Origin: Spongiibacteraceae bacterium
GTDB taxonomy: Bacteria; Pseudomonadota; Gammaproteobacteria; Pseudomonadales; Dasaniaceae
Direction: 5' to 3'
Assembly (NCBI GenBank): GCA_028280715.1
Contig: JANQLG010000033.1
Location: 62,001-126,000 of the forward strand
DNA length: 64,000 nt
Each line of letters begins with the position of its first letter. Positions within the stretch are counted from its first letter, which is position 1. The translations under genes were made by a program, and so were the position numbers. Of this stretch, positions 1 through 64,000 are shown piece after piece. The notes beneath the pieces were generated by a model. That model saw nothing but the letters and a program-made list of their open reading frames with translations. It was not told the origin of the DNA and did not search any database.

Positions 1-1376
1 ATGGGGACTTGTTTTATCCCCATATCCATATAAGCAATGGATGTTACTACATTATTGTGAATGATCGGCGCCAGATAAAATTCACCATTAATATCAGCAA
101 TTGTCTTAATGCTGTTATCGATTAGGTCGTAAGTGTCTGGATCATCGTTTTTGGATAAGTAGAGAAATTCTTTTGTTTCAATGATTGTGGATATTATCGA
201 TTCTCCGAAATTAAAACTAAAGCTGAACGCTGAGAATAATTCCTGAGAGTCAGTTCCGGCACCTACCACATTGGTTGCTTTCAGTTTTGAATTGTCTATG
301 ACTTCAGCGATAACCACTCTTTCAAAAGCAGTGTAGCCATAGAGCGCATCTGCAAGAATGGAATAATAAACTCTGATGGTGGAGTTTTTCTTGGCAAGGT
401 CTAAGAATTTATTAATAGCGCTCTTTTGTCCTTCGCTATCAAGGGGCCTAGCAACATTTTTGTCAGATGCTGAATTACCGGCGCCCCTACTGCCATGTTT
501 GGTAGTCTGTGACAGGTAGGGATTTGATTTCTCTTGTAATAATGGTCTGAATTTATTGAATTCTACTTGTGAGTATTCAATGCCTTTTTCAATAAAAGCA
601 ACTGATTCTTTAAGGCTTAATCCGAAATCACGAACAAGACGTTTTGAGGCGTTGATAAAAGCTTTCGAACTTTGTCCGCTGTGATAAGCATGCGTTAATT
701 CATAGGCCATTTTGACCGCTTTTCCTTCGTTAGTAGCAGGAACTTCATTAAATGCATCATTGATGAGAGTAGATAACTCCCATTTCTCCACCAGTTGTTC
801 ACTTAATTCGCTGTAATCGAACCCACATAATGATAAGCAAGCCATTTCAGGGGTGAGTCCAGTATTAATAAGCTCTTTATATTCTTTTAGGTTAAGCATT
901 GAGCTGGATAGAAATGCAAGTTCCCCCACGTTGCTTAAGAGGCCTGCAATATAGGCATCTTTGTTGGTACTACCATTAAGCCTTTCCGATAGATTTTGTG
1001 CATGAACGGCAGTTTCAAAGCAACGATGAAGGCATTCCAGGATCATAATTCTTTGATCATGATGTCGTAATGGAATGTTTTCTACGATACCGATACAGAT
1101 GCAGATAGAGTGAAGTCCATCGTAGCCAATGCGGACTACAGCCTCGTGAAGACTCCTTCTTTCAGTATCGGTGTCATATTTTGAGGTATTTGCAACTCTT
1201 ATGATCTGCGCGGTTAAGGCTGCATCCTTAAGAATAATATCTTCAATAACAGTTGAATCAGACTGCGTATTTAGTGCGGAGATTACTTCTGTAGCAATCG
1301 CACCTAATGACCTTAAATCAGAATTGAGAATGATATCTAAGATGTTATCTTTTTTATCTTGATCCATCAGTATCAT
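1..1376 (-). CDS. HDOD domain signalling protein (partial, C-terminus outside window)
   Basis: The minus strand is open without a stop from 1376 to the window edge, about 458 codons. The N-terminal part (about residues 10-210) reads as an HDOD domain: repeated helices with segments such as AYIAGLLSNVGELAF and WELSTLINDAF, the pattern of proteins related to HD-domain phosphodiesterases but lacking their metal ligands. Residues after about 270 look like a GAF-type sensor region (inference, weak). HDOD proteins are signalling or regulatory factors without known catalysis. ATG 1376 is preceded by TGAGG with a 4-base gap; an in-frame ATG at 1367 is the alternative. It is divergent from the DUF1835 gene. 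Confidence 0.75.
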   Translation of the reverse strand, partial: MILMDQDKKDNILDIILNSDLRSLGAIATEVISALNTQSDSTVIEDIILKDAALTAQIIRVANTSKYDTDTERRSLHEAVVRIGYDGLHSICICIGIVENIPLRHHDQRIMILECLHRCFETAVHAQNLSERLNGSTNKDAYIAGLLSNVGELAFLSSSMLNLKEYKELINTGLTPEMACLSLCGFDYSELSEQLVEKWELSTLINDAFNEVPATNEGKAVKMAYELTHAYHSGQSSKAFINASKRLVRDFGLSLKESVAFIEKGIEYSQVEFNKFRPLLQEKSNPYLSQTTKHGSRGAGNSASDKNVARPLDSEGQKSAINKFLDLAKKNSTIRVYYSILADALYGYTAFERVVIAEVIDNSKLKATNVVGAGTDSQELFSAFSFSFNFGESIISTIIETKEFLYLSKNDDPDTYDLIDNSIKTIADINGEFYLAPIIHNNVVTSIAYMDMGIKQVP

Positions 1377-1411
1377 GCAGCCTCATAACCCTATGATATG
1401 TAAAAACTATT

Positions 1412-1441
1412 TTGACAGCCCGAATTATATAGAAGTATACC
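1412..1441 (+). promoter_or_regulatory. possible sigma-70 promoter upstream of the DUF1835 gene
   Basis: A perfect TTGACA at 1412-1417 is followed after 18 bases by TATACC (1436-1441). It lies in the 326-base gap between the divergent HDOD and DUF1835 genes, about 260 bases before the DUF1835 start, so the leader would be long. The rest of the gap shows nothing stronger than a 4-bp GC hairpin around 1591-1601. Confidence 0.3.
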
Positions 1442-1702
1442 TTCGAGTCCAAAGCTCGTTGTTATTTTTTTATGTGAATATGCAAGCTGCACTTTATATT
1501 AGCACTTCAGGTATAAAGTGAGTCACTTGCATTAACTATTTGTAGTTACTATATTGATCCAGTGCCTTCTGGCCCCCATGTTCGCGGAAAGGGCTGCGCC
1601 CAATCTATATTGATAGATAACGAAAATCCGAACTGTTTGTAGCTTATGCTGCAGTCGCTGACCTGTTATGCGGACACAGGTATTGGATTATTCGGAGTTC
1701 GT

Positions 1703-2959
1703 ATGTCTATTTTTAGTACAGCTATTCGCAAATTATCTTCTCCTGCTTCGCCACGACAAATCTTCCACGGTAAGTTAAATCTTGAGCAACAGAAAAAGCG
1801 TGCTAAAGAATTATTGCGTGGTTGTCATCATCAACAGGTTGATTCGCTGACGCGTTTTAACAATACACATCCGCGAGCAGAGTCGGTTCAGGATAATGAG
1901 ATTAAGCTAACGCATTGTCAGCTAGTGATCGCCCGCGAGAACGGTTTTTCCAGTTGGCAGGTGATGAAAGCTCATATTGAAAGCTTAAGTATTGATCAAC
2001 GCCAACTGGATGATCAACAAACCCTGCATATTCGTTGTGGTAGCGATATTAAACATAGCTTGGAGTTGGCGGGATTTACAGGTTGTTTTCTGGAATTTTC
2101 TGACCCTTTTTGTCAGGGGCCAGTTAAAGACTTGCCGCTGGATCAGTTAGTTGAACTTCGCAGCCAGTTTACGGCTGGGGCTTATGAACTAGCGCCGGCA
2201 GATGCCAAATCGCGAATGCGTATGGCATACGATGGTTTGGCTCAGGTGGGTCAGTGGCAAAGGGTTGTGTTGTGGTTTGAGCACGATAGTTATGACCAAC
2301 TGATTCTGGCTTTCCTGCTGGCGTATTTTTTTCGTCATCCCTTTAAGGGTAAGCTTGAAATGATCTGCGTTGATCAGGTGCCTGGCGTCAGCGATTTTAT
2401 TGGCTTGGGCCAGTTGTCTCCGGAGCTGTTACGTTATCTTTGGGATAATGAGAGAAAGCCAGTGAGTACTGATCAGTTGGTTTTGGGCGAGAAGGTTTGG
2501 AAGGCTTTGTGTGCTGATTCGTCAGTCGCATTACAAGAGCTGGTTCAGCACGGTACTGCATCTATCCCAATGATGGCGGTCGCGTTACAACGCCATTTAG
2601 AAGAACTGCCTGATAGCATGACGGGGCTAAGCCTAACCGAGTCACTTATTTTGCAATGTTTATCCGAAGATGATTCGCTTACTGTAGGTAAGTTATTTCA
2701 TCGCTATATGACTGAGAGGGAGCCGTTGGTCTGGTTAGGTGACGTGATGTTTTGGTCGATTGTTCAGCAGCTGGCATCTGCGATTGAACCTTTGGTGGAT
2801 ATTAATCAGCAGAGCGATATGTGGCATAAATTTGATATCAAAATTACTGCCACGGGTCTTGAGGTTTTGGCTGGTAGGCGTCATTTTGACCAGTTTAGAG
2901 CTCAGGATCGTTGGGTTGGTGGGGTACTTGTACCGGCAGCAACTTATGAGGGAATATAA
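1703..2959 (+). CDS. DUF1835 domain-containing protein
   Basis: This is a 418-residue soluble protein. The middle opens with HIRCGSDIK and a following LEFSDPFCQGPV segment, the signature of DUF1835 (a family of unknown biochemical role). A WFEHDSYDQL segment follows, also typical of that family. The N-terminal 100 residues are rich in Gln, Lys and His and contain an ARENGFSSWQVMKAHIE stretch like that seen in ankyrin-linked bacterial proteins. ATG 1703 is chosen because GGAG lies 5 bases upstream; an in-frame upstream ATG at 1646 has no such site. The 3' end overlaps the convergent DUF1853 gene by 16 bases. No function can be assigned. Confidence 0.8.
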   Translation: MSIFSTAIRKLSSPASPRQIFHGKLNLEQQKKRAKELLRGCHHQQVDSLTRFNNTHPRAESVQDNEIKLTHCQLVIARENGFSSWQVMKAHIESLSIDQRQLDDQQTLHIRCGSDIKHSLELAGFTGCFLEFSDPFCQGPVKDLPLDQLVELRSQFTAGAYELAPADAKSRMRMAYDGLAQVGQWQRVVLWFEHDSYDQLILAFLLAYFFRHPFKGKLEMICVDQVPGVSDFIGLGQLSPELLRYLWDNERKPVSTDQLVLGEKVWKALCADSSVALQELVQHGTASIPMMAVALQRHLEELPDSMTGLSLTESLILQCLSEDDSLTVGKLFHRYMTEREPLVWLGDVMFWSIVQQLASAIEPLVDINQQSDMWHKFDIKITATGLEVLAGRRHFDQFRAQDRWVGGVLVPAATYEGI

Positions 2960-3921
2960 GGCCAGTCATCCGGGGTAATAAAGAATCGGTTTGTTTCAAT
3001 GGCGCGGCTGTTGTTTATTTTTAAGCTACAGATCATAACGGGTAGCGCTTGCTGTTGAAAAAAATCTTTTGCATAGCTGATTAGCATGGTATCTGACATT
3101 GGTTCATTCTTTTTATCATTTTGTTCTAAAGTGGTTTGGGAAAATTGACTTAACCATCTTGGCCGCTGCAGTACTTGCCATCTATTTGTTTCGGTCGTGA
3201 GCTTAGTATTGGCCGCGAGCTTTTCAAATGCTGAAATGCTTAGCCATTTTCCCCTGTGATGATCGGTTGATAAATATTGGCAATTTTCAGACTGATCTGC
3301 AGTAGTGAAAGGATAAAACAGATAGCCTTTAAGTGCGATTTTGCGCTGTGTTATGTGAATATCTTTACTCGAAAGCAGTTGCGCAGCTGACTCCGTCTGA
3401 TTAAGTAGGATTTGATGATTAAGCAGCCTGTGCAGTTTGATATCCAGTCGGTCTTTGCAGTTGGGGCCTAACCAGTTGTTAAGTTCGCTGTCAGTATTTA
3501 GTGGTTCCATAGAGGTCTGCAGAAAAAACTTTACTGCCAGCTCCAGATGAATCACTTCGTCATTGAACGTATCTTTTATGATCAGATCAAATTCACCTAG
3601 GGTTTTGCCGTTATCGTGAATTGGCAAGTTGGCGGCGATCAACTGGTATTGTTTATCCTGCTGTAAAAAGAATTGCCACAGGTATTCAAAGTAGATGCCC
3701 AGACGAGTACTTTTGCGTTTCTCCAGATGTGTCAGTAATGGAGTGGGGTTGCTGTCCAGCTCTTGCATCCAGGCGATTCGTGCAGGTGTTAGCTGGATTA
3801 CCATACTGGTTATATTACGATCAGATACTAATGGTGTGTAATCATTGATCAGGTTGGGAGAGAACAGGCTCCAAGCCAAATCGCGTACGGCGGAGTGATT
3901 AAGATTTGGCAATTCCAGCAT
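2944..3921 (-). CDS. DUF1853 family protein
   Basis: This 325-residue protein starts MLELPNLNHSAVRDLAWS and carries RLGIYFEYLWQFFL and a GEFDLIIKD ... HLELAVKFF core. The pattern matches DUF1853. The acidic and Lys spacing in GEFDLI / ELAVKF resembles a PD-(D/E)XK nuclease-like core (E..D, ExxxK); that is my inference, not an established activity. It is transcribed divergently from nadK with a 72-base gap, an association also seen in Pseudomonas-type genomes. Its stop overlaps the end of the DUF1835 gene tail to tail. Confidence 0.8.
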   Translation of the reverse strand: MLELPNLNHSAVRDLAWSLFSPNLINDYTPLVSDRNITSMVIQLTPARIAWMQELDSNPTPLLTHLEKRKSTRLGIYFEYLWQFFLQQDKQYQLIAANLPIHDNGKTLGEFDLIIKDTFNDEVIHLELAVKFFLQTSMEPLNTDSELNNWLGPNCKDRLDIKLHRLLNHQILLNQTESAAQLLSSKDIHITQRKIALKGYLFYPFTTADQSENCQYLSTDHHRGKWLSISAFEKLAANTKLTTETNRWQVLQRPRWLSQFSQTTLEQNDKKNEPMSDTMLISYAKDFFQQQALPVMICSLKINNSRAIETNRFFITPDDWPYIPS

Positions 3922-3993
3922 ATTTGTTTGGACTCTCTGTTTTCTGCAGGTAAAGTATACTGCCTAACAATTACTAAAGGTGCTTTACGCCCC

Positions 3994-4872
3994 ATGTCGA
4001 CATTTAACACCATAGGTATCATGGGTCGTGCCAGTGATGCAGTTGGTGAAACACTCAAGGTTCTCACTCAGTTTTTAGCCGCCAGGAATGTTGATGTCAT
4101 TCTCGGGGACGATGTCGCGCCACTCATGCCTGATAGTGAATTATCTGTTAGTCCTCGCAATAAAATCGGTGCCGCTTGTGACATGATCATTGTCCTTGGT
4201 GGTGATGGTAGCCTATTGGGGGCGGCTAGAACATTGGCTCATCACAGTGTACCGGTATTGGGAATCAACCGGGGGCGACTAGGTTTTCTTACAGACGTTA
4301 TGCCTGACGAGATGGAAGAAAAGGTTGGGGCGGTATTAGATGGCGAATACCAGATAGAAAAGCGCTTTTTATTGACGGCCTGTTTAATGCGTGCCGGCGA
4401 AAAAGTTGATAAGGCCGAAGCCTTGAACGATGTGGTGGTTAACTCGGGTACCTCGGCGCAAATGATCGAGTTTGATCTGTTTATTGATGACGAGTTTGTC
4501 TACCACCAGCGTTCCGATGGATTGATTATTTCTACTCCTACAGGTTCCACCGCTTATTCGTTGTCAGGAGGTGGACCGATAATGCATCCAACCCTGGATG
4601 CCGTGGTGCTGGTTCCTATGTTCCCGCATACGTTGTCGAGTAGACCTATTGTGGTGGATGGCAATAGCGAAGTAAAAATAATCATTCGGGACAGTAATGA
4701 AATTCATCCGCCCATCAGCTGTGATGGTCAGGAACATCTGACAGCACAACCCGGCGATACTGTGGTGATTCGCAAAAAGCGCCACAAGCTCAGCCTTATT
4801 CATCCTCCCAATACCAGCTTCTATGAGAGCTGCCGTGGCAAACTAGGCTGGAGTACTCGTCTCGGTGATTAG
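3994..4872 (+). CDS. nadK: NAD kinase
   Basis: NAD kinase phosphorylates NAD+ to NADP+ in the cytosol using ATP or polyphosphate and is the only route to NADP. The 292-residue length is normal. The diagnostic GGDG motif is at residues 69-72 (VLGGDGSLLGAAR), followed by NRGRLGFLTD and the NAD-site stretch STPTGSTAYSLSGGGPI. ATG 3994 is chosen because the protein then begins with the usual STFNTIGIMGR strand; the frame is open further upstream to 3895, but that extension overlaps the divergent gene and does not resemble the family. It is a single gene followed by a 96-base gap and the rhomboid gene. Confidence 0.95.
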   Translation: MSTFNTIGIMGRASDAVGETLKVLTQFLAARNVDVILGDDVAPLMPDSELSVSPRNKIGAACDMIIVLGGDGSLLGAARTLAHHSVPVLGINRGRLGFLTDVMPDEMEEKVGAVLDGEYQIEKRFLLTACLMRAGEKVDKAEALNDVVVNSGTSAQMIEFDLFIDDEFVYHQRSDGLIISTPTGSTAYSLSGGGPIMHPTLDAVVLVPMFPHTLSSRPIVVDGNSEVKIIIRDSNEIHPPISCDGQEHLTAQPGDTVVIRKKRHKLSLIHPPNTSFYESCRGKLGWSTRLGD

Positions 4873-4968
4873 CACCTGTTCTTTTCGGAACATTTATTAG
4901 CTATTTATTGTCCGTTTATATTATCCATTAATGTAGTTTTTTGGTTTTTGTGAGTCTCGTTTAGCACT

Positions 4969-5820
4969 ATGGCTGAAATTATCGTTGTTAAGGCACCGGT
5001 TGAGGAAAATTTATCGGATTTCAGCCGTTATCTGTGGCAGCAGCAAATGCCTCACCGAATTTTACTTCATAATGATATACAACTGCTTTTAGTAGGTTCT
5101 GAATCCGATGCTGTGCAAGTCGCCAAAGCCTTTCAGTTGTACCAAGACGGGGAGATTAATTTACCGGATATCCGTCCCAGTCAGCCAAAGAGATTGGGGG
5201 CATTTGACTGGCTAAAACAAACACCGGTTACTCTGGTGCTGTTGTTACTGAGTATTGCCGGTTATTTTCTTGTCATCACTGATCATCAGCTGGAATATGC
5301 CAGGTATTTAACCTTTTTTGATATCGAGTTATCGGGGCGTTCTATTCAGTTTAGTATGCCGAGTGGTGAATACTGGCGCTTGATAACGCCAGCGTTTTTA
5401 CATTTCAGCGTATTGCATATTGTCTTCAACGGCTTGTGGCTCTGGGAACTGGGGCGTCGGATAGAAGTGTTGCATGGTGGTTTTCTAATGGCCGGCATTA
5501 CGGTGTTTTTGGCGATCGGCTCTAATCTTGCTCAGGCGATGTTTGCTGAGGCGGGCATATTTGGTGGCATGTCCGGAGTTATTTACGGTCTGCTTGCCTA
5601 TGGTTGGATCTGGAGTGTGTTGTGCCCTCATCAGTCGGTTGGCATTCCCAAGGCAGTTTTTATTTTTATGTTGCTATGGATGGTATTGTGCATGACTGGT
5701 TTTGTCGATGCGCTGGGTGCGGGTAGTGTAGCCAATGCCGCTCATGTCGGTGGTTTTGTGATGGGGCTAATCCTCGGCGGAGTTAGTGGTCTGGTTGAAC
5801 GTAGTTCGAATTCGGCATGA
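4969..5820 (+). CDS. glpG: rhomboid family intramembrane serine protease (GlpG-type)
   Basis: This protein belongs to the rhomboid proteases, which cut transmembrane segments inside the inner membrane. It has 283 residues with an N-terminal cytosolic domain (about 1-75) as in GlpG and then six predicted membrane segments. The catalytic dyad is visible: Ser202 in GGMSGVIYG and His259 in ANAAHVGGFVMG. The HxxxN oxyanion motif is at His150/Asn154. It lies between nadK and the DUF1315 gene in an order shared with Pseudomonas. Substrates cannot be told from sequence. The glpG symbol rests on architecture only. Confidence 0.88.
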   Translation: MAEIIVVKAPVEENLSDFSRYLWQQQMPHRILLHNDIQLLLVGSESDAVQVAKAFQLYQDGEINLPDIRPSQPKRLGAFDWLKQTPVTLVLLLLSIAGYFLVITDHQLEYARYLTFFDIELSGRSIQFSMPSGEYWRLITPAFLHFSVLHIVFNGLWLWELGRRIEVLHGGFLMAGITVFLAIGSNLAQAMFAEAGIFGGMSGVIYGLLAYGWIWSVLCPHQSVGIPKAVFIFMLLWMVLCMTGFVDALGAGSVANAAHVGGFVMGLILGGVSGLVERSSNSA

Positions 5821-5891
5821 TATAATCGCCAGTCATTTATGAAAGCAACCCTCTATGAAGTAACAGTTCCATCAAATAACAGAGTGAATGT

Positions 5892-6158
5892 ATGGATTTC
5901 CAGCAATTAATTCAGAACATGTCGCCAGACATTTATGCCAGTTTGAAAAGGGCGGTAGAAATTGGCAAATGGCCCGATGGCAGAGTGCTGAACCAGGAGC
6001 AAAAAGAGCTGTGTATGGAAGCCGTTATTAACTACGAACATCTCTACGTTGACGAAAAAGATCGTGTAGGCTTTATCGATCGAGGCAGCAAGCAGGAGGG
6101 TGAAATGTGCGATTCGCCGAATGATGCTGACCAAACCAATCCTCTCAAATGGAAGTGA
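5892..6158 (+). CDS. DUF1315 family protein (YeaC-like)
   Basis: This is a small acidic protein of 88 residues. The core YASLKRAVEIGKWPDGRVL followed by QEQKELCMEAVINYEH is the DUF1315/YeaC signature; the family has no established function. Pseudomonas relatives also place it beside a DUF2797 gene and pepN, so a shared transcript is likely here. The last 25 residues (after about 63) are polar and probably disordered. Confidence 0.85.
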   Translation: MDFQQLIQNMSPDIYASLKRAVEIGKWPDGRVLNQEQKELCMEAVINYEHLYVDEKDRVGFIDRGSKQEGEMCDSPNDADQTNPLKWK

Positions 6159-6203
6159 ATCTATTCAGTTTTTTCTTTTAATAATAATTACAGGAGTCAT
6201 CCT

Positions 6204-7043
6204 TTGGTTACGGCAGTAGGTCATTTGCGAAAAATGAAAACACAATTGCAAGGCGACAGCATATCCGGGCAGGCCTGTTATCAATTATTAATTGGCGAGG
6301 AAGCCATTCCCATCGGTGATTTTCTCGGCAAATCCATTAAGTTACAGCATACCGGGCAGATAAACTGCATTTACTGCGGTAGAAAAACTAATAAAAGCTT
6401 TAATCAGGGCTTTTGTTATCCCTGTTTTAAAAAGTTGGCACAGTGTGATAGTTGTATTGTGAGCCCTGAAAAGTGCCACTATTTTGAGGGTACTTGTCGT
6501 GAGCCGGAATGGGCCGATGATCATTGTATGCAGGATCATTTCGTCTACTTGGCGAATTCATCGGGTATCAAAGTAGGAATTACACGCGGTAATCAAATTC
6601 CTACCCGCTGGATCGATCAGGGTGCGATTCAAGCTTTACCGATTTTTCGTGTCAGTAATCGCCTACAGTCCGGAAGGGTTGAAGTCATATTTAAGCAACA
6701 TGTTGCTGATAAAACCAATTGGCGAGCTATGTTGAAGGGGCAGGTAGATATAATAGATTTACTGAATGAACGAGATCGTTTGTTCAGCGAATGTAAAACA
6801 GATATCGAAAATCTGCAGCAGGAATTTGGTGTACAGGCGATACAATGGATTAACGATGCAGATATAGTGGGCATCAGCTATCCAGTGATTGAGTATCCCA
6901 CCAAAGTAACATCGTTGAATTTTGATAAGCAGCCCACAGTTGAAGGTACGCTGATGGGTATTAAGGGGCAATACCTGATATTAGATACAGGTGTGATTAA
7001 TATCAGAAAGTTCAGCGCATACCAGGTTGAATTTACCGCCTAA
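6204..7043 (+). CDS. DUF2797 protein with zinc-binding cysteines
   Basis: This 279-residue protein begins with TTG at 6204, supported by AGGAG 7 bases upstream; ATG 6234 is the alternative. Between residues 50 and 95 it has a cluster of Cys pairs (CIYCG, CYPCF, CDSC, then a later Cys-His) that would bind zinc. Next comes FVYLANSSGIKVGITR, which resembles the GIY-YIG/T5orf172 nuclease core (Y..YxxA..KVGIT). This combination defines DUF2797, whose function is not established. It sits 45 bases after DUF1315 and 62 bases before pepN in the same direction. Confidence 0.82.
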   Translation: MVTAVGHLRKMKTQLQGDSISGQACYQLLIGEEAIPIGDFLGKSIKLQHTGQINCIYCGRKTNKSFNQGFCYPCFKKLAQCDSCIVSPEKCHYFEGTCREPEWADDHCMQDHFVYLANSSGIKVGITRGNQIPTRWIDQGAIQALPIFRVSNRLQSGRVEVIFKQHVADKTNWRAMLKGQVDIIDLLNERDRLFSECKTDIENLQQEFGVQAIQWINDADIVGISYPVIEYPTKVTSLNFDKQPTVEGTLMGIKGQYLILDTGVINIRKFSAYQVEFTA

Positions 7044-7105
7044 AATTTATCAAAGGCCTTATCTGTTTTACATACAGTGCTAAAAAGAGTTGTTGGAGAT
7101 AGCCG

Positions 7106-9766
7106 ATGCGTGACGCGCAACCTAAAGCCATTTATTTAAAAGATTATCAGGTGCCTGAATACCTGATCGATACCACTGATCTGCATTTCACTTTGGATGA
7201 AGAGCTTACTCAGGTGAAATCGACTTTGGCAATGCGACGCAATCCAGCTTCGTCTTCAACCAGTAAGCGTTTAGAGCTTCATGGGCAGGACTTAATACTA
7301 AAGCGCTTGGTTGTTGATGACATAGAGTTAACAGCCGATCAGTATTTACTATCGCCCGAAGGTCTGGTTGTTTATGAAGTACCAGATAGTTTTGTGCTGG
7401 AATGTGTCACTGAAATCAAGCCGCAGGAAAATACGTCACTGGAAGGTTTGTATAAATCCAGAACAATGTTTTGTACTCAGTGTGAGGCCGAAGGATTCAG
7501 AAAAATTACTTATTATCTGGATCGTCCGGACGCCATGTCGATATTTACCACAACAATTGTGGCAGATGAGCGGCGTTATCCGGTTTTATTGTCTAATGGT
7601 AATAATGTAGCGTCTGGAAAAAATGATGATGGTACTCATTGGATCACTTGGCATGATCCCTTTAAAAAACCGGCTTATTTATTTGCACTTGTAGCGGGTG
7701 ATTTGGAATTTGTCGAAGATCATTTCACAACCATGAATGGCAGTGAAGTAACTTTACGTATTTTTGTTGAAGAAAAAGATCTTGATAAATGCGATCACGC
7801 TATGCGTTCTTTAATCAATGCTATGCGTTGGGATGAAGAAGTCTATGGTCGCGAATATGATCTGAATATTTTCAATATTGTGGCCGTTGATGATTTCAAT
7901 ATGGGCGCGATGGAAAATAAAAGTCTGAATATTTTTAATACCTCCTGCGTGTTGGCTAAACCGGAAACCACAACTGATACAGGCTTTCAACGTGTTGAAG
8001 CGGTGGTAGCCCACGAATATTTCCATAACTGGTCTGGTAACAGAGTCACCTGTCGCGACTGGTTCCAATTGAGCTTAAAAGAGGGTTTTACGGTTTATCG
8101 TGATGCGGAGTTTTCGGCGGACATGGGTTCGCGTACCGTTAAGCGAGTTGAAGATGTTTCTTTGCTCAGGACGATTCAGTTTGCTGAAGATGGTGGCCCG
8201 ATGGCGCATCCAGTACGCCCCGATTCTTATATCGAAATTTCCAATTTTTATACGGTTACCATTTATGAAAAGGGTGCAGAAGTGGTAAGAATGATTGCCA
8301 ATCTTCTGGGGCCAGAAAATTTCCGCAAAGGGTCTGATTTATATTTTCAACGTCACGATGGTCAAGCGGTGACCTGTGAAGATTTTGTGGTGGCAATGGA
8401 GGATGCTTCTGGTAAGGACTTATCCCTGTTTAGAAATTGGTACTCACAGTCTGGTACTCCTCGTTTGAATGTGAAAGGTCAGTATGATGATGTGGCTCAA
8501 ACTTACACATTAACCGTTGAACAAAATTGCCCAGCTACTCCGGGGCAGGAAAGCAAGCAGCCGTTCCATATTCCATTGTCGATGGCACTGTTGGGCGAAG
8601 CGGGGGCCTTACGTTTACAGCGTTCAGAAGCAGAGCCTAATACAGATCTGGCCGATAACACTGAAACAGTGTTGGATATCACTGAACCGAAGCAAACTTT
8701 TGTATTCGAAAATATTGTTGAAAAACCTGTGCCTAGTTTGTTAAGGAGTTTTTCTGCGCCGGTAAAACTTCACTTTGATTACAGTCGCGATGAGCTGATG
8801 TTTTTAATGAGTCGTGATAGCGATGGGTTCTGTCGTTGGGATGCGGCACAGCAGTTGGGGGTTCAGGTACTCAATGATATGGTCGCAGCCTATCAGGTGG
8901 GTGATGACATGGTGGTCGATCAGCGCCTGATTGAGGCTTACCGAGCCATTTTGACTGATGCTTCTCTTGATAAGGCAATGGTTGCCTTGATGTTGAAACT
9001 CCCTACGGAAGCTTATATGGCTGAACTTGCTGATGTGGTAGATGTCTCGGCAATTTATCAAGCGAGGGAGAATGCGCGCAAGACAATAGCTGTATCGTTA
9101 GAAAATGAATTATGGTCGATATACCGTGCAAATCAGCATGGTCAGGGCTATGAACCGACGGCAGGGCAAATTGCACAGCGAAGTTTAAAAAATGCAGCGT
9201 TGTCCTATCTAATGTTGTTGGAAACAGAGGAAGCCCTAAGTGCCTGTATCGATCAGTTTGAACAGACCGATAATATGACTGATGTATTTGCTGCTTTTGT
9301 CTGTGTAGTCAATAGCTCTTTTGATGAGCAAAAGCAGAAAATTCTGCAGCAGTTTTATGATGAATGGCAATCGGAATCGCTGGTAATTAATCAATGGTTT
9401 ATGGCTCAGGCAACCTGTTCTCAGCCAGAAACTCTGGCAAAGGTTAAAGAACTGATGCAGCATCCGGCCTTTGATATCAATAATCCCAATAAAGTGAGGT
9501 CACTGGTAGGTGCTTTTTGTGGACAAAATGCTATTAATTTTCATCAGCCAGATGGAGAAGGTTATCGTTTTCTGGCCGACCAGATTATTGCTTTAAATAA
9601 GCTCAATCCGCAGATTGCTTCGCGTTTGTTGGGGCCATTAAGTAAATGGAAAAAATATATTCCACATGCTGGCCAGAAAATGAAAGCTGAGTTGGAACGA
9701 ATTATAGCAGAGCCGGATTTATCTAAAGATGTTTATGAAGTGGTTTCTAAAAGTCTGAAATCGTAG
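7106..9766 (+). CDS. pepN: aminopeptidase N (M1 zinc metallopeptidase)
   Basis: PepN removes N-terminal residues from peptides in the cytosol. The 886-residue length matches the gammaproteobacterial enzyme (about 870). The exopeptidase motif GAMEN is at 267-271 and the zinc motif HEYFH at 303-307, with the third ligand Glu326 in LKEGFTVYRD. The C-terminal 450 residues form the helical domain of the family. It is preceded by GGAG at a good distance (TTGGAGATAGCCG before ATG). It is the last gene of the nadK-side cluster; the stop is followed by a convergent gene after 44 bases. Confidence 0.97.
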   Translation: MRDAQPKAIYLKDYQVPEYLIDTTDLHFTLDEELTQVKSTLAMRRNPASSSTSKRLELHGQDLILKRLVVDDIELTADQYLLSPEGLVVYEVPDSFVLECVTEIKPQENTSLEGLYKSRTMFCTQCEAEGFRKITYYLDRPDAMSIFTTTIVADERRYPVLLSNGNNVASGKNDDGTHWITWHDPFKKPAYLFALVAGDLEFVEDHFTTMNGSEVTLRIFVEEKDLDKCDHAMRSLINAMRWDEEVYGREYDLNIFNIVAVDDFNMGAMENKSLNIFNTSCVLAKPETTTDTGFQRVEAVVAHEYFHNWSGNRVTCRDWFQLSLKEGFTVYRDAEFSADMGSRTVKRVEDVSLLRTIQFAEDGGPMAHPVRPDSYIEISNFYTVTIYEKGAEVVRMIANLLGPENFRKGSDLYFQRHDGQAVTCEDFVVAMEDASGKDLSLFRNWYSQSGTPRLNVKGQYDDVAQTYTLTVEQNCPATPGQESKQPFHIPLSMALLGEAGALRLQRSEAEPNTDLADNTETVLDITEPKQTFVFENIVEKPVPSLLRSFSAPVKLHFDYSRDELMFLMSRDSDGFCRWDAAQQLGVQVLNDMVAAYQVGDDMVVDQRLIEAYRAILTDASLDKAMVALMLKLPTEAYMAELADVVDVSAIYQARENARKTIAVSLENELWSIYRANQHGQGYEPTAGQIAQRSLKNAALSYLMLLETEEALSACIDQFEQTDNMTDVFAAFVCVVNSSFDEQKQKILQQFYDEWQSESLVINQWFMAQATCSQPETLAKVKELMQHPAFDINNPNKVRSLVGAFCGQNAINFHQPDGEGYRFLADQIIALNKLNPQIASRLLGPLSKWKKYIPHAGQKMKAELERIIAEPDLSKDVYEVVSKSLKS

Positions 9767-9790
9767 TAGTAATTGTAGTAGTAAAGGTGG

Positions 9791-9807
9791 CTGCTATTAG
9801 ATAGCAG
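9791..9807. terminator. small perfect hairpin between convergent genes
   Basis: CTGCTAT and ATAGCAG pair perfectly (7 bp) around a TAG loop, in the 44-base gap between pepN and the minus-strand hypothetical gene. Neither side has a clear U-run, so it is only a weak candidate for a bidirectional terminator. Confidence 0.3.
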
Positions 9808-9810
9808 TGG

Positions 9811-10200
9811 TCAAAAGTCTTTAAATATTGAGAAATCTGAAACATAACCGAGCCGTTCCCAGACAATACATTTGGCCATATATTCGTTGACGACGGGCAA
9901 ATCATCTTTGATTTCTTTGACATGAACACGGTAGTAAATGATGTATTGTCGTCTATCAGCATCGTAACGCGATGAGAATTGATCAAAATATTTGCTGATT
10001 ATGTCATCATCATATTGGTCGATAATTTTATTCTCACAATCAACAGTGGCATCATCCATACTGCGAGCAAAGGTAAATGTTGGTTCATCAGAAGATCTGC
10101 CAAAGGTTAGATAGACGATGGTGATGGTAACGGCAATAACAGATAGAAGAGCCATTACAATCAGCGGAGTTTTCAGCCCCGTTTGGGAATTATCTTTCAT
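9811..10200 (-). CDS. hypothetical single-span membrane protein
   Basis: I do not recognise this 129-residue protein. It has a short polar N-terminus, one hydrophobic segment (about residues 12-34, TPLIVMALLSVIAVTITIVY) and a soluble, acidic C-terminal domain with two Cys (CENK and CIVW), probably outside the membrane where the Cys could pair. ATG 10200 is preferred because it places the membrane segment near the N-terminus; an in-frame start at 10275 would add 25 residues. The gene is convergent with pepN and divergent from the VanZ-like gene. Confidence 0.6.
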   Translation of the reverse strand: MKDNSQTGLKTPLIVMALLSVIAVTITIVYLTFGRSSDEPTFTFARSMDDATVDCENKIIDQYDDDIISKYFDQFSSRYDADRRQYIIYYRVHVKEIKDDLPVVNEYMAKCIVWERLGYVSDFSIFKDF

Positions 10201-10304
10201 TGCTACAGTTCTTATTGATTTGCGAAAAAATATTAAGCGATAAAGTGAAACATTATAGTCCATTAGCGCCGTCATTTACGTTATAAACCTGAGAAATTGT
10301 ATCA

Positions 10305-10715
10305 GTGGCTGTTACCTCCATGAGAAGTTTTTTGTCGATAGCCAAAGTCAGTCGAATAGCCTTTTTTGTAGCATTGGTAGCGATTACTACCCTGGCTGTT
10401 ATGCCGGCAGATGATGTGTCTATCAGTTTGGGCTGGGACAAGGCCAATCATGTACTGGCTTTTTTTGTATTATTTTGGGTGATGGACTATGCCTGGCCGA
10501 AAGAGCTCGATGTATACCAAAAATGTTTATTTCTACTGCTGTACGGTTTGATATTGGAATTTTTGCAGTTTTTCAGCGTTAGCCGCGATTTTTCGTTGAT
10601 TGATATGGTGGCTGATGGTGTTGGTCTATTGTTTTATATTGTGCTTAGACCGCTGCTATTTGCTAAATTTCGTTATTGGCTAGTGGCCAATACGTTTTTC
10701 ACACTAGAGCAATAA
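10305..10715 (+). CDS. VanZ-like membrane protein
   Basis: This 136-residue protein has four hydrophobic segments. The pattern WDKANHVLAFFVLFW, then LLLYGLILEFLQFF and DMVADGVGLL is characteristic of the VanZ-like family of small membrane proteins (named after the teicoplanin-resistance protein; role in most bacteria unknown). The start is uncertain: GTG 10305 has only a weak GAGAA upstream, and ATG 10320 has no site. It is followed 48 bases later by a flavodoxin-like gene. Confidence 0.75.
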   Translation: MAVTSMRSFLSIAKVSRIAFFVALVAITTLAVMPADDVSISLGWDKANHVLAFFVLFWVMDYAWPKELDVYQKCLFLLLYGLILEFLQFFSVSRDFSLIDMVADGVGLLFYIVLRPLLFAKFRYWLVANTFFTLEQ

Positions 10716-10763
10716 ACCTAGAATAGTAAACCAGGGGCAATAAAGTAGATCAGTAATCTTTCG

Positions 10764-11219
10764 ATGAAGCGCCTATTAATCGTTTTTCATAGTCAGTCGG
10801 GTAGTACTGCTGCACTTGCTCAAGCTGTGTTTGAAGGTGCTCGCCAGGAATCCAATATAGATATTCGCTGCTTGTTGGCGATGGAGGCGGGTATTGATGA
10901 TCTGTTATGGTGTGATGGTGTTATTTTGGGATCGCCTGAAAACTTTGGTTATTTGTCAGGCGGGTTAAAAAATTTTTTTGACAGAACCTTTTATCCGGCT
11001 GAGCCTCATCAGCTTAATTTACCCTATGCTACCTTCATCAGTGCAGGTAATGATGGCACTGGTGCTGTCAGACAATTGCATCGCATTGTAAAGGGGTATC
11101 CGCTGAGAGAAATTGCTGAGCCCATCATCGTAAAAGGTGAGGTGAGCGAACAAGGTTTGCAACAGTGTCGAGAACTGGGGCAGGCGATGGCGGCAGGTTT
11201 AGATTTAGGAATTTTCTAA
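10764..11219 (+). CDS. flavodoxin family protein / NAD(P)H-dependent FMN reductase-like
   Basis: This 151-residue protein has the flavodoxin fold. The FMN phosphate loop is at residues 9-16 (HSQSGSTAAL). The GSPENFGYLSGGLKNFFDRTF stretch (about 57-77) matches the isoalloxazine-contact loop of the NAD(P)H:quinone/FMN reductase branch rather than electron-carrier flavodoxins. It is cytosolic and presumably acts in small redox reactions. The partner is unknown. No operon partner other than the VanZ-like gene upstream. Confidence 0.8.
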   Translation: MKRLLIVFHSQSGSTAALAQAVFEGARQESNIDIRCLLAMEAGIDDLLWCDGVILGSPENFGYLSGGLKNFFDRTFYPAEPHQLNLPYATFISAGNDGTGAVRQLHRIVKGYPLREIAEPIIVKGEVSEQGLQQCRELGQAMAAGLDLGIF

Positions 11220-11334
11220 CTGGCTGCAATATTTGCAGAGTGATTACAGATTGCTTACTTTCTGCAGGATATTGAGCAGTCAGCAATGATTTATAAAGAA
11301 GTTGTTGATAAAGCTATTACTTATAAACTTATAA

Positions 11335-11889
11335 TTATAAATAAGTGATTAAATAACCGATCCCTGCCAGCGCCGCCAGGCCAATCATAATAGCTATGCT
11401 ATTAATCAATACCTTACTGGCTTTTTGCGATGTAGAAATCTGCATAGTATCGTGACGATTGCCCACTGAGGAGGGTTTTGTTTTCCAGTTTTTATCCGAT
11501 ACGGGTTTAGGGGGGGGCTTTTTCTTAGCTGCGGGTTGTACCACGCGTACTTTGGTGGCATTGGCATCAGGTTCCTTTTCAGATTCACTGGGGCCATCGA
11601 CTTTGAATGTTAAAACGTCAAAACGTACGACATCACCCGGATTGAGTGATGCTTCGGTAATTTGCTTGTCATTGAGAAATGTGCCGTTGGAAGAATCGAG
11701 GTCGCGGATCAACAGGCGACCATCTTTGACGGCCAGTTCGGCATGCTGCCGGGACAGATGAGTACCGGGAATGGTGATATCACAGCTTGAGTCCCGGCCT
11801 AACACTGAATGATTGCCGATCTCAAAACTTTGTCCAGCCAGCCAGTCTCCCTCAGCTGTTAAGGTCCATTTCTTCTCGTCGTCAGACAA
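11335..11889 (-). CDS. FHA domain protein with C-terminal membrane anchor
   Basis: The N-terminal 95 residues form a forkhead-associated domain, which binds phosphothreonine peptides. The conserved set is present: GRDSSCDI (31-38), SRQHAEL (46-52) and SSNGTFLN (66-73). A Lys/Pro-rich linker (about 100-155) leads to one membrane segment at about 162-182. The gene is divergent from a Ser/Thr kinase gene with a similar membrane anchor, 209 bases away, so the natural inference is that the kinase phosphorylates a protein this domain reads. The 114-base gap downstream is AT-rich with no clear terminator. Confidence 0.88.
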   Translation of the reverse strand: MSDDEKKWTLTAEGDWLAGQSFEIGNHSVLGRDSSCDITIPGTHLSRQHAELAVKDGRLLIRDLDSSNGTFLNDKQITEASLNPGDVVRFDVLTFKVDGPSESEKEPDANATKVRVVQPAAKKKPPPKPVSDKNWKTKPSSVGNRHDTMQISTSQKASKVLINSIAIMIGLAALAGIGYLITYL

Positions 11890-12098
11890 GTCTCATACCC
11901 CCTTTTAGAATAAGGCTTGCTAATTTACCTGTAACTTTTTAGCAGAAAATTACCCATTGGTCACATCTATCGGCCGAAAATTTATTTTATGCAGTAAAGA
12001 ACACATTATCTATCTAACTTGTTAAGGCGCAGCCATGTAGCGTATTGACGCTATACTGGTTCATCACATGTTTAATAAATTAAGAAGGGAAAACACCG

Positions 12099-13784
12099 TT
12101 GCCACAGCAAGTAGCGCAAGCAGCTAAGATAGAGCTGAGCGGGTATGAAATAGGCAGCCCTTTGGGAGAAGGGGGAATGGCCACGGTTTATAAGGGTAAG
12201 CAACTATCTTTGGATCGAGATGTGGCTGTGAAGGTACTAAATGCCACCCTGCTAGAGGATGCACATTTGCAGGCGCAATTTCAGCAGGAATCCAAACTGA
12301 TTGCCAAGCTTAATCATCCCAATATCATTCAGGTTATTGACCAGGGTATTAGCGAAAATAATCAACCCTGGTTTGTTATGCAGTATGTCAAATGTGTGCC
12401 TCTGGATGCCGTGGCCAAACGGGCTGATGTCGCATTGACTCGCAAACTCGATATTCTCGTGCAAATTGCTCAAGCCTTATCCTACGCTCATCGCAATGGC
12501 ATTGTGCACCGTGATATCAAACCAGCGAACGTGTTAGTTGATTATGAAGGTCATGTGAGAGTTGTTGATTTCGGGATTGCTGGTTACTTTGAAACCCAGT
12601 CCGGCAGCGGTACTGCTCAGGACGTCGTTATGGGGACACCAGCCTATATGGCACCAGAACAGAATGACCCTCATCAACAGGTGACTCATTTGAGTGATAT
12701 CTATTCTCTGGGTGTGCTGGCGCATGAATTAATACTAGGTTATCTGCCGAATCAAAAAGTCGAGCAGCCAAAAAAAGTGCACAAAACACTATTGGCCGTT
12801 ATTAACGATTGTTTGCAAGAAGATAGCGCATTCAGGCCTCAGTCAGTGGAAGCTGTCCGGCAGCGCTTACTGCAGTTATTGCAGGGGCAGCATTTACAGG
12901 ACAAATCCTGGGAAGAAGATCGTCAGCGTGATGCTATTTCTGCCGACTACAAACTGCTCGATGTCTTAAAGGAAAATCAATACGGCGCAACTTATCTGGT
13001 GCATGAATCCAAATGTCAGCATCTATTGGTGATTAAAAAGCAATCAGTGGCGTACCAGGGCCGAGCTTATGAATTATCGAAAAAAATAGCTGGACTATCC
13101 CACCCCCATATCGCGACTATTTATGGTACTGCCAAAAATGAACGAGTGTTTATTGCGGTGGTTGAGTATGTCGAGGGCGGTAGTTTAGCGGGCTGTCTAA
13201 CACAAGCTTTCAGCCTTGACCATTGGTTATTGTTGGCGAGGCAACTTTGCAGAGCGTTATTGTTCGCTCACCAGCAAGAAATTATTCATGGCAACTTACG
13301 CCCCAGTAATATTCTGATGGTCAGTGCCGGACATATTAAACTGGCAGATTTTGGTTTCGAGGATCACAGCGTGGGCGAAGGTGTTGACTGGTATCAACCC
13401 TTTGATGACGAAAAAACGGTAGTTTCCGATATTTATTCAGTGGGGGCGGTTTTATTTCATTTGTTAACAGGCCAAGTGGTAGAACACGATACCGAGGGCG
13501 TTAAAAACCTGAATGCGCTTAAGGTATTACCCAAGCCATTGGCGAAATTACTGAAGCATATGTTGCAGGCGAAACCTAAGGATAGGCCAAAAAGTATGGA
13601 AGAGGTTTGTCAGGTTTTAGAACAGTTCACCGATGAAGCAAAAACAGAAATACATTTGGCTGCTGAGTCTCCAAAACAACAGACAGCTCGACCAGGTAAT
13701 CGTAAATGGGCAGTTGTTATTGCAATTTTGGTACTGCTGTTTTTTATTGCCGAAGGTTTATGGCTATTCGGTTCACTTCAATAA
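12099..13784 (+). CDS. membrane-anchored Ser/Thr protein kinase with a second, degenerate kinase domain
   Basis: Residues 16-265 are a complete Hanks-type kinase: glycine loop GEGGMATVYKG (23-33), Lys45 in VAVKVL, catalytic HRDIKPAN (137-144), DFG (157-159) and APE (185-187). Residues 284-510 form a second kinase fold whose glycine loop is eroded (KENQYGATYLV) and whose HRD is HGN (397-399), although Lys313/314 and DFG (417-419) remain; it is probably a pseudokinase. A membrane segment ends the protein (538-558). TTG 12099 is the start, with AAGGGA upstream; no ATG is near. The divergent FHA gene suggests one signalling unit. Its substrates are unknown. Confidence 0.88.
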   Translation: MPQQVAQAAKIELSGYEIGSPLGEGGMATVYKGKQLSLDRDVAVKVLNATLLEDAHLQAQFQQESKLIAKLNHPNIIQVIDQGISENNQPWFVMQYVKCVPLDAVAKRADVALTRKLDILVQIAQALSYAHRNGIVHRDIKPANVLVDYEGHVRVVDFGIAGYFETQSGSGTAQDVVMGTPAYMAPEQNDPHQQVTHLSDIYSLGVLAHELILGYLPNQKVEQPKKVHKTLLAVINDCLQEDSAFRPQSVEAVRQRLLQLLQGQHLQDKSWEEDRQRDAISADYKLLDVLKENQYGATYLVHESKCQHLLVIKKQSVAYQGRAYELSKKIAGLSHPHIATIYGTAKNERVFIAVVEYVEGGSLAGCLTQAFSLDHWLLLARQLCRALLFAHQQEIIHGNLRPSNILMVSAGHIKLADFGFEDHSVGEGVDWYQPFDDEKTVVSDIYSVGAVLFHLLTGQVVEHDTEGVKNLNALKVLPKPLAKLLKHMLQAKPKDRPKSMEEVCQVLEQFTDEAKTEIHLAAESPKQQTARPGNRKWAVVIAILVLLFFIAEGLWLFGSLQ

Positions 13785-13804
13785 TAGTTCTCAAAATTTT
13801 GCTG

Positions 13805-14680
13805 TTATTCATCTTTGCTAGCATCAAGTAAAGTGGCAAAGGCCGCTGCCGCATTGCTTAAACTCTTATTGTGGTGGTAAACATAACCGAGCGTGCGCTG
13901 CAGCTTGATGGCATTAATGTCGAGGATTTTTAGCTCGTCATCGATCATTGTATGTGGCAGTACACTCCAGCCTAGCCCGATGGATACCATCATTTTCAAG
14001 GTTTCCAGATAATTTGTTTCCATTGAGATATTCAGTGACAGATGGTGTTGTTTGAATAAAGCTTTAATGATTTGCCCGGTGTAGGTGTTAAGTCCTGGCA
14101 GAATAGCTGGATATTGGCTGAGGGTAGATAAATCGACTTCATCGTGAATGGCCAGAGGGTGATTGGGAGCAATGGTGACTAACAGCTCATCAACCCACAG
14201 GGGTTGATGTTTGATTGGGCTGCTGCCTGCGGGATCCAGTGTGATCACGCCGAGTTCAATCTGACCCTGCATGATTTGCTCATAGGCTTCTTCCGAATCC
14301 ATAAAATCAATGTCTAAATGCACCTGCGGATAGCGCTTGCTATAACTTTGTAAGACCGGTGGTAGGCGATGCAGACCAATATGATGGCTGATACCCATAC
14401 TCAGGGTGCCGCTAATCTCACCCTGCAAGTCATCAATGCTCCTTTTAGCTTCTTTCACTGCCTGCAAAATTTGCCGTGCTTGGGGCAGCAGGGCATTGCC
14501 CGCTTCGGTGAGGTGAACACTGCGACCAATGCGGTCAAACAGGCGACACTCCAGCTGGCTTTCCAGTGTGGCGATACGCTTGCTGATGGCAGGTTGAGTC
14601 AGGTGTAGCGCTTCGGCTGCTGCCGAGAAAGAGGCCAGATCTGCGACACTAAGAAAGGCCTGTAGATTTTGGGTATCCAT
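13805..14680 (-). CDS. LysR family transcriptional regulator next to leuCDB
   Basis: This 291-residue LysR-type regulator has an N-terminal winged helix (residues 3-62, FSAAAEALHLTQPAISKRIA) and a substrate-binding effector domain (about 90-285). It is divergent from leuC, the position held by a conserved LysR regulator in Pseudomonas-like genomes, so control of leuCDB is likely (inference). The effector is unknown. The gene ends 20 bases from the convergent kinase gene. The intergenic palindromes at 14705-14736 are its probable binding sites. Confidence 0.88.
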   Translation of the reverse strand: MDTQNLQAFLSVADLASFSAAAEALHLTQPAISKRIATLESQLECRLFDRIGRSVHLTEAGNALLPQARQILQAVKEAKRSIDDLQGEISGTLSMGISHHIGLHRLPPVLQSYSKRYPQVHLDIDFMDSEEAYEQIMQGQIELGVITLDPAGSSPIKHQPLWVDELLVTIAPNHPLAIHDEVDLSTLSQYPAILPGLNTYTGQIIKALFKQHHLSLNISMETNYLETLKMMVSIGLGWSVLPHTMIDDELKILDINAIKLQRTLGYVYHHNKSLSNAAAAFATLLDASKDE

Positions 14681-14704
14681 TACTAGTTGCCAGTTGTTGA
14701 TATG

Positions 14705-14736
14705 ACACTTAGTGTAAATCTATTGATAACCAATAG
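14705..14736. promoter_or_regulatory. inverted repeats between lysR gene and leuC, likely operator
   Basis: Two short dyads lie in the 151-base divergent gap: ACACT-T-AGTGT (14705-14715) and CTATTG-N5-CAATAG (14720-14736). The second has the spacing and symmetry usual for LysR-type boxes. It lies about 27 bases upstream of the leuC -35 candidate, a normal position for LysR activation and autoregulation. Confidence 0.4.
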
Positions 14737-14762
14737 CTATTCAATGTATGAAAAATATGAAT

Positions 14763-14791
14763 TTGTTTTATCTGAAACTCCGCTCTACAAT
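14763..14791 (+). promoter_or_regulatory. candidate sigma-70 promoter of leuCDB
   Basis: TTGTTT (14763-14768) and TACAAT (14786-14791) are separated by 17 bases. The -10 matches 5 of 6, the -35 only 3 of 6, which fits an activator-dependent promoter. The leader before leuC would be about 35 bases, leaving no room for a leader-peptide attenuator. Confidence 0.45.
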
Positions 14792-14831
14792 TCGACCATA
14801 AATTAACCAGGCTCATAAACGAGGCAGAGAA

Positions 14832-16259
14832 ATGGCTGGTAAAACGCTCTACGACAAACTGTGGGATGCCCACTTGGTCAAACAGCGCGATGATGGTACG
14901 GCGCTGATTTATATTGATCGTCATTTGGTGCATGAAGTCACTTCGCCGCAAGCCTTTGAGGGTTTGCGCATGGCGGGTCGTAAGCCCTGGCGTGTGGATG
15001 CCAATTTGGCGACACCTGATCACAACGTGCCTTCACTGCCTTCCGAGCGTGAAGGTGGTGTCGATGGCATTGTGGAGGAAGTTTCGCGCATTCAGGTACA
15101 AACACTGGATGCCAACTGTGAAGACTTCGGTATCCAGGAGTTTGAAATCAATGATGTTCGCCAGGGCATTGTGCATGTAGTTGGGCCAGAGCAGGGTGCA
15201 ACACTTCCAGGTATGACAGTTGTGTGCGGTGATTCCCATACCGCAACTCATGGCGCATTGGGTGCCTTGGCGCACGGCATTGGCACTTCAGAGGTTGAGC
15301 ATGTATTGGCGACCCAATGTTTGATTCAGAAAAAGATGAAAAACATGCTGGTTGAAGTTAATGGCGAACTCAGTCCTGGCGTCACGCCCAAGGATGTTGT
15401 GTTAGCCATTATTGGCGAAATCGGCACAGCAGGCGGTACCGGTTATGCGATGGAGTTTGGCGGCAGTGTATTCCGCGATATGTCGGTCGAAGGGCGCATG
15501 ACGGTTTGCAATATGGCGATTGAAGCCGGTGCTCGCGTTGGTATGGTCGCTGTTGATGATAAAACGGTCGATTATGTGAAAGGCAGGCCTTTTGCACCAA
15601 GCGGTGATCTGTGGGACAAGGCTGTAGCTTATTGGAACACTTTGCACAGTGATGCCGATGCTGAATTTGATCTTGTCGTGACTATGGATGCTACAGAAAT
15701 CCTTCCGCAAGTGACCTGGGGTAATTCGCCAGAGATGGTAACGTCGGTAGAAGGCAATGTGCCTGATCCTGCCGCTGTTGATGACCCATCCGCGAAAGCC
15801 GCTATTGAGCGCGCGCTGGAATATATGGGCTTGACTGCCGGTATGCCAGTTAAAGACATCAAACTGGATTGTGTGTTTATTGGCTCCTGCACTAACTCCC
15901 GCATCGAAGATCTTCGCGCCGCCGCTGCAGTAGTGAAGGGAAAAAAAGTAGCCGATAACGTTAAACGTGTTTTAGTAGTGCCCGGCTCTGGTTTAGTGAA
16001 ACAACAGGCAGAGCAGGAAGGCTTGGATAAAATCTTTATCGAAGCCGGTATGGAATGGCGCCAACCCAGTTGCTCCATGTGTTTGGGTATGAACTCAGAC
16101 CGTCTCGGCGAAGGTGAGCATTGTGCCTCGACTTCTAACCGAAACTTCGAGGGACGGCAGGGCTTTGGTGGTCGTACCCATTTGGTGAGTCCCGCTATGG
16201 CAGCAGCGGCAGCGATCGCCGGTCACTTTGTCGATGTTCGTGATGTTATGAGCTCGTAG
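14832..16259 (+). CDS. leuC: 3-isopropylmalate dehydratase large subunit
   Basis: LeuC with LeuD isomerises 2-isopropylmalate to 3-isopropylmalate in leucine synthesis, using a 4Fe-4S cluster. The cluster ligands are visible: Cys353 (GSCTNSR), Cys414 and Cys417 ([10 protein letters not shown]). Length 475 is normal. The segments [13 protein letters not shown] and [12 protein letters not shown] are aconitase-family hallmarks. It starts a tight operon leuC-leuD-leuB-asd; leuA is not in this window, as is usual in Pseudomonas relatives. Confidence 0.97.
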
Positions 16260-16279
16260 AAGGTCTGTAGGAGAATATG

Positions 16280-16921
16280 ATGAAAAGTTTTACCACAGTA
16301 AGCGGTATCGTTGCGCCAATGGATCGCGCCAATGTCGACACCGATATGATTATTCCGAAACAATTTTTGAAGTCGATTAAGCGTTCAGGTTTTGGCCCTT
16401 TCCTGTTTGATGAATTGCGTTATCTGGATAAAGGTAAGCCGGATATGGACTGTACCGGCCGTCCAAAAAATCCTGATTTTCCACTGAATTTTGCTCGCTA
16501 TCAGGGCGCACAGGTTTTGCTGGCACGCGAAAACTTTGGTTGTGGTTCCAGTCGTGAACATGCGCCATGGGCACTGGATGACTTTGGTATCCGTTCAGTG
16601 ATTGCGCCAAGTTTTGCCGATATTTTTTATAACAACTGTTTTAAAAACGGTATGTTGCCGATTGTTTTAGATGAAGCAATTGTTGATCAATTGTTTCAGG
16701 ACATGTATGCCACAGAGGGTTATCAATTAACGATTGACCTGGAAAAACAAGTGGTGATTAAGCCTGACGGTGCTGAGCTTCCCTTTGAAGTCGACAGTTT
16801 CAGAAAGCACTGTCTGTTAAATGGTTTGGATGATATTGGTTTGACTTTGCAGGATGCCGATGCAATTCATTCCTATGAAGAAAAACTGCGTAAAACATCG
16901 CCCTGGCTGTTTGCCAGTTAA
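16280..16921 (+). CDS. leuD: 3-isopropylmalate dehydratase small subunit
   Basis: This 213-residue protein is the swivelling small subunit that completes the LeuCD active site. [17 protein letters not shown] and [16 protein letters not shown] are the family signatures. Two adjacent ATGs occur (16277 and 16280); the second lies 6 bases after AGGAG against 3 for the first, so I chose it. The gap to leuC is about 20 bases, consistent with one transcript. Confidence 0.96.
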
Positions 16922-16948
16922 TCATCATTTTATTGTTGGAGATTTTCT

Positions 16949-18028
16949 GTGAGTAGAAAAGTACTGGTTATTGCAGGCGATGGGATAGGACCAGAGATTG
17001 CTGTTGAGGCGCGAAAGGTATTGGATGTTGCCAATGAGCGTTTTAACCTCGACATCGAATTTGATGAAGCATTGTTAGGCGGTTCTGCCTACGATACCGT
17101 CGGTGTGCCATTACCTGATGAAACTTTGGAGAAAGCTAAAGCGTCTGATGCCATTTTGTTTGGCGCCATTGGTGGACCAAAGTGGGATAACAATGAGCGT
17201 CATCTGCGCCCCGAACAGGGTTTGTTAGATATTCGTTCCAAATTAGAGTTGTTTGGCAATCTGCGCCCGGCGATTTTGTATCCGCAATTGGCCGATGCTT
17301 CTTCTTTAAAACCGGAAGTGGTATCTGGTCTGGATATTTTGATCGTGCGTGAATTAACAGGTGGTATTTATTTTGGTGAGCCCCGTGGTATTCGCACATT
17401 GGAAAATGGAGAGCGCGAAGGTTACAACACCTATAAATACAGCGAGTCCGAAATTGAGCGTATTGCCCGCGTGGCTTTTGAAGCGGCACAAAAACGCAGC
17501 GGCAAATTATGTTCGGTTGATAAAGCTAATGTCTTGGAAGCAACAGTGCTGTGGCGCGAGGTGTTGGATCGGATGGCACCGGAATACCCCGATGTAGAGC
17601 TATCACATATGTATGTGGATAACGCGGCCATGCAGCTGGTACGTGCACCCAAGCAATTTGATGTATTGGTCACAGGTAATATGTTCGGAGACATTCTGTC
17701 CGATGCAGCTGCGATGCTGACCGGCTCCATCGGTATGTTGCCATCGGCTTCGCTCGATAAGAATAATCGTGGCATGTACGAGCCCTGTCATGGTTCAGCA
17801 CCGGATATTGCTGGCCAGGGTAAAGCTAATCCGCTGGCGATGATTTTATCAGCTGCCATGATGCTGCGTTACTCGCTGAATGCACCAGAGGCGGCTGATG
17901 CCATAGAAGCGGCGGTGAGTTCAGTGTTGGATCAGGGCCTGAGAACGCCGGACATTTTCACTGAAGGTGATACCTTGGTGAATACTTCAGGTATGGGCGA
18001 AGCGGTAGCTGTAGCCCTGAAACAGTAA
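16949..18028 (+). CDS. leuB: 3-isopropylmalate dehydrogenase
   Basis: LeuB oxidises and decarboxylates 3-isopropylmalate with NAD+, giving 2-ketoisocaproate. The 359-residue sequence shows the dinucleotide start [15 protein letters not shown], the [14 protein letters not shown] substrate loop, VDKANVLE and [11 protein letters not shown] with the [21 protein letters not shown] site. The start is GTG 16949 with GGAG 7 bases upstream. It follows leuD by 27 bases. Confidence 0.97.
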
Positions 18029-18068
18029 AACAGTTGTTAAATAGATATTTTTGATACGAGATAAAACG

Positions 18069-19181
18069 ATGCAAAGAGTAGGTTTTGTTGGCTGGCGTGG
18101 AATGGTGGGTTCAGTATTGATGGAAAGAATGCTGGCTGAGGATGATTTTAGACACATTAATGAATCAGTATTCTTCACTACCTCAAATGTGGGTGGTCAG
18201 GGGCCGGATATTGGTTGTGATATTCCACCATTAAAGGACGCAAAAGATATCGAAGAGCTGAAGACGATGGATGTGATCATCTCTTGTCAGGGGGGAGATT
18301 ACACCAAAGCGGTATTTCCTGAGTTGCGCAAGCAGGGCTGGGATGGATACTGGATCGATGCAGCCTCAAGCCTGCGTATGGCCGATGATGCCTTGATTAT
18401 CCTTGATCCGGTTAATCTGGATATGATCAAGCAGGGGGTAGTCGATGGCGTAAAGAATTTTGTCGGCGGTAACTGTACTGTTAGCTTGATGTTAATGGCG
18501 CTGGGTGGGTTATTCACTGAAAAACTGGTGGATTGGGCCTCTGTGATGACTTATCAGGCAGCTAGTGGTGCTGGCGCTCAGAATATGCGCGAGTTGATCC
18601 GACAGATGGGAGTGATTGAGAGCAGTGTCAGTGCAGAGTTGGTTAATCCGGCCAGTGCCATTCTGGAGATTGACCGCAAGGTTGCCAGCTCCATGCGTTC
18701 TGATACTTTCCCAACTGATAATTTTGGAGCACCTTTGGCTGGTAGTTTATTGCCCTGGATCGATACGCAACTGGAAAACGGTCAGAGTCGTGAAGAATGG
18801 AAAGGCCAGGCTGAAGCCAATAAATTACTAGGCACTGAAACCATCATTCCCGTTGACGGTATTTGTGTACGTATCGGTGCTATGCGCTGCCATAGCCAGG
18901 CCATTACCCTGAAACTCAATAAAGATGTGCCTATGTCGGATATTGAAGGCATGCTGGCTGAAGCCAATGACTGGGTTCAAGTGGTGCCTAATGAACGTGA
19001 ATTAACACTGCAACAGCTGACACCAACGGCAGTGACTGGCTCGCTGCATATTCCTGTGGGTCGCCTCCGCAAGATGAATATGGGGCCTGAGTACCTGTCA
19101 GCATTCACTGTTGGAGACCAGTTGTTGTGGGGGGCAGCTGAGCCGCTTCGCAGAATGCTGCGGATTTTGATCGAAAAATAA
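18069..19181 (+). CDS. asd: aspartate-semialdehyde dehydrogenase
   Basis: Asd reduces aspartyl phosphate to aspartate semialdehyde with NADPH, feeding lysine/diaminopimelate, methionine and threonine. The protein has 370 residues starting [17 protein letters not shown], with the catalytic Cys136 in [12 protein letters not shown] and the substrate-binding RCHSQA segment further on, as in the gammaproteobacterial long form. ATG 18069 is used; an earlier in-frame codon at 18051 would add six unrelated residues. It closes the leu operon (40-base gap after leuB), an arrangement shared with Pseudomonas. Confidence 0.96.
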
Positions 19182-19189
19182 CCAGCAAT

Positions 19190-19212
19190 CCTGCTGGGTA
19201 GTACCCAGCAGG
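19190..19212 (+). terminator. strong hairpin after asd, start of the 397-base fimV upstream gap
   Basis: CCTGCTGGGT and ACCCAGCAGG pair perfectly (10 bp) around a 3-base loop, starting 8 bases after the asd stop. There is no U-run directly behind it, so it may stabilise the mRNA 3' end or need Rho rather than act as a classical terminator. The remaining gap to fimV (19213-19578) is AT-rich; I see a TACGT/ACGTA dyad around 19352-19371 and no gene. Confidence 0.5.
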
Positions 19213-19578
19213 TGCCAGACTTAGGTCTCGGTTTTACTTGTTTAGGTGATTCGAATTGTGCAATGGATCATAAAAATGAGGAAAAAGGGGCATTTCTAAC
19301 AAGCAACCCGCCTGTCGATTTCTTGCTAAAAAGCTATTTCTAACTAATACTTACGTCAATTAGTACAGACGTATTCTAGCTTTGCTGTGTCTAATTATTA
19401 CTCATGCTGCAAAGTAAAATAGTATAGCTGGTCGATCATCTAAATCGGCCAGTTCGGTATTAAAGAAGTGGTTTTTCTATTTAAGTTAAGGTTTTTGTAA
19501 ATCAGTCAGATAACTACTTCTGATAAATAACAATTCGGCTAGATGATAGACATTTAAGTTAATTAAAAGGGAAAGATT

Positions 19579-22500
19579 ATGGTGCGTAAGAAGCTTGCGG
19601 TTGCGGTGGCAGCTCTCGGGGCGTTGCAGGCAGATGTTGTCAGTGCTTTGGGGATGGGGGATTTTACCCTCCGTTCTGCGCTGAATCAGCCTCTGGATGC
19701 TGAAATTCGCCTTCTTAACACCGGTGATCTCGATCCCTCACAGGTCAAAATAGCGCTAGCTGGAACAGAAGAGTTCCAACAAGCGGGGGTTAGCAGAGAT
19801 TATTTCCTGACTAATTTGCAGTTCACCGTTGATCTTGATCAGAATGGTGGCGGTGTTATCAACGTCACCAGTCGCGAACCTGTTATTGAGCCTTATCTAA
19901 ATTTCCTTGTTGAAGCCAAGTGGCCCACAGGCCGCTTACTTCGTGAATATACCGTGCTATTGGATCTGCCAGTATTTAGTGAGAGTGCTACTGAGCAAGT
20001 CGATTCGGCTGCGAGCAGTGCGCCTACGGTTTCCGAGCAACCTGCGTCAGTACGTACTTCGGCAGCAGCCATTCCATCTTCGAGCAGGGCTGCGGCACCT
20101 AGACAATCACGAGATGCGGGTGAATTAGCAGCGGGCAGCAAATACCGTGTTCAGACCAATGATACATTGTGGGAAATAGCCGCTAAAGCGCGTCCATCTG
20201 GCGCTACCGTGCAGCAGACCATGTTAGGTATCCAGCGTTTGAATTCCCATGCCTTTATGAATGGCAATATCAATCTGGTTAAAGCCGGATCGATATTGCG
20301 TTTACCCACTCAGGCGGAATTAAACGATATCTCCAGTCGACAGGCTGTCGAGGAAGTTGCTGTACAAAACAAAGCCTGGCGTTCCGGTGAATCCTTAGCC
20401 TCAGAAGATACCGGCGCGCAACTGGATGCGACGGCCACATCTACCCGTTCTGATCAGCAAGCTGTTGACCAGGCTCGTTTGAGCATAGCTTCAAGCGGTG
20501 ACAGTTCTGAAAGATCAGATGGAGATGGTGCGGCAAGTGGTTCGGGTACAGAGGCGCTAAGAAATCAACTGGATACTAGCCTTGAAAATCTGGACAAAAC
20601 CCAGCGTGAGAACGAAGAGCTGCAATCACGTATCGGTGACATGGAAGCAAAACTCGCCACATTGCAGCGCCTGCTAGAGTTGAAGGACGATGAATTAGCG
20701 GCATTGCAGGGTACAGCAGCAGAACGTAATGCTACAGAAGGTAGTACTACAGAAAGTAGCTTGGCAGAAGGGCAAGCTGCTACTAGTGAGCCTTCGGCAG
20801 AGGCTGAAATGTCTGCAGATACGACAGCTGTAACCGGGACAGAATCTGCTGCAACTACTACTGAACCTGAGCAAGCTGCTCCACAACCCAGGCCTGCACC
20901 CGCTCCTGAACCAGAGTTATTGGATCAGATCCTGAGTAATCCGCTGTATTTGGGTGGCGCAGGCGCATTAGTACTAGCGCTGGCTGCATTGATTTTGATG
21001 CGTCGTCGCCAGGCCGCTGAAGATGAGACCTCCGTAGAGGAAATGGCTTTATTTGAAGAAGTTGCCGATGAAACCGCTGAAGAGAGTTTGGAAGAAGCAG
21101 GGGAGTTAGATTTTTCTTCTGCAGAAGAAGTTGCTGAAGAAGCTGATTCAACCGATCAGCTGGTTGCTGAACTTGAACAGGAGATAGCAGCTGATAATGC
21201 TGTAGAAGCGGCTCAAGCTGAAACCGAAGAACAGGAAACCGTACAATCAGAAACAGGTGATGCAATTGCTGAAGCTGATATTTATGTGGCCTATGGTCGT
21301 TACCAGCAAGCGATAGATTTGCTGACCACCGCGGTAGAACAAGAGCCACAAAGAACCGATTTGCGGGTGAAGTTGCTGGAAGTATTTATTGAGACGCGTG
21401 ATAAACCTGGGTTCCAACAGCACTATGTCGCACTGCAGGCACTGGGTGACGAAAGTGCGATTAATGAGGTCAAAGAGACACTATCCTCAGTCGAAGGTGT
21501 GTCGGATTGGCTGGATGATCTACCTAGCGCCGATGTTTCAGATTTCTCTGATGCTGATATGGATGCCGATTTGATTGAGTCAGATGATCAGGAAGTTGAG
21601 CTTGATTTAGAGGATGATTTGGAAATCGATCTCGATTTGGATGGGGCCAGTACCACACAGGAAACTGAAACCATCGATCTGGAAGATGATTTTGATTTAG
21701 ATGGCGAGTTAGATCTCGATCAGGAAGAACCTGCTTTGGATGCAACCCTACAGCTGGATGCGGTGTCGCTAGATGCTGATGCAAAGGAGGAAACAGAAAA
21801 TCTGGTTGATGATCAAGACTTAAATCTAATGCTTGATGAAGAGCTGAGTCTAGACACTGATTCAGAAGAAGCTTTGACGACAGAAGAGACAGCTGAAGAT
21901 TTAGATCTTGACTCATTACAAGCTGATGATGACTCGACAACTGAATCAGCGGAAGTAGAGGTAACAGAAGAGGGGTTTGATCTGGATCTCGATAGTGATC
22001 TTGATATGGACTTGGGCGAGTTAGGCGATAGTGAGCTTGATGATCTGGCCGCTGAATTTGGTGATCAAGAGCCTTCAGCAGATGATGAGCAGGAGCCTTC
22101 CAGTGAGAGTCAGTTATCCGGTGATGGCTTTCCAGAAGCTGAAGAATCTGCCAAAACGGATGAGCCTGATTTGACTATGGGATTGTCAACTCTCGATGAG
22201 GTTGAAGGTGAATTCAGTCTTGATGTAGAAGGCAGTGAAGCAGAAGAGTTGGGTCTGGATGAGTTATCTGATCTAGAGGATTTAACTGCATCAGCAGAAC
22301 CTGAAGCTGCTGTAGCGTCAGAATCTGCTAATGAACTGACTGATCTGGAGTTTACAGCGGGGGATTTGGATCTATCTGCAGAACCAGAGGCTGCCCCGGT
22401 AGAGAATGCAGTTGACGATGAATCACTACCTGCTGAAGCGGCCAGTGAAGATGATTTCGATTTCCTGGCTGATACTGATGAAGTAGCGACTAAGCTGGAT

Positions 22501-22623
22501 TTGGCCAGAGCCTATATCGATATGGGTGATACCGAGGGTGCCAAGGATATCCTCGATGAGGTAGTGCAAGAGGGTAACGAAACGCAGATCCAGGAAGCCA
22601 ATGAGTTGCTGGAAAGAGTCTGA
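19579..22623 (+). CDS. fimV: FimV-like pilus assembly / polar hub protein
   Basis: FimV is an inner-membrane hub needed for type IV pili and polar organisation in Pseudomonas. The 1014 residues show the family layout: signal sequence (1-23), the N-terminal FimV domain starting GMGDFTLRSALNQPL, a LysM motif (about 191-250, YRVQTNDTLWEIA), a coiled coil (about 330-378), a membrane segment (about 454-474), a very long acidic region rich in Asp, Leu and Glu (about 480-960), and the conserved C-terminal TPR-like FimV motif ATKLDLARAYIDMGD near the end. The LysM domain should bind periplasmic peptidoglycan and the acidic part lie in the cytosol. It stands between asd and truA as in Pseudomonas. Confidence 0.93.
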   Translation: MVRKKLAVAVAALGALQADVVSALGMGDFTLRSALNQPLDAEIRLLNTGDLDPSQVKIALAGTEEFQQAGVSRDYFLTNLQFTVDLDQNGGGVINVTSREPVIEPYLNFLVEAKWPTGRLLREYTVLLDLPVFSESATEQVDSAASSAPTVSEQPASVRTSAAAIPSSSRAAAPRQSRDAGELAAGSKYRVQTNDTLWEIAAKARPSGATVQQTMLGIQRLNSHAFMNGNINLVKAGSILRLPTQAELNDISSRQAVEEVAVQNKAWRSGESLASEDTGAQLDATATSTRSDQQAVDQARLSIASSGDSSERSDGDGAASGSGTEALRNQLDTSLENLDKTQRENEELQSRIGDMEAKLATLQRLLELKDDELAALQGTAAERNATEGSTTESSLAEGQAATSEPSAEAEMSADTTAVTGTESAATTTEPEQAAPQPRPAPAPEPELLDQILSNPLYLGGAGALVLALAALILMRRRQAAEDETSVEEMALFEEVADETAEESLEEAGELDFSSAEEVAEEADSTDQLVAELEQEIAADNAVEAAQAETEEQETVQSETGDAIAEADIYVAYGRYQQAIDLLTTAVEQEPQRTDLRVKLLEVFIETRDKPGFQQHYVALQALGDESAINEVKETLSSVEGVSDWLDDLPSADVSDFSDADMDADLIESDDQEVELDLEDDLEIDLDLDGASTTQETETIDLEDDFDLDGELDLDQEEPALDATLQLDAVSLDADAKEETENLVDDQDLNLMLDEELSLDTDSEEALTTEETAEDLDLDSLQADDDSTTESAEVEVTEEGFDLDLDSDLDMDLGELGDSELDDLAAEFGDQEPSADDEQEPSSESQLSGDGFPEAEESAKTDEPDLTMGLSTLDEVEGEFSLDVEGSEAEELGLDELSDLEDLTASAEPEAAVASESANELTDLEFTAGDLDLSAEPEAAPVENAVDDESLPAEAASEDDFDFLADTDEVATKLDLARAYIDMGDTEGAKDILDEVVQEGNETQIQEANELLERV

Positions 22624-22696
22624 ATTACTGGATAGAGCCTAAGCTAGTACAGATTAAGCGGCACTCAACTTGTAATCCCCAATCTGAAGATTTAGC

Positions 22697-22724
22697 ATGC
22701 CGGCCTTCGCGCTGGCATTTTTTT
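22697..22724 (+). terminator. Rho-independent terminator after fimV
   Basis: ATGCCGGC pairs with GCTGGCAT (7 of 8) and runs straight into seven T residues (22718-22724). It ends the fimV transcript about 75 bases after its stop, 55 bases before truA. Confidence 0.75.
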
Positions 22725-22778
22725 GCGCCTTTTTTAAACCATTTGATGTGGCCCTGATGCCAGTTTTGAAGTTCTACT

Positions 22779-23621
22779 ATGTCCTCTGCCATTTTTAACA
22801 CTAGCTTTGCGCCGGGTGATCGCGTTGCCATGTCATTAAGCTACGATGGTAGCCATTATCATGGTTGGCAAAGCCAGAAAAAGCCTGGGGTTAGCACGGT
22901 ACAAGAGGTGTTAGAGCAGGCCTTGAGTCAAATAGCCAATGCTCCCGTGTCAGTACAATGTGCCGGCCGGACAGATGCCGGTGTGCATGCCAGCCGACAA
23001 ATTATTCATTTTGATAGCCCTAGCCTGCGAGATGAAAAGGCCTGGGTGATGGGTTCCAATACGCTGTTGCCAAGAGATATTGCTGTCCATTGGGCTAAGC
23101 TTGTGCCTGAGGGCTTTAATGCCCGATTTAATGCTACGGCTAGACGTTATCGTTATGTGATTCTTAATACGCCCGCCAGATCTGCACTGTTACCCAGTGG
23201 TGTTACCTGGGAGAGCAGGCCTTTGGATGAGAGATGCATGTATCAGGCAGCGCAGGCACTGTTAGGCGAGCGTGACTTTACCTCTTACCGCGCTGTTGCC
23301 TGTCAATCGCGGACGCCAATGCGCAATGTGCATTTTATCGAAGTGGCTCGTCACGGAGATTTGGTGGTCATTGATATTCAGGCTAATGCATTTTTGCATC
23401 ATATGGTACGCAATATCACGGGTGTACTGATGGCAATTGGCAGCGGTGTTAAACCCGTTGAATGGGCTGAGCAAGTTCTGGAAGCACGCGATAGAACGGT
23501 AGCAGCAGCGACAGCTCCGCCATTTGGCCTGTATTTAGTGGATGTCATTTATCCTGAGAGTTTTTCCTTGCCGATAACTGAACCTGGCCCCTATTTTATC
23601 AATGGGTTAGGTGCAAACTAA
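22779..23621 (+). CDS. truA: tRNA pseudouridine(38-40) synthase
   Basis: TruA makes pseudouridine at positions 38-40 of the tRNA anticodon stem. The catalytic Asp66 lies in CAGRTDAGVHA. Other family blocks are SYDGSHYHGWQ, RFNATARRYRYVI and FLHHMVRNITGVL. The length is 280 residues. The start at 22779 gives a 14-residue lead before the first strand; an internal ATG (residue 18) is too close to the core. A 139-base gap separates it from trpF. Confidence 0.95.
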   Translation: MSSAIFNTSFAPGDRVAMSLSYDGSHYHGWQSQKKPGVSTVQEVLEQALSQIANAPVSVQCAGRTDAGVHASRQIIHFDSPSLRDEKAWVMGSNTLLPRDIAVHWAKLVPEGFNARFNATARRYRYVILNTPARSALLPSGVTWESRPLDERCMYQAAQALLGERDFTSYRAVACQSRTPMRNVHFIEVARHGDLVVIDIQANAFLHHMVRNITGVLMAIGSGVKPVEWAEQVLEARDRTVAAATAPPFGLYLVDVIYPESFSLPITEPGPYFINGLGAN

Positions 23622-23760
23622 TCTTTCACCATAGCGGTAAATGAAAGACAGCTAGTCCCAGTATTTGTTATCATGGCCGGCTTTAGCGCTGTCTTTGGTA
23701 GCATAGACAGGATAGAGATAATCAATTAAATAACGCGTAAATTATCAATAGAAACCTATC

Positions 23761-24387
23761 GTGACACGTACCCGAATCAAGATATGTGGCATCACTTCGC
23801 CAGACGATGCGAAGCTAGCTATTGAGGCTGGTGCAGATGCTCTTGGGCTGGTTTTTTATGAGCCTAGTCCGCGGTTTGTTTCTACTGAACAGGCCAAAGA
23901 GATTTGTAAAGTAGTACCGGCATTTGTCAGTGTGGTGGGTTTGTGTGTCGATAAAGACAAGTCTGAAGTTGATGCGTTAGTTAAGCAGCTACCGATTGAT
24001 CTGCTGCAATTTCATGGTGATGAGTCACCATCCTTTTGCGAGCAGTTTGACAGGCCTTATATCAAAGCAATCAGGATGCGGCCTGAACTGGATGTTAGTG
24101 AGCAAATCGAACGTTATAATCGCGCCCGCAGCATATTGCTGGATGCTTATCGTAAGGGTATTCCAGGTGGGACTGGTGAGCAGTTTAATTGGAAACTGAT
24201 TCCCGAACAGCATCGTTCAAAGATTATTTTGGCGGGTGGTTTGAAACCGGAAAATATCCAAAACGCCATTCAAACCGTACAACCCTATGCAGTGGATGTG
24301 AGTGGTGGCGTTGAATGTTCACCAGGGGTTAAGGACAGACAGAAGGTATTAGAATTTGTTAAGCGTGTTGCGATAGCAAACGCTTAA
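23761..24387 (+). CDS. trpF: phosphoribosylanthranilate isomerase
   Basis: TrpF performs the Amadori rearrangement of phosphoribosylanthranilate in tryptophan synthesis. The 208-residue barrel starts TRIKICGITSPDDA with the catalytic Cys of KICGI, has QFHGDE, and ends with the phosphate loop and DVSGGVE. The start is GTG 23761. It heads the trpF-trpB-trpA group; trpC and trpD are not nearby. Confidence 0.96.
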   Translation: MTRTRIKICGITSPDDAKLAIEAGADALGLVFYEPSPRFVSTEQAKEICKVVPAFVSVVGLCVDKDKSEVDALVKQLPIDLLQFHGDESPSFCEQFDRPYIKAIRMRPELDVSEQIERYNRARSILLDAYRKGIPGGTGEQFNWKLIPEQHRSKIILAGGLKPENIQNAIQTVQPYAVDVSGGVECSPGVKDRQKVLEFVKRVAIANA

Positions 24388-24411
24388 GTCGTTTATAAGT
24401 AGGAATTGAGA

Positions 24412-25635
24412 GTGAGTACTGAAAAGTTTCGTGATGTCGATTATTCATCTGTTCCGGATGAACATGGCCATTTTGGTATCTATGGTGGGCGTTTTGTATC
24501 GGAAACCTTGATTGAAGCCTTGGATGAGTTGGAAGCTTCCTATAAAAAATTGTCTGCTGATCCTGATTTTCAAGCAGAGTTTGATAAAGATATGGCACAT
24601 TATGTGGGGCGCCCATCGCCACTTTATTTTGCTGAGCGTTGGACTGAGCAGTTAGGTGGCGCGCAAATTTATTTAAAGCGTGAAGATTTAAATCATACCG
24701 GTGCCCACAAGGTGAATAACACTATTGGTCAGGCACTATTGGCCAAATACTCAGGCAAGAAAAGAGTGATTGCTGAAACCGGGGCGGGGCAACACGGTGT
24801 TGCTACGGCGACGGTTGCTGCCCGGTTGGGTATGGAATGTCAGGTCTTCATGGGTGAAGAGGATGTAAAACGTCAGGCACTTAATGTCTATAGAATGAAA
24901 TTGTTAGGTGCAGAAGTTATACCTGTGACATCCGGTTCCAAAACATTGAAAGATGCTATGAATGAAGCAATGCGTGATTGGGTAACCAATGTTGATGATA
25001 CTTTTTACATTATTGGGACCGTGGCTGGTCCACACCCTTATCCGCAATTAGTAAGAGATTTTCAGTCTATCATTGGACGTGAAGCGCGTGCACAGTGCCT
25101 GCAACAAGCAGGAACATTGCCCGATGCTCTAGTCGCATGTGTTGGTGGTGGCTCTAATGCTATTGGTTTGTTTCATCCGTTTTTAGACGATACAGATGTA
25201 ACAATGTACGGTGTTGAAGCCGGTGGCTACGGTGTTCAAACAGGGCAACATGCAGCGCCTTTGTGTGCTGGTGAACCTGGCATTTTGCATGGAAATCGTA
25301 CCTATTTAATGCAGGATGAAAACGGACAAATTATTCACACGCATTCGGTTTCTGCGGGGCTTGATTATCCAGGTGTAGGGCCAGAACACTCCTGGTTAAA
25401 AGATATTGATCGTGTCAATTATGTGGCTATTAACGATGACGAGGCATTAGCTGCCTTTAGAAATCTCACACAAGTAGAAGGGATTATGCCTGCACTTGAA
25501 TCCAGTCACGCTATTGCCTATACGCATAAATTAGCACCGACAATGAATAAGGATCAGGTCATCGTGGTGAATTTGTCTGGGCGTGGGGATAAGGATATTC
25601 ATACCGTGGCCAGTATTGATGGTATAGAAATTTAA
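24412..25635 (+). CDS. trpB: tryptophan synthase beta chain
   Basis: TrpB joins indole, passed from TrpA, with serine on pyridoxal phosphate. The PLP lysine is Lys100 in [11 protein letters not shown], and the phosphate loop is GGGSNAIG. The 407-residue length is normal. GTG 24412 is preferred because AGGA lies 7 bases upstream; an in-frame TTG at 24406 is too close to that site. It follows trpF by 24 bases. Confidence 0.97.
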
Positions 25636-25668
25636 CTTATTTAATTTTGATAGTTTGAGGAAGTTCCC

Positions 25669-26484
25669 TTGAGTCGTATTGCTGCTTGCCTGGATAAATT
25701 ACATAGCAAGGGTCAAAAAGCATTGATCCCCTATATCGTAGCGGGTGATCCAAATCCAGAATTTACCGTGCCCATGATGCATACGTTGGTGGAGCAGGGG
25801 GCGGATATTATTGAGTTGGGTATTCCTTTTTCCGATCCAATGGCTGAAGGGCCGGTAATTCAATTGGCCCACGAGCGTGCCTTGGAGCACAATGTTTGTT
25901 TGTCTGCAGCGCTTGATATGGTGAATGAATTTCGGCAGCAGGACCAGGATACGCCAGTGGTATTGATGGGGTATGCCAATCCAGTTGAAAAGATGGGATA
26001 CGAAAACTTTGCTTCTCGTGCCGCAGCTGCAGGGGTAGATGGTTTGCTGACTGTGGATATGCCGCCGGAAGAGGCCGAGCTATTAAATGAAGCGTTAAAA
26101 GCAGTCGCTATCGACAGTATTTTTCTGATTGCACCTACGACCACTGCACAGCGCATTAAGAGCATAGCAAGCTTGGCAACAGGGTATATTTATTATGTTT
26201 CCCTAAAGGGGGTGACGGGTGCAGGGCACCTCGATACTCAGTCAGTAAAAGATAAGTTGGCGGAAATAAAATCGATAACTGATTTACCAATAACTGTTGG
26301 CTTTGGTATTAAAGATGCGGAATCGGCCGCAACGATTTCCAAGCTTGCTGAAGGTGTTGTTGTCGGCAGTGCTTTAGTACAAAAGGCTGCAGATTTGTCA
26401 CAAAAAGGTAGTAATGATGTGGCGGGGCAAGCGGCGCAGCTAATAGGCCAAATGCGCCTTGCGATGAATGAGGCCGCAGCTTAA
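25669..26484 (+). CDS. trpA: tryptophan synthase alpha chain
   Basis: TrpA splits indole-3-glycerol phosphate and channels indole to TrpB. The 271-residue barrel starts with TTG 25669 after a GAGGAAG site. The general-base Glu is in ELGIPFSDP. The next catalytic position, Asp60 of the enteric enzyme in DPLADGP, is Glu here (DPMAEGPVIQ); the change is conservative but touches a catalytic residue. The phosphate-binding GFGIKDAE and VVGSALV are present. It is 33 bases after trpB. Confidence 0.95.
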   Translation: MSRIAACLDKLHSKGQKALIPYIVAGDPNPEFTVPMMHTLVEQGADIIELGIPFSDPMAEGPVIQLAHERALEHNVCLSAALDMVNEFRQQDQDTPVVLMGYANPVEKMGYENFASRAAAAGVDGLLTVDMPPEEAELLNEALKAVAIDSIFLIAPTTTAQRIKSIASLATGYIYYVSLKGVTGAGHLDTQSVKDKLAEIKSITDLPITVGFGIKDAESAATISKLAEGVVVGSALVQKAADLSQKGSNDVAGQAAQLIGQMRLAMNEAAA

Positions 26485-26571
26485 TTAAGCTTACCCGCAA
26501 TAAAATTTGAGCTACACTTTATCGCGGTTTAATGTTGAAAAATGATTAGTAAAGATAAATAGGGCTTTTAG

Positions 26572-27438
26572 ATGAGCTGGTTAGACAAAATTCTTCCTAC
26601 AATAGGCAATAAAGACTCCTCAGATCGTAAATCTCCTGGTGTACCGGAAGGTTTATGGAAAAAGTGTGTGAAATGTGACGCCGTCTTGTATCGTCCAGAG
26701 CTGGAAAAGAATCTCGATGTTTGTCCCAAGTGTGAGCACCACATGCGTATCGGCGCGCGCAGGCGCATCGATATCTTTCTTGATGAAAGTAACCGAGAAG
26801 AAGTATTTGCCAATATAGAACCCATTGATCGTCTGAAATTTAAAGACAAGAAAAAATATAGAGATCGCCTAAGCTCTGCGCAAAAATCCACTGGCGAAAA
26901 AGACGCCTTGGTAGCTGTGCGTGGAACGGTGAAGGGTATGCCGGTGGTGACCGTTGCCTTTGAATTTAATTTTCACGGTGGTTCCATGGGATATGCGGTG
27001 GGCGAGAAATTTACTCAAGCGGCAAATCTCGCGTTACAGGAAAATATTCCCTTGGTCTGTTTCTCTGCTTCTGGTGGTGCGCGTATGCAGGAAGCATTGA
27101 TCTCTTTGATGCAGATGGCAAAGACAAGCGCAGTGTTGGAAAAATTAAAAAATAACGGCGTACCCTATATCTCCGTGATGACCGACCCGATTTATGGTGG
27201 CGTATCTGCCAGCTTGGCTTTGCTAGGTGATATCAATATTGCTGAACCAGATGCGCGAGCAGGCTTTGCTGGTCCTAATATCATTGAGCAGACTATCCGA
27301 CAAAAACTCCCTGCGGGATTTCAGCGCAGCGAATTTTTATTGGAGCATGGTGCTATCGATATGATCATTCCTCGGAAAAATATGCGTGATACGCTGGCAA
27401 GCCTGCTTTCAAAACTGACACGTCGTCCTGCTGCCTGA
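26572..27438 (+). CDS. accD: acetyl-CoA carboxylase carboxyltransferase subunit beta
   Basis: AccD with AccA moves the carboxyl group from biotin to acetyl-CoA, the first step of fatty-acid synthesis. The N-terminal zinc ribbon is clear: Cys32, Cys35, Cys51 and Cys54 (KCVKC, VCPKC). The crotonase-like core includes [11 protein letters not shown] and [10 protein letters not shown]. The length is 288 residues. It is followed without any gap by folC (stop TGA directly before ATG), so the two are co-translated. Confidence 0.97.
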
Positions 27439-28716
27439 ATGCGTTTCAACACGCTAACGGAATGGCTAAGCTGGCTGGAAAGTTGTCACCCCTCTGAAAT
27501 AGAGTTAGGGCTTGAACGAATCGGCAAGGTTGCCAGCCTGTTAGGCATTGATCTTTCCCTCTCGACAGTAATTACCGTAGCAGGAACTAATGGTAAAGGT
27601 TCCTGCGTTGCAGCAATCAATGCCTTACTGTTGGCAGAAGGATGTACAGTAGGCTGTTACACATCGCCTCATCTTTTTTCCTACAATGAACGGGTTGTGA
27701 TCAATAACCGGCAAGTTACTGATCAACAACTAATAGAGGCCTTTGAACGTATTGATCAAACCCGCCAAAATATTGCTTTAACTTATTTTGAGTTCGGTAC
27801 TTTGGCCGCATTACTTTGTTTTCAGCAGGCCAATCTTGATTATGTGATATTAGAAGTGGGTTTAGGTGGAAGACTCGACGCGGTAAACCTTGTCGATGCG
27901 GATATTGCTGTCATTACGTCTATCGATATTGATCATGTGGATTGGCTGGGTAATGATCGTGAGTCTATTGGTCGTGAAAAAGCAGGTGTTTTTAGACCGG
28001 GTAAATCAGCTATTTGTGCCGATATTAACCCTCCCAAGTCAGTAACCACTGTCGCCAAATCCGTGGGGGCCGACTTGATATCAGTGGGTAAGGATTTTTC
28101 GCTATCAGCTACGGATTCGGTTTATCAATGGTCCGGTAAATCCATCACAAATGAAATGCTGACAGTTGACGGCATTAATTTTGATTTCCTTCCAGAGGCC
28201 AGTGTGGCTGCTGCGCTTCAGGTTATCGCCTTGTTGGGAATTAATCAGCCAAAAGTATCGACATTAACGGAATTAACAATCCCAGGTAGGTTCCAAAGAA
28301 TGAACCTTGGTGAAGTGCCGGTCATCCTGGATGTGGCGCATAACCCTGCTGCTGCTCAATTACTGGCCACCCGATTACAACAACAAATTTGCATTGGTAA
28401 GCGGGTAGCAATTTTTGCTGTTATGGCAGATAAAGATGCCGAATCGATGATGTCAGTATTGAAGGATATTATTGATGAATGGTGGTTTGTCGAGTTGCAT
28501 AATGTGCCACGGGCAATGCCGGTACAGAGCCTGCTTCAGTTGAGTGAGAGATTAAATTTGACAACGAGGCCAGTGCAGCAATGTGGCAATACTGAGAATA
28601 CTTTGTTAGCAGCCCGTTCAGAACTTACATCAAATGATGAGTTGCTAGTTGTGGGTTCTTTTTTTACTGTAGCGGAAGCGATGCAATATCTGCGAGAAGA
28701 ATCGCAGTCTGAATAA
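27439..28716 (+). CDS. folC: bifunctional dihydrofolate synthase / folylpolyglutamate synthase
   Basis: FolC adds glutamate to dihydropteroate and then to folates. The 425-residue protein shows the ATP loop TVAGTNGKGSC (46-56), TSPHLFSYNERV, and the Mur-ligase-like C-terminal domain with ILDVAHNPAA. It starts at the base following the accD stop codon, the standard accD-folC pair. Confidence 0.95.
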   Translation: MRFNTLTEWLSWLESCHPSEIELGLERIGKVASLLGIDLSLSTVITVAGTNGKGSCVAAINALLLAEGCTVGCYTSPHLFSYNERVVINNRQVTDQQLIEAFERIDQTRQNIALTYFEFGTLAALLCFQQANLDYVILEVGLGGRLDAVNLVDADIAVITSIDIDHVDWLGNDRESIGREKAGVFRPGKSAICADINPPKSVTTVAKSVGADLISVGKDFSLSATDSVYQWSGKSITNEMLTVDGINFDFLPEASVAAALQVIALLGINQPKVSTLTELTIPGRFQRMNLGEVPVILDVAHNPAAAQLLATRLQQQICIGKRVAIFAVMADKDAESMMSVLKDIIDEWWFVELHNVPRAMPVQSLLQLSERLNLTTRPVQQCGNTENTLLAARSELTSNDELLVVGSFFTVAEAMQYLREESQSE

Positions 28717-28743
28717 ACTAGCAATTGGCAGAGAATACCGATT

Positions 28744-29262
28744 ATGAATGATGGAATTAAGCAGCGTTTGGTTGGGGCGATTGTACTTATCAGTGCCGCG
28801 ATCATTGCTTGGCCACTTATATTTTCCAATACTAACGAGCCGGTTATGGATCGTCGTAGTCAAATTCCACCTATGCCTGAATTTGAAACCTTTGAAGTGA
28901 CGGAGCCAGTTCGTCCACAAAATGTAGATCCTGTTAAAGAGCGATTAGTAGAATCTTCACCTCCGACACCGCCTCTGCCTGTTGAGTCTGATAATAAGCC
29001 TTCTCTGGATGAGAGCGGGCTGCCTAACTCCTGGGTATTGCAGGTAGCCAGCTTTTCGAAAAAGGAAAATGCCGGTGAATTGGTTGCTGCACTGAAAGAA
29101 AAGGGCTATCGCGCTTTCAGTAAAGAGGTTAAAACGTCTACGGGTTCTTCTTTACGCGTATATATTGGTCCAAAGTTAACCAGAGATGCCTTTGCTAAGG
29201 ATAAGCAAATCATAGATAACGAGTTCAATGTTAGTTCAATGGTCGTAAAATTTGAACAATAG
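28744..29262 (+). CDS. dedD: SPOR domain cell-division-type protein (DedD-like)
   Basis: This 172-residue protein has a short cytosolic start, one membrane segment (about 9-27), a Pro-rich linker and a C-terminal SPOR domain (about 94-170, SWVLQVASFSKKENAGEL ... RVYIGPK). SPOR domains bind denuded septal peptidoglycan. Size and position between folC and cvpA match DedD, a non-essential division protein; the name rests on this context. Confidence 0.88.
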   Translation: MNDGIKQRLVGAIVLISAAIIAWPLIFSNTNEPVMDRRSQIPPMPEFETFEVTEPVRPQNVDPVKERLVESSPPTPPLPVESDNKPSLDESGLPNSWVLQVASFSKKENAGELVAALKEKGYRAFSKEVKTSTGSSLRVYIGPKLTRDAFAKDKQIIDNEFNVSSMVVKFEQ

Positions 29263-29278
29263 ATCACCTCTGACAATA

Positions 29279-29300
29279 TGCCAAAAGAAAGACTTTGGCA
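29279..29300 (+). terminator. hairpin after the dedD-like gene
   Basis: TGCCAAA pairs with TTTGGCA (7 bp) around an 8-base loop 16 bases after the dedD-like stop. No T-run follows, so it may only attenuate reading into cvpA. Confidence 0.3.
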
Positions 29301-29366
29301 CATGCTAAGCCTCTGTTAGAATTCGCGCTAATTTAAAATCTTCAGACTACCGTCAATGGGTTGTTA

Positions 29367-29870
29367 ATGAATTGGGCTGACTGGACTATCGTCGCCATCA
29401 TTGGAGTTTCCTGCTTAATCAGTATTAAGCGAGGCTTTGTTAAAGAGGCCATTTCCTTAGCAATCTGGGCATTGGCCTTTTTCGTAGCTGTCACTTTTGA
29501 CGAAAGATTAGCCGTGTTGCTCAAGGATTCAGTTGAATCAGCTTCCCTTCGCTTTGTTATCTCATTTGCTGCATTATTTGCCGCAACCTTAATAGTTGGT
29601 TCAATGGTGAATTATTTATTGGGAGAGCTGGTTAAAATCACTGGGCTTAGTGGAACTGATAGGCTCTTTGGGATGGCATTTGGTTTAGCCAGGGGCGTAA
29701 TTATTATCATGGCTATCCTGATTTTGTTGCCGATGGCTTTTCCGGTACAACAGGATGAATGGTGGCAGCAGTCATTACTAATTCCGCATTTTCTGCTGAT
29801 GGAGCAGTGGTGCAAAGATACTTTTGCGTTTTTGCTGGAGTGGTTTGGTAGATTGTTATCAATGAGCTAA
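29367..29870 (+). CDS. cvpA: CvpA family membrane protein
   Basis: CvpA is a small inner-membrane protein first linked to colicin V production; its exact action is unclear. This 167-residue copy has four hydrophobic segments and the family start NWADWTIVAIIGVSCLISIKRG, with GLARGVIIIMAIL later. ATG 29367 is chosen over the in-frame TTG 29361. It precedes purF by 142 bases, its usual neighbour. Confidence 0.92.
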   Translation: MNWADWTIVAIIGVSCLISIKRGFVKEAISLAIWALAFFVAVTFDERLAVLLKDSVESASLRFVISFAALFAATLIVGSMVNYLLGELVKITGLSGTDRLFGMAFGLARGVIIIMAILILLPMAFPVQQDEWWQQSLLIPHFLLMEQWCKDTFAFLLEWFGRLLSMS

Positions 29871-30012
29871 CTGAGTTTGTTAATAGTGGTTTAAACAAAT
29901 ATAGCGCCTCAACGACGATGGCGTACAATGAGCAGATGGAGTTATTTAAGCTAATGCGGCAGATATGTTGCCGATAGTAAGTCTTAATATGTAATATAAC
30001 GGGGTTTCATCC

Positions 30013-31539
30013 ATGTGTGGCATAGTCGGCATAGTTGCCAAATCTAATGTTAATCAAGAGTTGTACGATGCTCTGACGGTTTTGCAACACCGAGGACAGG
30101 ATGCAGCGGGCATTGTGACTTGTGACAACGGGCGCCTTAATCAACGCAAAGCTAATGGTTTAGTAAAGGATGTATTTCATACCCGTCATATGCAGCGCCT
30201 TACAGGGAATATTGGTGTAGGGCATGTCCGTTACCCCACTGCAGGCAGCTCAAGTCCTGCCTTGGCTCAACCCTTTTATGTTAACTCGCCCTACGGTATT
30301 AGCCTTGCGCATAATGGTAATCTCACCAATTCTGCGGAGTTAAGTAAGGAACTGTTTCAGTCTGATTTACGTCACCTGAATACGGACTCTGATTCTGAAG
30401 TGTTGTTAAATGTGTTTGCACATGAATTACAGAAACTGGGTAAGTTAGCTCCTTCTGCTGATGATATTTTTAGTGCGATTAGTGGTGTACATCGTCGTTG
30501 CCAAGGCGGTTATGCGGTAATTGCGATGATGTCTAATTACGGCATTATTGGTTTTCGTGATCCTAACGGCATTCGCCCCATTGTTTATGGTGTTAGGGAA
30601 ACGGATCAAGGTCCCGAATATATGCTAGCGTCAGAAAGTGTAGCGCTGGATGTGCTTGGTTTTAAACTGGTGCGTGATATTGCACCTGGGGAAGCGATTT
30701 ATATTGATGCTGATGGTAACTTGGAAACGCGACAGTGTGCTGAACAACATAAAGCCACGCCGTGTATTTTTGAGCACGTGTATTTTGCCAGACCAGATTC
30801 TATTATGGATGGGATTTCAGTTTACAAATCCCGTCTTAGGCAGGGAGAGAAATTAGCAGCTAAAGTGCAAAGTCTGCGCCCTGATCACGATATTGATGTT
30901 GTCATACCCATTCCAGATTCCAGTCGCATTGCCGGTCAGTCCATGGCCTACAATTTAGGAGTGAAATTTCGCGAAGGCCTGGTCAAAAATCGTTATATAG
31001 GTCGTACTTTTATCATGCCCGGTCAGAATCAAAGGAAAAAATCAGTCAGGCAAAAATTGAATACGATCGAGCTGGAGTTCAAGGGCAAAAATGTGATGCT
31101 AGTGGATGACTCCATTGTGCGTGGTACAACATGTAAACAGATTATTGAAATGGCGCGTGATGCGGGTGCTGCGAAAGTATATTTTGCGTCGGCATCACCC
31201 CCGGTGCGTTACCCTAATGTTTATGGTATCGATATGCCTTCTGCGAAGGAGCTGATTGCTCATGGCCGTACCGTTGATGAAGTTTGTGAGTTGATTGGTG
31301 CGGATTGGTTGGTCTATCAAGATATTGATGATTTAATTGCCAGTTCGGCCGAAGGTAATCCGGATGTTGAAGGGTTTGATTGTGCAGTATTTAATGGTGA
31401 ATACATTACGGGCGATGTGGATGAGCAGTACCTGGCAGATTTAGATGCACAGCGTAATGATGCCAGTAAGGCTGAACGATTAGCCCTGGAAGAAGCCGAT
31501 ATTATTGGTTTGCATAATGACGGTGAACGAGAGGATTAA
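30013..31539 (+). CDS. purF: amidophosphoribosyltransferase
   Basis: PurF makes phosphoribosylamine from PRPP and glutamine, the first step of purine synthesis. After Met removal the N-terminal nucleophile is Cys2 (MCGIVGI). The glutaminase block RYPTAGSSS and the PRPP loop [13 protein letters not shown] are present. The 508-residue length matches the enterobacterial enzyme. It precedes metZ, as in Pseudomonas. Confidence 0.97.
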
Positions 31540-31597
31540 GTTTGCGAATAATTTTGTTAGATAATAGTTGATTCAGGAAAAGTAGAGCGGCAGTGAC

Positions 31598-32812
31598 ATG
31601 TCCGATAAATTAGAAAAAGAGCAGCGACTACAGGCAATCTTAGCGGAAGCACAGTTAGATACACTGGCTATTCGTGCTGGACAGATACGCACGGCTGAAG
31701 GAGAAAATGCTGAGCCGATTTTCCCTACGTCTAGCTATGTGTTTGAAAACGCCGCCGAAGCCGCAGCACGGTTTTCTGGTGAGGACGTTGGCAATGTTTA
31801 TTCTCGCTACACAAACCCAACAGTACGGAACTTCGAACAACGAATTGCTGCATTGGAAGGTGGCGAAGCAGCCGTGGGAACCTCATCGGGCATGGCTGCT
31901 ATCTTGAGTACATGCATGTCATTACTTAAGGCAGGTGATCACGTTGTATGTTCGCGTAATGTATTTGGTACCACGACAAATTTGTTTTTGAAGTATCTGT
32001 GTAAGTTTGGCTTGGAAGTGACCTTTGTCGATTTGGTAAAACTGGACGACTGGAAAGAAGCGATTCAGCCAAACACTAAAATGCTGTTTTGTGAAACGCC
32101 ATCGAATCCTATTTGTGAAGTAGCAGATTTGACTGCGTTGTCAGCATTGGCGAAGGCCAACAATTGTTTATTTGTTGTAGACAATTGTTTCTGTACGCCT
32201 GCACTGCAAAAACCGTTGGAGTTTGGTGCCGACCTGGTGATTCATTCTGCCACTAAATATTTGGATGGGCAGGGGCGTTGTGTGGGCGGAGCCGTTGTTG
32301 GTTGTAAGGAACATATCGATGAAATAGTGGGTTTTCTCAGAACCTGCGGTCCCACAATGAGCCCCTTTAATGCCTGGGTCTTTCTCAAGGGTTTGGAAAC
32401 GTTGCGGCTCAGGATGGATGCCCATTGCAGCAATGCTTTGCAATTAGCGCTGTGGCTGGAGCAACGGGAACAAATCGAGCAAGTTTTTTATGCAGGGTTG
32501 GATTCTCACCCCGGTAAAGCTTTGGCGACCAAACAGCAACGAGGTTATGGTGGAGTACTTTCCTTTAGGGTGAAGGGTGATAGAGCGGCAGCCTGGCGTT
32601 TTATTGATGCCACCTGTATTTGCTCATTAACAGCCAACCTGGGCGATGTAAAAACCACCATTGTGCACCCAGCTACGACCACTCATGGTCGTCTGACCGA
32701 TGAACAGCGCGCTGAGGCTAATATTACTGACAATCTGATACGGGTTGCTGTTGGTCTTGAGGATATTGAAGACCTAAAAGCCGATATGCTTCGTGGTATT
32801 GCGGCGCTGTAA
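31598..32812 (+). CDS. metZ: O-succinylhomoserine sulfhydrylase
   Basis: This is a PLP enzyme of the Cys/Met metabolism family. The PLP lysine is Lys220 in HSATKYLDGQGR, and YSRYTNPT (68-75) is the cofactor phosphate contact. The purF-metZ order and the 404-residue length indicate MetZ, which makes homocysteine directly from O-succinylhomoserine and sulfide; cystathionine gamma-synthase is the alternative reading. A CCTGTTAACAGG palindrome follows the stop (about 32822) without a strong T-run. Confidence 0.92.
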   Translation: MSDKLEKEQRLQAILAEAQLDTLAIRAGQIRTAEGENAEPIFPTSSYVFENAAEAAARFSGEDVGNVYSRYTNPTVRNFEQRIAALEGGEAAVGTSSGMAAILSTCMSLLKAGDHVVCSRNVFGTTTNLFLKYLCKFGLEVTFVDLVKLDDWKEAIQPNTKMLFCETPSNPICEVADLTALSALAKANNCLFVVDNCFCTPALQKPLEFGADLVIHSATKYLDGQGRCVGGAVVGCKEHIDEIVGFLRTCGPTMSPFNAWVFLKGLETLRLRMDAHCSNALQLALWLEQREQIEQVFYAGLDSHPGKALATKQQRGYGGVLSFRVKGDRAAAWRFIDATCICSLTANLGDVKTTIVHPATTTHGRLTDEQRAEANITDNLIRVAVGLEDIEDLKADMLRGIAAL

Positions 32813-32947
32813 TTTGGAGCCTGTTAACAGGTCCTAGCCTTTTTGTAATCTGTTTTTGCGACATCTATTCAATGTAGTGTTTTTGCAGCTGCTACACTGT
32901 GTTAGCACGGTTTAATTGCCAAAACTAGTCAATGTTGTGAGAAGTCT

Positions 32948-33865
32948 ATGCATAAACAGATAGAACAAGCCGTTGCAGAAGTTAGCACTGTCTTGCTGGG
33001 TAAAGAGGTTCAAGTTCGTTTGGCGTTATGTTGTCTGCTAGCTAAGGGGCATCTCTTAATCGAAGATCTTCCCGGTATGGGAAAAACCACGTTGTCCAAT
33101 GCATTAGCCAGAGTGTTAGGATTGGAATACAAGCGTGTGCAATTTACCAGTGATCTGCTTCCTGCCGATATTCTGGGCGTCTCCATTTTTAATCGCGACA
33201 GTTCTCAATTTGAATTTATGCCGGGGCCTATTTTTACCCAAGTGTTGCTGGCCGATGAGATCAATCGAACTACACCCAAAACCCAAAGTGCGTTGTTAGA
33301 ATCGATGGAAGAAGGTCAGGTGACGACTGAGGGGCAAACACGAGAGCTGCCAGCGCCTTTTTTTGTGATTGCCACACAGAACCCGGCTAATCAGTCAGGC
33401 ACTTATCCATTACCTGAATCGCAATTGGATCGCTTTCTGATGCGATTGTCACTTGGGTATCCCGACAAAGAAGCAGAACGAAAATTATTGCTAGGCGAAG
33501 ACAGCCGGCGTAAGTTGGTTCACCTGCAGCAGGTGATAACCGCTAATGATTTAGTAGCGATTCAAAAAGCTGTAGATGATATTCATTGTTCAGATAGTCT
33601 CGTCGATTATGTGCAGCGCCTTGTGGACTATACCCGCACCGGGCCAGAATTTGTGTACGGTATCTCTCCGCGTGGTTCTTTGGCATTGTTGCGCTGTGCT
33701 AAAACCTGGGCATTAATGTCTGGGCGCGGGCACGTGGTACCGGAGGATGTGCAAATGGTACTGCCCGCCGTAGCGGAACATCGTTTGAGCACATCTCTGG
33801 ATTATCGGGTCGATAATCGGGGCTTGTCTCAAAAATTGTTAGAAGATGTTCCCGTCGTCGTTTGA
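32948..33865 (+). CDS. MoxR family AAA+ ATPase
   Basis: This 305-residue protein is a MoxR chaperone-like ATPase. Walker A is at 41-49 (LPGMGKTTL), Walker B is LLADEINR around 107-114, and the sensor segments ATQNPANQSGTYPLPESQLDRF are typical. MoxR ATPases work with adjacent DUF58 (often vWA-like) proteins; here such a gene follows after 39 bases. The cellular target is unknown. Confidence 0.93.
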   Translation: MHKQIEQAVAEVSTVLLGKEVQVRLALCCLLAKGHLLIEDLPGMGKTTLSNALARVLGLEYKRVQFTSDLLPADILGVSIFNRDSSQFEFMPGPIFTQVLLADEINRTTPKTQSALLESMEEGQVTTEGQTRELPAPFFVIATQNPANQSGTYPLPESQLDRFLMRLSLGYPDKEAERKLLLGEDSRRKLVHLQQVITANDLVAIQKAVDDIHCSDSLVDYVQRLVDYTRTGPEFVYGISPRGSLALLRCAKTWALMSGRGHVVPEDVQMVLPAVAEHRLSTSLDYRVDNRGLSQKLLEDVPVVV

Positions 33866-33904
33866 TAGTCGAATAGACTTTAATCAAGCTGGAGTGTGGT
33901 AGCA

Positions 33905-34894
33905 ATGATAGAGCGGATTAGGCAGCGATTCCGTCGGCGCTACGAAGCCTGGATGAAAAATCGGCTTCCTCCGGTAAGAAGTGTCACTTTAACCCAACGC
34001 CGTATTTTCATTTTTCCTTCCCGGCAAGGCCTATGGTTTTTTGTATTGCTTGCGGCAATGTTGTTAGCTGCAATCAATTATCAAAATAATATGGTTTTCA
34101 TGCTGACGTTTTTGTTGTTCAGTATTTTTATCGTAACGATCTTACATACCTACGCAAATCTTTCGGGGTTAACAATAAGTGCCATAAAAGCCGTGCCTGC
34201 TTTTGCAGGCGATCGAGTGGAATACGAAATTTCACTGAGCAGAGAAGGTAATAAGAGTTACTACGATATTAATCTGTTTTGGCCAGATACTGAGGTGGCG
34301 ACGGTAACCTTAGACAAACATAGTGAGCAACGAGTCAGATTACATGTACCAAGTAAAAAGAGGGGGTTACTGAATCCCGGACGGTTAAAAGTTGAGACTT
34401 CTTATCCTATTGGTCTATTGCGAAGTTGGACGTGGATTACATTAGACTTGGAAGCGCTAGTGTATCCAAGACCCATGAAATGTGACTTGCAGGCGACATC
34501 CATCTCCGACTCTGATGACGGAGATGTTACAGCGGTAGTTGGCAGTGATGACTTTTATGCGTTTCGGTCTTATCAGCAAGGGGACCCACTAAAACACGTG
34601 GCATGGAAAAGTTACGCTAAGGGACAATCCTTGCATACTAAACAATTTGCAGCCTATTGTGACCAGCGGCTCTGGTTAGATTGGGATCAATTCACTGGTG
34701 ATATGGAAAGTCGACTTAGCAAACTCTGCTATTGGGTGTTAAAGATTGAGCAGTCTGATGATGAGTATGGAGTTAAGCTCCCTGGCTTTATTCTAGAGCC
34801 AGCTAATGGAGAGCGTCATCAGCAGCAAGCACTAAGAGCACTGGCTTTGTTCAATACTATAGGTCATTTAAAAAACAGGGGGTCTGCGTCATGA
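33905..34894 (+). CDS. DUF58 domain membrane protein
   Basis: This 329-residue protein has two adjacent membrane segments (about 40-85) and a C-terminal DUF58 domain, with the hallmark DDFYAFRSYQQGDPLKHVAWKSYA. ATG 33905 is preferred; GTG 33896 lies one base after the GGAG site. The stop overlaps the next start (ATGA at 34891), so it is translationally coupled to the transglutaminase gene. The MoxR-DUF58-TgpA trio is conserved in Pseudomonas relatives. Confidence 0.9.
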   Translation: MIERIRQRFRRRYEAWMKNRLPPVRSVTLTQRRIFIFPSRQGLWFFVLLAAMLLAAINYQNNMVFMLTFLLFSIFIVTILHTYANLSGLTISAIKAVPAFAGDRVEYEISLSREGNKSYYDINLFWPDTEVATVTLDKHSEQRVRLHVPSKKRGLLNPGRLKVETSYPIGLLRSWTWITLDLEALVYPRPMKCDLQATSISDSDDGDVTAVVGSDDFYAFRSYQQGDPLKHVAWKSYAKGQSLHTKQFAAYCDQRLWLDWDQFTGDMESRLSKLCYWVLKIEQSDDEYGVKLPGFILEPANGERHQQQALRALALFNTIGHLKNRGSAS

Positions 34895-36903
34895 GTGTTT
34901 CCTGGCAAGTTCCTCGAAATTGTCTGGTCTGGGCGATGATGTCACAAGTCGCTTTGCTTCTCCCTCACGTCCAGAGATTGCCTTGGTGGATGATGTTGGC
35001 TTATGTCATCTGTGCGCTCTGGCGAATTATGATATATCAAGGCCGCTGGTCACTGCCGCCTAAATTCTTAAAAAGTATTTTGGCTGTCGTTTGTTGTGCG
35101 GGTATATATTTATCCTACGGTTCTTTTATAGGTTTAGAGCCTACCATTGCATTGTTATTCAGTGGTATGTTTCTTAAGTTGCTAGAGCTCAATATGAGGC
35201 GTGATGTTTATGTATTGATATTTTTATCTATCTTTGCCTCGCTGACGGCTTTTTTATTTTCACAAAATATCGGGATAACACTTTATATCTTCCTTGCTTT
35301 ACTAATGGTAGTCACTTCACTGGTGGCACTTCATCAGCATGATTTAACTCGCCTAAGTATTAACAGTTTGAAAAAAACAGCAGTCATTTTTTTGCAGGCT
35401 GTGCCACTGATGGTTGTGTTGTTTATTATTTTTCCGCGTTTTGAACCTTTTTGGACGGTACCTTCTCCATCTCAGAATGCCAAAACTGGTGTTAGTGAAA
35501 CCATGGGACCAGGTGATATATCCAATTTGAGTCAAAGCGGAGAATTGGCATTTAGGGCGGTTTTTAACAGCGTCGTACCAACAAGAGAGGACATGTACTG
35601 GAGAGGGTTGGTGTTGTCTAGGTTTGATGGCAGAGTCTGGCATCAGGGTCGAAATACAAAACGCTTGTTCTCTCAATCCGAGGTGAGTCAGTTAAAATCT
35701 GCTACGAATATTGATTATGACTATACGATCTTTCTGGAGCCGACGCATCAGCGCTGGTTATTTTCACTACCCCTGGCATTCAGTGATGAACGTTTAGTCA
35801 GAATGAGTTCAGATTACCGGCTGATTCGTTTAAATCCAGTCAGTAACCGTATCAAATACCGAGTTCAGTCTGATGAGGGTGCTGTAATTGATAGAGAATT
35901 AGTCCCATATCAATTACAGCGGGAAATATTTTTACCCGCTGGAAGTAACCCTGAGACCAGACTTTGGGCGCAGCAGTTGTATCTTTCGTCGGAGGATAAT
36001 GAAGCCTTTATTAATGCTGTGCTTAAACACTTTCGCAGCGAGCCCTTTTACTACACATTGCAACCGCCATTGTTAGGTGAACACACTGTTGATGAATTTT
36101 TATTTCAAACCAGGCAGGGGTTTTGTGAACACTATGCAAGTAGCTTTGTATTTATTATGCGTTCAGTCGGGATTCCCGCACGTGTGGTTACAGGTTATCA
36201 AGGAGGGGAAATTAACCCGCTAACAGGCACAGTTTTGGTCCATCAGTACGATGCGCATGCCTGGGTTGAAGTATGGTTACCTGAAAGAGGCTGGACAAGA
36301 GTGGATCCTACAGCGGCTGTTTCGCCCTTGCGTATTGAATCAGGATTGGAGGCTGCGCTAGCGGCTTTAGAACAAGGCTTTTTATCAGATTCTGTTTTTT
36401 CACCACAGCGTTATCGTTATATTCAGTCATTGAACTATCTATGGCTGCAATTAGATGCAATCAATTATTACTGGATTAGCTTTGTATTAGATTTTAATGA
36501 CGAACGCCAAGTTGATTTTCTAAAAAAGCTGATTGGAGATGTGACTCCACTAAGAATTGCTATGTTATTGATTTCAGTCGGTGGCATCGTTTTGTTATTA
36601 GTAGCGATGCAATTGCTTAAAGGAAGAACAGGAGAAAAAAGCAGTCCGGAGTCAGTGCTCTACCTGTCAGTGTGCAGGAGATTGGCTAAGGCAGGTTATC
36701 CTAGGTCTGATAATGAAGCCCCGATAGATTACTGTCGTCGTATTATTGAGCTTAAGCCTGAGTTGTCTCAGCATCTTCAGGCTGTGACTCGTACATATGT
36801 TACCTTAAGTTATGAATCCTACCCGAGGGAACAACGAAAGCACCTTATTTCCCAATTGAGGAATGAAACTACCAAGCTGAGTTATCAACTAAGGGCAATT
36901 TAG
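34891..36903 (+). CDS. tgpA: TgpA-like membrane transglutaminase (DUF3488 + transglutaminase-like)
   Basis: This 670-residue protein has several N-terminal membrane segments (about 10-185, DUF3488), then a periplasmic transglutaminase-like domain with the catalytic triad Cys412 (GFCEHYA), His456 (DAHAWVEVW) and Asp472 (RVDPTAA), another membrane segment (about 552-575) and a cytosolic DUF4129-like tail. TgpA of Pseudomonas aeruginosa is an essential protein of this type, thought to act in the periplasm. The start overlaps the DUF58 stop. Confidence 0.9.
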   Translation: MSVSWQVPRNCLVWAMMSQVALLLPHVQRLPWWMMLAYVICALWRIMIYQGRWSLPPKFLKSILAVVCCAGIYLSYGSFIGLEPTIALLFSGMFLKLLELNMRRDVYVLIFLSIFASLTAFLFSQNIGITLYIFLALLMVVTSLVALHQHDLTRLSINSLKKTAVIFLQAVPLMVVLFIIFPRFEPFWTVPSPSQNAKTGVSETMGPGDISNLSQSGELAFRAVFNSVVPTREDMYWRGLVLSRFDGRVWHQGRNTKRLFSQSEVSQLKSATNIDYDYTIFLEPTHQRWLFSLPLAFSDERLVRMSSDYRLIRLNPVSNRIKYRVQSDEGAVIDRELVPYQLQREIFLPAGSNPETRLWAQQLYLSSEDNEAFINAVLKHFRSEPFYYTLQPPLLGEHTVDEFLFQTRQGFCEHYASSFVFIMRSVGIPARVVTGYQGGEINPLTGTVLVHQYDAHAWVEVWLPERGWTRVDPTAAVSPLRIESGLEAALAALEQGFLSDSVFSPQRYRYIQSLNYLWLQLDAINYYWISFVLDFNDERQVDFLKKLIGDVTPLRIAMLLISVGGIVLLLVAMQLLKGRTGEKSSPESVLYLSVCRRLAKAGYPRSDNEAPIDYCRRIIELKPELSQHLQAVTRTYVTLSYESYPREQRKHLISQLRNETTKLSYQLRAI

Positions 36904-37084
36904 CTTGAGTACCTATCCTTTGAATTGTCAGATTTTTGATCATCAAAGTACAGTTATGACATAAAGAGTATTACCTAAGCGATAGAAAATTTGTCGATAA
37001 TTTTGGGAAACTTAGCGATAAATTTAAAAAATACCTGAATTTACTGCTTTCGGGGTCATTAACCACTAACTTTCTACAACTGTC

Positions 37085-37300
37085 TTATGCACAACGATAA
37101 ATCTGTTATGAGTCTAAGTGTCAAATCCTCGGCAGTGATACTGTATATGCATACAAATTGCATAACTAGCTGATAAATAAGGTATTTTTTGCTGGTTAAA
37201 AAATAATCAATTTGATGTGAGGAGCATATTGTAGGGCATTTCCGGCTTTTTCTTAATGGTTATCCACTAATTTATCCACAGATTTTGTGGATAAATTAGT
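37085..37300. promoter_or_regulatory. cluster of DnaA-box sequences in a 479-base non-coding gap
   Basis: The gap 36904-37382 lies between two genes that point toward each other. It holds TTATGCACA (37085-37093) and TTATCCACA (37272-37280), both full matches to TTATNCACA, its reverse complement TGTGGATAA (37286-37294), and TTATCCACT (37259-37267, one mismatch). The last two perfect boxes face each other inside a 15-bp perfect inverted repeat (37266-37280 / 37286-37300, 5-base loop). The gap is AT-rich and I see no gene in it. Possible roles are DnaA titration or reactivation, or an origin-like site; the hairpin could also end transcription from either side. Confidence 0.6.
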
Positions 37301-37382
37301 AATAGTTTCATAATGCTTAAATAATATTGTAATGAGAAAAAGTTGTTACAGTTTTGTAGCAGATGTGAAAAAAAGTATCAGT

Positions 37383-40280
37383 CTAATTTTGATGAGAGAC
37401 CGCCTTACTTAGTAAATCTGTTAGATTGCTTAGGGATATTGGCTTGGTTAAGTGTCCATCCATACCTATTGCCTCGACTCGCTCTTTGAAGTCACTCTGG
37501 GCATGAGCGCTGATAGCAATGATATTAACCCGCTTCCTTTGGTTTTCCTGTTCTTTGGCGCGTATCTGTGCAGCGGCCTGGTAGCCATCCATTTCTGGCA
37601 TTTCGCAATCCATAAGAATCAAGTCGTAGTCATTGGCTTCGTATTTTTGGATGGCTCTAAGGCCATTTTCAGCAACATCCGCTTCTACGCCGATTTGCTT
37701 AAGCATATTGGCGAGAATAAGCTGGTTGACCTGATTATCATCAACGATAAGAACCTTCAGGTCATGGTATTTTTGCTCTTCACTAGGTTCCATGACCGCT
37801 TGTGCCGCCTTAGGGGGTAACGTTGCGCGTAGAAGGACATCATGTAGCTGGCTGTTAGTGATGGGTTTCTCTAATACAATCCGAATGCCTAAGCTGGCCA
37901 AGTCATCGTGTTTATCCAGCAACTGCGTTGCAGCCATCAGCACAAAGGTGGCTGAGGATAACTGACGTTTGCGTATCTCTTTCAGTAGATCCAGGCCACT
38001 GGCACTTTCGAGATTATATTCCGATAAAATGACATCGAAGGGTTGGTCCTGTTCTGCAGCGCTTTCTAATGTGCTGATTGCGTCCTCCAAGTTGGTGCAA
38101 AGAGTTGTATCGATCTTCCAAGAGGTGAGTAATCGTTTGACAATATCAGCTGATACAGTATGTGAATCCACAAGCAGTAATTTTTTATCCGCTAATTGCG
38201 ATGAGCGTTTCCGAATTAATTCTGGTGCTGGATTTTCTTCGTTCATTAGCCTGGCAGTGAACCAGAATACTGAGCCAACGCCGGCTTCGCTGTCGACGTC
38301 AATGTGTCCATCCATTAGTTCAGCAAGCTGCTTGCTAATGGCCAAACCCAGCCCGCTGCCACCATATAGACCATAAGCATCTTCATCAGCATGTTGGAAT
38401 GGCGTGAAAAGGCGCTTTTTTTCTTCATTGGTTAGGCCGATACCACTGTCTTCCACAGAAAACTTAAGCTCAGTGCAATTGATTGCTGCTTTGTCCGTAG
38501 CTCTGACCTTAAGTATGACATCGCCTTGATCGGTAAACTTAAAGGCATTGCTCAGCAGATGAAGGAGAATTTGTTTTAATTTGCCCGCATCGCCACAAAA
38601 TACCTGGTCAAGATTGGGGTCGATATCGGCGATAAAGTTAATATGTTTTTCTACGGCTTTGAGGGAGAAGATAGAAATACAGTCATCAATCAGTGCTTCC
38701 AAGTTAAAGCTGGATAGTTCCAGTTCCATCTTGCCTGCTTCAATTTGAGTGAAGTCCCGTAAATCATTAATGATTGCTACCAGATCCTGGCTGGAGTGCT
38801 CGATCATATTGAGGTAATAGTTTTGCTTTTCATCCAGCCGCGATGCCTTCATTTTGTCCGTCATGGTTAAAATACCATCCATAGGCGTTCGGATTTCATG
38901 ACTCATTGTGGCTAGAAAGTCGCTCTTTGATTGATTTTCCAACCGTGCTTGACTGGCTGATTGTTCGAGTTCAATGAGTTTTCGTTTGGAATTGTAAAGC
39001 TCGGCTTCAGCTTTCAGTTTACTCTCGTTGGCTTTGAGTATGCTTTCATTGCCTTCATCAACCTCTTTTTGTAACTGGTTAACTCTATCTGCCAGGGCGA
39101 GTGAGAAAAATACCAACATAGCTGTCAGCCCTAGGGCAGGTAGACTGTCGGTAATCCCAGTACGAGAAATGAGTCCTAGTGAGGCCATGGCGCTAATCAG
39201 CAGGGCAAAAATCAGTATCATAATGGCGATAACAAAATGCCCTGCAGAAATAACGCCTTTGCGACGAATCACAATACCCGCACAGAGTGCGGTAATCAGC
39301 ATTGCTCCGGTGCTAAGTATTGATAATAAAATAAGTGTAATACTGCTAGTGACAGAAGCAGTGATTAATAGGCCTACGGTAATGATGGCCAGCCAGCGGA
39401 TCGCCCAAAGAAATTTCCTAGTGCGTCTGCGTAGATTCAGAAAATAAATAGTGAACTGGCCAAATAATAGAATATAGAGAGAGAAAAAAACTGTCTGTAG
39501 CGCTATTTTGTTCCACTGGCTGTCAGGGGCAAAATATTGGTATAAGTGACCCTGGCTGGCAGAGACCAAGTAGATAGAGGTCATAGCATAGAGCACATAA
39601 AAGCCATAACTTTTATGATGGGTGGATAAGTACAGAAATAAATTATAAAGGGCGACGACAAATAAAACGCCGTAGATGAATCCAGCCACTAACTGCATTT
39701 CAAGATCCCAGGTATTAAACGCTTTTGGATTCCATAGGGTGGCGCGAAATTGCAGGGCTGGTTCGTCTTCAATCAACCAAATTAAGGTTATTTCGTCATT
39801 GGCTGGAATTGTGATCTCGCTTAACAGGTGTCGGTGTAAAATGGGTCGGTTGTTGAATGGGCTATCTAAACCAGCGCCTTCGAACAATGTAGTTACGTTA
39901 CCGGTACTGGATAGAATGTAGAGATCGGCTGTTTTAATACTGGGGTATTCGGTTTGTAAAATAAAATCGACAGCGTGATCTGAGGTATTGGCGATTTGAG
40001 TCCGTAACCAGTACCTACCCGCATCCAGAAAGAGGGTGCCATGATGCTGGTCGCTGGCTGACCAGGGCATCATACGGCTGCCTCTGGTTAAATATTCAAC
40101 GGTTAATGTTTGTTCGCCATCATAAAAGAATTCGATATGTGCATTTAATGGCTGATATTGAAGGTTACCATCAACTTCGATCCTACCTGCCTCAACAACA
40201 GCACTGACAAATAGTTGAAATAAAATAACAAGAAGTAATGCGGGTTTAGTTGATTGGGTCACTGGCGTCTCGTGAAACAC
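37383..40280 (-). CDS. hybrid sensor histidine kinase with 7TM-DISM sensor and two receiver domains
   Basis: The 965 residues read in order: signal sequence (to about 31), periplasmic 7TMR-DISMED2 sensor (about 35-180), seven membrane segments (about 195-398), a coiled coil (400-450), HisKA with His461 ([15 protein letters not shown]), HATPase with DSGIG and [10 protein letters not shown], then two receiver domains. The second receiver is complete (Asp847/848, phospho-acceptor Asp891 in [13 protein letters not shown], Lys946). In the first, the acceptor position is Glu754 (VILSEYNL) and the acid pair is reduced to DS (705-706), so it is probably not phosphorylated. No response regulator gene is adjacent. 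Confidence 0.92.
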
Positions 40281-40418
40281 TGTAATTTGAGGATAACAAT
40301 AGGTTGAGACCGACAGGGCGTCAACATAATTTCAGGGGTATGTCGAAGTCGGGAAGGTATGCCCTAAAACTCGGGTTGATGGGGCGACGGGGTGCTGTCT
40401 TTCAGGCTGGGCGCTGTT

Positions 40419-40424
40419 TATAAT
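40419..40424 (+). promoter_or_regulatory. possible -10 element of the dUTPase gene
   Basis: A perfect TATAAT lies 68 bases before the dut ATG. No good -35 is visible at 16-18 bases upstream, so this is tentative. Confidence 0.3.
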
Positions 40425-40491
40425 CTGCTGATTAAAATAACAGTCTATCTATGACTGACAAATGTATCAGAGGATCTATCAGGGGAAAAGA

Positions 40492-41115
40492 ATGAAGCAG
40501 GCATTTGTGACCATGCTGGATATGCAGGACAAAATGAACCACAAAGTGCATGAGCAATGGATTTCGCAAAATTACGAATGGTATCGAGCTATTTGGATCG
40601 AGTGTGGAGAGCTGATCGAACATTACGGTTATAAATGGTGGAAAAAACAAACGCCTGATATGGATCAGGTGCAGCTGGAAGTCATAGATATCTGGCATTT
40701 TGGTATGAGTGCGTTATTTCGAGAAGGTGTGAGTCAGGATCAATTAGCGCAATCGATGGCTGATGCATTAGAGGGTTATAGTTACAGTGGTGTCGATGTT
40801 CGTACTGCGACAGAAGCATTGGCAGAAGAGAGTTTGCGTACTAAAAATTTTTCGGTTCCTCTATTTTGGGATTTATTACATGCTGTGGAGCTGACCTTTG
40901 ATGAGCTTTATCGTCAGTATGTCGGAAAAAACGTGTTGAATTTTTTCCGTCAGGACAATGGCTATAAAGAGGGCACTTATATCAAGCAGTGGCAGGGAAG
41001 AGAAGATAACGAGCACTTGGTAGAAATTCTTTCCGATCTAAACCCCAAAGCTAGCAGTTTTGCCGATGATGTTTATCAGTCGCTTCAAACCCGTTACCAA
41101 CAACTAACCAGTTAG
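40492..41115 (+). CDS. dimeric dUTPase (dUTPase_2 family)
   Basis: This 207-residue all-helical protein belongs to the MazG-like dimeric dUTPases, which hydrolyse dUTP (and dUDP) and keep uracil out of DNA. The metal and substrate motifs are WYRAIWIECGELIEHYGYKWWKK (read as WYRxxxxECxEL ... KWWKK) and LEVIDIWHF, followed by NFFRQDNGYKEGTY. ATG 40492 has AGGGG upstream; the frame is open back to 40462. This family is typical of phages and some bacteria and is unrelated to the trimeric Dut. Next gene starts 13 bases later. Confidence 0.88.
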   Translation: MKQAFVTMLDMQDKMNHKVHEQWISQNYEWYRAIWIECGELIEHYGYKWWKKQTPDMDQVQLEVIDIWHFGMSALFREGVSQDQLAQSMADALEGYSYSGVDVRTATEALAEESLRTKNFSVPLFWDLLHAVELTFDELYRQYVGKNVLNFFRQDNGYKEGTYIKQWQGREDNEHLVEILSDLNPKASSFADDVYQSLQTRYQQLTS

Positions 41116-41128
41116 TTATGGTGTATAG

Positions 41129-42019
41129 ATGTCTTCCTTTGATGATGGAGCACCACAAAAATTATCTACCAGTGCTTTGGCCAAGGCGCTGGAGCTGCCT
41201 AGCCAGCAATTATTTTCCACATTAAAGGATTACGGCTGGATAAAGAAGCTGGAAGAAGGCTGGGCTCTTACCAGTAAAGGTGAATTTGAAGGTGGGGAGT
41301 ACGTACACAGTAAGCGTTATGGGCGATACATAGTATGGCCGCCAGAAATTACTGAGCATCCTTTGCTACAGGCGTTAGAGGATAATCGTCACGTAACGGC
41401 GACAGAGCTTGGCAAAACAGTTGGTATTAATGCCCGTGAAGCCAACCGAGTGTTAGCTGAACTCGGTTGGTTACGGCATAGTATTCAAGGTTGGGAACTC
41501 ACCCCATCTGGTGAGAGCAAAGGTGGTATTCAACTGGAAAACGATAATAGTGGTATTCTCTATGTGGTATGGCCACAGTCTATTCTTGATGATGCCGTTT
41601 TGAAGCGACAGTTGCAGAATGTTGCCAATGTCTACTCTCAATCTATGGTACTGGCTGATGATCTATTTGAGCAACAAACAGAGTTCGTTAGCATTGATGG
41701 CCATATTCATAGTAACCCCGCGCTATTAAAAATCTGCCATTGGTTGTATATGGCAGGAATTGCCCATGCCTGTAATCGTCAATTGCCAGTAGAAGAAAAT
41801 ATTACAGCTGATTTTTATTTGCCCGCTCATCAGCTTTACATTGAATACTGGCATGAACCCAGTGCTGAGCAAAGTGGTAGCCTTGCCAAACGTATGCGTC
41901 GCAGAGAAATTTACCAGCAGTCAGGTTTCAAGGTGATTGATCTTGAACCTGCTGATCTGGAACAGCTTGATGAAGTCATGACCAAACAATTACGCCATTA
42001 TGGAGTGAGAGTGATATGA
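41129..42019 (+). CDS. unrecognised protein: two winged-helix-like repeats plus possible PD-(D/E)XK nuclease domain
   Basis: I do not recognise this 296-residue protein as a named family. Residues 11-80 and 88-158 are two copies of one unit: (S/T)xxALAKxL..., a turn at LxxxGW(I/L), then GWxLTxxGExxGG and xYxVWP. The unit resembles a winged-helix DNA-binding fold, like the C-terminal region of phage antirepressors. Residues 222-296 contain ADFYLP (Asp228), LYIEYW (Glu239) and downstream KRMRRREIYQQSGFKVIDLE, the spacing of a PD-(D/E)XK nuclease core of the type that recurs beside helicases. Both readings are inference. It follows the dUTPase gene by 13 bases and overlaps the next gene by 4. 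Confidence 0.7.
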   Translation: MSSFDDGAPQKLSTSALAKALELPSQQLFSTLKDYGWIKKLEEGWALTSKGEFEGGEYVHSKRYGRYIVWPPEITEHPLLQALEDNRHVTATELGKTVGINAREANRVLAELGWLRHSIQGWELTPSGESKGGIQLENDNSGILYVVWPQSILDDAVLKRQLQNVANVYSQSMVLADDLFEQQTEFVSIDGHIHSNPALLKICHWLYMAGIAHACNRQLPVEENITADFYLPAHQLYIEYWHEPSAEQSGSLAKRMRRREIYQQSGFKVIDLEPADLEQLDEVMTKQLRHYGVRVI

Positions 42020-42393
42020 CATTACCAAAGTTGCCAATTGTAATTATCATTCTCTCGATACTTTTGCTTGTGTTGGCATTTATATTCATGCAGCCGGCCC
42101 AGCAATTTCAGTTGACAGTAATCAACGAAAGTGACAGCCAAGTCTCGTATGTTCGACTGATAGGGACTGCAACCGAAAGCGAACGTATTATTAGTGATAT
42201 TGACCCAGGCAATGCCAGTGCAATGTATGCCTCGTTAACAGAACAGGGTGAATTACGTTTTGAAGTTTCTCAAGGTGGCAATCGCATTGATTCCATTATT
42301 TCTGATAATGTAAAAAATTTAGAGCGATATCATTACCAGCTGACTATTTATAACGACAACCGCTATATTATTTCTGAACCGACTAACCAATAA
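42016..42393 (+). CDS. hypothetical small membrane-anchored protein
   Basis: This 125-residue protein has a single N-terminal membrane segment (about 7-26) followed by a soluble domain with beta-like alternation ([27 protein letters not shown]). It starts inside the stop of the previous gene (ATGA), so the two are translationally coupled. Its 3' end overlaps the convergent phhB by 11 bases. No function is recognisable. Confidence 0.7.
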
Positions 42394-42673
42394 GTTTTTC
42401 AATTTCTTCCAGTAAAGCAAAATCCTTTTCACTGACACCATTTGCGTCGTGCGTCGTCAGGTAAATATCGACTGTTCTATAAACATTTGCCCATTCGGGA
42501 TGATGATTCATGGTCTCTGCGATGATGGCAACTTGCGACATAAAGCCAAAGGCGTGGATGAAATTTTCAAATACTAATCGGCGGTACAGCTTATTCTCCT
42601 TTAACGTCCAGTTAGGGTATTCCGACAATCGTTCACTAATCTGTTCGGTGGTTAAAGCATCAATGTTAGGCAT
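42383..42673 (-). CDS. phhB: pterin-4a-carbinolamine dehydratase
   Basis: PhhB dehydrates 4a-hydroxytetrahydrobiopterin, recycling the pterin cofactor of phenylalanine hydroxylase. The 96-residue protein carries the family signature [24 protein letters not shown], with the catalytic His pair in NHHPEW. ATG 42673 has AGAGG 6 bases upstream. phhA is not adjacent in this window. Confidence 0.93.
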
Positions 42674-42899
42674 TTGGGGCCTCTTTAATAATAGAAAGAT
42701 ATTGGACGGATTTATGCCAAATTATGTATATACATGATTTATAACGATAAGCTGGCGATTAAATATTAATGCAAAGAACTCCTGTTATAAATGTACTATT
42801 GCATCAATCTAGCTTGTTATTGGTCGATGTTAGTTTGGTTCTGGCCAACAACAATAAGTGAAATTATCCTAGCTAAATATAAAGTGAAGGAGAATAACT

Positions 42900-43445
42900 A
42901 TGGAAAATAAGGTTCAATACGATGGTATTGCTAAAACCTTACACTGGTTAATAGCCGTATTAGTCATTTTATTGTTATTAGCGGGTGGCGGTCTGGAAGA
43001 TTTGCCCGTTGAAGAAAAGACACAAGTGGTAATGGGGCATTCTGGATTGGGTACTCTGGTATTACTATTAATGATGATTCGTTTGGCTTGGCGTTTTACA
43101 CATCGACCACCTCAGCCGGTGGCAATGGCGGCATGGCAACTGAAGGTGTCAGTTATAGTGCATCGCTTATTTTATGTATTGGTAATACTTCAGCCGGTAT
43201 TTGGTATTGGCCAGGCGATGTTTGTTGACTATTCAGTGGTAGCCTTTGGTGTCATTGATTATTCAGCGTTAGCCATATCCAGTGAATCTATGGCGAAAAT
43301 TTTTCATGTGGCGCATGGCACAAATGCAACATTACTTATGTTACTGGTATTACTGCATGCCGGTGGCGCATTAGCTCACCATTTTTACCATAAAGATATG
43401 GTATTAAGACGAATGTTGCCCTATGGCCGTGTGCCGAAGGAATAG
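42900..43445 (+). CDS. cytochrome b561 family protein
   Basis: This 181-residue inner-membrane protein has four membrane segments and the haem-ligand His residues of prokaryotic cytochrome b561 (KTLHWLIA, VMGHSGLG, VIVHRLFYVL, FHVAHGTNATLL). Such proteins pass electrons across the membrane, in some cases from superoxide to quinone. ATG 42900 has AAGGAG 7 bases upstream. It is monocistronic. Confidence 0.9.
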   Translation: MENKVQYDGIAKTLHWLIAVLVILLLLAGGGLEDLPVEEKTQVVMGHSGLGTLVLLLMMIRLAWRFTHRPPQPVAMAAWQLKVSVIVHRLFYVLVILQPVFGIGQAMFVDYSVVAFGVIDYSALAISSESMAKIFHVAHGTNATLLMLLVLLHAGGALAHHFYHKDMVLRRMLPYGRVPKE

Positions 43446-43475
43446 AAAGTACCAAGAGAATAAAGCGTCGAAAGA

Positions 43476-44564
43476 TTAATTTTTCTTTAGTATAACTCCA
43501 CATTCAATATGATCGGTATAGGGAAACTGATCGAAGATGGCGAAGTGTTCAATGCGGTGAGTTTGGCTTAGTTGCTTCATATTGTTATATAAGGTATCGG
43601 GATTACAGGAAATATAAATAATATTATTGAATTGGCCAGCCATAGATTCTGTGTGAGGGTCCAGTCCGGCTCTGGGTGGGTCAACTAAAATAGTGCTGAA
43701 TTGATAATCCTTTAAATTAATACCCTGTAAGCGTCTGAAATCTCTTTCTCCAGCGATCGCACTGGATATTTCTTCACTGGACATTCTTACTACCTCGACA
43801 TTGCTGACGGTATTGTTGTCGAAATTGTGTTTGGCGGATTTTACTGATGTTTTTGATATTTCCGTTGCCAATACTCTTTCAAAATTCTCGGCTACAACTG
43901 TAGTAAAGTTGCCATTGCCGCAATAAAGCTCTAACAAATCGCCATCAAACTGTTGGCTTTTCTCTAGTGCCCAGCCGAGCATTTTCTGATTCACGATTGC
44001 ATTTGGCTGGGTGAAACTATTCTCAATTTGCTGGAATGAATATTCTTTGCCATTAACGATCAATATTTCTTCGACATAGTCTTGGCTCAGGACGATTTTC
44101 TGTTTTTTGCTTCGACCAATGATATGAATATTAAGTTGCTGTGCTAACGTTCTGGCCTTTTCTTGCCACTCTTCATTCAAGGCCTTGTGATATACCAACG
44201 TTATTAAAGCTTCGCCACTTAGTGTAGTTAGAAATTCGATTTGAAATAATTTATGCCTTAAACATTCATCATCTTTAATTTCTACCATTAATGCCTTCAT
44301 TAGCTGATTAATGAGTTCTAAGCCGATTGGAAAGGTGTCAATACGTACGGGTTGCTTAGGATTGTCTTTGGCAAACATAGCATAAAAGGACTCGTCACCT
44401 TGGTGCCATATTCTAAATTCCGCCCGGGCTCGAAAATGCAGTGGTGGTGAATCAAATATCTCAAGCGCAGGAGGGTTAAATTCTACGAACTGAGTCTTGA
44501 TGCGGTCAGCTTTTGTCTCGAGTTGTTGGGAGTACAAGTTGGGATTGACGTTACTTAAGGGCAT
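43476..44564 (-). CDS. trmA: tRNA (uracil-5)-methyltransferase
   Basis: TrmA makes 5-methyluridine at tRNA position 54 with S-adenosylmethionine. The 362-residue length matches the enzyme (E. coli 366). The SAM loop is LLELYCGNGNFT (210-221), the catalytic nucleophile Cys320 lies in YISCNPDTL, and Glu354 in DHIECGV. It lacks the TRAM domain of RlmD-type relatives. Divergent from galE across a 150-base gap. Confidence 0.95.
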   Translation of the reverse strand: MPLSNVNPNLYSQQLETKADRIKTQFVEFNPPALEIFDSPPLHFRARAEFRIWHQGDESFYAMFAKDNPKQPVRIDTFPIGLELINQLMKALMVEIKDDECLRHKLFQIEFLTTLSGEALITLVYHKALNEEWQEKARTLAQQLNIHIIGRSKKQKIVLSQDYVEEILIVNGKEYSFQQIENSFTQPNAIVNQKMLGWALEKSQQFDGDLLELYCGNGNFTTVVAENFERVLATEISKTSVKSAKHNFDNNTVSNVEVVRMSSEEISSAIAGERDFRRLQGINLKDYQFSTILVDPPRAGLDPHTESMAGQFNNIIYISCNPDTLYNNMKQLSQTHRIEHFAIFDQFPYTDHIECGVILKKN

Positions 44565-44714
44565 TACAGTATTTCAATATGATCATTAATCAGCCAAGTG
44601 GCCAGGAGGGCGTTATTATAGTGAATTTATTCCGGGTATGTTGCATGAAATACCTAGGTTTCTTGTCTACTATTGATATTCAATCAATAGAAATTGGCGT
44701 GTTGGATTAGTTTC

Positions 44715-45728
44715 ATGAAAGTTTTAGTTACCGGTGGAGCAGGTTACATTGGCAGTCATACTTGTGTTGAGTTACTGAACGCAGGACATGACGTTGTGGT
44801 GGTGGATAACTTATCAAATAGCCATCCGGAAGCCTTGCGCAGAGTGGAAGAGATTACTGGCCGAAGTGTTGCGTTTCACCAGGTTGATATCTGTGACAAA
44901 GAGGCTATGGGCGCAATTTTTGAAAACAATGGGATTGATGCAGTGATCCATTTCGCAGGTTTAAAAGCGGTGGGTGAGTCAGTGGCTAAGCCTGAGCTCT
45001 ATTACCACAACAATGTTTATGGCACGCTGGTTCTCTGTGAGGCCATGGCGGCTAATGATGTATTTAATATCGTGTTTAGCTCATCGGCAACAGTTTATGG
45101 TGATCCGGCTACTGTTCCGATTACTGAGGAGTTTCCACTTTCTGCTACTAACCCTTATGGTCGAACAAAATTAATGATTGAAGAAATTCTGAGAGATTTT
45201 CATCAAGCGGATAATCGTTGGAATGCAATTTTGCTGCGCTACTTTAACCCGGTTGGAGCTCATGAAAGCGGTAGAATAGGCGAGGATCCTAACGATATTC
45301 CCAATAATCTTTGTCCTTATATTTCTCAAGTTGCCGTGGGGAAATTGCAGCAACTGTCAGTTTTTGGCGATGACTATGATACGGCCGATGGGACGGGTGT
45401 ACGTGACTATATCCATGTTGTGGATCTAGCGTTGGGACATTTGAAGGCATTAGAAAAATTGGCCGATAATCCGGGGGCAGTGGCCTACAATTTGGGTACA
45501 GGTAAAGGCTATTCGGTGTTAGAGATGGTTGCTGCATTTGAAAAAGCCGCTGGTGTAAAAATACCTTATCAGATTGTCGACCGTAGATCAGGCGATGTGG
45601 CTAGTTGTTATGCTGACCCGGCCTTTGCTGCAAAGGAATTGAATTGGCAAGCTAGCAGAGGGGTAGAAGAAATGACTAACGATAGCTGGCGTTGGCAGAA
45701 GAATAATCCAAACGGATATAAAAGCTAG
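44715..45728 (+). CDS. galE: UDP-glucose 4-epimerase
   Basis: GalE interconverts UDP-glucose and UDP-galactose for polysaccharide synthesis. The 337-residue enzyme opens with the NAD loop [11 protein letters not shown] (5-15) and has the catalytic Tyr148 and Lys152 in [12 protein letters not shown] 44715 matches the family start; an in-frame TTG 44694 would add seven residues. Its stop overlaps that of the convergent YbiB-like gene by 4 bases. Confidence 0.95.
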
Positions 45729-46756
45729 CCGGCTGGTAATCGATCAATATTGCGCTGTTGCCAATATTGTTGGGCCAGTGCCATGGCTGTTTGAGGCGTT
45801 TCGGCTTTCTCCAGTAATCGCAGGGCGATGGCCATAGTGCTGATAATCGATTGGGTAGCGTAGTCGTTGGTTTCAGTGCCTTGCCAAATATGCCTCAATT
45901 GATGAATATTCAATTGTTCCTGTTGTGTTTGTCTGCCTGACAATATCCGCTCCCATTGCTCCTCATGCATTGTGCCGTCGCGTACATATTTTACGGTACA
46001 GGTTGCTTCTGGCTTACGTTCTATTTCTCCGCCTTCACCTTTAAAAACAGCTGCGTTAGGTTGATTCAATTGCAGGGCTGCGATTTGATGGCTTTCACCA
46101 TAGGCGGGGTGAAAAATACTTTGCAATGAATAATTGGCCGAAAGTGGGTTAATCAATCTGGATAAAGTATGTACCGGTGAGCGAAGGCCCAGGTAGTTTC
46201 TGAATTCAATAATGCGTTTCAATTCCGGACAAAGATAATCCAGAGGCATGAAGGAAAAATGATGCTCCTTGAGTTGGGCGCCAACATCTTTCCAGTTTTT
46301 AGCGTGGGGGATGCCCAGTTGTACCAGCACATCCTCGGTGTAAAGCCTGCCAATAGTGTGGCCACTGGCACCATGCATATAAATGCTGATGCCCTGATCG
46401 GCCAGAGCAAAACAACTTAATAAAAACCATGGTAACTGCCGTTTTTTTCCTGCGTAACTGGACCAATCCAAATCGACAGCAATAGAGCTCGGTGCATTTA
46501 CATTATCTTTGACTGCACGCACAAAGCCGGTTAATTCGTCGGCGCTTTCTTCTTTAACGCGTAACAGCATCAAAAAAGCCCCTAACTGCAAGTCTTCAAC
46601 TTCACAACGTAGAATCATGCTCATCGCTTGATAAGCTTCTTCTTCGGTTAAGGATCGAGAGCCGGTTTTGCCTTTACCTAAAATGCGGACGTACATGGCG
46701 AAGGGGTGTTCGCTATCCTTCAATTGTGCAAGTTTTTTTCTGCGTGTGAGTGACAT
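45725..46756 (-). CDS. ybiB: YbiB-like glycosyltransferase family 3 / TrpD2-type DNA-binding protein
   Basis: This 343-residue protein has the fold of anthranilate phosphoribosyltransferase (helical start with [10 protein letters not shown], then [18 protein letters not shown] and [12 protein letters not shown]). The tryptophan enzyme glycine loop is changed, so it is the YbiB/TrpD2 branch, which binds nucleic acid rather than making PRA. ATG 46756 gives a 16-base gap after tusE; the frame is open upstream into tusE. It is the last gene of the tus transcript, a linkage also known in Pseudomonas. Confidence 0.82.
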
Positions 46757-46772
46757 AAAAGAAATGGATGAC

Positions 46773-47105
46773 TTATAAACAGTTATCAGGTTTTGGCAGA
46801 CCCGCAATTTTACTGGCAATTTTGGCGGGGCTTCCCGGGAATAATTTTAACAGATAAATACTTTTTCCTTTGTCGCTACCCAATTGTTGCGAGACATATT
46901 TGATTAATGGGCGCATAGCAGGAGAGAGTTCAAATTCTTGATAAAACTGTCTCAATAAATGAATAATTTCCCAGTGAGCTTCGGTTAATTCGATCCCTTC
47001 GTTAGTGGCTAAAATATTAGCAATTTCTTTGTTCCAGTCGTTGAGATTTTTAAGAAATCCTTCCTTGTCGAGTTCGATTGTCGAGTAATTAGATAGTGAA
47101 GACAT
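46773..47105 (-). CDS. tusE: sulfur relay protein TusE (DsrC family)
   Basis: TusE accepts persulfide sulfur from TusBCD and passes it to MnmA for 2-thiouridine at tRNA position 34. The 110-residue protein has the DsrC fold (LTEAHWEIIHLLRQFY) and ends PKPDNCL, with the active Cys in the penultimate place. It starts one base after the tusB stop region, in the operon order D-C-B-E. Confidence 0.95.
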   Translation of the reverse strand: MSSLSNYSTIELDKEGFLKNLNDWNKEIANILATNEGIELTEAHWEIIHLLRQFYQEFELSPAMRPLIKYVSQQLGSDKGKSIYLLKLFPGSPAKIASKIAGLPKPDNCL

Positions 47106-47106
47106 A

Positions 47107-47406
47107 TTAAAACCAGCTGCTTACAGACTGGTGCTGTGTGACTAAATCTACAAAACCTGCATCATCGACGACAGTAATAGCCGAAGAAATATTTTCATCC
47201 AGACCGCGCGCTTCTATATCAGCGCTTAATGCATAAAATTTGATACCGGAGATAGACTCTATTTTATTGGCAGAGGGTGTATTTTTTTTTGCGGCGTAGA
47301 TGCCATCTTCGATTAACAGTATTGAGCTACCATGATCACAAAGCTCAAGGCACTCCAAGAATGTATTGGATTCAAAGGGTGATTTATTGACAGTGTGTAA
47401 AATCAT
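47107..47406 (-). CDS. tusB: sulfur relay protein TusB (DsrH family)
   Basis: TusB is the small non-catalytic subunit of the TusBCD heterohexamer. The 99-residue sequence starts MILHTVNKSPFES and contains ILLIEDGIYAA, both family signatures. It lies between tusC and tusE in the tus operon with gaps of 9 and 1 bases. Confidence 0.93.
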   Translation of the reverse strand: MILHTVNKSPFESNTFLECLELCDHGSSILLIEDGIYAAKKNTPSANKIESISGIKFYALSADIEARGLDENISSAITVVDDAGFVDLVTQHQSVSSWF

Positions 47407-47415
47407 ATCGGCGTA

Positions 47416-47778
47416 TTAAAAGCAGAATATCGTATCGGCATCTGCCATCATTTTTTTGATGGTTTTGGAATTAATAAGCTCAGGTTGTAACAATAGGTCT
47501 TCCAACTCAATTGACCGCTGGTTTAGCGCCTGTTCATCAACAAATACTGGTTCCAGGTCATAGAGAGGAAGAGCAGAAAGTAATTTGCCGTGATTTTTGT
47601 CACCTAAGGTTTCAGTTTGTTGCTGGGCTAATAGTTGCCACACGCCATCTCCAGTAAAAACCAGAGATAACTTCTGTTCGAATACAGAGCTTGCCAGTGC
47701 CAGCTCAATAGCACCCTTGGCAATAGAGTTACTATAGGGTGCTTTACGAATAATGATTAGAATAGACTTATCTGCCAT
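47416..47778 (-). CDS. tusC: sulfur relay protein TusC (DsrF family)
   Basis: TusC is a DsrE/F-fold subunit of the TusBCD complex. The 120-residue protein shows IIIRKAPYSNSIAKGAIELAL and VFTGDGVWQL. It follows tusD by 23 bases. It ends DTIFCF, close to the end of the family. Confidence 0.93.
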   Translation of the reverse strand: MADKSILIIIRKAPYSNSIAKGAIELALASSVFEQKLSLVFTGDGVWQLLAQQQTETLGDKNHGKLLSALPLYDLEPVFVDEQALNQRSIELEDLLLQPELINSKTIKKMMADADTIFCF

Positions 47779-47801
47779 GGTGTTTAATTGATAGGGTTTT
47801 A

Positions 47802-48194
47802 CTAAGAGCCAAAAGTTATCACGCGATCTGATAGTAGAGTGGCTTCTACTAACTGCCCGAGGCCAGAAATTTCAGTGCCTTCACTGATATTTGCTGCTTC
47901 TTTCTCATATCGTTTAGCTTCAGTTTGGTCGATAATTCCGCGTTTTAAGGCACTGGAAACGCAGGCAATCATATCAATGTTGTGAGATGTTGACAGCAGT
48001 GACCATTCTTCAGGGATATTAGTTTCATCCTGAGGTGCAACAGTTAAAGCATTACTGTTATAGACACCATCATCAAAAAAGAATACTCGTTCGATAGAAT
48101 GATCTTTATTGATAGCTGCTTTTGCAAAACGTAAAGCTGTTGCGCTGGCTTGGCGCGAATAAGGTGCACCTAAAATGACGAGAGAAAATTTCAT
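47802..48194 (-). CDS. tusD: sulfur relay protein TusD (DsrE family)
   Basis: TusD carries the persulfide on its conserved Cys (here in IACVSSALKRG, about residue 78) within the TusBCD complex and takes sulfur from TusA. The 130-residue protein has APYSRQASATALRFA near the start and RVFFFDDGVY. It is the first gene of tusDCBE. The upstream terminator of the BI-1 gene lies only about 27 bases away, leaving little room for an own promoter. Confidence 0.95.
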   Translation of the reverse strand: MKFSLVILGAPYSRQASATALRFAKAAINKDHSIERVFFFDDGVYNSNALTVAPQDETNIPEEWSLLSTSHNIDMIACVSSALKRGIIDQTEAKRYEKEAANISEGTEISGLGQLVEATLLSDRVITFGS

Positions 48195-48220
48195 GTAAAT
48201 GGAATCAGAAAATTTAACCC

Positions 48221-48255
48221 ATAAAAATAAAAGCCCCGAGGTTGTCGGGGCTTTT
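48221..48255 (-). terminator. Rho-independent terminator of the BI-1 gene
   Basis: On the minus strand AAAAGCCCCGA pairs perfectly with TCGGGGCTTTT (11 bp, 5-base loop) and is followed by TTATTTTTAT. It begins 18 bases after the BI-1 stop. Confidence 0.85.
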
Positions 48256-48272
48256 ACAGGTTTTAATACTAT

Positions 48273-48944
48273 TTAGTCGTCGCCACCAAATACACCTAAT
48301 AGATGTAACAGGTGAATAAATAAATTGTAGATATTTAAATACAACGAAACGGTCGCTCTAATATAGTTAGTTTCACCACCGTGGATAATGCGGCTAGTAT
48401 CGAACAAAATTAGACCAGACATAATTAATACAGCAGCTGCTGAGATCGCTAATGATACAGCCGGTACGCTAAAGAAAAGATTGGCAATACTGGCGATAAC
48501 AATGACAACTAGGCCAACCATTAGAAAACCACCCATAAATGAAAAGTCTTTACGAGTAGTTAAGGCATAACCAGACAGAGTGAAGAAAACTAAAGCGGTT
48601 CCGCCCAAGGCTTGCATGACTAGCTCAGGGCCATTTGGCAGTGCCAGGTAATAATTTAGCATAGGGCCAATAGCGGCACCTAAGACACCAGTAAAAGCAA
48701 AAACGGCAATAATGCCTTTTCCAGAGTCAGCAGTAGCATTTACAACGAATATTAATCCAAAGCCGACCAGGCTTAATATCAACGCGGTGCCATGTCCCAG
48801 GTTCATTGCCATCGCAATACCCGCACAAACTGCGCTGAATACGAGAGTCATGGCCAGTAGCATATAGGTATTGCGAAGAACCTTATTAATCGCCAGAGCT
48901 GACTCAGTAGAGCTGGTTTGAGAGAAAATAGGGTTTGGTTGCAT
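48273..48944 (-). CDS. yccA: Bax inhibitor-1 / YccA family membrane protein
   Basis: This 223-residue protein has seven membrane segments and the BI-1 pattern (LRNTYMLLAMTLVFSAVCAG at the start, ILFDTSRIIHGGETNYIRATVSLYLNIYNLFIHLL at the end; quoted in part). YccA of E. coli interacts with the FtsH protease; others in the family are proton-coupled calcium leaks. ATG 48944 has GGAG 6 bases upstream, better than the in-frame ATG codons at 48968 and 48956. The order BI-1-tusDCBE is conserved in Pseudomonas. Confidence 0.9.
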   Translation of the reverse strand: MQPNPIFSQTSSTESALAINKVLRNTYMLLAMTLVFSAVCAGIAMAMNLGHGTALILSLVGFGLIFVVNATADSGKGIIAVFAFTGVLGAAIGPMLNYYLALPNGPELVMQALGGTALVFFTLSGYALTTRKDFSFMGGFLMVGLVVIVIASIANLFFSVPAVSLAISAAAVLIMSGLILFDTSRIIHGGETNYIRATVSLYLNIYNLFIHLLHLLGVFGGDD

Positions 48945-48983
48945 GTCATTCTCCATCGTGGGATACACGTTTATTTGCGAACT

Positions 48984-49011
48984 ATGATAGCTAGCCTGTC
49001 ACGAAAAGCAA
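48984..49011 (-). promoter_or_regulatory. candidate promoter of the BI-1 gene
   Basis: On the minus strand TTGCTT (49011-49006) and TATCAT (48989-48984) are 16 bases apart. The -10 matches 5 of 6, the -35 3 of 6. It lies about 40 bases before the start codon. Confidence 0.35.
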
Positions 49012-49108
49012 GACCTTAACTGTAGCTATAAACTGTTACTTTTGTATAACCATTTCAGTGAGTTAGAGAGTATATTAGGGCAAAAGTTTCGGGGTTAGTT
49101 TAACTTAG

Positions 49109-49828
49109 CTACTGCGTAGTTTTTTGATATAAGCTTAAGTCTTGGCGTGCACTGTATATAAGAGTAAGTATTAGCCAAGTGATGGCTAATGAAATTATTC
49201 CAGCGCCATTCATTTCTACTCCAGCTTTTAAGGCAAGGAATACCGCTAAAACCACACCTAAAAGAGGGATTAAACCCGTAAGAATAGTCATTGATCGCTT
49301 TTTGGTGATTGTGTCGGCAGAAGGTCTGATACCACTAATTAGAATAATTAAGGACATCAATGAACAGCTAAGTATTATGATAGGAATGATCCAATACGCG
49401 GGGCCTCGAACAGCAGTAATGATATCTCCCATTGGCTTCACTCCTAGAATGATTAAACCTGGCCAAAATATCAGAATCAGCATTTCAGACATCAGTAACA
49501 AAAGAATTAAACGAAGCTCAAGATGTACTTTATTGATTGTATTGGCAGCTAGCCAAACTAAACAGATCGACATTGATGCTCCGCTAAAATAATAAAATTT
49601 CAAGAGTAAAAAAGTTACTTTTGGCTTATCAACAAAACAGAATATTGCGAATTCAAAAAAATTTAACGCAAAAGACGAGATTAATAATGCTAAAAACCAG
49701 GGATTTAACTGTTTTATTTTAATTTTCTTTTTTGCAATGAAAAAAATGCATAATTTAAAACATAAGGCAACTATACAGGGAGTCGCATAGGGAGAGGCTA
49801 AGTTTTCCATAACGGCCCAGTTGGTCAC
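49109..49828 (-). CDS. hypothetical seven-membrane-segment protein
   Basis: This 239-residue protein is almost entirely hydrophobic with seven likely membrane segments and a short polar end (SARQDLSLYQKTTQ). It resembles the N-terminal 7TM sensor region found on some histidine kinases, but no kinase, cyclase or other output domain follows; the stop is at 49109 and the next gene on this strand is BI-1. GTG 49828 has TGGA 8 bases upstream; ATG 49810 is the alternative. The upstream gap to the tRNA (49829-50149, 321 bases) is AT-rich and shows no gene. Confidence 0.6.
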   Translation of the reverse strand: MTNWAVMENLASPYATPCIVALCFKLCIFFIAKKKIKIKQLNPWFLALLISSFALNFFEFAIFCFVDKPKVTFLLLKFYYFSGASMSICLVWLAANTINKVHLELRLILLLLMSEMLILIFWPGLIILGVKPMGDIITAVRGPAYWIIPIIILSCSLMSLIILISGIRPSADTITKKRSMTILTGLIPLLGVVLAVFLALKAGVEMNGAGIISLAITWLILTLIYSARQDLSLYQKTTQ

Positions 49829-50149
49829 GTTGATATTCCATATCCCGAATTAGTATTTTTATGAATTTGTGTCAGTCAGGCTGAATGATGCTTGCAGTAA
49901 TTCGTGAAGGAGTCAATTAGTTATCAGCAATTTAATACGAGCGTTAGTTTGGTAAAAATCAAAAGAAGCCATGCCGTGTAGGTATTTAGGTATTGAATTC
50001 CGCTGAGTTTTATTCCTTTCCATAGGTATGTACATAATTGTCATGTACTTGAGAAACTGTTTCTTAAAAATTTCTTGTAACTGGTGAGATACAGAGATAG
50101 CAGTATGAATGAATATAAGGAGATATTGTAAGAGAGTGAAGAAGAATAA

Positions 50150-50235
50150 TGGCGGAGGGGCAGGGATTCGAACCCTGGGAACTCGCGTTCGCCGGTTTTC
50201 AAGACCGGTGCTTTCGACCACTCAGCCACCCCTCC
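50150..50235 (-). tRNA. serT: tRNA-Ser (anticodon TGA)
   Basis: The 86-base cloverleaf begins GGAGGGG and ends CCCCTCC, G, CCA (CCA encoded). The anticodon arm CCGGTCTTGAAAACCGG shows loop CTTGAAA with anticodon TGA. A long variable arm (GAACGCGAGTTC) and the T arm GGGTTCGAATCCC confirm a class II serine tRNA that reads UCA. It has its own promoter and stands between rne and the 7TM gene; the Ser tRNA near BI-1 is also seen in Pseudomonas. Confidence 0.97.
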
Positions 50236-50247
50236 AGCAGGGACGGC

Positions 50248-50275
50248 ATTATACATATGTTTCGTACAGAGACAA
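50248..50275 (-). promoter_or_regulatory. promoter of tRNA-Ser
   Basis: On the minus strand TTGTCT (50275-50270) and a perfect TATAAT (50253-50248) are 16 bases apart. The GC-rich GCCGTCCC that follows is a stable-RNA-type discriminator. The tRNA 5' end is 12 bases after the -10. Confidence 0.65.
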
Positions 50276-50412
50276 GCGAATTTAACCATCATGAGGCTGG
50301 CTTAAGCCTTTGTTTTTAGGATTTTTTCTTGTTGCTTTGGTCCCGCCTTAGATTAAGTAAGTTTGGGCGCGATTAATTCTTTTTACACTGAGTTACTATT
50401 GATTTTCAGGAT

Positions 50413-50441
50413 GAAAAAAGCCCGATCTATGCCGGGCTTTT
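50413..50441 (-). terminator. Rho-independent terminator of rne
   Basis: On the minus strand AAAAGCCCG pairs with CGGGCTTTT (9 bp, 8-base loop) followed by two more T residues, 8 bases after the rne stop. Confidence 0.85.
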
Positions 50442-50448
50442 GGTGTTA

Positions 50449-53049
50449 TCAGGCCGTGCGTTTCAGCCTCGGGTCGTTATGGGCTCTCGCTGGGATTGCT
50501 CGGTCAGGGCTAGGTTGAGCAGCAGGTGCTGGCTCAATAGAGTCTTGATCATTGATTTCAGTTTGTATTTCAATACTACCGACTGGGTTTGGAGCAATGC
50601 GAGGGTCATTGGCGGCTCGACCAACTGGCTTTTCGATGATAGTTGGAGCAGGCTCGGGCTCACTTTCAGCTTCCTGGTTCGCTACTGTTGCTTCCTCTAT
50701 AGGCTCTGAAACAGCTTCATTTTCAGTTGTGTCTGTCTTTTCATTAACCTCTTCAGCTTGATTGGTTGTTGGTGCTTGACTCGAAGCCACTTCATTTTTA
50801 CTTGAAACTACTTCTACAGTGTCTGCAGAAGAGGTTGGTATATCTCCGGATTCGTCGTTAACTAAAGCCACATTGGCGTCAGTATTTTCTTTTACTGTGG
50901 CAGTGACTGATGTTACCTCTTGGGTTTCTGTTGCAGCGTCAACATTTTCAACAGCTGTATCATCAGCTACGGCTTCTACATTGGCGGTTTGTTGTTCTTC
51001 AACTGATTTGCCTCTCTTTCTGCGACGTTGAGAAGAGCGAGGTTTGCGGTTTTCTGGTCTGCGTGCAGGGCGATCGCCTCTATCTCTATCTTGCTTAGAT
51101 TCGGACTGTTCTGTTGCTTCCACATTATCAGCAGGGCTTTTCTGAGCGTCTCGACGCTTACGATCTTGCTTATCATGCGATTTGCGTTGGTTATCTTGTT
51201 GAGCATTTTGTTCATTCCGACGCTGACGCTGCTCATTTCTGTTGCGGTTACGGTTCCTGTTGCGATTTCTTTGTCGGCCGCGATTGCCTTGGCGAGATTG
51301 TTGACGCTTTTTCTCAGTTTCCTGCTCTTTTTGTTCAGCTTCCTTATCGCCAACAAAGAACTTAACAATGCGGGCAATCAGTCCTGGGCCAGATGGCTCA
51401 CTGGCAACAGCCTTTGGTTCAGGTTGTTGCGGTGTTGGTGCCGGTGCTTGTGGACTTACTGCCTGCACGGCGGCTTGTTGAGTCTCAGCTGTCTGTTTAG
51501 GCTTTGGCTGAGTGTTATCTATTTCACTCGGATCAGCCTGGATTTTGTAGCTAAGTTCTACCTTTTTGCCAATTTCATCATCACGCAGACGCTGTACTTC
51601 AAAATTTGGTGTTTCCAGTTGAGGAATAGGCACAATAACTACGCGTACTTTGGTGCGCTGTTCGATGTCGTGGATTGGAACACGCTTTTCATTAAGCAAA
51701 TAAGACGCGACGCTAACGGGTACCAGAGCGCGAATTTCAGCACTGCGCTCTTTGTTAGCGGCTTCTTCTACCAGTCTCAGAATAGAGAGTGATAGCGACT
51801 TGGTGTCGCGAATAGTGCCTTGTCCTGCACATCTCGGACAGACCTTGGCGCTGGTTTCGCCAAGAGACGGGCGAAGGCGTTGGCGCGACATTTCCAATAA
51901 TCCAAATCGGGAAATGCGCCCTACTTGAACACGGGCGCGGTCAACACTTAGTGCGTCACGCATACGGTTTTCAATGGCGCGTTGGTTCTTAGCTGTGTTC
52001 ATGTCGATAAAATCGATGACTACTAAGCCGCCCATGTCTCGAAGTCTCAACTGGCGAGCAATCTCGTCGGCTGCCTCCAGGTTAGTTTGCAGAGCGGTTT
52101 CTTCGATATTGCCGCCTTTAGTCGCTCTGGCTGAGTTTATATCGATGGAAACTAATGCTTCTGTTGGATCTATAACAATAGAACCACCTGATGGCAGTTG
52201 TACTTCCCGTTGGAAGGCGGTTTCTATCTGGCTTTCGATTTGGTAGCGATTGAATAGGGGGACTGTGTCCTGATAAAGACGAATGCGATTCTGGTAGTGA
52301 GGCATAACCTGAGTAACAAAATTAAGTGCCTCTGAATATGCTTGATCGTTATCGATAAGTACTTGGTCAATATCTTCGCGTAGATAGTCGCGAATGGCGC
52401 GGATGATGACATTACTTTCTTGCAACAGCAGTAGTGGCGCTTCATTTTCAGAAGAGGCTTTTGTAATCGCTTCCCAGAGATGAATCAGGTAATCCAGATC
52501 CCATTGCAGTTCTTCACCACTGCGGCCAACACCGGCAGTACGAACAATAGCTCCCATACCGTTTGGAACAGTAATTGAGCTGAGGGCTTCTTTTAACTCG
52601 GCGCGTTCTTCACCTTCAATTCTTCGGCTAATGCCGCCGGCCCGAGGATTGTTGGGCATTAATACTAAATAGCGTCCAGCGAGACAGATAAATGTGGTCA
52701 GTGCAGCACCCTTATTACCACGCTCCTCTTTGTCGACTTGAACGATAACTTCGGTGCCTTCCTTCACAACGTCTTTAATTTTAAAGCGGCCGTTGATTTC
52801 AGAAGGTTGGCGATAAAAATATTCGCGAGAAATTTCTTTTAGAGGCAAAAAGCCGTGACGTTCGGCGCCAAAATCGACAAATGCGGCTTCAAGGCTGGGT
52901 TCTACTCGAGTGATTTTGCCTTTATAAATGTTGGCTTTTTTCTGGACTCTTGTTCTATTTTCGATGTCGAGATCGTAAAGGCGTTGACCATCAACAAGTG
53001 CGACACGCAGTTCTTCAGGCTGCGTGGCATTGATTAACATTCTTTTCAT
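50449..53049 (-). CDS. rne: ribonuclease E
   Basis: RNase E is the essential endonuclease of mRNA decay and rRNA/tRNA processing and the scaffold of the degradosome. The 866 residues comprise the S1 domain (about 38-118), 5' sensor, the DNase I-like catalytic part with the metal-binding Asp in [13 protein letters not shown] and VVIDFIDM, and the Zn-link CPRCAGQG. The C-terminal 350 residues are disordered: an Arg/Asn-rich stretch with RNRNRNRN repeats (about 590-605), then Val/Glu/Thr-rich sequence, and two NDPR motifs (814-817, 858-861). It is shorter than E. coli RNase E (1061). It is divergent from rluC, as in enterobacteria. Confidence 0.96.
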
Positions 53050-53883
53050 AATTCATTTATTCCCGTGCATTACTCTGAGAGCGAACAATGAATGTTGGCT
53101 CCAAGTGCAGGAAATTGGGCAATATCGGCTGAGGTGACTTAGGCAGGGTAGAGTACAAGTTGCTGGTTATACTGACCTCAATGTTAACAAGGTCTTTTAC
53201 CAATGGCTTAGGTGTGTTTGTTTGTCTTTTTGCCTATAAAAGGGCAAGTTTTAAAGCCAATCCACCTAGCTCTGTTTCGTTAACGTCCTCTAATATAGAA
53301 ATATTGAGTGTTAAACAATGTTTGACGATACGAGTTAATTTTTCTTTCTGCAGTTTTATTTACAGAATGTGTTTGTCGTAATTTAACTGTATCGACATAA
53401 ATTTTTGCAATTTGTACTATGGAAACAAAATAATCTGACGTTGTGAAAAAATGGGTAAATGTTAAATTTACATACGCAATATTTGAGTCAAATAGTTTGT
53501 TCCTGTTAACCCTACTTTTTGAATCTTTTCTTTCGATATTTGCGACAATTTGTCTGCAGTGTTAAAAAATATCTCTAAAAATAATATCTATTAGCTAAAA
53601 ATCAGCTGTTTAAAGCAGCTATCTTCGTTTCTAACTTCGATTTCAAAGAAGTGCTTTCAAAATAGTTTCGCCAGCCATCAAATTACACTTCGTTTGTGGC
53701 TTCTGGCGGTATAACATTCGGCACACGGTTTTTCCTTGCATCTCAATTCGCGCTTTGCTTTATCTGAGTGTTCTACCCGGATAAAGGCTAAAGTCAATCG
53801 AGGCGGAAGCCTGCTGTGCTCGAATTAGTGCGGCACTATAGCAGTATTTCCTAATAGCATCAAACACTTAGCTTGAGGTATTA
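53050..53883. other. 834-base non-coding gap between rne and rluC
   Basis: This is the longest gene-free stretch of the window. Its left two thirds are very AT-rich and should contain the rne promoter and a long rne leader, the element through which RNase E represses itself in enterobacteria. The right part (about 53690-53880) is richer in GC and holds small dyads such as AGGC-GGAA-GCCT. I see no convincing gene: the short open frame at 53160-53381 has no ribosome site and an unlikely composition. Confidence 0.55.
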
Positions 53884-54888
53884 ATGAGCGGCACGAAAGT
53901 AGCCAAAGGTAAAGGTAGCGAAACCGATAGTGCTTCAGCTGGTGGTGCTAGTGGTACTACAGGAGTTACTTTTTATGAAATTTCTGATGCTCAGGCAGGC
54001 CAAAGAATAGACAACTTCCTTCTCCGTTACCTAAAAGGTGTACCAAAATCAAGGGTTTATCGCATAGTGCGAAAGGGAGAGGTGCGCGTAAATAAGTCGC
54101 GTATTAAAGCTGAGTATAAATTATGTGAGGGGGATGTTGTTCGTATTCCTCCGGTGAGAACCACCCAGAAACCTAAAGCAGTTACGGTGTCTGGTGGGCT
54201 GAAAGAGCTACTTGAGAAAGCGGTTTTATATGAAGATGACAAACTACTGGTTATCAATAAACCCTCGGGCTTGGCTGTGCACGGCGGCAGTGGCGTCAAT
54301 CTAGGGCTTATTGAAGCGCTTAGAGTGTTGCGGCCCGAAGCGCGTTTTCTGGAATTGGTACATCGCTTGGACCGTGATACTTCAGGTTGTGTCATGATCG
54401 CAAAAAAGAGGAGCATGTTGCGGTATCTACATCAGCAGTTGCGCGAAGGTACGATTGATAAACGTTATCTTGCATTGGTTAAAGGACGTTGGCCAAATAG
54501 AAAAAAACTCGTTAATGCGCCGTTATTGAAGAATGTGTTGCAATCTGGTGAAAGGATGGTGCACGTATCACCCGAGGGGAAAAAGTCGATTACAGAATTT
54601 GCCGTTGTTGAACGTTTTCCCGAAACAACGTTGGTAGAGGCAAAACCCATTACAGGCAGAACGCATCAAATTCGTGTGCATGCATTACATGCTGGCCACC
54701 CTTTATTAGGGGATGATAAGTACGGAGAGGGTGAATTAAATAAAGCCTTTAAACAAAAGGGATTAAAGCGTTTATTCCTTCATGCAGTGCAATTAACGAT
54801 ACCGATGGCTGAAGATGAGCAAGCTATTACAGTAGATGCCGCTTTGGACGAAAATCTGGAGCAGCTTTTAGCTGATATACGAGATTGA
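53884..54888 (+). CDS. rluC: 23S rRNA pseudouridine(955/2504/2580) synthase
   Basis: RluC modifies three uridines of 23S rRNA. The 334-residue protein has an S4 RNA-binding domain (about 38-100, QRIDNFLLRYLKGVPKSRVYR) and the RluA-type catalytic domain with Asp163 in VHRLDRDTSG, then GRTHQIRVH. Start ATG 53884 has GAGG 5 bases upstream; the first 27 residues are a Ser/Gly-rich tail longer than usual. The position beside rne identifies it as RluC rather than RluD. Confidence 0.93.
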   Translation: MSGTKVAKGKGSETDSASAGGASGTTGVTFYEISDAQAGQRIDNFLLRYLKGVPKSRVYRIVRKGEVRVNKSRIKAEYKLCEGDVVRIPPVRTTQKPKAVTVSGGLKELLEKAVLYEDDKLLVINKPSGLAVHGGSGVNLGLIEALRVLRPEARFLELVHRLDRDTSGCVMIAKKRSMLRYLHQQLREGTIDKRYLALVKGRWPNRKKLVNAPLLKNVLQSGERMVHVSPEGKKSITEFAVVERFPETTLVEAKPITGRTHQIRVHALHAGHPLLGDDKYGEGELNKAFKQKGLKRLFLHAVQLTIPMAEDEQAITVDAALDENLEQLLADIRD

Positions 54889-54934
54889 TTTGCAGCCAGT
54901 GTTGGCCGTAGGTTTTTTTGAGAAGTATTGAGTT

Positions 54935-55570
54935 ATGTTAGTTATTTTTGATTGGGATGGGACTTTACTAGATTCAACCGGCAAGATTATCGGTTGTATG
55001 CATCAGGCAATTTCGGACGTGGAATTGGAGCAGCGCTCCGATCAGCAGGTTAAAGAAATTATTGGTTTAGGGCTCCCTGAGGCAATTCAGCAGCTCTTTC
55101 CTGGTATAGAAAACGATAGGTTGGGTGCTGTTAGGGCTGCTTATTCCAGGCACTTTATTGCAGCCGATAAAACAGCCTGTGATTTTTATCCTGGTGTTAT
55201 GGAAACTATGTTGGAGATTAAGAAGCGAGGACATCAGATTGCTGTAGCGACAGGTAAAAGCCGCAGAGGATTGAACAGGGTGTTGAGCAATTTACAGATG
55301 GAATCTTTTTTTCATGCCACGCGCTGTGCTGATGAAACAGCTTCCAAACCCCACCCGTTGATGTTGCATGAGTTAATGAGCGAGTTAGAGTCGCCTAATC
55401 ATGCCTCGGTTATGGTAGGGGATACCGAATTTGATTTGGAAATGGCCAATAGGGCAGGCATAAGGAGTATTGGTGTTAATTATGGTGCTCATCCTGAAGA
55501 GCGTCTGCAGCGTTGTAAGCCTGACACTATCATTGAGGAATTTGCCGAATTACTGGAGTTCCTTGATTGA
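54935..55570 (+). CDS. HAD-IA family hydrolase (phosphoglycolate phosphatase-like)
   Basis: This 211-residue protein has all haloacid dehalogenase motifs: FDWDGTLLDS (Asp6, Asp8), IAVATGKS, Lys in ETASKPHP, and VGDTEFDLEMANRAG. The helical cap (about 15-85) places it in the Gph-like subfamily. The substrate is not predictable. It follows rluC by 46 bases, an arrangement seen in Pseudomonas; convergent with yceF. Confidence 0.88.
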   Translation: MLVIFDWDGTLLDSTGKIIGCMHQAISDVELEQRSDQQVKEIIGLGLPEAIQQLFPGIENDRLGAVRAAYSRHFIAADKTACDFYPGVMETMLEIKKRGHQIAVATGKSRRGLNRVLSNLQMESFFHATRCADETASKPHPLMLHELMSELESPNHASVMVGDTEFDLEMANRAGIRSIGVNYGAHPEERLQRCKPDTIIEEFAELLEFLD

Positions 55571-55575
55571 TACAT

Positions 55576-56154
55576 TTAAGGGATTTCTACTGATTCTTTC
55601 TGCAGCATATTAATTAGACGAATGAGAGGAAGACCTATCAAAGCATTGGGATCGTCGCCTTCCAGTTTAGAGAATAGAGAAATGCCTAACCCCTCCATCT
55701 TAAAACTACCTGCACAATCATAGGGTTCTTCAGCTTTTAGGTAACGCTCAATTTGCTTAAGTGTGAGATCTCTGAAATAGACAGTAAAGGGCTCAACACA
55801 AAATTGCCTGTTTTGGTTTTGGCTGTTGAGTAAACACAGCCCTGTATGAAATACGACGCGCTTACCACTGCAGCTGGATAGTTGCATTACGGCGTTTTCG
55901 AAATTGTCAGGCTTGGTGAGTATTTCCCCATCTAGACAGGCTACTTGATCTGAGGCGATGATTAGGTGGTTATGATGGTTGTTTGCAATAGCCTCTGCTT
56001 TGTTTTGAGCTAGTCTCATTACTAACTGTTCCGGGGCTTCACCTGCATTCGGAGATTCGTCAATATTAGGACTGATACAATCAAACGGAGTGTTCAATCT
56101 AGCGAGTAATTCTCTGCGATAGGGAGAGCTGGAAGCAAGAATAAGCGGTAACAT
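55576..56154 (-). CDS. yceF: Maf-like nucleotide pyrophosphatase (YceF type)
   Basis: Maf proteins hydrolyse non-canonical nucleoside triphosphates; the YceF branch acts on 7-methyl-GTP. The signature ASSSPYRRELLARL is at residues 7-20, and LIIASDQVACLDGE holds the catalytic Asp. The gene sits between rluC and yceD, its standard place. ATG 56154 gives the usual short MLPLILASSS start; the frame continues to a TTG at 56175. Neither has a clear ribosome site. About 192 residues. Confidence 0.9.
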   Translation of the reverse strand: MLPLILASSSPYRRELLARLNTPFDCISPNIDESPNAGEAPEQLVMRLAQNKAEAIANNHHNHLIIASDQVACLDGEILTKPDNFENAVMQLSSCSGKRVVFHTGLCLLNSQNQNRQFCVEPFTVYFRDLTLKQIERYLKAEEPYDCAGSFKMEGLGISLFSKLEGDDPNALIGLPLIRLINMLQKESVEIP

Positions 56155-56249
56155 AAGGGGTTGATACACTGGCAATGGCTGAAGTTGGCTGATTATAGGA
56201 AGAAGTGCCTGATTTTCCTAAAGAATTGCCAAAAAAAGGCCTTTTTTCT

Positions 56250-56278
56250 TTGACAGTCCGCTACTTCGGCCCTATGAT
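56250..56278 (+). promoter_or_regulatory. near-consensus sigma-70 promoter directly before yceD
   Basis: A perfect TTGACA (56250-56255) and TATGAT (56273-56278, 5 of 6) are 17 bases apart. The yceD ATG starts only 9 bases after the -10, so the transcript should begin at or within about 4 bases of the start codon. Confidence 0.75.
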
Positions 56279-56287
56279 GGCGCGCTT

Positions 56288-56845
56288 ATGTCAAATGCCC
56301 CCCTGCCAAATCAAATTGATGTACGCAAACTGGCAGTTAAAAATGTTGAAATCAGTGCGGTTACGCCGGTTTCATCGTTGCCAAGATTTGTGGATATGTT
56401 GGCTGATGGGGATAGTTCGATAGCGGTAAATCTTCATTTTTATATAGATGATGAGCGCATTCGTCGAGTTGATGGGCAGATAACAGCGACGGTAAATGTG
56501 TTTTGCCAGCGTTGTTTAGATACCATGCCATTGGAGCTGGATACCCAATTTCAACTCGGTATCGTCTGGTCAGAAGAAGATGCCAAGCGCTTGCCCGGCT
56601 TTATGGAGCCATTAATTGTTGGTGAAGAGCTGGTGGATTTAGCCGATATCGTGTCAGAGGAATTAATCCTGTCTATGCCTTATGTGAGCTACCATGCTCC
56701 GGAAGATTGTAAGCAGGTGAGTAATTATTCCACTGGTGAAGTTGCTGTCGAATCGTCGATGCAAACTGAAGCAGAGGAAAAACGGAGCTCCCCATCTCGG
56801 GACAATCCGTTTAGTGTATTGCAACAATTAAAGCGTGATAAATAA
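56288..56845 (+). CDS. yceD: YceD (DUF177) rRNA accumulation protein
   Basis: YceD proteins are linked to 23S rRNA accumulation and are coupled to rpmF across bacteria. The 185-residue protein starts SNAPLPNQIDVRKLA, a normal N-terminus for Pseudomonas-type YceD, and has VFCQRCLDTM and the acidic VDLADIVSEELILSMP. There is no ribosome-binding site; the promoter lies right before the ATG, so a leaderless mRNA is likely. First gene of yceD-rpmF-plsX-fabD-fabG. Confidence 0.9.
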   Translation: MSNAPLPNQIDVRKLAVKNVEISAVTPVSSLPRFVDMLADGDSSIAVNLHFYIDDERIRRVDGQITATVNVFCQRCLDTMPLELDTQFQLGIVWSEEDAKRLPGFMEPLIVGEELVDLADIVSEELILSMPYVSYHAPEDCKQVSNYSTGEVAVESSMQTEAEEKRSSPSRDNPFSVLQQLKRDK

Positions 56846-56882
56846 TTAGATTACGCTGAGCGTAAGCAGAGGAGTATAGGCG

Positions 56883-57065
56883 ATGGCCGTACAGAAGAGT
56901 AAAGTAACCCGTTCACGTCGTGGTCAGCGTCGTTCACATGATGCGTTGTCTGGACCAACTTTGTCAGTTGATTCTACTAGCGGTGAAACACATCGTCGCC
57001 ACCATGTTAGTGCTGACGGCTTTTACCGTGGCAAAAAAGTAGTAGTAAGCCAAGACGACGAATAA
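56883..57065 (+). CDS. rpmF: 50S ribosomal protein L32
   Basis: The 60-residue basic protein [19 protein letters not shown] is L32, part of the large ribosomal subunit. It lacks the zinc-binding Cys pairs of some L32 forms, which is normal in gammaproteobacteria. It follows yceD by 37 bases with GAGGAG upstream. Confidence 0.97.
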
Positions 57066-57102
57066 TTGTTAGTCGCTTTGACGCGTCTGCATTCTTTTTT
57101 AA

Positions 57103-58104
57103 ATGGCTTCGCGAATTCGCATAGCTATTGATTGCATGGGTGGAGATCAAGGTCTTCGCTCATCCCTTCCCGCTGCAAAAAAATCCCTCGCTTTATTTTC
57201 CGATATTGAAATCACTCTGGTGGGTGACTCCAACCAAATTGAATCTGAAATTTCTACCGACGATTCACGTATTAATATTTTGCATGCGCCGGAGGTGGTG
57301 TTGATGTCCGATAAGCCATCACATGCACTTCGTAGAAAAAGTCAGTCGTCGATGCGTATGGCCATCGATTTATTGCATGAGAACAAGGTTGATGCGGTGG
57401 TTAGTGCTGGTAATACGGGAGCATTGTTGGCTATAGGTTGTTATGTGTTAAAAACCTTGCCGGGTATTGATCGCCCGGCGATTTGTTCGGCAATACCGTC
57501 GCGAAACGGCCATAGTCATTTGTTGGATCTTGGTGCCAATGTGGATAGTAGTGCAGACAATTTATATCAGTTTGCTGTTATGGGTTCAGCGCTTGCAGCT
57601 TCTGTAGATGGCAATCAGCAACCTAAAGTCGCTCTGCTCAATATTGGTGAGGAAGATATTAAAGGGAATGAGCAGGTTAAATTAGCAGCTAAGTTAATGC
57701 AGGCCGATGAAAGCATAAATTTTATTGGTTCTATAGAAGGTGATGCATTGTTTAGTGGTGATGCTGATGTGATTGTCTGTGATGGTTTTGTTGGTAATGT
57801 GGCACTAAAAGTATCTGAAGGTACGGCGAGGCATATTTCCTCCTTAATAACAGAAAAGTTTAAAGAAACTTTTTGGTCAAAATTGTCTGCATTATTGTCG
57901 ACACGCGTTCTGAATAAAATTTATAGAACATTGAATCCAGAAAAATATAATGGTGCGAGTTTTCTTGGTTTGCAGGGAGTGCTAGTTAAAAGTCACGGTA
58001 ATAGTAGTGTAGAAAGTTTTGTGCAAGCAATTGCTAAAGCAAGAGCGGAGGTTGAGGCAGGAATGTTGGCCTTAATCGATCAAAAGCTAGCAGATCGAGC
58101 TTAG
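57103..58104 (+). CDS. plsX: phosphate acyltransferase
   Basis: PlsX makes acyl-phosphate from acyl-ACP for phospholipid synthesis. The 333-residue protein starts IRIAIDCMGGDQG and contains ALRRKSQSSMRMAIDLL, GNTGALLAIG and DGFVGNVALKVSEG, all family blocks. It follows rpmF by 37 bases. fabH, which follows plsX in enterobacteria, is absent; fabD comes next. Confidence 0.96.
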   Translation: MASRIRIAIDCMGGDQGLRSSLPAAKKSLALFSDIEITLVGDSNQIESEISTDDSRINILHAPEVVLMSDKPSHALRRKSQSSMRMAIDLLHENKVDAVVSAGNTGALLAIGCYVLKTLPGIDRPAICSAIPSRNGHSHLLDLGANVDSSADNLYQFAVMGSALAASVDGNQQPKVALLNIGEEDIKGNEQVKLAAKLMQADESINFIGSIEGDALFSGDADVIVCDGFVGNVALKVSEGTARHISSLITEKFKETFWSKLSALLSTRVLNKIYRTLNPEKYNGASFLGLQGVLVKSHGNSSVESFVQAIAKARAEVEAGMLALIDQKLADRA

Positions 58105-58144
58105 TTATTTATTATAAAGTACATAAAGAAAAAGGTTTTAAATT

Positions 58145-59074
58145 ATGACACAACAAAATCTGGCGTTTGTTTTTCCTGGACAGGGCTCTCAAAAAGTCGG
58201 CATGTTGTCAGAAATTGCTGAACAGTTTGATATTGTAAAAGCGACCTTTGGCGAAGCGTCAGATGCGTTGGGTTACGATATGTGGAACTTGATTCAAAAT
58301 GGTGAGCAAGAGCAATTAAACCTGACGGAAAGAACACAGCCTATCTTGTTAACTTCGAGCGTTGCATTGTGGCGAGTGTGGCAGGAAAAGAACGGTAAAA
58401 TGCCTGCACTGATGGCGGGTCATAGCCTTGGTGAGTTTTCGGCGCTGGTATGCGCGGGCTGTCTGGATTTCTCCGATGCGGTGAAATTAGTGCGTGCCAG
58501 AGGCCAGTTTATGCAAACAGCTGTCCCTGTTGGTGAAGGTGCAATGGCGGCAGTGCTGGGTTTAGATGATCAGGTGATTATCGATATTTGTGAGTGCTCT
58601 GGCGCAGAGGCGGTTAATTTTAATTCTCCAGGACAAGTGGTTATAGCTGGTAAAGTAGCTGCTGTTGATGAAGCGATTAAGTTACTACAGGAAGCGGGGG
58701 CAAAACGTGCCATGGCGCTCCCTGTTAGCGCGCCTTTCCATACGTCATTGATGAAACCGGCAGGCGAAAAATTAGCGGAAGAGTTGGCTGGCTTAAGTGT
58801 GTCATCACCTGAAATTCCTGTTGTGCATAATGTTCACGCGCAAACAGAGTCTGATCCTGAAAAGATAAAATCATTACTCGTAGAACAAATTTATAGCCCG
58901 GTTAAATGGACTAGTTGTATTGGAGCTATGGTGAGTCAAGGCGTGCAGATTACACTTGAGTGTGGGCCAGGAAAAGTATTATCAGGTTTGAGTAAGCGTA
59001 TTGATAAATCTCTCGCTGGTTTCAATATTGAAACCCCTGCAGGCCTGGAAAAAGCGTTGGAAGAAATTAAATAA
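58145..59074 (+). CDS. fabD: malonyl-CoA-ACP transacylase
   Basis: FabD loads malonate onto acyl carrier protein. The 309-residue protein has FPGQGSQKVGM (10-20), the nucleophile Ser94 in AGHSLGEFSAL and the catalytic His in SAPFHTSLM. It is 40 bases after plsX and 22 before fabG. Confidence 0.97.
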   Translation: MTQQNLAFVFPGQGSQKVGMLSEIAEQFDIVKATFGEASDALGYDMWNLIQNGEQEQLNLTERTQPILLTSSVALWRVWQEKNGKMPALMAGHSLGEFSALVCAGCLDFSDAVKLVRARGQFMQTAVPVGEGAMAAVLGLDDQVIIDICECSGAEAVNFNSPGQVVIAGKVAAVDEAIKLLQEAGAKRAMALPVSAPFHTSLMKPAGEKLAEELAGLSVSSPEIPVVHNVHAQTESDPEKIKSLLVEQIYSPVKWTSCIGAMVSQGVQITLECGPGKVLSGLSKRIDKSLAGFNIETPAGLEKALEEIK

Positions 59075-59096
59075 TTAATTTATTTGGAGAGGATTA

Positions 59097-59834
59097 ATGA
59101 CTAATAAAGTTGCATTGGTCACAGGTGCGAGTCGAGGTATTGGCAGGGCGATTGCTGAAAAACTGGGTGCAGATGGATTTACGGTAGTTGGTACCGCTAC
59201 TACTGATTCAGGAGCAGAGAATATTAGTTTGTATCTGAAAGAAGCCGGAATTGTTGGCGAAGGAATGTCACTGAATGTCACAGACTCTGAATCTGTGGAT
59301 GCTGTGATCAAGTTGATAACAGCAAACTACGGTGCGCCGACAGTGTTGGTTAACAATGCGGGTATCACCAAGGACAACATTCTGATGAGAATGAAGCAGG
59401 ATGAGTGGGATGATGTTGTCACTACCAACCTGAGCTCGATTTACCGTCTATCCAAAGCCTGTGTTCGCGGTATGACGAAAGCGCGCTGGGGCAGGATTGT
59501 TAATATCAGTTCGGTAGTTGGCTCAATGGGGAATGTTGGGCAGTCCAACTATGCTGCTACCAAGGCAGGTATGGAAGGTTTTTCACGTGCTTTGGCCAAG
59601 GAGCTGGGCTCCAGGAGTATAACGGTGAACTGTGTTGCTCCGGGCTTTATTGATACAGACATGACTAAAGAGCTATCAGAAGAACATAAGGAACTTATGT
59701 TGTCGCAGGTGCCTTTGGCCAGGTTGGGGCAGCCGGAAGAAATTGCAGCAGTGGTTTCTTTTCTGGTGAGTGAGCCTGCGGGCTATATTACCGGTGATAC
59801 GATCCATGCAAATGGCGGTATGTATATGTCATAA
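59097..59834 (+). CDS. fabG: 3-oxoacyl-ACP reductase
   Basis: FabG reduces 3-oxoacyl-ACP with NADPH in the elongation cycle. The 245-residue short-chain dehydrogenase has the cofactor loop TGASRGIG (9-16), NNAG (86-89) and the catalytic Ser139, Tyr152 and Lys156. It follows fabD by 22 bases, and acpP starts 216 bases later with its own promoter. Confidence 0.97.
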   Translation: MTNKVALVTGASRGIGRAIAEKLGADGFTVVGTATTDSGAENISLYLKEAGIVGEGMSLNVTDSESVDAVIKLITANYGAPTVLVNNAGITKDNILMRMKQDEWDDVVTTNLSSIYRLSKACVRGMTKARWGRIVNISSVVGSMGNVGQSNYAATKAGMEGFSRALAKELGSRSITVNCVAPGFIDTDMTKELSEEHKELMLSQVPLARLGQPEEIAAVVSFLVSEPAGYITGDTIHANGGMYMS

Positions 59835-59889
59835 CTTATTGAAAAATAAAGAAATTATTCATTTTTAACAGTTATTGTAGAAAAGCATG

Positions 59890-59917
59890 TTACAAGGCGG
59901 AAAAAATCGAGTAAAAT
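59890..59917 (+). promoter_or_regulatory. candidate acpP promoter
   Basis: TTACAA (59890-59895) and TAAAAT (59912-59917) are 16 bases apart, in the 216-base gap before acpP. The -10 matches 5 of 6; the -35 is weak. A leader of about 125 bases would result, allowing strong independent expression of acpP. Confidence 0.4.
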
Positions 59918-60050
59918 TCCCGCCGAATTAAAAGCGGTATAAAAATAACAGAAGTTGACCTTAGGAAGTGCTGTCATTACATTCCAGTTTGCATCAACTG
60001 ACGTTGTTATATCCATAGATTGTTTTCGTTAACAGGAGTCGATAAAGACC

Positions 60051-60287
60051 ATGAGCAGCATTGAAGAACGCGTCAAAAAAATTGTCGCTGAGCAATTGGG
60101 TGTTAAAGAAGAAGAAGTGCAACCTTCAGCCTCTTTCGTAGAAGATTTGGGTGCCGATTCATTGGATACAGTAGAATTGGTTATGGCTCTTGAAGAAGAG
60201 TTTGAAACAGAAATCCCTGATGAAGAAGCTGAGCAGATTACTACTGTTCAATTGGCTATCGATTACATCAACAAAAATCTGGACTAA
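60051..60287 (+). CDS. acpP: acyl carrier protein
   Basis: AcpP carries growing acyl chains on phosphopantetheine attached to Ser37 in [10 protein letters not shown]. The 78-residue acidic protein is standard. ATG 60051 has AGGAG upstream. It is followed by its own terminator instead of the fabF gene found in most relatives. Confidence 0.98.
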
Positions 60288-60336
60288 TCTTTATAATTTT
60301 TTCAGATATTACCGTTTAGGTAATTCGCTATACAAT

Positions 60337-60371
60337 AAAGCCGTTTCTATTTTAAATAGAGCGGCTTTTTT
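60337..60371 (+). terminator. Rho-independent terminator after acpP
   Basis: AAAGCCGTTTCTATT pairs with AATAGAGCGGCTTT (one G-T pair) around a 3- to 4-base loop and ends in seven T residues. It starts 50 bases after the acpP stop and separates acpP from pabC. Confidence 0.85.
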
Positions 60372-60408
60372 GTTGCCTGCTAATTATACGCCCTGGATGT
60401 TTATTTAC

Positions 60409-61254
60409 ATGAGTGACTATTGTTTCGTAAACGGCAAGCGTCGGTCAGAGATCAGTATTTATGATCGTGGTCTGGCGTATGGTGACGGTGTTTTTGAAAC
60501 AATAGCTGTTACCAGTGGCCAGCCTGAATTTTTATCGCTTCATCTTAATCGGCTTGTTGCAGGTTGTAAAAAGCTCTCTATCGATTGTGATGTGACGTCA
60601 TTGCAGTCAGAGATTAAGCATGCCATTTCTGAAAGTGTTTATAGTAATGCTGTATTGAAAGTGATCGTTACTAGGGCCGCGACGGGGCGTGGATATAAAC
60701 CAGGTATTAGGCTGGGCAGTGAGCGTTATGTAATGCTTTCTGATAATCTTCCCGATTATTCAAAACAGCAGCAAGAAGGAATTAAATTATTTCTGTGTGA
60801 TACAAGGCTGGCAATGGCATCAGAAATTGCTGGGCTAAAGCATTTAGCTAAATTAGAAAATGTAATGGCCAGCGCGGAGTGTCAGCAACAGCGATGTGTT
60901 GAAGGATTGATGTTGGATGCTTACGGTAATGTTGTAGAGGGAACGATGTCTAATGTTTTCATTGTTCATGATCAGCACTTAGTTACTCCTAGTCTGGAGG
61001 ATTGTGGAGTGGCTGGTATTATCAGAGATGTCATTTTGGGAAAGTGTGCTGAGAAATTAGATCTCAAAAAAACAATTAAAAAAATAAAACTTCAGGATCT
61101 TTATAAATCAGACGAGATATTTATTTGTAATTCGCTTATGGGAATTGTCCCTGTTACAAGTGTTGGTTGTCATTTAAAGTCAGTTGGCAAGATAACACGT
61201 TCTTTGCAGAAGGTACTGTCGGATTTTAGGCAGCAAGATGAGGCAAAATGCTGA
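60409..61254 (+). CDS. pabC: aminodeoxychorismate lyase
   Basis: PabC splits aminodeoxychorismate into p-aminobenzoate and pyruvate for folate synthesis. It is a PLP fold-type IV enzyme: ISIYDRGLAYGDGVFET (15-31) and the PLP Lys144 in AGLKHLAKLEN. The 281-residue length fits. ATG 60409 is chosen because the earlier open frame runs back into acpP. It overlaps mltG by 7 bases. Confidence 0.93.
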   Translation: MSDYCFVNGKRRSEISIYDRGLAYGDGVFETIAVTSGQPEFLSLHLNRLVAGCKKLSIDCDVTSLQSEIKHAISESVYSNAVLKVIVTRAATGRGYKPGIRLGSERYVMLSDNLPDYSKQQQEGIKLFLCDTRLAMASEIAGLKHLAKLENVMASAECQQQRCVEGLMLDAYGNVVEGTMSNVFIVHDQHLVTPSLEDCGVAGIIRDVILGKCAEKLDLKKTIKKIKLQDLYKSDEIFICNSLMGIVPVTSVGCHLKSVGKITRSLQKVLSDFRQQDEAKC

Positions 61255-62390
61255 CGTCGTTTAAACGAATTTTAGTCGCTGTTGTTGTTCTTGTGGTTTG
61301 TGGCGGAGCTTTTCTAGGCTTTAAATTACAGCAGTTTCTAGAAACGCCGTTAACTATCGATAACGAAGGTATTGAATATCAGTTGTCGAAGGGTGGTTCT
61401 TTAAATTCGGCTTCCTATGAACTTGAGCAGCTTGGATTAATCAGTTCTTCTCAATGGTTGCGCATCTACAGTCGTTTAAGCGGGCGTGGACAGGCGGTTA
61501 AGGCGGGTGACTATTGGTTGCAATCGGGTATCACCCCCAAACAATTAATCACTAAGTTTGAACAGGGTGATGTGCGTTTATTTCAAGTGACGCTTGTCGA
61601 AGGCTGGAATTTTTATCAATTGCTTAGCGCCTTGCAGAAAGCGGAACGGTTAACCTCAATATTAACTGATGAAAATCTGCAACATATAGCGAAGGAACTA
61701 TCTATAAATCAGGAGCTATCTATAAAGACAGGAATGGCTATAAATGTACAAATAGAGAATAGCTCATCCTTATTGGAAGGTTGGTTTTTCCCCGATACCT
61801 ACAGATACCACAGCGGCGATACTGACCTTTCAATTCTTAAGCAATCTCATGAGCGCATGAAGGAAGTCCTGGAAGATGAATGGCAGAACAGAGAGGAAAA
61901 TTTGCCTTATAAAACACCCTATGAAGCATTGGTAATGGCTTCAATTATAGAGAAGGAAACAGGTGCTCCTGAAGAACGACCTGAAATTGCGGGTGTTTTT
62001 GTCAGGCGTCTACAAAAGAATATGCGACTGCAAACGGATCCGACGATTATTTATGGTTTGGGTCCGAACTTTGATGGCAATTTAAAAAGACGCCATTTGC
62101 GAGATTCAAGTAATGTATATAATACATATCGTCATCATGGATTGACGCCGACGCCTATCGCGATGCCAGGTAGAGAGGCAATTCATGCTGCGTTACATCC
62201 AGCAAAAGGTGAGGCATTATATTTTGTTGCTAAAGGTGATGGCACCCATCATTTTTCTAAAACGTTAGAGGAACATGAAGCGGCAGTTAAAAAATATCAG
62301 ATAAAAGAGCGCCGTAAGGACTATACGTCATCGCCTGTACAGAAAACATTTATATCAGACAATAAAGACGCTGCTAGTAAGCAAGGCTAA
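61248..62390 (+). CDS. mltG: endolytic murein transglycosylase MltG
   Basis: MltG cuts nascent glycan strands and may set their length. The 380-residue protein has an N-terminal membrane segment (about 7-25), a LysM-like region and the YceG catalytic part with Glu235 in ASIIEKETGAPEERPEIAGVF, then QTDPTIIYGLG and TPTPIAMPG. An insertion at about 150-175 contains a hexapeptide repeat (see 61694-61747). It overlaps pabC and precedes tmk, the standard order. Confidence 0.94.
   Translation: MLTSFKRILVAVVVLVVCGGAFLGFKLQQFLETPLTIDNEGIEYQLSKGGSLNSASYELEQLGLISSSQWLRIYSRLSGRGQAVKAGDYWLQSGITPKQLITKFEQGDVRLFQVTLVEGWNFYQLLSALQKAERLTSILTDENLQHIAKELSINQELSIKTGMAINVQIENSSSLLEGWFFPDTYRYHSGDTDLSILKQSHERMKEVLEDEWQNREENLPYKTPYEALVMASIIEKETGAPEERPEIAGVFVRRLQKNMRLQTDPTIIYGLGPNFDGNLKRRHLRDSSNVYNTYRHHGLTPTPIAMPGREAIHAALHPAKGEALYFVAKGDGTHHFSKTLEEHEAAVKKYQIKERRKDYTSSPVQKTFISDNKDAASKQG
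61694..61747 (+). repeat. three 18-base tandem units inside mltG
   Basis: Three units of 18 bases share the core CTATAAA at 61702, 61720 and 61738. The first two units differ at few positions, the third is degenerate. They encode ELSINQ, ELSIKT and GMAINV-like hexapeptides (residues 150-167) in frame. Confidence 0.7.
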
Positions 62391-62432
62391 TGACTCATTA
62401 AACAGAAAAGAAATCAGCAATGGGGTAAGAAC

Positions 62433-63077
62433 TTGCCAGAGAAAAGAGGCATATTTATTACAGTTGAAGGCTGTGAAGGAGTTGGTAAATCGACCAACAT
62501 GGCATTTATTGCCGACCAATTGCAACAGAGTAATATTGATTTTATTCAAACTAGAGAGCCGGGTGGTACCCCACTGGCTGAGGATATACGTGAATTATTG
62601 TTGCAGCCGCGGACGGAGAGCGTAGCCGAGAATGCAGAGTTGCTATTGATGTTTGCAGCCAGAGCTCAACATATTGATCAGGTTATAGAGCCTGCTTTGT
62701 CCCAAGGTAAGTGGGTGTTATGTGATCGCTTCACCGATGCAACCTTCGCTTATCAAGGTGGCGGCAGAGGTGTTGCCATGCAGAAAATTGCTGAATTGGA
62801 GCAGTGGGTTCAAGGGGAATTGCGCCCTGACTTTACTATTCTGTTAGATGCCCCGATTGCTTTAGGAATGGAACGTGCAAATAAACGGGGTGAGCTTGAT
62901 CGCTTTGAGCAGGAGCAACAGGACTTTTTTGAAAAGGTGCGTACGGCTTATTTGGAACTCGCAACGGCATATCCACAAAGGTATCGTGTTGTGGATGCGG
63001 CGCAATTTCTGGAGCAAGTTCAAATTGATATCAATACTATTGTGACCGAAATGATTACGCTCAATAATCGCCGATAA
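62433..63077 (+). CDS. tmk: thymidylate kinase
   Basis: Tmk phosphorylates dTMP to dTDP. The 214-residue protein has the P-loop EGCEGVGKST (12-21), the DR(F/Y) motif LCDRFTDATFAYQGGGRG and a lid region. It starts with TTG 62433, with a GGGTAAG site upstream. It lies between mltG and holB. Confidence 0.95.
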   Translation: MPEKRGIFITVEGCEGVGKSTNMAFIADQLQQSNIDFIQTREPGGTPLAEDIRELLLQPRTESVAENAELLLMFAARAQHIDQVIEPALSQGKWVLCDRFTDATFAYQGGGRGVAMQKIAELEQWVQGELRPDFTILLDAPIALGMERANKRGELDRFEQEQQDFFEKVRTAYLELATAYPQRYRVVDAAQFLEQVQIDINTIVTEMITLNNRR

Positions 63078-63100
63078 TTTTTTGTAGGAATATTATTCAT

Positions 63101-64000
63101 TGCAAACGGCAAAAACTGAAAATCAACTGGCTGTAAAGTTGCCCTGGCAGCTCGAACAGTGGCAGCGAATAGAAGATCAAATTTCTTCTGATCGTTTGCC
63201 CCATGCGCTGTTGCTTAGTGGGGTTCCAGGAATTGGCAAGCAGCGTTTTGCTGAAGCTGTGGCACATTATCTTCTGTGTGAATCACCTAAGGATTCAATA
63301 CCCTGCGGACAGTGCCGCCAGTGTCGTTTTATTGTGGCAGGCATGCACCCGGATCTGAAATGGATAGAACCTGAAGAAAAAGGTAAACAGATTAAAGTTG
63401 ATCAGGTACGTGGACTGGTAGAGTTTCTGGGGCATACATCCCAGCAGGGCGGATATAAAGTGGCCGTCATTACACCTGCAGAATCGATGAATATCAATGC
63501 TGCCAATGCGCTGTTGAAGTGTCTCGAAGAACCTACTCCTGGGACATTGATTTTATTGGTCGCTCATAGCCCATCGTCGTTGATGGCAACAATTAGGTCG
63601 CGATGCCAAAACATTACATTCCCTTCGCCTCCAGTTGATGCTGGTTGCGAGTGGTTACGTACGTTGGTTCCTGGTGTAGAGGCTGAGCAGCTCCTTAAGC
63701 TTGCATCTGGGCAGCCATTTTCAGCGCTGAGGCTACTGGAGACGGATAGCGTAGATCGTTATTTGCAGCTAAATAACGAATTATTGTCGTTGCTTGGTGG
63801 GAAAATTTCAGCATTGACCCTGGCGCAGAAGTGGCTAGAGCATGATCTGGATGAATTATTGGTTTGGTTATCGAATAAACTCTCCGATGGTATAAAACTG
63901 CACTTTGGGCTGGCTAGTGATGATAAAAAATGGAGTCAGCGTATTCTGGAAGCGGATCAACAGAAATTGTTCCAATTATACGACAGAGTTAATTTATTGC
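63101..64000 (+). CDS. holB: DNA polymerase III subunit delta' (partial, C-terminus outside window)
   Basis: HolB is the delta' subunit of the clamp loader. The open frame from TTG 63101 reaches the window end without a stop (300 codons). It shows the degenerate P-loop GVPGIGKQRFAE, a zinc module CGQCRQCRFIVAGMHPDL, LLKCLEEPTPGT and the SRC motif TIRSRCQ. AGGA lies 10 bases before the TTG. It follows tmk by 23 bases. Confidence 0.92.

What the first reader, a model, noticed from the sequence alone, without database searches (positions are those of the whole stretch)
37085..37300. DnaA-box cluster with a 15-bp palindrome in a non-coding gap between convergent genes
Seen: three perfect TTATNCACA boxes and one with a single mismatch lie within 216 bases, with two perfect boxes facing each other inside a 15-bp inverted repeat. 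The gap (36904-37382) separates genes that converge, so it needs no promoters. Known: such clusters titrate or reactivate DnaA (datA, DARS) or mark origins. Inference: this is a DnaA-binding locus, more likely a titration or reactivation site than oriC, because no dnaA, gyrB or mnmG gene is near and GATC sites are almost absent.
Basis: partly seen in the sequence, partly recalled or inferred. Interest (0 to 1): 0.72.

Follow-up and report, generated by a model that had tools for sequence, protein, structure and literature searches.

The report
DnaA-reactivating site (DARS), rearranged variant
A 210-base non-coding stretch between two genes looks like a "recharging station" for DnaA, the protein that starts chromosome copying; such sites are known from E. 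coli and its near relatives, but this one has a differently ordered layout that is also seen in many related bacteria.

Summary
Boxes at 37260(+), 37272(+) and 37286(-) start 12 and 14 bases apart: the order, orientation and spacing of DnaA boxes III-II-I in the E. coli DARS1 and DARS2 cores. The 35-bp core pattern (up to 3 mismatches) occurs in 78 of 95 genomes of the order and 304 of 370 of the class (own genome included in both); the reversed pattern in 0 of 95 and 3 of 370. In 125 cores from the order, IHF sites are seen there in 77, Fis sites in 42 and the box in 44, against 0-10, 0-1 and 0-5 in slid controls. The own genome holds a second copy beside queD with the same layout. The order core-Fis-IHF-box differs from E. 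coli DARS2 (core-IHF-Fis-box V): a new variant of a known kind. Biochemical activity is inferred, not shown.

The parts
37085..37294 (+). Whole element: proposed DARS-type DnaA-reactivating site (distal box - IHF - Fis - core), oriented from distal box to core
   Evidence: Architecture in nine aligned loci; order-wide positional statistics
37085..37093 (+). Distal DnaA box TTATGCACA, 175 bp upstream of the core
   Evidence: Perfect TTATNCACA on the same strand at -174 to -177 in 9 of 9 loci; 44 of 125 cores in the order have a perfect + box at -182..-166
37163..37175 (-). Candidate IHF site TAACTAGCTGATA (1 mismatch to YAANNNNTTGATW), at -97
   Evidence: 77 of 125 cores in the order have a site with at most 1 mismatch at -104..-92, against 0-10 in slid controls
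37194..37208 (.). Candidate Fis site GGTTAAAAAATAATC, at -66 (2 mismatches to GNTYAAAWTTTRANC; 0 to the looser GnnYAnnnnnTRnnC printed in PMC8682772)
   Evidence: 42 of 125 cores have at most 2 mismatches to the strict form at -70..-62, against 0-1 in slid controls
37260..37268 (+). Core DnaA box III, TTATCCACT (1 mismatch)
   Evidence: same offset (12) as between boxes III and II in E. coli DARS1/DARS2
37272..37280 (+). Core DnaA box II, TTATCCACA (perfect)
37286..37294 (-). Core DnaA box I, TTATCCACA (perfect), head-to-head with box II across a 5-bp spacer
   Evidence: PMC5742627 passages (box I opposed to boxes II and III)
37266..37300 (.). 15-bp inverted repeat around boxes II and I; the 6 extra pairs outside the boxes are not shared by the other aligned loci
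   Evidence: extra pairs: 6 here, 0 or 1 in the other 8 loci
34891..36903 (+). Left neighbour: TgpA-type transglutaminase
   Evidence: PF11992, PF01841, PF13559
37383..40280 (-). Right neighbour: hybrid histidine kinase (7TMR-DISM, HisKA, HATPase_c, receivers), convergent
   Evidence: homologue in the same place beside the core in G002, G004, G005 and G054
40462..41115 (+). Next gene: dUTPase_2 family; a homologue directly flanks the core in G001, G006, G008 and G009, with no kinase gene between
   Evidence: Pfam for the G001 copy

Best explanation
The stretch 37085-37294 is a DARS-type DnaA-reactivating element. ADP-DnaA, the spent initiator, binds boxes III, II and I of the core. The DnaA molecules on boxes II and I meet head-to-head, which loosens the bound ADP; nucleotide-free DnaA leaves, takes up the abundant ATP and becomes competent to start replication again. 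IHF at about -98 bends the DNA sharply. This would bring the distal DnaA box (about -176) and the Fis-bound stretch (about -66) close to the core and so gate the reaction by cell cycle (IHF) and growth phase (Fis). Shown here: the box order, orientation and spacing; their conservation; the preferred positions of IHF-type, Fis-type and distal DnaA sites; and the presence of DnaA, IHF-alpha and Fis genes in this genome. Inferred from E. coli work: nucleotide exchange, the head-to-head contact, and activation by IHF and Fis. Inferred from geometry alone: the fold-back of the distal box.
For: Core geometry identical to E. coli DARS1 and DARS2: start offsets 12 and 14, box I opposed (definition in PMC5742627). 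Core pattern in 78 of 95 genomes of the order (0 of 95 reversed) and 304 of 370 of the class (3 of 370 reversed, read by eye), own genome included in both. Own genome: window 0 mismatches, reversed control 0. Nine aligned loci (eight of them in the same gene setting on the right) share the perfect distal box; all nine have an IHF-type site with 0-1 mismatch at -97/-98; 7 of 9 have a Fis-type site with at most 2 mismatches at -65/-66. Features not used in choosing the 125 cores are strongly positioned; at least two of the three occur together in 54 of 125 and in 29 of 87 cluster representatives, against 0-1 in slid controls. With the looser published Fis consensus the -70..-61 bin holds 56 matches, other bins 0-4. 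Same slot although a neighbouring gene comes and goes: hybrid kinase beside it in five genomes counting the window, dUTPase in four. A second copy sought beside queD in the own genome was found with all four parts, its core at 4 mismatches. Host genes: DnaA, Fis at 64% identity, IHF alpha over the curated cut-off.
Against: No activity was measured. IHF and Fis sites are consensus matches only. In the order, 48 of 125 cores lack an IHF-type site, 83 a Fis-type site and 81 a perfect distal box at the stated thresholds; only 18 of 125 have all three. The position windows were set after the histograms on the same 125 cores. G054 has a poor strict Fis match (5 mismatches) and G008 has 3. 17 of 95 genomes have no core match, some of them 99-100% complete. 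In the one single-contig genus member (G005) the two cores lie about 0.40-0.42 of the genome away from dnaA (positions), not halfway along a replichore.
Confidence: 0.82

Rival explanations
1. A datA-like titration or inactivation site: the boxes soak up DnaA or, with IHF, promote hydrolysis of DnaA-bound ATP.
For: It has several strong boxes and an IHF-type site, as datA does (PMC5742627 passages). Any strong box also titrates some DnaA.
Against: Titration needs no head-to-head pair with fixed 3- and 5-bp spacers, yet that geometry is what is conserved. The gap holds four boxes of the core and distal set plus two scattered one-mismatch boxes at 36992 and 37364. The datA sequence itself was not compared.
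Confidence: 0.09
2. A bidirectional transcription terminator or attenuator hairpin between convergent genes; the DnaA boxes are incidental.
For: The 15-bp inverted repeat folds as RNA at -19.8 kcal/mol, z -4.3, and the genes converge.
Against: No terminator-like site is found in 36800-37500. The six extra pairs outside the boxes are not shared: 0 or 1 in the other 8 loci. Box III, the distal box and the IHF/Fis sites lie outside the palindrome's two boxes and are conserved.
Confidence: 0.04
3. A replication origin or remnant of one.
For: A DnaA-box cluster with IHF- and Fis-type sites in AT-rich DNA.
Against: A dnaA-dnaN locus with three TTATCCACA boxes is on contig C28. GC skew keeps one sign through the window. 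The geometry matches DARS.
Confidence: 0.02

Closest known systems
DARS2 of Escherichia coli (near mutH)
   Same: Core boxes III-II-I with identical order, orientation and 3/5-bp spacing. IHF-type site on the same strand about one helical turn nearer (-87 there, -97/-98 here). Fis is required there (PMC4245941 passages). A perfect DnaA box lies at -185 there (box V by my inference) and about -176 here. Similar scale.
   Different: The E. coli order is core - IHF - Fis - box V (PMC4245941 passages; the one full match to the looser Fis consensus is at -125, beyond the IHF sites); here it is core - Fis - IHF - distal box. The distal box faces the opposite way. Neighbouring genes differ. E. coli has two IHF-type sites 3 bp apart (-87 and -71); here one. 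The published FBS2-5 / low-affinity box array was not looked for in detail.
DARS1 of Escherichia coli (bioD-uvrB gap)
   Same: Same core geometry; TTATCCACT occurs as a core box in both (box I in DARS1, box III here).
   Different: DARS1 needs no trans-acting activators (PMC4245941 section 12) and is only about 101 bp (PMC5742627); it has no perfect distal box, only a one-mismatch box at -197.
datA of Escherichia coli
   Same: Non-coding cluster of DnaA boxes with an IHF site.
   Different: Promotes ATP hydrolysis and is near oriC (papers as quoted); its sequence was not compared here.

Membership tests
DARS (DnaA-reactivating sequence), by its core | Three 9-mer DnaA boxes, box I opposed to boxes II and III | tested here: met
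   definition in PMC5742627
DARS (DnaA-reactivating sequence), by its core | Same box spacing as E. coli DARS1 and DARS2 (3 bp and 5 bp) | tested here: met
   offsets 14 and 12 at 408/422/434 (DARS1) and 636/650/662 (DARS2); window 37260/37272/37286
DARS (DnaA-reactivating sequence), by its core | Non-coding location | tested here: met
DARS (DnaA-reactivating sequence), by its core | Promotes ADP release from DnaA and raises cellular ATP-DnaA | not testable with these tools
   Needs biochemistry or genetics
DARS2 subtype | IHF and Fis sites at set distances from the core | tested here: met
   by consensus only; distances differ from E. coli
DARS2 subtype | Order core - IHF sites - essential Fis sites | tested here: not met
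   Here core - Fis - IHF. E. coli order taken from PMC4245941 passages; between core and IHF in E. coli DARS2 there is no strict Fis match at 4 mismatches or fewer and no full match to the looser consensus (one with 1 mismatch at -43)
DARS2 subtype | Distal DnaA box V in the E. coli orientation | tested here: not met
   Perfect box at a similar distance but opposite strand
DARS2 subtype | Genomic place near mutH (DARS1: uvrB) | tested here: not met
   tgpA / hybrid kinase / dUTPase here
oriC | Beside dnaA/dnaN with a GC-skew switch | tested here: not met
Intrinsic terminator | G+C-containing stem followed by a T run | tested here: not met
   0 found in 36800-37500
datA | datA box set flanking an IHF site; ATP hydrolysis by DnaA | not tested
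   datA sequence not fetched; activity not testable here

The most novel reading that the evidence does not exclude
DARS is not an E. coli-group speciality but a feature of most gammaproteobacteria. Its widespread form is a compact four-part loop of about 210 bp: distal DnaA box - IHF bend - Fis site - head-to-head core. IHF folds the distal DnaA box back onto the core and Fis sits inside the loop. E. coli DARS2, with its swapped IHF/Fis order and inverted distal box, would then be a rearranged relative with different activation logic.
Probability: 0.45. Interest if true: 0.72.

Novelty: new variant of a known kind. Interest (0 to 1): 0.58.

Why it matters
How bacteria reset their replication initiator is worked out mostly in E. 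coli (my general knowledge), and the papers seen describe the DARS2 core as conserved in species related to E. coli (PMC4245941; E. coli and seven related species in PMC8682772; a review says E. coli-proximal beta- or gammaproteobacteria, PMC5742627). A simple 35-bp signature with a near-zero control rate finds candidate DARS sites in 304 of 370 sampled genomes of the class. In this order many of them carry a different, positioned set of regulator sites. [quoted passage not shown]

Tried and rejected
oriC was rejected: dnaA-dnaN is on contig C28 and there is no skew switch. A terminator was rejected: and the palindrome extension is not conserved. A sigma-70 promoter explanation was rejected: 3 promoter-like hits against 2.6 expected, and the genes converge. 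No IHF peak at the E. coli distance (-87) was seen in the order; the peak is at -97 to -100. The 3-mismatch core hit at C50:26320 was first taken for the genome's second DARS. It lies upstream of a second dnaA gene and is probably an ordinary box cluster of that promoter (its IHF/Fis/distal-box layout was not tested separately); the second copy with the full layout is on C13. A fixed relative distance from the origin, as reported for E. coli (PMC5010248, abstract in the listing only), was not tested beyond G005 (positions). My first guess at the DARS1 coordinates missed it and a first scan of the DARS2 stretch looked at the wrong gap; corrected.

Rows left out of counts: one search printed only part of its matches. 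I fetched a hand-chosen subset of those listed (100 stretches) plus the automatic loci, before seeing the flanks of those stretches; several listed hits were not fetched. From the 131 loci L154-L284 and the window, 126 distinct cores resulted; 1 was dropped for short flanks, leaving 125. These are not independent: 87 clusters at the threshold. Position windows were set after seeing the and histograms; the 30 class loci and the C13 copy were looked at afterwards. The nine loci leave out G006 (its contig starts 62 bp upstream of the core) and include G007, whose flanking genes differ.

Full report
OBSERVATION. The gap between the ORFs ending at 36903 (+) and 37383 (-) is non-coding and lies between convergent genes. 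It holds perfect TTATNCACA boxes at 37085(+), 37272(+) and 37286(-), and a one-mismatch box at 37260(+); two more one-mismatch boxes lie at 36992(-) and 37364(-). A perfect 15-bp inverted repeat spans 37266-37300. Single boxes are only mildly enriched: window 6 against 3.4 expected, 13 of 100 shuffles reaching 6; genome 152 against 92 for the reversed pattern. The arrangement is what is unusual: the facing pair occurs once in the 3.83-Mb genome, reversed control 0.

IDENTITY OF THE CORE. Published descriptions say that the E. coli DARS1 and DARS2 cores hold DnaA boxes I-III, box I opposed to II and III, with the same spacing in both (PMC5742627, passages seen). I fetched both stretches from E. 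coli K-12 and measured them: DARS1 408(+)/422(-)/434(-) in L153; DARS2 636(+)/650(-)/662(-) in L152. The offsets are 14 and 12. In the window the offsets are 12 (37260 to 37272) and 14 (37272 to 37286): the same core read on the other strand.

HOW SPECIFIC. The 35-bp pattern TTATNCACNNNNTTATNCACANNNNNTGTGNATAA with up to 3 mismatches accepts E. coli DARS1 (2 mismatches) and DARS2 (3). It is found once in the window and in 0 of 100 shuffles; in 78 of 95 genomes of the order, own included (reversed control 0 of 95); and in 304 of 370 genomes of the class, own included (reversed control in 3 of 370, read from the table by eye). In a sample of the phylum it is in 122 of 249. By my own count of that table, 49 of the 160 genomes outside the class have it: 35 of 39 in a single family (f223) and 14 of the 121 others. 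The order holds G037, whose contig length equals that of gamma proteobacterium HdN1, which suggests Pseudomonadales; that order name is my inference.

THE REST OF THE ELEMENT. Cores were chosen by the core pattern alone, so features outside it are independent evidence. Among 125 cores from the order, an IHF-type site (YAANNNNTTGATW, at most 1 mismatch) peaks at -97 to -100, and a Fis-type site (GNTYAAAWTTTRANC, at most 2 mismatches) at -65/-66. With the looser consensus printed in PMC8682772 the -70..-61 bin holds 56 matches and other bins 0-4. A perfect + strand DnaA box peaks near -176. Counts in windows set after these histograms are 77, 42 and 44 of 125. At seven slid positions they are 0-10, 0-1 and 0-5. 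At least two features occur together in 54 of 125 and all three in 18, against 0-1 and 0. In 87 cluster representatives the figures are 46, 24, 23, 29 and 8. In 30 cores from the class outside the order (loci chosen by the tool) the IHF-type matches again peak at -96 to -99 (15 matches), and Fis-type matches with at most 3 mismatches at -65/-66 number 12.

THE SITE ITSELF. In the window these parts are: distal box 37085-37093; IHF-type TAACTAGCTGATA 37163-37175 (1 mismatch); Fis-type GGTTAAAAAATAATC 37194-37208 (2 mismatches to the strict consensus, 0 to the looser one); core 37260-37294. In nine aligned loci the distal box is perfect in 9 of 9. IHF-type sites have 0-1 mismatch in 9 of 9. Fis-type sites have at most 2 mismatches in 7 of 9; the exceptions are G008 with 3 and G054 with 5.

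POSITION AND PARALOGUES. The right-hand neighbour is the hybrid histidine kinase in the window (Pfam) and a homologue of it in G002, G004, G005 and G054; it is a dUTPase_2 gene in G001, G006, G008 and G009 (Pfam for G001). In the window the dUTPase follows the kinase. The left neighbour differs between the window and the others; G002, G004 and G005 share a small protein there. So the element keeps its slot while genes beside it come and go. G007 is the exception. A second core lies between queD (Pfam PTPS, tested on G002) and a short unnamed gene in G001, G002, G005, G006, G008 and G009; in G003 that unnamed gene is on its right and no gene was seen on its left in the 418 bp held; in G007 queD is on its left but the right gene differs. 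The own genome showed no such hit at 3 mismatches. I looked beside its queD homologue and found a 4-mismatch core at C13:1144 with a perfect distal box at -177, IHF-type at -98 (1 mismatch) and Fis-type at -65 (2 mismatches).

HOST FACTORS. The own genome has DnaA, a Fis homologue at 64% identity over residues 24-97 and IHF alpha over the curated cut-off. A shorter DnaA-like hit below the cut-off is present too; that it is Hda is my guess.

MECHANISM. From E. coli work (PMC5742627, PMC4245941, PMC8682772; passages and one section), ADP-DnaA assembles on the core, head-to-head contact at boxes I/II loosens ADP, and the freed apo-DnaA picks up ATP. IHF and Fis are both needed at DARS2. The same reading fits here, with moderate to high confidence for the core and less for the regulators. 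The fold-back of the distal box by an IHF bend is geometry only: the IHF site lies roughly midway between the distal box and the core.

DIFFERENCE FROM THE KNOWN. E. coli DARS2 runs core - IBS1-2 - FBS2-3 with box V beyond. The order is read from the translocation experiments in PMC4245941. In the E. coli sequence two IHF-type sites lie at -87 and -71, the one full match to the looser Fis consensus at -125, and a perfect box, which I take for box V, at -185. Here the order is core - Fis - IHF - distal box, and the distal box faces the other way. So the site passes the DARS core test, fails the DARS2 order test, and is filed as a DARS variant. PMC4245941 states that Fis, and likewise the DARS2 core, is conserved specifically in gammaproteobacteria related to E. 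coli. PMC8682772 compares E. coli with seven related species. PMC6090056 mentions V. cholerae (one passage). My library searches listed no paper whose title or abstract start describes DARS in this order; most listed papers were not opened. The library lacks most subscription journals, and the original 2009 DARS paper was not seen. Passages of PMC4585315 and PMC12371093 were also seen and do not treat other species' DARS.

LIMITS. No binding or activity data. Site calls are consensus matches. Most cores lack a strict Fis match or a perfect distal box, and 17 of 95 genomes show no core at this threshold. Relatives are unnamed.

Noticed in passing
G000 contig C50:24461-25831 (L196:1153-2871, -) and its upstream L196:2961-3057: A second full-length dnaA gene (572-aa ORF, 61% identical over 502 aligned positions to the DnaA on C28), with no dnaN-like ORF of 100 aa or more seen by eye in the 6-kb stretch. 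Its recognition helix reads GGRDNTT where the C28 copy reads GGRDHTT; the 514 bp upstream hold TATCCAGAG twice, in imperfect palindromes, TATCCACAG once and no TTATCCACA. It could be a second initiator with shifted box preference, or a contaminant contig. None of the 12 other genomes searched has a second hit over the cut-off.
   Followed up: partly
L152:952-986 (E. coli K-12 DARS2 right half): A degenerate second DARS-like core (5 mismatches) sits 316 bp from the known DARS2 core, with an IHF-type site at -97 (1 mismatch), the same distance as in the order studied here.
   Followed up: partly
G015:C26, G058:C1/C5/C11, G092:C42, G052:C6, G083:C1, G088:C13: Tandem cores on one strand about 144-154, 285-287 or 314 bp apart (start positions), suggesting duplicated or double-loop DARS elements.
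   Followed up: no
G008:C12:253396 and G009:C9:57294 (L199, L201): A third core in two genomes, between a DNA polymerase III delta gene (Pfam, tested on G008) and an alpha/beta hydrolase-like gene (name by eye).
   Followed up: partly
Phylum sample, family f223: 35 of 39 genomes of one unnamed family outside the class carry the core, far above the 14 of 121 in other outside families; either transfer, a related class, or a taxon with its own DARS use.
   Followed up: no
G000 C13:524-867 (L333): The own genome's queD homologue matches with two in-frame stops in the search; a broken gene, a frameshift or an assembly error.
   Followed up: no
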